24,140 nucleotides of DNA, taken from positions 1 to 24,140 of the forward strand of contig LSSN01001921.1 in assembly GCA_001970855.1 (NCBI GenBank). Direction: 5' to 3'. Both the position numbers and the translations under genes were made by a program. Positions 1 through 24,140 of the stretch are shown in pieces. Source of the stretch: Smittium culicis. Its lineage: Eukaryota > Kickxellomycota > Harpellomycetes > Harpellales > Legeriomycetaceae. The notes beneath the pieces are model-generated. The model did not search any database. It was not told the DNA's origin and saw nothing but the letters and a program-made list of their open reading frames with translations. Every line of letters begins with the position of its first letter. Within the stretch, counting starts at the first letter, position 1.

Positions 1-1442
1 ACAATAGCAATGATCTTGCATTATGTGATAGCAGTACTGGTCTTACAATATGTGAAGACAATAATGATCTTACTATGAGTGGTAATACCATTGGTCTTAC
101 AACAGGCAAAGATATCAGTGAATTACCAGTTAACCTTGGCCCACAAAAGCAAAATGAAAATAAAAACGGATCTAAAAGTTCATTTTTTCAGCGTAAAAAA
201 ACAAATAACCCTACAAATATGATTCAATATACTAACATCAAACCGAAAAGTAATTTAAATACCCCAGAAATCTCTGTAAATAAACCCAATCAAATACAAG
301 CTAAAATTACCATTGAAAATAGCTCAAAAATAACTCGATATAAATCTAGCAACAGATTGGATATATTAAATGATAATAATGGATATTCAAAAGATTTATC
401 TGAAGATAAGTCCAATAAACACAATTTCTCCATCGAATCCAATTCTCAGATTGAGATTACGAATAAAAAGGACGAAAATTGTATCAGTAATATCCAAGAG
501 GCCAATTTAAATAACAAACAAAGCAAGGAGTCAAGTTTTCCTATGGAGATTCGCAAGTCAAAACGGCTTAAAAAGTCTCCTTTAAAAACTCAAAAATTAT
601 GTGATCTTGAATATTTTAGTACTAAATCCAGCCCAAATATCAAAGATGGTGACGCTCTTTCCGATGATTTAAAGTCCAATGTAATAGATTCTCCTAGAGA
701 ACAGAAAAAAAATTCTTCAATCAAACCAATTATTACAGAAAATGCCAATATTGATAGTGGTGTAAATAAATCTATTTCTGAAAATTTAAAAACTAGCAAT
801 ACTTCGAAAACTGATATCAAGGAAAAGAAAGTTTTATGCGCAGCTCATGCTAATGCTAAATCAATTAGTAATGAGGGCTTGATCGAGGTATGTGTAGGCT
901 TGGAAAATATAGATCATGTTTTAAGTGCTAATACCCTTGAGAAAATAAATAATATGGAATCGAATTCAAATCTCGTTGACTCTGAATCAAACAAAAACCT
1001 TGAAAAAAATTCATCTATAATTCAAGTCTTGAATGAAACGCCTAAAAATGTTAAAAAAAACCTCAGTTCCAAAACAGATAGCATCAAAAGCTCCAAAAGA
1101 AGGAAAAGGTATACATCTTTTCGTAAATCAAAACCAAGTAAAAGCCTCAGTGATGTGATAAATAAACTTGATAAGGATCAAAAGAGTGAAACAGGTAAAG
1201 AGGGAATTGCAGATTCCAAAAAAACAACCTCTAAAAAAGAAAATAGTCTAAAATCAACGCCTAAGACTGATAGCAGTAGAAAAGTAGAACTAGTACAATC
1301 AACTAGAAGTGGGAGAAAAGTAAAATCACCTGGTAATTGGTGGCAACGAGGTTTAGAAACACCGAGTAAATCAAAAGGCGATTCCACTGCTAGTATTAAA
1401 TATATATGGGGAGAAGTTGGAGTTGTTCGCAAGAAAGACTGA
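1..1442 (+). CDS. Disordered Ser/Lys/Asn-rich protein, 5' end outside window
   Basis: The frame is already open at base 3, so the protein starts outside the window; the first ATG inside it is at 75 and the TGA stop ends at 1442. From that ATG 455 residues can be read. The chain is dominated by Ser, Lys, Asn and Glu, with no membrane segment or recognisable enzyme domain. It opens with a degenerate 9-residue repeat. Two basic patches resemble one another: RKSKRLKKSP (residues 160-169) and RSGRKVKSPGNWW (411-423). The second recalls the core of the CENP-C/KNL2 motif (basic R-S-x-R stretch, Pro, then aromatic Trp), which in that family contacts centromeric nucleosomes. That likeness is weak and is inference only. 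Many S-P and T-P dipeptides could be kinase sites. A nuclear or chromatin role is plausible from the composition. No introns are evident in this part. Confidence 0.7.
   Translation, partial: NSNDLALCDSSTGLTICEDNNDLTMSGNTIGLTTGKDISELPVNLGPQKQNENKNGSKSSFFQRKKTNNPTNMIQYTNIKPKSNLNTPEISVNKPNQIQAKITIENSSKITRYKSSNRLDILNDNNGYSKDLSEDKSNKHNFSIESNSQIEITNKKDENCISNIQEANLNNKQSKESSFPMEIRKSKRLKKSPLKTQKLCDLEYFSTKSSPNIKDGDALSDDLKSNVIDSPREQKKNSSIKPIITENANIDSGVNKSISENLKTSNTSKTDIKEKKVLCAAHANAKSISNEGLIEVCVGLENIDHVLSANTLEKINNMESNSNLVDSESNKNLEKNSSIIQVLNETPKNVKKNLSSKTDSIKSSKRRKRYTSFRKSKPSKSLSDVINKLDKDQKSETGKEGIADSKKTTSKKENSLKSTPKTDSSRKVELVQSTRSGRKVKSPGNWWQRGLETPSKSKGDSTASIKYIWGEVGVVRKKD
9..116 (+). repeat. Four degenerate 27-bp (9-residue) tandem repeats in the coding frame
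   Basis: Four consecutive 27-base blocks (9-35, 36-62, 63-89, 90-116) encode NDLALCDSS, TGLTICEDN, NDLTMSGNT and IGLTTGKDI. The consensus is x-[DG]-L-T, then a hydrophobic residue or Thr, then Cys/Ser/Gly and mostly polar residues. The array runs to the window edge and probably continues upstream. Confidence 0.6.
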
Positions 1443-2115
1443 ATATTCATATAGACTGATACGAGTTTATATACATTGTAATTATATTATAGAGGCTTTA
1501 AGAGTAGTTTTCGTTGATTTTTTTTGAATATTTTTTTTATATTTCATAATTTTAAAAAAAGTTTTACAAAATTAATTTTTTAAAACATCTTGCTATTGGC
1601 GTATAACAAAATATCCCATATCTGTATTTAAAAAAGCAGATATTTTGAACCGAGTTAAATGAAATTATTATATTAAAGTTAGGAAAAATTAAAAAAGTAA
1701 AAGTAAAATAAAACTAAAAGAAAAATAAAAATAAAAAACAATATACAAAACAATGCATTTTAGAAAAGTTCGCAAAAGTGATTTGTTTTATAAATTAATC
1801 ACCACGTGTTTGGAAAATGAATTTTTTTGTTGGACTAGGTATATTCAGCATAAAGATCTATTTTATACATAGATAATGATAAGTAAGTAGATTGAAAAGT
1901 AGGGTGATAAAAGAAGGGAATTTATTAATAGAATTTGAGATACAGAAAAAAATTATTACGAGGTTGGGTAGGAATAAATGTATAAAAATGTGGTTTGGGA
2001 AGGAATAGTATGAAAAAAAATAAAAAAATAAGGGAAATAAACCAAAGTAGAATGATAATACTTTTTATGATGAATATAAGGTATATTATATAATATATAG
2101 CGATTAATTGAGGAG
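1443..2115. other. AT-rich spacer between convergent genes
   Basis: These 673 bases lie between the stop codons of the disordered-protein gene (plus) and the SNRNP27 gene (minus). The sequence is mostly A/T with no credible open frame, tRNA or repeat array. It presumably holds both 3' untranslated regions and polyadenylation sites. Confidence 0.6.
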
Positions 2116-3261
2116 TTAATCGATTTCGTCTAAAGGGCGGTTAAATCCACCACGCCTGTTCATGTATTGCCTGTACTTTCTCGATTTAACGATTCTGGCA
2201 GAGCCTGGGTGATTTCCAAATACGGGTTTATCCTAAGCAAGTGATGTAAATATATTTTGATATTAGAATAACTATTGATGAAAAAGATATGCTATAAGTG
2301 AATGATAAGCAAAAATAAAAGTTTATATTGTAGAAAAATAGATAGAGCTAAGCATTATTTTACTTTAGTCGAGTCGAAAGAGCCAAAACCCATGAGTTCA
2401 GCCATGCTAGCTTCTTCAGAAACGTTTATGCCTAAAAAATTAATTCAAATAAAAAAATGAAAATTTAGGAAAAAAAGGGAAGGGTTTAATAAAAGGAACT
2501 TGTAGGTAGCGAATAAATGAATATGAAAAATTACCTAGGCTTCTAAATGAGGGAAACAAGAAATGGAAAATGTTAGCTAAAAAGTATTAAAGTATAAATG
2601 GTATGACATAAGGGCGATTACTTTTCTTTTTTTGAATCTCGCGGAGAGCGATCTCTTTTTTCTAAAATTAAAAAACGATAATAATTTGAAATTGGGGTTA
2701 TAAAATATGTTAAAAAAATAATAGTAAAAATAGAAAAGAAAAGTAAATAAAGTATATATTTTTTTTTTTGTTAAATGCAAAGAAATATATATTGAGAAGT
2801 GATACCTCTTCTCTTGACATCTATGAATGATTCATGAGACATAAGTGGATAAGTGGTAAAGAATTAGATTGAAGTTTGTAAAAAAAAAAACTATTATTTA
2901 TTAGATGTAGATTAAAAGTACCAGGGGATCTAGATCTGGAACGGTCATCACGTCTTTTAGCTTTTATAGTTTCTTCAACAGCCTTAGGGTCGCGTTCTTT
3001 TGGACTTCTTTCTCTTCTGCGAGTTCGATCTCTATCTCGTGGATAAGTTTCTCTATAGCTTGAGTCTCTAGTTCTACTGTCTCTTGCGTGCCTGTCCCTA
3101 TCTCTGGATCGAGAGCGTTTCCTGTCTCGGATCGGGGAGCGTGACCTGTCCCGTGTCTTGTATGTTGATTTTGAAGATTTGCGGTCAGAACGCGACATTG
3201 AGCTTGTTTCTCTATCACGTGAATATCGTTTTTCGCTAGAGCTTGAGTCAGAATCTCTCAT
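2116..3261 (-). CDS. SNRNP27: U4/U6.U5 tri-snRNP-associated 27-kDa SR-like protein
   Basis: This is a spliceosomal protein of the U4/U6.U5 tri-snRNP. Proposed exons in transcript order: 3261-2922, 2820-2806 (15 nt, possibly optional), 2661-2622, 2542-2535 (8 nt), 2431-2364, 2232-2116. They total 588 nt and give 195 residues, against about 155 in human. Exon 1 encodes an Arg/Ser/Asp-rich RS-like domain. The last two exons encode the family's diagnostic C-terminal block: [12 protein letters not shown], then [19 protein letters not shown] before the TAA. The human protein has nearly the same ...LMGF.SFDSTK... and ...[19 protein letters not shown]. Phases agree across all junctions and donors begin GTAC, GTAT, GTAA, GTAA and GTAA. 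Leaving out the 15-nt exon also keeps the frame. A run of 12 G on the plus strand (C in the transcript) lies just before the start codon. Identification is firm; exon 2 is the least certain part. Confidence 0.9.
2535..2542 (-). other. 8-nt microexon of SNRNP27 gene
   Basis: Minus-strand reading is ...CATTTAG, then AAGCCTAG, then GTAATT. The preceding exon ends with two bases of a codon and the following exon begins with two, so an insert of 2 mod 3 is required; 8 nt satisfies this. The encoded K-S-L-G makes the segment up to LMGF the same length as the human A-L-E-G-K-T-E-E-E-I-E-M-M-K-LMGF. Confidence 0.75.
2806..2820 (-). other. Probable 15-nt microexon of SNRNP27 gene
   Basis: On the minus strand ATTCATAG precedes a 15-base block that is followed by the donor GTATCA. 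It sits inside what would otherwise be a 260-base intron, enters and leaves in phase 1, and adds five residues (D-V-K-R-R) within the Arg-rich region. Since skipping it keeps the frame, it could be alternatively spliced or a chance pair of sites. Confidence 0.45.
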
Positions 3262-4932
3262 TTTGAATATGGGGGGGGGGGGATAGATGTATGTGTAAAA
3301 GTAATAAGAAAGTGATCAAGAGTATATGCTTTTAATATTCCATTAATCAAAAAATAAACCGCTTAACGCTTTCTTGCCCAACGATTTTTAAGTAATTTAT
3401 ATTTATGATTCGTTTATTGTTTACAAGTGAGTATATTATTTGCTGCTGTTTATCAGAGTACCAATGATGTTAAAGGCATCGAAACTATATTATTTTAATT
3501 AATCTCGGTTGGCTATTTTTACTAGCCCAAAAATAGTCTTCTACCCTTGAAATGGATAAGTTTTGCATTTATTTGGATGAATATTTATTTATTGTAAAAT
3601 TATTCGTTGAATAACTGGGGAATTTTTATTGGATGAAAGCTACAACAGAAGTTCGCAGTAAGAATACGCGATTATGATTCGTGATTCTAACACTAGGGGA
3701 AAGCTTTTTTTTTTATAATTTTACTACAATTTAGACAAATAATTTATCGGTATTAGAATTATAACATTAGCTATAAATTCGTGAGCGTAATAAATAAAAT
3801 CGATACATTTAGAATTATAATCCTGAATAACAATTCGAATATATATGATATTTGGCAGCTTGTTAGGACTTAAGTCATGTTAAAAGGCGATTATACAATA
3901 TAAGGATACGATAATATGGAATAAGCGAGTCTACGAGATACGGGGTAAGGGTTTTTATTTCCAGGTTTGAAGTAAAGGCCGGATTTGACCCAAATCAAAA
4001 AATTTAAAAAGTGGATTTATATATGTATGTCTATACTATCAACATTTACTTATATTTGAATTCAGTTTAAATTTTTAATGTGCATTTAATATAAATACAA
4101 AAAACGGGTACTCATGCGAGGTATAATATTTATCAGATGAGGAATTTAATTGTGAGAATGGATAATAACCTGTAATAATGACTTAACTCTAATAAAATTT
4201 ATATCGCGATACAACAGAGATTATTTTATTCATATAGAGTTTATGGTTAATAGCTATAAAGGGGACGTGTATGTAGTTGAAATTAGTGCCTTTGCGTTGA
4301 GTGGGCTAGGATATGATTATAGGTTTATTATAGGCACCAGTAGTTGATAGTCAAAATCTTACGCATTGGCCACCATAAAGTACAGCAAAAAGCTGTGCAT
4401 CTTATCTTGGAATTACTGATGGAAAATGAATAGACAGAGGGAAGCTATTAAGAGTATACAGCCAATGAGTGGTATTAAAAATGATAAGTGCGTTCCTATA
4501 CAATAAAAAAATAAAAAAAGCGATTGTTTTATGACGAAACTTCGACTATTAAATAATAAAAAGTAACAATTTGGAGGGAAATAGACCTATTAAATAAAAA
4601 AAAAGTAACAAGTGTATTGCTGCCAATTTTCTAGTTTTGTATATAGAAAATATCCGCGTGACTTGAGAATGTATTTCTACGTATAATTTTTGTAACAGCC
4701 AAAAATTTCTTAAAAAAAATATAAAGCAAAATAACCACATCCAGCTCTCCAAAATCAACACAAGATTCTCCTACTCTACATATCCACTTTAGTTTAATAC
4801 CTCCTACTTTTGTTTTAATTCAAGAAATATTCCAAAGTACTGTTTTATATAGACCTTGCTACATACCTTTTCCTTCCTTTTATTTCTATTGTATTTTATA
4901 TTATCCCAACACAAGTATCAAGCCTGCTCAAA
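3262..4932. other. Divergent intergenic region with a possible unresolved exon island
   Basis: About 1.67 kb separate the SNRNP27 start (minus) from the E1-alpha start (plus), so both promoters should lie here. Most of it is low-complexity A/T. Bases about 4260-4500 are less AT-biased. On the minus strand they contain exon-like pieces bounded by acceptors (TTGTATAG near 4495, ATATCCTAG near 4304) with a hydrophobic reading (SFLIPLIGCILLIASLCLFI). On the plus strand a frame reading GHHKVQQKAVHLILELLMEN ends at a TAG. I could not build a consistent gene on either strand or recognise a family. Confidence 0.35.
3271..3282. repeat. Homopolymer run of 12 G
   Basis: Twelve consecutive G on the plus strand, nine bases upstream of the SNRNP27 start codon and hence a C tract in that transcript's 5' leader or promoter. 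It stands out in such AT-rich DNA, and its exact length may be a sequencing estimate. Confidence 0.8.
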
Positions 4933-6895
4933 ATGTTAAAGCTTCTCGCTATATCAAGGAACTCGATTTACAGCACAGCTAGGCTGCAAGTAATTCCAGT
5001 TCAAAATACATAAAACCATATTTCTCATATTTTAACAGAGTGATTTATTTAATATTCTCACAGGTGATTTCTAGCTCTTTGTATTCTACAAAGCCCATTA
5101 ATCCGAAATCCGCCAGACCTGAAGTTACAAACGAGCTCAGCTTCATAAAGCATCTCAAACAAATCCCAATGTATAGCGTTATGGATCAGGACGGAATTAT
5201 CAAGGACAAGAAAAACGCACCTGACCTCCCAAAAGACCTGATTCTGTCTACTTACAAAAATATGCTTACTATTAATTCCATGGACCAAATTTTATATGAA
5301 GCTCAGCGTCAAGGAAGAATAAGTTTCTACATGACAAGCTTCGGCGAAGAAGCCGTTGCTGGCTTAACTCTAGCTTTAAATGACCAAGACAACATTTTTA
5401 GTCAGGTAAGCATAATTTAATCCCCTATTATTCTCTTATTTCGAATTCAATCCCAATAAGTTGCGTTTATACACCTACAATTTCGTCATCAATAACTTCT
5501 TTAATAAAGTACTTATAATTTCAATACTAAAATTAAAAAAATAATAATAAAGTATCGCGAAAGTGTAGTTTTTCTGCAAAGAGGCAGCTCAATCGAAGAG
5601 TTAATGAACCAATGCTTTTCTAACCATTTGGGCCATGGAAAAGGAAGACAAATGCCCATCCACTACGGCAATAAAAAACTCAACCTACACACAATCTCTT
5701 CCCCTCTAGCTACCCAAATACCCCAAGCTGTTGGAACCGCTTATGCCCAGAAAAGAGAAGGTAAAAAGAACTGCACTGTTTGTTTCTTTGGCGAAGGTGC
5801 CGCCTCCGAAGGAGATTTCCACGCCGCTCTAAACATGTCCTCTACACTTGGTGCCCCTGTCATTTTCTACTGGTAAAAACTCATTTTAATCATCTTTACG
5901 TCATTTATATCGCTTCGTATCATTATCATACAAAAATTAATTTTTACATGTATGTATATTAGCCGTAATAACGGATATGCTATCTCTACCCCCTCATCCC
6001 AGCAATTCAAAGGCGACGGCATCAGTAAGAACTAAATTCATTCTGCTTATATATACTCTATTTAAATTTTAATTATCGCCTAATTTTCTTTCTTGCCCTG
6101 TTTTGTTAGTTAGTCGCAGTTATGGTACAGTTACATACACTAATCGCATATAAACGAAATATATTTTTTATGAAACTTTTATACACTTTATGATTTTTTA
6201 TTTTGATTACGTTTAGGCTATGGCATCGAGTCTATTAGAATTGATGGAAACGACATATGGGTTAGTCTCCCCCCCCCCCCCTTATTTTCATTATTCTATT
6301 TTATTATAATCCTTTATAATTTAAATCTCATTAAATTTATATAAATTTCTCTTAAATTAGGCTGTCTACGCCTCAATGAAAAAGGCAAGAGAGTATGCTA
6401 CGACTAACAATAAACCTGTCCTGATAGAAGCTATGACTTACAGGTAAATATGAAAAGTGTGCATTGAAAATTATCTTTTTTATTAAAATCTTATAAACCT
6501 AAATGATCAAGTATATAATTATTCTGCCTAACTTTAATATCCATATTATCAGAGTGAGCCACCACAGCACGTCTGATGATAGCTCGGCCTATAGGTCAAA
6601 AAAAGAGGTAGAGGATTGGTCCAGCAGAGACAACCCGATCTCTAGACTTAGAAAGTACATTGAGCATAACGGATGGTGGACCAGCGCCGACGAGTCTTCA
6701 ACAAAAATTGAAACACGATCCGCTGTTCTTAAAGCTCTAACTGAAGCTGAAATGCTGAAAAAGCCCCAAATCGAAAACTTGTATACTGACGTTTATGACG
6801 AGCTCACGAGTAATCTCAAAGAACAGCTTTTAGAAACTAAAAAATTGATAGACAAATATCCCGATTACTATAAAATTAATGATTTTGAACGCTAA
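4933..6895 (+). CDS. BCKDHA: Branched-chain 2-oxoacid dehydrogenase E1 component, alpha subunit (mitochondrial)
   Basis: This is the thiamine-diphosphate-dependent E1-alpha subunit, which decarboxylates branched 2-oxoacids from Val, Leu and Ile in the mitochondrial matrix, paired with E1-beta. Exons: 4933-4989, 5064-5405, 5553-5872, 5963-6024, 6110-6124, 6217-6260, 6361-6443, 6553-6895. They sum to 1266 nt, giving 421 residues (human about 445) with every phase consistent. The N-terminus (MLKLLAISRNSIYSTARLQ) looks like a mitochondrial presequence. Landmarks are YRES...QRG at the start of exon 3, HGKGRQMPIHYG, ISSPLATQIPQAVGTAYA, the TPP/Mg motif GEGAASEGD (213-221) through C-R-N-N (240-243), and the phosphorylation loop HHSTSDDSSAYR (311-322). 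The usual Gly before HHSTS is Ser310 here. The start is the only ATG giving a presequence in phase with exon 2. AATAAA follows the stop. Confidence 0.95.
6110..6124 (+). other. 15-nt microexon in E1-alpha gene
   Basis: The block TTAGTCGCAGTTATG is preceded by TTTTGTTAG and followed by GTACAG. It enters and leaves in phase 1. Without it the protein reads GDGI-S-YGI; with it GDGI-ISRSYG-YGI, which matches exactly the length of the family's GDGI-AARGPG-YGI, with the central Arg kept. The two flanking introns are 85 and 92 nt. Confidence 0.85.
6269..6281. repeat. Homopolymer run of 13 C just inside an intron
   Basis: Thirteen C begin eight bases after the donor GTTAGT of the sixth E1-alpha intron. 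Such runs are rare in this AT-rich window and prone to length errors. Confidence 0.8.
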
Positions 6896-6934
6896 TAATC
6901 CCACAACTATAAATCATTCCTCTAATTTTGCTTT

Positions 6935-6940
6935 AATAAA
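6935..6940 (+). terminator. Candidate poly(A) signal of E1-alpha gene
   Basis: AATAAA 39 bases after the TAA stop, in T-rich surroundings. The hexamer is common by chance in DNA this AT-rich, so position is the main support. Confidence 0.4.
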
Positions 6941-6959
6941 ATCTTATTCTCCTCTATTT

Positions 6960-7056
6960 TAATAATCGTGTCAAAACAATTTTTTTAGTAATCGTGTCAA
7001 AAACAATTTTTTAATAATCGTGTCAAAAATTTTTTTTAATAATCGTGTCAAAAAAT
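6960..7056 (+). repeat. Four-copy tandem repeat of about 26 bp
   Basis: The core TAATCGTGTCAAAA recurs four times, with ATCGTG starting at 6965, 6991, 7017 and 7042 (spacing 26, 26, 25). The copies are joined by T/A-rich tails of slightly different length. There are no unique spacers, so this is a simple minisatellite rather than a CRISPR-like array. It lies between the E1-alpha stop and the next gene, about 120 bp before that gene's ATG. Confidence 0.85.
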
Positions 7057-7177
7057 TCTATTAATCCTAGTTTAAACGTTTCTTTACTATTTCAATCTAA
7101 AAAAATACATAAATCTTTCTTTATTGTTTTCCGTCGAAAATTATAATTTATATCACTGAAATATAACTTTTAAAAAA

Positions 7178-7849
7178 ATGGATAATACTTCCAACACCAA
7201 AAACAAAGACCAATATTCAAATCAAAACAAGCTTGCTGATAAAAATCCATCTGGCTATCGTCAAAAAGATACTGAATATAGCTCAAGCTCAGAAAGTACC
7301 AAAAATACATCACCCCAACCTCAAAACCAGTTACAAGATTTTGATTCGGATTCTGTATATTCGCAGCAAGACGAGCAACGGAGACAACTCCAAACTCGAT
7401 TTATAGGCAATACATTTTATCCACCACATTTATATATATATATATATATAATTATATAACGTTTAAAATAAAATATACCTTGAAAAATAATAAACTAGAG
7501 TGGGATAAAAAATTTAGAAAGATTCAGTCCCGGATCACTGACTTCTTAGATGCTAGATTACTAGCTCAGAGTGAAAAATTATCGTTGCTAACTGAATCAC
7601 AGCTTTACAACATCTCGAATCAGCAAAAGAAGCAGGGTATTAATTTCTTTCTAATATATATATATTAATAACACTAGCTTAATTTTATGCGTGTTTATAT
7701 ATTTCTACCCATTTTTTACCAAACAGTACAACTTAATAATTAATTATATAGATATCCTGATGTCTAAATTGTCTAGATTTGTTGGAATACTCAAACAAGC
7801 TCAGGCAAACATACTTGAAGATTCTGACTCTGCTAATTACTCAAAATAA
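7178..7849 (+). CDS. Small coiled-coil protein of unknown function
   Basis: I do not recognise the family. Proposed exons are 7178-7406, 7499-7636 and 7752-7849, total 465 nt, giving 154 residues. Residues 1-70 are polar and low-complexity (Ser, Gln, Asn, Asp). From about residue 68 (EQRRQLQTRFIEWDKKFRKI) to 140 the sequence is heptad-like and probably helical, and the last exon encodes SKLSRFVGILKQAQANIL. The first intron has no usable GT donor before an in-frame stop; an AG-GCAATA donor with the acceptor AACTAG restores the frame, so it is read as a GC-AG intron. The second intron is GT-AG (GTATTA to TATATAG). The start is the first ATG in the frame. It could be a subunit of a small coiled-coil complex such as a kinetochore or tethering assembly, but nothing specific shows this. 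Confidence 0.65.
7407..7498 (+). other. Putative GC-AG intron containing a TA microsatellite
   Basis: The donor reads ATAG|GCAATA and the acceptor AAACTAG. A (TA)n tract occupies about 7431-7453. The flanking exons join as CGA TTT ATA G/AG TGG GAT, in frame. The only nearby GT lies after an in-frame stop, so a normal donor is not available here. Confidence 0.6.
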
Positions 7850-8404
7850 ATGTCTGTCTCACGAAAAGTAAAATTAATATGCCTAATTTCCATAATCCGA
7901 ATTATTCCTCCTCCCCTGTAAAATAATACTTGAAAGATCTATACTGGGATTAAAAGATTAGCATTGTTTTTACACATAGGAATTTTTGATCATTATTATC
8001 TAATAGTTTAAACTACTTTATTAATCAGTGTTTTTATTATATTTTATTATCACATATTATTGAAATATTAAAATAAAATTTTTTCAAGTTAAAGCGAACA
8101 CCTAATAATAAACGCTTCTAAAAGTAACTACATTTTTCAACAGTAAAGTCACATCTAAAAATAATATGTATAACAATCTTATTTTATTTAATATATTTAA
8201 TCCTTTTAATGATAAAATAACTATTTATATAAAGGAATTTAACATCGTTAGCTGTATGTTCAAAGAACGTTAGCATAATATTCAATCCATTTGCATCTAT
8301 AATGAAAGGAATGGATAAAATCACCTTTGATAATTCCATGATATAATAGTTGTCAGTTTCCAAAATATGATTTTTACATTTAACTAAAAGAATTTGTTTT
8401 TTCA
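7850..8404. other. AT-rich spacer between convergent genes
   Basis: These 555 bases separate the coiled-coil gene from the 3' end of the calpain gene. They are mostly A/T. The only notable open frame is a 74-codon minus-strand one (8184-8408) that begins at an ATG overlapping the calpain stop. Confidence 0.5.
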
Positions 8405-11400
8405 TCATTCCATTTTTGATATTTCTACTGGATAGTCTGAATAAAATTTTATTTGGTAGTCGAAGCTTGAATTGTAGTCCATAGCTATAGGAACTAAAAA
8501 ATACTCGGTTTTACTGCTCTTTAGCAGTATCTTGTTAATAACCACGCCCTATTATAAAAAAAATTATTATTAACAATCATTATACAGTTACGTATAGGAA
8601 TGGATAAAAAAATAGATAAATGTAATCAACAGTTTACCAATAAAAAAAAATTAGTATAAATATTATAAATAATAATAATTTTATCAAGTATGAGTTATAA
8701 TTTACCTGTGGTGAGTTGCTGAAAGGTCCCGATGTTGCAACTAGCTCGTTAGATCTCCCTATAAGATCCTTTAGTTTAAATATTTTAATGCACAAAAAAG
8801 GGTACTCCTTACAGTTAATTCCTGTAACCCTTACAAATACAATAGTAGGATGATTCACTTTAACTTTGAAAACCTCCTGTTTTTGAGTTCCTAAACTTTT
8901 TGGGCTAAAACATAAAAATAACAAGCATGAAAAAAAAAAAACTCATTTAAAATGAAATCAATGTATCTCGATTGATCATAATTTTTTAAAAAAATGAGTA
9001 TGGAAATAAATACACTTACAAATTACTCATGAGTGCCTTAAATAGCATACCCTAAATTAGTATTAATATAACCTTGATGTTATAATTCCAGATAAAATTT
9101 AAATATTTATTATATATATATGTGTAGAATATTAAAAGTATAGGAGTCCTACCTTTCCTTCACGCATTAGCGGGGTTAATTTAAATTCTTGGTTCAAATA
9201 AACAGTTATTTTAAAAGTTCCATAGCGCATAGGCTCATATGTTGACACCAGAATTGTATATTTCGAATCTATTAGATTATTAAAAGTATAATAAACTTAT
9301 TTTTAATATTTCGTATTTTACAAGCAAAAAATAAAAATAAAAGATGATATATACTATATAATATTCATTAACCAAAAGTTTATATAAAGAACTGATTGGT
9401 ATATAAAAAATTATGAATCGAGTAACCTGTTAAATTTTCGAGCTTGACAGAACACAAATTCTTTCTATAATTACCAGAATGACAAACAGTATTTACATTG
9501 GAAGCGCTAAAATATTTAAAAAAAAAAATTCAAGTTAGATATATCATAAAAGAAATTAACTTATAGAATTCAAAAAGCAGAAAAAAAATCAAATAATAAA
9601 GAATAAAATGAAAATAGTTAATAACTAAATACTAAGAGAAAAGAATAACTAATACGCTAAAACTAGATATCCGCCACGGAATATTCTTATTTGAATTGGA
9701 TCGTCTATCTTGGATTCCAGTGAAATGTATCCGTTAATCGGCGCAGTCCCCTTATTTGGATCTCCAGAAATTTCAAGACAAAATTGTGGATTATTTAAAT
9801 AATCTGGATAACTGGAGTTGCCCCCTAAATTAAATAAAATTTAGATTACAGTTCAAGAAAAAAAAATATCATATTGGAATCTAGTAAAATATGTACAAAC
9901 TTGTACGAATTATAAGAATTCGAATAAACGAAATATTTAAATTTTGGTTGGTTCAGTATTTTTTTTTTTTTTTGGCAAGTAATGAAAAAAAAAGGTTTTA
10001 TCATTTACCTGAATTTTCAAAATTCCATCTGCAAGTTAAATCGCTAGTGTAGTTAAATTTAGGAATACTTAACAGATTAAACGGAATGTCTGAATAAGCG
10101 GTTAAGCTAAAGTATAGTGTCTTGGAAGCTTCCTTTTGCTCAACGACAAGCGAAAAGTTATCGTAGTTTTCGCTATCGATTTCTAAACAAACTAATATAT
10201 GTGGGCTATTCACGTACTCTCCCAGCCTGAAAGCTTTACCTACTTCTAAAACTCGAGTTACGCACAAGTTGTCTTCAAGATTGAAATCAGATTTTTCTTG
10301 AGCTTTTGAAATAGCTTTTTTATAGGTTTCTGAATTATTTAAGTACACATGAAGTGCTATATAGTCAGAATTCGGTTCTGTTTGTGTTATGTGTTTACTT
10401 AGTAGAACCCAAACGGTAGATTTTTTTTTTGTTTTGTTAAGTTTTAAATTAAATTGTGGATTGTGATCTAGTACCGATATTTTTTTTTTTTAAAAATTAA
10501 AACAGATTTATTCAAGAGGTTTTATTGTTGATGAGAAAAAGAATTTTTTTGAACTTACATATATTACCCCTAGAAATTACTTGGTCATCTTTAAATAGCC
10601 ATTCACTATTACAAATAAAGTCAAAGTTAATGGGGGAAAAAAAGATTTAGAAACAAAGGAATAAGAAGGCTTAAGAAAAAAAAAATGTATCTAAATAAAT
10701 AATCATTTACAAGTGGAGAATATCGTTAAACTGGAACATTCTTGGATTCCAATTTAAATGGAATGAGTCAAAGTGCGTTAATACAGAATCATAGTCGATC
10801 CAAAATACGCCTGAATAATTAGTAAGCAATTTAATAAAATATGGTTGATAATTCATTATTTAAAATAAAAAAATATATTAAAAAAAATCTAGATAAATTT
10901 CTTTTTACCATTATCCTTCAGTGGATCTTGTTGCGGGTAATATGAAAGCTTTTGAGAAAGATACTCGGTCCATGATTCTGTATCTAGACTACTATACTTT
11001 CCTTTCCAACTGAGCTGACTCCATGGATTTTTAACTTTTAAAAGCCGAAGTGAATCAATTTCACAAATATCTAATATGGCGTATGCATGAGAGGATGCAA
11101 GCCCATAAGTCTCTCTATGATTTTTTCCTATTTCACCAGTAGCTATTGTCATCAAGAGATTTCCTAAACGTATATTGAACAGATATTGATTTTTTTTTTT
11201 GATTATAAGAAAAAATTAAAAGAATAAAGAATATAATTCTATGTACTTATAAAGTTTTTAATATATTAGTTTAAAAAATGTTTTATATCATACCAACTTT
11301 TAAACTTTTAGATATTCGGTTCCAAAAAGATTCTTTGTTAAACATTTCGCTAAAATTTTAAAGAAAAAATTAAAGACATATGAAAATAAATAATTATTTT

Positions 11401-14184
11401 AGTTTTAAAATGGCTATATTATAATTACTTTTCGTTTATGAACACATGTTCAGGGATCCAATTTGTGAGAGCCCTATTTTATAATATTAATCATACATAA
11501 TTTAATAGTGTAATCAATAATGGCTTCGCCTGGTTTTTGAAGAGGCAATATTGATGGATGTAAATATCAATTCGTATGTTGAAAAAAAAAAGTATAAAAG
11601 TAATCTTTACTTTAAGTCGACGCTCGAGTTTCTATAAATATAAAAAATATCAAACTTTGAATATAAACTTAGAAATAAAGAATAAAAAATAAAAAGCAGC
11701 TTTTAGATAAATTCTTACGATCCAGGAAAGTTATACCCGCCCATCACTTTAAGATACTGTATAGGATGAATAATTTTAAATTTGGGTAGGATAATTAGTG
11801 AAAAGTAGGATTAGAATATATCATATTATTTGATAGGTAAAATGAATGATAGAAAAGAAAAAATTTTAAAATGTTTACAGATTTTTCGATTAAAGGGACC
11901 CAGAAAGAGTTATCTGAAGAATAAGTGCACATTAATTTGTTTGACGTAGATAGTGGAACGTAATCATCGATTTCTAGAACCAGGGATAGAATAAAATTAT
12001 AAATAAATGAAATTCATTTTTAGGAAAATATAAGTAAAAAGTTTTTTAGGCTGTAAATTAATTGAAGAAGAACAATTATTTGGGTGGGAGGGGGAGATGT
12101 AATAATAAATACTTACCAACCTATGTAGATATTATAGAAAAATTAAGCGAAAAGAGTTATTAATACAAGTAAAAAGGGTTAATGGTATAAATAAAAGAAA
12201 TTTTTGATACTTTTCTCCAAAGTCCATTTATGAAAAGTCTAGTGACATATCTTCCTGAAGGGTTTAGTACTGGAAGTGCATTTTCATTTTGTGGATAAAG
12301 TAAACTTTGAATAATCTATTTGAAATATCGAGGGGAAGAAATTAATTTTAATTGATTTATCACAAATTGTTAAAAAGTAGAAAATATAATTGAGCAATTT
12401 TGTCAATGAGAAGAAAAATGTTACAGGTATTTTGTATTTAGATTCGTACTCGGCACACACGATCAATGATGCTACAAGAGAGCAATCAGTTACAACATCT
12501 TGGGTAATGTTTTCGCTATAAAGAATAAAATGGCGAATAGATTAATAAAAGTATTTGGCATCATTTAAAGATGAGCTATTGAAAAATGATTAGTCGGCGA
12601 TAATAAAAAATTGAGAAAAAAAAAGAATAGAAAAGGACAAGTTATGTATTTTAGTAGAAACCTATTAGTTAATTCATTTTTCGGAGTATTTTTGTATAAA
12701 GAGCCTAATCGTTTCCATTGTCCAAAGAGCTTAGATTGATCTTCAGATAGCAAAAGTTTTCCATTTTGATCGCTAGCCCAAACCAAACAATAAAAAAATA
12801 TGTTAAAAACATTTGAAAAACAATTAATATAAAGAAGCGGATGAATATAAAAGTGGTACGGTATGTACAATAATGATATGTTAAATGATCAAAAAGGAAA
12901 AGGAAGAGAGGTATATGATTAAAATAGCCTGAGGTATTGAAAAGTTAAATTACGAATAAAGGGAGATTGACGGGGCGATATTGGAATCTTGAGATTCCCA
13001 GGGAATAAGAGCTAAACCATTAACGTACGAAGTGTTTGCAACAACGTTATATTCGGCTTTTGATAGTTTTTTGTTTATAGTAAAATTGTTTAGAAAATGC
13101 TGAATTGGTAGATTTTCTGAGGGAGAACGAGAAGGGGATTTAGTGGCAGTCTTGTAAAACTGATCCTTATTATTACACTCTAATTTATTTTTTTAAATAA
13201 TTTCAAATAAATTATAAAAAATAAAGCGGGATTGATATAGGAGATGATTGTAATATAAAAAATCTTTATAAAGCTAAAAGTTACGTGATGAAGATTTAAT
13301 ATTTTCAGCGGCATTAAGAATTTTCAACATTTCCTTTTTAGCGAGATTGATTCCCTTAATGTTTTTGGACTCTGATATTATATTAGTGTATATTAGTATA
13401 AGTGTTAATAATATAATAAGAGTTAGTATTTAGTAAAAATAAATGGGATATTGTGCTGAAGAAATAATAAGAGATAATGACATTATAAAAGTAAAAATAT
13501 CGAAAGCCTGGAATAATAACAGGTATGATGTAAGCATAGACAAACTGATATAGAGGGTATGGAGGGTTAAATTTACCATAGATATAAATATTTAATAGTT
13601 CGAGGGAGGAAATGTATTTTTGTAGGGCTTTTGATGAAGAGTTAGATAATTCGAGTTCTTTTGCTTCCAAATAAAGTCTATTAGATCTTGTTAGTAGTGG
13701 ATTGTTTGAGAACTTGTCGAGAAGTAGAAATATTTGAGATTTTAAGCGGGAGTACTTTGATATTGTCTTTTTTAAAAAGAAGCGAGTTTTTTGAGAGAAT
13801 TTTCCTATTATTTAATTTTTTTTTAATGTAAGGTAAGAAAAAATTAAATTAAATGATGCTAAATTATAAATAAGAAGAAATATGATTATATTTAAACAAT
13901 GCAATAAATATATAAAGACCATTTATAAAATATTTTACTTTTTAAAGAAGATTCCGCTTCCTAAAATAATAAAGTAAAATTCGAATAATAAAAATGGTTA
14001 GATAATGACTATAGTATTACAACAAAAAAAAATATATTAAGACAGTAAGTAAAAAATGAATTACATTTAGTATAGAGGAGTAAATTTGAATTGAAGTAAT
14101 CAAAGAATTGACATTAGGGTAATTTAAATCAATTGAGGAGGTGGATTTGATTTTGATATAGAGTGATAGTAGGGATATATTCAT
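8405..14184 (-). CDS. palB: PalB/Rim13 (calpain-7-like) cysteine protease, 24 exons
   Basis: Fungal PalB/Rim13 is the ESCRT-III-associated calpain that processes PacC/Rim101 in ambient-pH signalling. Exons in order: 14184-14065, 13960-13939, 13804-13577, 13371-13285, 13179-12954, 12772-12662, 12515-12425, 12315-12211, 12120-12117, 11973-11879, 11756-11719, 11631-11611, 11473-11429, 11349-11294, 11163-10909, 10810-10711, 10605-10559, 10467-10009, 9824-9656, 9506-9427, 9268-9153, 9036-9020, 8904-8706, 8548-8405. Total 2835 nt, 944 residues (human calpain-7 is 813). Two MIT-like regions (about 1-85 and 95-150; LYLEAKELELSNSSSKALQK) precede the protease core. The triad is visible: Cys276 in VTDCSLVASL, His442 in GLASSHAYAILDI, Asn462 in KNPWSQLSWKG. 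LMCTYSSDNSFWVPLIEK and YLKVMGGYNFPGS also fit. The C-terminal half carries beta-rich calpain-III/C2-like domains (HNPQFNL, STVWVLLSKHIT, YTILVSTYEP). The first exon is the least certain, because an acceptor-like CAG lies five bases before its ATG. All phases agree. Confidence 0.9.
9020..9036 (-). other. 17-nt microexon of calpain gene
   Basis: The preceding exon (9268-9153) ends in phase 0 and the next (8904-8706) begins with the third base of a codon, so an exon of 2 mod 3 is needed. GCACTCATGAGTAATTT lies between CTATTTAAG and the perfect donor GTAAGTGT, and it gives E-G-K-A-L-M-S-N-F-P-K-S. Support comes from phase and splice sites, not from a strong family alignment. Confidence 0.65.
11611..11631 (-). 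other. 21-nt microexon of calpain gene
   Basis: The acceptor TATTTATAG precedes a 21-base block and the donor GTAAAG follows. With its neighbours it yields GSNSSVDLKALTNWIPE, matching the GSNSNIDLHALTGWIPE block of human calpain-7. Phase is 2 in and 2 out, so skipping would keep frame but delete seven residues. Confidence 0.88.
12117..12120 (-). other. 4-nt microexon of calpain gene
   Basis: Minus strand reads TCTACATAG | GTTG | GTAAGTATT. The upstream exon (12315-12211) ends in phase 0 with L-W-R-K. The downstream exon (11973-11879) starts with two codon bases and reads (E)-I-D-D-Y-V-P-L. The four bases supply Val plus the first base of Glu, giving R-K-V-E-I-D-D against R-K-V-I-I-D-D in human calpain-7. 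Without it the frame is lost. Confidence 0.85.
13939..13960 (-). other. 22-nt microexon of calpain gene
   Basis: The acceptor TTATTTTAG precedes a 22-base block encoding E-A-E-S-S-L-K plus one base, followed by the donor GTAAAA. It joins the first MIT helices to the next exon in phase (0 in, 1 out), and the residues fall where calpain-7 has K-E-A-A-Q-A-L. Confidence 0.65.
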
Positions 14185-15414
14185 ATCTGTGTCTGTAAAG
14201 GTGTGAAGATGAAATAAATATATAGAATTATGGAAACTTAAGTTTAATGAATTTGAGGCAGATAATTTTCGATGTTTTTTTTATTGACGAAGCACTGTAT
14301 TAAGAGTTTTAAAAAAATCCTGGAGAGTAATTCTGTTTTCTTTGGAAAAATAGTTTCAAATTATCGATCAAGAATTTGATTGAAGGGAATAGGCTGCGCC
14401 TGCAGAGTAAGAAAGAATTTAGTGCTCAACGCTGGGGAGGGGGGAAGAGGGACAGTAATGTGGATATTATACTAGCTGAAGAAGGTTTGGGAATAACAAT
14501 AGCATAACTGTACTTTGGTTTTAAGTTTGAAGAGAGTTATTGTCTTGGATTGATTAAGCGCAAATAATAAAACGTAATCTTTAATTTATCTAATCTATTT
14601 TAATAATTTTTATGGCAATCTATATAATATTAAGAATACTCTTGTTGTGTAGCCGATTGGTTCTTCCAAACATTTTTAATGTTACTTTGAGTACAATTCA
14701 GGCAACATTAAGGCCTTTTCAGTTACAGAAAAAGCTTAGTAAGCTACAGTAATGGAGCTAACTTTTTTTTTTCTTTCTTCAGGAACAGAAACAGAAATAA
14801 AATATAAAAAATAGCCTAGTAAATTACTGGGAAAGTCCATATTCGGTGCTTTCTACTACAAACATTCAAATAATCCGAATATGGTTTGCTAATTAGAAAT
14901 TTATTGGCCAATGATTTCCACTGTTTTGTAAATCTAATTGCACTATTTAACTATATAGCCAATAGATTCGACATGCTCACTACAAAAATTTCTCATTGAA
15001 GTCAGTGTAAGCCAATAGATATAACATTTCCTATTTCTAAAACTCGAAAATTTTGAATAAACTTTTTAATTATACTTGAGCTCAAAAATCCATCCGAAAA
15101 AACTCGCTCAAAAATTCAATATCTCTATAATAAACAAGTAATTATACTCGGTATAACTTATCAGTAAAAATATTATTTACTTCACCCACAAATTCTATAA
15201 TTACAGACTTGGATTCCGTTTCGCTTTAGCTGAGAGTTTTGTCCACGACTCCTTAATAGGCCCCCCTCTTTTTCTCATCACACCAACCTCTACTTTTCTA
15301 CAGCTCTTTTCTTCAAGCCCAATTTCGCTGATCATTCGATCTTGCATATCATTATAGCGAAATAAGTATTACCAACCTTACATCTCCTCCCCTTCGTCTT
15401 CCGCGAATTATACA
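14185..15414. other. Divergent promoter region between calpain and ABHD11-like genes
   Basis: This is 1.23 kb of AT-rich DNA between two divergent start codons. A stretch at about 14330-14570 is richer in G and C and includes a purine tract (14434-14453). I see no complete gene or tRNA. CCAAT-like pentamers cluster in the right half and are listed separately. An upstream non-coding exon of the calpain gene is possible. Confidence 0.5.
14903..15019. promoter_or_regulatory. Cluster of CCAAT-box-like sites
   Basis: There is a palindrome ATTGGCCAAT at 14903-14912. The 10-mer AGCCAATAGA occurs twice, at 14957-14966 and 15010-15019. A further ATTGG lies at 14656. In fungi CCAAT is bound by the HAP/NF-Y complex, which controls many mitochondrial genes, and the neighbouring ABHD11-like product is probably mitochondrial. 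The sites are 400-760 bp from that start codon, and the pentamer is common by chance, so this is tentative. Confidence 0.3.
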
Positions 15415-16548
15415 ATGAATTTGATATCCAAATCAAATAGCACTTCGATCCGCACTTTCACCTCTAAAACTTTACCAGCTTTGCTATCACAATTTAAGGT
15501 GGGCGATAGCTTAGATGTTTCCGGACCAAGCCCGTTGCTAGTACTTCATGGGCTGTTCGGCTCAAAGAAAAATTGGACATCGTTGGCCAAACGACTTAAC
15601 AAAGAGCTAGCACGTCCTATTATTGCCCTTGACTTGCGAAACCATGGCGATTCTCCCCACATTTCCCCTCACGATTACTTTTCAATGAGTAAAGATCTCT
15701 TAGCATATTTAGATAATGAAAGAATTTCCAACCCTGTAGTGATAGGCCATTCAATGTAATTCTCCTTTTTTAATTTTAATTGTCAATTTACTCTACATTT
15801 TCCTTACTATTAGTTTATCGTAGTTTTTTTAAGTACTAACGACTATAAATTTTATCTGGCTTTACTAGGGGCGGAAAGGTCGCAATGACAGCTTCTTTGC
15901 TTGAACCTCAGGCTTTCTCGTCTGTGATAATCGAAGATATATCTCCTCTAGAGTATAACGTTGAGGCAAGTATGTCCAAGTACATAGTTGCTCTGCAAGA
16001 AATAGTTGACTCGAACGTTACTTCTTTGAAGGAAGCTGATCAGATCATGCAAAAGTTTGAATCTGAAATGCCAGTAAGGCAGTTTGTTCTCACAAACTTA
16101 TACTACAACAAAGATGAAAAAGCTTACAGATCAAAAATACCGCTACATATCCTTGGAAACTCTCTCATGAATTTGTCTGATTGGGTTATTGGAAACAATA
16201 GAACGTTCACAAAACCATCTCTACTAATAGGCGGTAGCAGATCTAACTACATAACCCCTGATGGAATCTCAGCTTTTAAAAATTACTACACCAACTCACA
16301 GATAGAGTTTCTCGATGCCGGACACTGGGGTAAAATATCTAAATTAATATATTGCAACTTCGTTTATATTCTTTTTTTTCTTCTATCTATAATTTAATAT
16401 ACATTTACCTTAGTTTAAAGACATATCTCAATTCTGAACGCTTCTTTTTTATTAATAACATATATTTGATTTATAAATAGTTCACTCCGAAAAGCCTGAA
16501 GAGTTTGTTAAGCTGGTGGTTAGCTTCATAGAAAAAAACAACCTTTAA
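15415..16548 (+). CDS. Mitochondrial alpha/beta hydrolase, ABHD11/Imo32-like
   Basis: This is a serine hydrolase of the ABHD11 (yeast Imo32) group; the mammalian member is mitochondrial and helps maintain 2-oxoglutarate dehydrogenase. Exons are 15415-15755, 15869-16329 and 16481-16548, total 870 nt, 289 residues (human 315). Residues 1-24 are rich in Ser, Thr, Arg and Lys and lack acid, like a mitochondrial presequence. Landmarks are LLVLHGLFGSKKNW (oxyanion-hole HGLFGS), IALDLRNHGDSP, the nucleophile elbow GHSMGGK with Ser113 split from its Met-Gly by intron 1, IIEDISP, and DAGHW with the catalytic His266, followed by HSEKPEEFVKLVVSFIEK. Donors are GTAATT and GTAAAA; acceptors are TACTAG and AAATAG. 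It is divergent from the calpain gene and convergent with the HIG1 gene. Confidence 0.92.
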
Positions 16549-16768
16549 TACTCTTAATTTAATCATAATCGCTTTACATACATTATAAACTAGAAAAAGA
16601 GAATTGAAGAAGTATAGACTTTTTTTTTTACACTCTGAAATAAATATTATTAGTATTAAAGTTTAGTGGAATGAAACAAAACTAGTTTTTATAATAAAGG
16701 AAAAGTTATTCAAATGTAAATACAATGTGATGTTAATTATTTTATTTTTTGGTGTAGTCAGGGGGGCT

Positions 16769-16774
16769 TTTATT
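16769..16774 (-). terminator. Candidate poly(A) signal of RCF1-like gene
   Basis: AATAAA on the minus strand, 28 bases after the stop codon of the HIG1-domain gene. The position is good; the hexamer itself is frequent in AT-rich DNA. Confidence 0.45.
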
Positions 16775-16802
16775 TTGAATAAAACGAGATACAAAGTAGG
16801 AC

Positions 16803-17159
16803 CTATTCTTCATTGGCAAAGATCGAGCTTTTAGCTTCTTCGGGCTTCAATTTGGCCTTCTCGGCTTCAATAGCCTGGCGCTCAAGTCTGATCCAGTTAA
16901 TATCCTTAACTATAGATACACGGCTTGTGTCCTTTTTCTCCTCGACTGAACTCTTGTAAGCGTAGTAAACAAGTGCAGATACTGTCAATCCTTGGAACAA
17001 TACTCTGAGACGCATACCCCACTGTGAAGTGTTCAAGTTGCGCTTGTAAATGCCGAACGCAGCCATCATAAATGCAGCTGTAGTCAAGCCAAGCCCACCA
17101 AGGACCAACGGCTCTTCCTTCAATTTGCGCGAAATTTTGTTGCTAGCAGTTTCTTTCAT
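16803..17159 (-). CDS. RCF1: HIG1-domain protein, respiratory supercomplex factor 1-like
   Basis: This is a single-exon gene of 118 residues for an inner mitochondrial membrane protein of the Rcf1/HIGD2A type, which associates with cytochrome c oxidase and III-IV supercomplexes. The N-terminal KLKEEPLVLGGLGLTTAAF leads into a first membrane helix (about 18-37). The matrix-side loop carries the HIG1 signature Q-x3-R-x-R-x3-Q exactly (Gln46, Arg50, Arg52, Gln56), and a second helix runs from about 56 to 68. The charged tail (70-118, rich in Glu, Lys and Ala) is probably helical. Yeast Rcf1 is 159 residues and human HIGD2A 106, so the length fits. The start is the only ATG placed before the conserved block. 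AATAAA on the minus strand lies about 30 bases past the stop. Confidence 0.92.
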   Translation of the reverse strand: MKETASNKISRKLKEEPLVLGGLGLTTAAFMMAAFGIYKRNLNTSQWGMRLRVLFQGLTVSALVYYAYKSSVEEKKDTSRVSIVKDINWIRLERQAIEAEKAKLKPEEAKSSIFANEE

Positions 17160-19757
17160 TATTTAAAATCGATTGTGCGTATAATATCTGCTCGATTGCT
17201 TTGGGCGATGTTTAAATATTAATAAAAATGCTTTTGATTTTTTACTACAAGTTGCTTGATATTTTCGTTTATATTAATACAAAATTGTGAATGAACGACT
17301 GATATTTATAGTTCTATAATTGCTAATTGAATATCCTACTGATAATGTGATGTTTTGGCTTCTAATATAATTTGATTAATATACTACTTTAGAAAAGGTA
17401 GGATGATAGATAACACATTTCTAAAATTCTACCTAAAAAAATGCTTTTTTTTATATTTTACCTTAATTTCCCTAAATTATCCTTTTTTTACCAACTCTCC
17501 AATACAAGTGTAACAACATCTATTCGCCAGGACTTTAGTTTGATTCGCAATTAATTGATTAATATTATTATGTGTCCAATAAATTATAGCTATTTGGGAC
17601 TATAGAAATATCGAGATTCTGTTGGCTATAATTTATCGGCGGGTGAGTTTCCAGAAAATATGTAAGCGAAATTTTACATATATTTGTTTACTTCCTCTTG
17701 AATTCGTACCAGTTTTATTGGTGCCCTTTATACTTTTTGCCTCCTTAATCTCGCCAATAGTTTCTCGAAAGAAATCGCTATGTCTGATCAATACTTTTGT
17801 CCAATAGATTACAGCTTTTATTTTAATCTCCATAATCCATTCGCTATAAATAACATTTAAATTTTAATTTAATTTAATAAATAACCCTTAATTTTTAGTC
17901 ATCTCGAAGCATCGGTTGCCTATCAATTCCAGCCAAGCAATAGTCAACAGTTTTGCCAATTTGCCAAGAAATTAATAAAATTATATTAAGTCATCGAGTA
18001 AACAATAATAATTAGACAGTCACGAATCGTAGCTTAGATCATCAAATGGGGTTTAAAGTTGCACGCTTTTCAACTTTGATTCGGAATTACTGATTCAAAT
18101 ACACCAAGAAATTTATGCTTATAATACATTCTGCTAAAATCTGTAATAGTAGAAAAAGTCTCTTTTGAAAGGGGAAAAAAAGTAAACTGACCATTAAATT
18201 AAATTCAATTTAAAAATCAACCCTTTTTCGTCCAACACTCTTTAAAAAGATCAAATTTACTGATTTGTTTATGATTTATAAGTATAATTACTATTTGGTG
18301 TAATTATACAACAAGCCAATATCTATTAAGGCCTCGGAATTAAGTATTATCATTAAAAATGTTTGGTTATATCTTAAAGATCAAAAGCAGTTTACCGCCC
18401 ATGAAAGGATTGAAGTATAGCTTGAAAAAAACGAAACAAAAAATGGATACTACAAATAAAAGTATCCAAAATAAAAAAATCCAATTGGATTAATCCAGTT
18501 ATTTCTAGAATTAAATCCCCCGATAAAAACAAAAAAACGAAAATAGGCATATGCCAGTACCTTTGTTTAACCCTTTCCCGTCCAAAAATATTTGCACGAT
18601 GAAAAAATAAACTCCTCTCGTTCAGTAAAAAAATACATAATATTATTGGCTTTATTATATAATCTACATGTAAATTTCATCCAATAATGTGGAAAATGTT
18701 GAATTATGAAGAAAAAAGTTTACCAGAACTGTGACCAGCCTTTATAAGGCCTAAAATTATAGAAAAATACATTGATAAAAATAATTTCAAAAATTAAAGC
18801 ACACGTTCATTATAAATGTAGTTCAAGCTAAATTTAAATGAGCTTCTTACTATTTTATTATTCCTTTCAAGAACTATAAATAAAATAAATTTAATTAATC
18901 AGCAATTTCGATATGATCAATCATTAACAATACTTTATACTATCGAGAAGGCATTCCAAGATTCATAGAATCTGACCTCTAAAATATATATCACCAAGAG
19001 ATATAAGAATTTCCATTATAAAAAAAAAAGATTTTTTTTTATCAAGAATAAATTATGTGTATATACTAAAATAAAAGCGTAGGCCAATCACATTTATACT
19101 TCACAAGGGTTATATAAACAATTCAATGAATATTTTAACAATTTTATTGCTGTAAAAATCATTTTTTTTATTCTATTTAACACTAGATAGCAATAATTAT
19201 TTTAAGCGGTTATTCATAGTAAAAGATTTATCGAGATATCATTGCACACTAAAATCGTTTAAAATTCTTAAAAGCTAAAAATTCATATAAAGAAGCTAAG
19301 GCATGTGATTATTGCTAATTTATGTTTTTTAGGAATTGTTAAATATTATAAAGCTTCAAGAATTATCCATTTTAATTACTACTTGAGTCTATACTGGTCC
19401 ACAATCACTCACGCTTTATGAAATAATCTCCAGAAAAATAACGCATTTAAAAAAAATTATGTATTGTAGTTTATTAATGTTCACAAAAATAATATATGCT
19501 TTTTTAGGTATTAATAAATAGATATTTATTCTATATTTAATTAAAAAATAGAAATAATATATGAATATCTGGAAATTATATAAAAGGGACAAATAGAATA
19601 TTATAATCCGTATTAATATATTAAACTAACATTTTATTATTGATAAAATTTAAAAGTTAAAACATGAGATACGAAGAAATTAAAACAATAAAAAGCCTTA
19701 GTCTGATCAAGTATAATAAAATTAAAATATCATGTTATCAGTTTTTTAGCCAATGAA

Positions 19758-19822
19758 AACGGCGTAAAAAAGTCTACTTTATGAACGAAAAGACCCCAAA
19801 ATCCGATATAGTATATTTTTTG
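19758..19822 (+). repeat. Imperfect direct repeat, copy A
   Basis: About 65 bases running from AACGGCGTAAAAAAGTCTAC through CCAAAATCCGATATAG to a T tract. It aligns with copy B (19902-19966), with both containing TGAACG, a purine-rich stretch, CCCAAAATCCGA and TATAG/CATAG followed by TATTTTTT. The copies are offset by 144 bp. Confidence 0.65.
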
Positions 19823-19901
19823 GTTGTAATGATAAGTAAATTCAATGCCATGTTTGCTACCAAGTTTTTTTTTTTGTTTAGTGGTATTTTTAGCTTATTT
19901 A

Positions 19902-19966
19902 AATGGCGGAAAAAAGTATTCCTCTGAACGGGAAAGGTCCCAAAATCCGACATAGAGTATTTTTTA
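19902..19966 (+). repeat. Imperfect direct repeat, copy B
   Basis: Second copy, running from AATGGCGGAAAAAAGTATTC through CCCAAAATCCGACATAG to a T tract. Related fragments in the other orientation (ACCCTTTCCCGTCCAAAA near 18572 and ACCCTTTTTCGTCCAA near 18221) suggest a small dispersed repeat family. Confidence 0.6.
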
Positions 19967-20900
19967 TTCTTTTAAGTATTTACATTTTTACTTTTCTGTT
20001 CTTTGGATAATCATACCATATAATACTTCAAGTTATACTTTTATCCAGAAATTTTATAACTCTGCTACTTTAATGAACTGTATTGTATATATGTATATTA
20101 TATTATTTTATCCTTCTTTCAATTCTACTCAAAATTAATTATTTTATTTTTTCAAATGCAAAAAGAAGTTATTATACGTTTTTATTTAGCTTTCGCCTCC
20201 ATTCTACTATTTAACTTGAAAATTTATATTGTTGTCAACATGTCTATAATTTTCTTTAATTTTTAGCTTATCGAGAATCTATTTTATATTCTAAAATCAT
20301 GCTAATAATAAAATCCTATTTTGTTTTTTATCTCCACTTAAACATTTTAGTACTTTTTATTTTTTTTATGATTTTCCAAATTTGTTTTTGATGCGTGTGG
20401 ATTGAATAATTTTTTCATAAGGCAACTAACACTCACTTTTATTGTACTTTTATAATTCTTAACATTAAGTATATCAATTATCATGCTTTTAGTCAAAATA
20501 GCCATTCCAAGCGCTTTTATAATTAAATAAACTATTTAATATACTAATAAAATACTTAATTATCCCAACACTAATCATTATTTTTATTAGTATTATCGTA
20601 ATTATTTATAATTCTAAATTAATTTTAACCTCTTCAAAAAGGCTATCGCTTTTTCTCCTTTCGCTAAATAAAAAAATTATAAACTCAATAAATATTAAAT
20701 ATTTAAGCTTATTAATTAAAAAATTCAGCTATTTAAATAATAAATATTTGATTTATCTGAATAATAAAACTCACAAATTGAAATTATATGTTATAGTATA
20801 GTATATGCGAATAATATTGTTTTTTTTTAGTTCAAAGATCATTAAAATTAGACTCGTAGTAAAAAGCTCTTTTTTTTCTTTTCTTTTTTTTTTCAGAGAG

Positions 20901-20906
20901 TTTATT
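20901..20906 (-). terminator. Poly(A) signal of the LINE
   Basis: AATAAA on the minus strand, about 10 bases before the A-rich tail that marks the element's 3' end. Confidence 0.55.
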
Positions 20907-20962
20907 AAACACAATTTAAAAGTATACTAAACACTATCAAAAAATATTAAAAAAATAATTTT

Positions 20963-21190
20963 TCAGCTGGCCCCGCTCCGCCGCTCTAGCAGCTCCATAC
21001 CATCTGGGCATTGGTTCAAGGGGGCTGGTAAATCACTTATACTTTGCAGTATAAGTGTTCTGGGCAAGCGGATGCCGTTCAAAAATTTGGCTGATTCCAG
21101 CAAAAAATTTTGATTGGCTGTGCCAGCACGAAGCTGGCTCAAAGATTGTTTAGACTCCCCCCCCCCAAGGAGTTTTCCAACTATCCCCAA
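20963..21190 (-). pseudogene. LINE 3' open segment in another frame after the RT frame
   Basis: The RT frame ends with ...STKPGWG and TAG at 21183-21181. An overlapping frame stays open for 75 codons to 20963. It has the same GC-rich composition as the RT, reading KQSLSQLRAGTANQNF and SAKFLNGIRLPRTLILQSIS, and contains a run of 10 C/G (21157-21166). It may be the lost C-terminus of the RT protein displaced by an indel, or simply the 3' untranslated region. I cannot tell which from one copy. Confidence 0.45.
21157..21166. repeat. Homopolymer run of 10 C in LINE 3' part
   Basis: Ten C on plus (G in the element's sense strand), about 15 bases beyond the RT stop codon. A length change here would alter which frame is read. 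Confidence 0.8.
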
Positions 21191-23037
21191 CCGGGCTTCG
21201 TTGAAATTAGAAAGTAAAATTTTTCGTCAGAGCGGATCGGCGTCGGTATGAACCGGCAGATCGTCGTTATTCGGTGATTTCGCCACCGGCTGCAGCTCAG
21301 AAGTGTGTGGTCGACCGTCTCAGGCACACACAAGTTGCAGCAGGGGCAAAAATTTTTGAATTTTTGGTCGACGATTTTCATGTTCGACAGGCGCTGGGCA
21401 GTCCGAAATGTGCCCATACGCATTTTCCCAATGTTCTGAAGGCCTAGCTTCAGGTCCGGATACATAACTTGAAGGTCAACCCAGTTGCCTTTTTTGCTGA
21501 TTTTCCGATCCACCGGTGGACGGTGGATGACAGACCGGTTATTTCGTCGTTTCCGGTCGACTATCGTGATGATAGTCTGACCGTTTGAATCTTGAGTGCA
21601 AAATTTCTTGATCCACCGGGCGCTCCCGGTCACCCAGGTGGTCATCCGTGCCTTCATCGGTGCCTTGATGAGGTCGGCGATCCATGTTTTTGATGTTGGC
21701 CACTTATGATATGCACGCTCACGGGCTGTGCTGGTGCGCATGAACACTGAGGTTATGCCCAGTTCATCCCTGATGCGCTCCATGGCCGCTGATTTTCCGA
21801 CATTGGTAACCATTTGGATCGCCTTGTCGATTTCTGACTGTATGGGCTTGCATCTGGCTTCGCTCATGCCAAATGTCTCCCCACCGTAACATCCTATCAG
21901 CATCAGCACCGAATTGACGAACTTTATTTTTAGTGCTGTGAGCACATCAGACCGCCTCAGGAAGCTGTAGGCAGCGTATACAGCCTTCATGACCTTATTC
22001 TTATTGTTTTTGATAGTCCCAGATACATCCCACTTGCTATTCATAATATAGCCCAAGTAGGTGTACTGGTCGGTGGAGTCGACTTTTTGGCCCTGCAGGG
22101 TCATATCAGTAGTCAACTCCCCGCTTATAGTCATTATCCCGCACTTGGAGGCATTCACAGCCATTTCCCAAGTGTCCGACCATTCGGCTATGGTATCCAG
22201 TGCGGCTTGTAAATCGGCTGATGATTCGGCCAATAGCACGGCATCAACAGCGAACAGTAGTCTGGGTATGTGTGAGGTGAGCCTAGGCACCTGCACACCT
22301 CGTACGCCCTTAAATATATCGTTGATGTAGAAATCGAAGAGTATCGACGAGGCTGTGCACCCTTGCCGCACTCCACAGAGGTATTTGGTGGAGTTGGAAA
22401 TGAAGTTTCCAACTCTAACTGCGATTTTCGGGGCATCATACATACCCTTGATCATATTGAGGAGTTTGCCCCCAATGCCCACTGATCGCAGTTTATGCAG
22501 TAGGGCCATGTGGGGGACCCGGTCGTAGGCCTTGCTATAGTCGATATAACACAGCCATGTTTCCTTGTTCTGGATTTTTCGTCGGCGTACTATTTCGTAT
22601 AGAGTGGTCGCTTGGCCCGCACACTCCTCGAAATTCCGAAATCCAGCTTGCTCTTTTACTAATATTCTATATTTCGCATCGATTTTGCTGAGTTTGGTGG
22701 CCACAATTTTGGCCACCAGTTTCGCCAGTGTTGGGATCAGTGATATCCCTTGGTAGTTATCAGGGTCCTTCAGGTCCCCTTTTTTAGGCACCGGGACAAC
22801 AACTGATGTTTCTAGGCACTGGGGTATATTTCCAGTATCATACATAATATTGATGATTTTATTTATTAATTTAGCTAGGCTTGATGTTGGTGATTGCTCG
22901 GCCATCACCAGTTTCCATACCTCAGATGGCACACCATCAGCTCCCGAAGCTTTGTTATTTGGCGTATCTGCAAGTGCACCTGTGATTTCAGACCATAGTA
23001 TGGAGTTATCGCACCCTGGGTAATATATAGTGTCCAT
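21181..23037 (-). CDS. LINE reverse transcriptase with CCHC zinc motif (probably inactive)
   Basis: A 618-codon uninterrupted frame that copies LINE RNA at a nicked target in functional elements. Residues 24-45 (DTPNNKASGADGVP) are the usual entry to the RT domain. RT motifs follow: VVVPVPKKGDLKDPDNYQGI (79-98), EQAGF (129-133), motif A YIDYSKAYDRV with Asp166, motif B GVRQGCTASSILF (222-234), and motif C LLFAVDAVLLAES. Motif C should read F-A-D-D; here the first Asp is Val264 (codon GTT at 22248-22246, GAT expected), which should abolish catalysis. Tyr95 is followed by Gln where Arg is usual. C-terminally there is a zf-RVT-like cluster C-x2-C-x6-H-x4-C (567-582). The frame continues upstream of the ATG to a TGA at 23097-23095 (reading GRSAEKWENLIS), so the ATG is not necessarily the original start. 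Confidence 0.88.
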   Translation of the reverse strand: MDTIYYPGCDNSILWSEITGALADTPNNKASGADGVPSEVWKLVMAEQSPTSSLAKLINKIINIMYDTGNIPQCLETSVVVPVPKKGDLKDPDNYQGISLIPTLAKLVAKIVATKLSKIDAKYRILVKEQAGFRNFEECAGQATTLYEIVRRRKIQNKETWLCYIDYSKAYDRVPHMALLHKLRSVGIGGKLLNMIKGMYDAPKIAVRVGNFISNSTKYLCGVRQGCTASSILFDFYINDIFKGVRGVQVPRLTSHIPRLLFAVDAVLLAESSADLQAALDTIAEWSDTWEMAVNASKCGIMTISGELTTDMTLQGQKVDSTDQYTYLGYIMNSKWDVSGTIKNNKNKVMKAVYAAYSFLRRSDVLTALKIKFVNSVLMLIGCYGGETFGMSEARCKPIQSEIDKAIQMVTNVGKSAAMERIRDELGITSVFMRTSTARERAYHKWPTSKTWIADLIKAPMKARMTTWVTGSARWIKKFCTQDSNGQTIITIVDRKRRNNRSVIHRPPVDRKISKKGNWVDLQVMYPDLKLGLQNIGKMRMGTFRTAQRLSNMKIVDQKFKNFCPCCNLCVPETVDHTLLSCSRWRNHRITTICRFIPTPIRSDEKFYFLISTKPGWG

Positions 23038-23097
23038 ACTAATAAGATTTTCCCACTTTTCAGCTGATCGTCCATTTTCTAGTATTGTCTTTGTTCA

Positions 23098-23507
23098 GCT
23101 TTTCAAAGTGATTAGTCTAAATTTTAATTTTTTTTTTTTTGTTTTTCTGATATTATATTTTTATTTTTATCGTACACTGGGCCATCGGATACGCTTTGGA
23201 GAGATTTCAATATGTACGAATTAATAAAGTATCAAATCTGTTTGGAATTTTTGGAAATCAGTAGATCATTAATTAATTTCATTTTTTTCTTAGATTTGAT
23301 GCTAGTGTAAATTGATATGCTGATTTTTCTACGCCTAAATTTTTTTGAAGGCGTTTCGCCTGTTTTTAATACAATTAATTGCTTTCATTGACAGTTTATT
23401 TAGATTCAGGCCTGCTGGTGTCGTTACTGCATTGTGATTTGCTGTTATGGCTAATATAGCATCTATAGTCGCTTTACAGAGACTTTGGAGTGCTATGTTT
23501 TCGTCAT
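23098..23507 (-). pseudogene. Eroded linker between LINE endonuclease and RT
   Basis: The minus strand shows linker-like residues in broken frames: NDENIALQSLCKATIDAILA, then AGLNLNKLSMKAINCIKNRR up to a TAG. These recall the basic helical linker of LINE ORF2 proteins. Past about 23340 the sequence is A/T-rich with no continuous frame until the TGA just before the RT segment. Confidence 0.55.
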
Positions 23508-24130
23508 TTAGTGATTAAATCGGCTGCTGTAAATTAATTGATATTCAATCGAGCTAATTTTTTTAGCGACAATTTCTTTTTTTTTAGCTTGAACTTCGAG
23601 TGATACAAAATTACATGTTGCCTCTAATGGGAAGTGATCGCTTAAGTCGATTTTTATATATACAGTGCACGCACTTTCTCTCCCGAAAAAACCAATGTAA
23701 AAAATATGGTCAATCATACGGCCAGTTTTTCCTTTATGCCGCCTTGAAACAGTCGAGTTTGTAGGTTTTGCTCGCTGAATTCCGGCTCCAGTTTTTAAAA
23801 TAAATTTTTTTGCTTTTTTGACATTCGTATTAAAATCTTTGCAAATAATTTTTTTTTTACTCTGTTAAAAATCCCTGCCATCCAAGAAGGCGATGACTTG
23901 TACTCGCTAATAGTGAGGCCGGACTTGTTTCTTAACGCTAATAATAGCCCCGCATCTCTTTTAATTAGGTCAGATTTGGACTCTAGTGGTATATCCTAGA
24001 AATCTGTAACGGAAGGTTTTTTATCTAAAAATGTTTATTGTAGTGCAGGAATATCGGGCTTATTATTTAAAAAAAATTCCGGTTCCTCTTTAATACTTTC
24101 AACACCTCTTATATTGTAAGTAATGATCAT
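23508..24130 (-). pseudogene. LINE apurinic-type endonuclease region, broken
   Basis: The ATG at 24130 opens MIITYNIRGVES and runs to KPDIPALQ, where the family's catalytic Glu (L-Q-E-T) is replaced by TAA (24037-24035). After a further TAG the same frame continues ESKSDLIKRDAGLLLALRNK. A frame change near 23850 leads to KDFNTNVKKAKKFI (family: G-D-F-N) and TGRMIDHIFYIGFF, then the terminal motif SDHFPLEATCNF. So every landmark of an EEP-fold endonuclease (N-I-R-G, L-Q-E, G-D-F-N, S-D-H) can still be placed, but at least two stops and one frameshift kill it. Confidence 0.8.
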
Positions 24131-24140
24131 TAGTATGTTG

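Follow-up and report, generated by a model that had tools for sequence, protein, structure and literature searches.

A probable 4-nucleotide coding exon in the PalB/calpain-7 gene of Smittium culicis and a cluster of gene-model errors at its codon across other fungi

Very small exons in described systems

The accessible text of the report on human MPC1 describes exon 2 of that gene as a 4-bp coding microexon that is constitutive in the cell lines tested (PMC9929638). It resembles the exon considered here, the four bases GTTG in a PalB/calpain-7 gene of the fungus Smittium culicis, in being exactly 4 nt long, coding, and critical to the reading frame (PMC9929638). Smaller units are the conserved 1-nt microexons of plant APC11 and VPS55, which the available part of their description bases on both RNA-seq and RT-PCR (PMC8831610). 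There, a plant microexon is held to be too small to accommodate both complexes, so that its two flanking introns compete (PMC8831610). Like GTTG, the APC11 and VPS55 exons are tiny and frame-critical, are absent from reference annotations, and, as GTTG also appears to be, are old and liable to be lost together with their introns, as in monocot APC11 (PMC8831610). Among fungi, Trichoderma Xlr2 has a 20-nt glucose-regulated microexon that, like GTTG, is missing from the predicted gene model; in the portion of that work available, its authors term fungal microexon research limited (PMC11121469).

The closest comparison at the level of the gene itself is with PalB/calpain-7 of other fungi, which belongs to the same protease family and carries the same K-V-x-[IV]-D-D motif. 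No 4-nt exon is annotated among the matches listed, which are protein records and as such carry no exons. Our search, outside of which most subscription journals lie, returned no literature on a microexon in PalB/calpain-7 or on microexons conserved among early-diverging fungi. To our knowledge, the fungi concerned are not known for a dedicated microexon programme.

The PalB/calpain-7 gene and its four-base exon

The window, by which we mean the whole 24,140-nt stretch of DNA analysed, carries the PalB/calpain-7 gene on its minus strand (Table 1). We modelled the gene by hand and scored donors and acceptors leave-one-out against a matrix built on the 21 other introns. The model comprises 24 exons encoding 951 aa in an open frame with a single terminal stop, and its 23 introns, every one of them GT-AG, measure 79-205 nt (median 122). 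Pfam recognizes the calpain catalytic core (Peptidase_C2; E 1.5e-37, 129.7 bits) and domain III (Calpain_III; E 6.8e-7, 30 bits), both above the cut-off. An MIT domain (PF04212) has no Pfam match in the 951-aa protein at E 0.001, and Pfam likewise gives none for the homologue from Furculomyces boomerangus, the top match among the best 120 of 459 (a 714-aa query, aligned over 99% of its length at 50% identity). The least certain part of the model is the start and the first two exons, which rest on by-eye N-terminal resemblance to the Furculomyces protein. No paralogue, second haplotype, or second copy of the gene was found in the assembly. An apparent stop at 9016 turned out to be a later intron's donor.

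Table 1. Features of the PalB/calpain-7 gene and of the rest of the window
Feature	Position	Strand	Length (nt)	Basis or description
PalB/calpain-7 coding span, whole	8405..14184	-		frame, Pfam domains, Furculomyces homologue
Upstream exon	12211..12315	-	105	ends ...NGLWRK on a codon boundary; model and homologues
Intron A	12121..12210	-	90	phase 0, GTATCA...CATAG; gene model
Putative coding microexon GTTG	12117..12120	-	4	Val codon and first base of Glu codon; sole canonical frame-restoring solution with the conserved motif
Intron B	11974..12116	-	143	phase 1, GTAAGT...TTCTAG; gene model
Downstream exon	11879..11973	-	95	opens AA/ATC GAT GAT, one base short of a codon; model
Other very small exons, same gene	13960-13939; 11756-11719; 11631-11611; 11473-11429; 9051-9020	-	22; 38; 21; 45; 32	
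Reverse transcriptase frame	21184-23094	-		long frame, RVT_1 E 2.3e-29; probably retroelement
Dehydrogenase E1 component exons	5508-6892	+		E1_dh E 3.4e-30 and 1.2e-14
Alpha/beta hydrolase exon	15358-15756	+		E 2.8e-12
HIG_1_N protein	16806-17162	-		E 6.7e-13
Ser/Lys-rich long open frame	3-1442	+		no Pfam match
Arg/Ser-rich long open frame	2824-3315	-		no Pfam match

Scans of the 24,140-nt window for tRNAs and Rfam families gave no matches. Several further exons of the PalB/calpain-7 gene are also very small (Table 1), and in homologue models from other fungi indel rates are raised (0.08-0.15) at the junctions corresponding to the 38-, 21-, and 45-nt exons. The Furculomyces model (P0001) has a 15-residue gap opposite the window's ALTNWIPEHVFINEN, which adjoins small exons; perhaps another small exon was missed there.

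The two exons that flank GTTG are separated by 237 nt, microexon included. The preliminary description had held that their phases are incompatible (0 versus 1), and the model bears this out: joined directly, they read GLWRKKSMITFHYLRQTN and then a stop, after 13 codons. GTTG connects the phase-0 end to the phase-1 start; as had likewise been proposed, its four bases give Val and the first base of Glu, which restores the conserved K-V-x-I-D-D and leaves the 951-codon frame open. The result is an internal coding exon far below the usual size, lying between CATAG and GTAAGT, and the 17-mer TACATAG-GTTG-GTAAGT that contains it on the minus strand occurs once in the 56.3-Mb assembly.

The Val thus supplied belongs to the calpain-core motif W-R-K-V-x-I-D-D. 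Among the best 120 of 459 homologues, its column holds V in 97, I in 18, F in one, and a gap in four, so that V or I is present in 115 of the 120. Furculomyces reads WRRVDIDDYVP and a Smittium homologue VEIDDYVP. The W-x-x-V-x-I-D-D spacing recurs in calpain-5 of solved structure; the search of solved structures, which at E values up to 1 matched 22 distinct sequences (mainly animal calpains, with FAP42 and two evidently unrelated matches), served only for seeing this spacing.

We enumerated solutions with splice sites reaching as far as 45 nt into each flanking exon, introns no shorter than 40 nt, and no more than one middle exon, which could be 60 nt long at most; three GT-AG models were open and in frame. 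The GTTG model was the best of them by the family profile (171.1 versus 145.5 and 118.0), in agreement with the original placement of a microexon at these four bases as required for the frame; the best canonical alternative has an 8-nt GTTGGTAA exon and a lengthened upstream exon. No one-intron GT-AG or GC-AG model in this enumeration was open and in frame, and the admission of GC donors added no open in-frame model. Of the 256 possible 4-mers at this place, 8 score as high as GTTG against the family profile. Dinucleotide shuffles of the introns, with the ends kept, produced an open AG-N4-GT in 387 of 20000 cases and one with a Val or Ile codon in 55, and in none of the 20000 an AG-N4-GT with a GTAAGT or GTATGT donor and a YAG acceptor; of 3000 shuffles, 5 gave some model whose family score equalled or exceeded that of the GTTG model. 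Recursive splicing, or a stwintron, was discarded on account of phase, as with nothing retained between the introns the frame breaks. We regard it as very probable that 12120-12117 is a real 4-nt coding exon of PalB/calpain-7 that supplies the conserved Val.

The microexon is surrounded by three weak splice sites and one strong donor. The strong one is the donor of intron B, directly after the microexon, which had earlier been called perfect; it scores 9.2 bits and is exceeded in 2 of the 21 other introns. The acceptor before the microexon had also been called strong; at 3.4 bits it is in fact below average (median 6.6), with 3 of the 21 others lower. The donor of intron A (3.8 bits) surpasses those of 5 of the 21, and the acceptor of intron B (-2.8 bits) surpasses one. 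Intron A has branch-like YTRAY sites (TTAAT) 43 and 26 nt before its end; in intron B, the tail that was scanned has none, as is also the case in 3 of the 21 other introns.

Gene models of other fungi that break at this codon

Homologues were collected as the best 120 each of 459, 2270, and 1135 hits, which gave 206 distinct proteins, related to each other, that were grouped by name into 99 from fungi outside Kickxellales, 32 Kickxellalean, and 75 others. Unnamed records were grouped by guess (P0039, P0046, P0123, P0156, and P0183 as fungi, P0011 as Kickxellales, and the other unnamed ones with the rest); these six guess-grouped models are intact at the microexon site. Three fungal proteins without the site (P0142, P0170, P0177) were left out, leaving 96 from fungi outside Kickxellales, and the plain substitutions in P0076 (TLDD) and P0200 (ILDD) were not scored as broken. 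Among these listed homologues, models broken exactly at the microexon site number 27 of 96 in fungi outside Kickxellales, from 19 genera by name, against none of the 32 Kickxellalean models and none of the 75 others, the last group, which is non-fungal, having no gap at the Val site. This excess has a Fisher p of 1.4e-4 against the Kickxellalean group and 2.6e-8 against the others, values that ignore relatedness and differences between annotation pipelines. The 69 intact fungal models are compatible with correct annotation as well as with absence of the microexon.

Per-position indel rates in the fungal group, with Mucor lusitanicus P0122 as the reference for 293 core positions, place the Val position at the top (21 of 95 fungal models, versus a mean over positions of 3.7%). 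Dimargaris P0071 stood with the non-fungal rows in this comparison, and with the fungi in the count of broken models. Pooled over the window's exon junctions, with those of the microexon included, the rate is 0.069 (31 positions) versus 0.033 elsewhere (262 positions; p 2e-4), and it is highest, at 0.23, for the microexon junctions. A 4-nt exon at this codon in other fungi would explain such a hotspot.

The form that the errors take in individual models is informative about the phases involved. Codons of the other fungi were here worked back from protein letters because calpain-7 DNA from a second species was not found: searches of the DNA of relatives gave 95 viral-contig and 33 genome-contig pattern matches, none confirmed as calpain-7. 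Read-through of a phase-1 donor after V or I (codon GGT) would leave V/I-G, which fits Apophysomyces P0134 (RKI-GKIYCEISTYVICIYADPNA-VVDD, the end of which would also suit a GCAG acceptor), P0133 (RKI-GT), Bifiguratus P0143 (RKV-GK), and Synchytrium P0022 (RKI-GM). A phase-1 exon start ahead of VDD, spliced to a cryptic donor within a Gly codon, fits four models in which VVDD follows a segment that ends in Gly in another protein: Umbelopsis P0038 (HYN; HYNG in P0027), Cunninghamella P0049 (IYN; VYNG in P0130) and P0135 (QDKD; QDKNG in P0049), and Funneliformis P0189 (QKRF; QKRFG in P0172 and P0187). A phase-0 intron directly after RK/RR fits four further models. In Dimargaris P0071, RR is joined to FPVS, while P0089 of the same species has RRIAIDDQFPVS, i.e., RRI; the exon end right after RR implies an intron before the Ile codon, as an Ile codon cannot supply GT. 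Umbelopsis P0175 starts MQIIVDD, as if ATGCAG closed an intron ahead of the Ile codon. Umbelopsis P0053 and Circinella P0118 join RK to YMKLMGG and so skip the counterpart of the window's microexon and next exon (4 + 95 = 99 nt), although a Val codon could there serve as a cryptic donor.

For about half of the 27, the broken model is ambiguous or has no explanation. Phase-0 donor read-through is possible in Ambispora P0166 and Zopfochytrium P0188 (both RKVC), Cetraspora P0178 (RKVS), and Fennellomyces P0139 (RKVN), the first three of which fit phase-1 read-through equally well. Not explained are Podila P0050, Gigaspora P0167, Borealophlyctis P0179, Jimgerdemannia P0186, Smittium P0030, Umbelopsis ramanniana P0037, Halteromyces P0040, Spinellus P0138, Ambispora P0173, and Funneliformis P0172 and P0187.

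These residual cases, and the reliance on protein letters for the codons of other species, leave some room for a microexon that is real but recent and private to its lineage, with the broken models elsewhere due to just one ordinary intron, to assemblies of poor quality, or to errors of unrelated origin; that Furculomyces, the closest homologue among the matches listed, is intact at the site also points this way. However, one phase-compatible intron should not yield the top error rate of 293 core positions. The Umbelopsis models combined require that an intron precede the Ile codon (P0175) and that the exon behind it start in phase 1 (P0038), which together imply the same 4-nt exon, and the Dimargaris pair is likewise at odds with a private origin. 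We therefore consider a lineage-restricted microexon rather unlikely.

In terms of a shared microexon, Dimargaris supports the first intron, and Apophysomyces and Bifiguratus support the second. Errors that imply the same phases in Umbelopsis, Dimargaris, and Apophysomyces suggest that the microexon is probably older than the split between Zoopagomycota and Mucoromycota, and we think it likely that the same exon is present in both. A common origin before that split, with loss in Kickxellales, is probably the simplest reading. Its presence in chytrids is less likely than in these two phyla, the models concerned being suggestive only. For the full scenario, in which a frame-critical 4-nt exon predates the divergence of Zoopagomycota, Mucoromycota, and perhaps Chytridiomycota, was retained thereafter except for a loss in Kickxellales, and has been a systematic source of wrong models, the balance of the evidence is modestly favorable.

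Recognition of the exon and its place among known systems

Four nucleotides are too few for the 3'-site and 5'-site complexes together, so that the two introns are most likely removed sequentially. The preliminary description had also invoked very short introns, and this did not hold: 90 and 143 nt are ordinary for a gene with a median of 122 nt. It is nonetheless plausible that each flanking intron is recognized as a unit, by intron definition. The strong GTAAGT donor would favor intron B first, and its removal would fuse GTTG to the 95-nt exon, leaving intron A as an ordinary intron. Both introns would be spliced as drawn, and inclusion should be constitutive because skipping would destroy the catalytic core.

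The same frame dependence could instead serve a regulated switch, in which skipping of the exon turns the protease off under some condition. Its length is not a multiple of three, its skipping would run into the early stop, the donor of intron A is weaker than 16 of the 21 others, and the available text on Trichoderma Xlr2 offers a 20-nt precedent for such a switch (PMC11121469). Against this stands the constitutive inclusion reported for the 4-bp exon of human MPC1 in the cell lines covered by the accessible text (PMC9929638), and we judge regulation improbable. A further alternative to a constitutively included microexon is that an assembly or sequencing error of 1-2 bases at an exon edge, e.g., in the AAAA run, masks a one-intron structure in which GTTG is coincidental. 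One added base does restore the frame (WRK-K/Q/E-IDD). However, hypothetical repairs by one added base or two lost bases score 156.5 and 157.6 versus 171.1 for GTTG because the conserved Val position is missing from them, chance would seldom produce a matching GTTG next to a near-best donor, and the hotspot in other fungi stays unexplained; such an error is very improbable. Finally, a longer middle exon or non-canonical sites are hardly credible: allowing AT donors and AC acceptors opens 1082 models, none above the canonical score and the next best (ATAG) close to it at 170.4, but ATAG requires a GT...AC intron where all 21 other introns are GT-AG, and the best canonical alternative scores 145.5.

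If deep conservation is true, GTTG would rank with the smallest known exons and with those conserved most deeply. Fungi across phyla would then faithfully splice an exon below the usual U1 footprint, and those that kept it and those that lost it would provide a natural series for testing how tiny exons are recognized. It would also account for a mistake that gene annotation makes repeatedly in the core of a pH-signalling protease. More generally, places where errors cluster in protein databases can reveal microexons that were missed.

The differences from the described systems are as clear as the similarities. In the accessible account of MPC1, an animal gene, the exon has long flanking introns and exon-definition elements, whereas the putative GTTG exon belongs to a fungus and has flanking introns of 90 and 143 nt (PMC9929638). 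The plant exons of APC11 and VPS55 are 1 nt long, belong to land plants, and are demonstrated on RNA in the available part of their report; GTTG, in contrast, has 4 nt, is fungal, and is deduced from the DNA (PMC8831610). The Xlr2 microexon, at 20 nt, is regulated and, as far as the available text describes it, conserved within Trichoderma, whereas the 4-nt exon is probably constitutive and possibly shared across phyla (PMC11121469). Thus, constitutive 4-nt exons and conserved 1-nt exons were already known, and the GTTG exon of PalB/calpain-7 would add to them a new and perhaps unusually old example.
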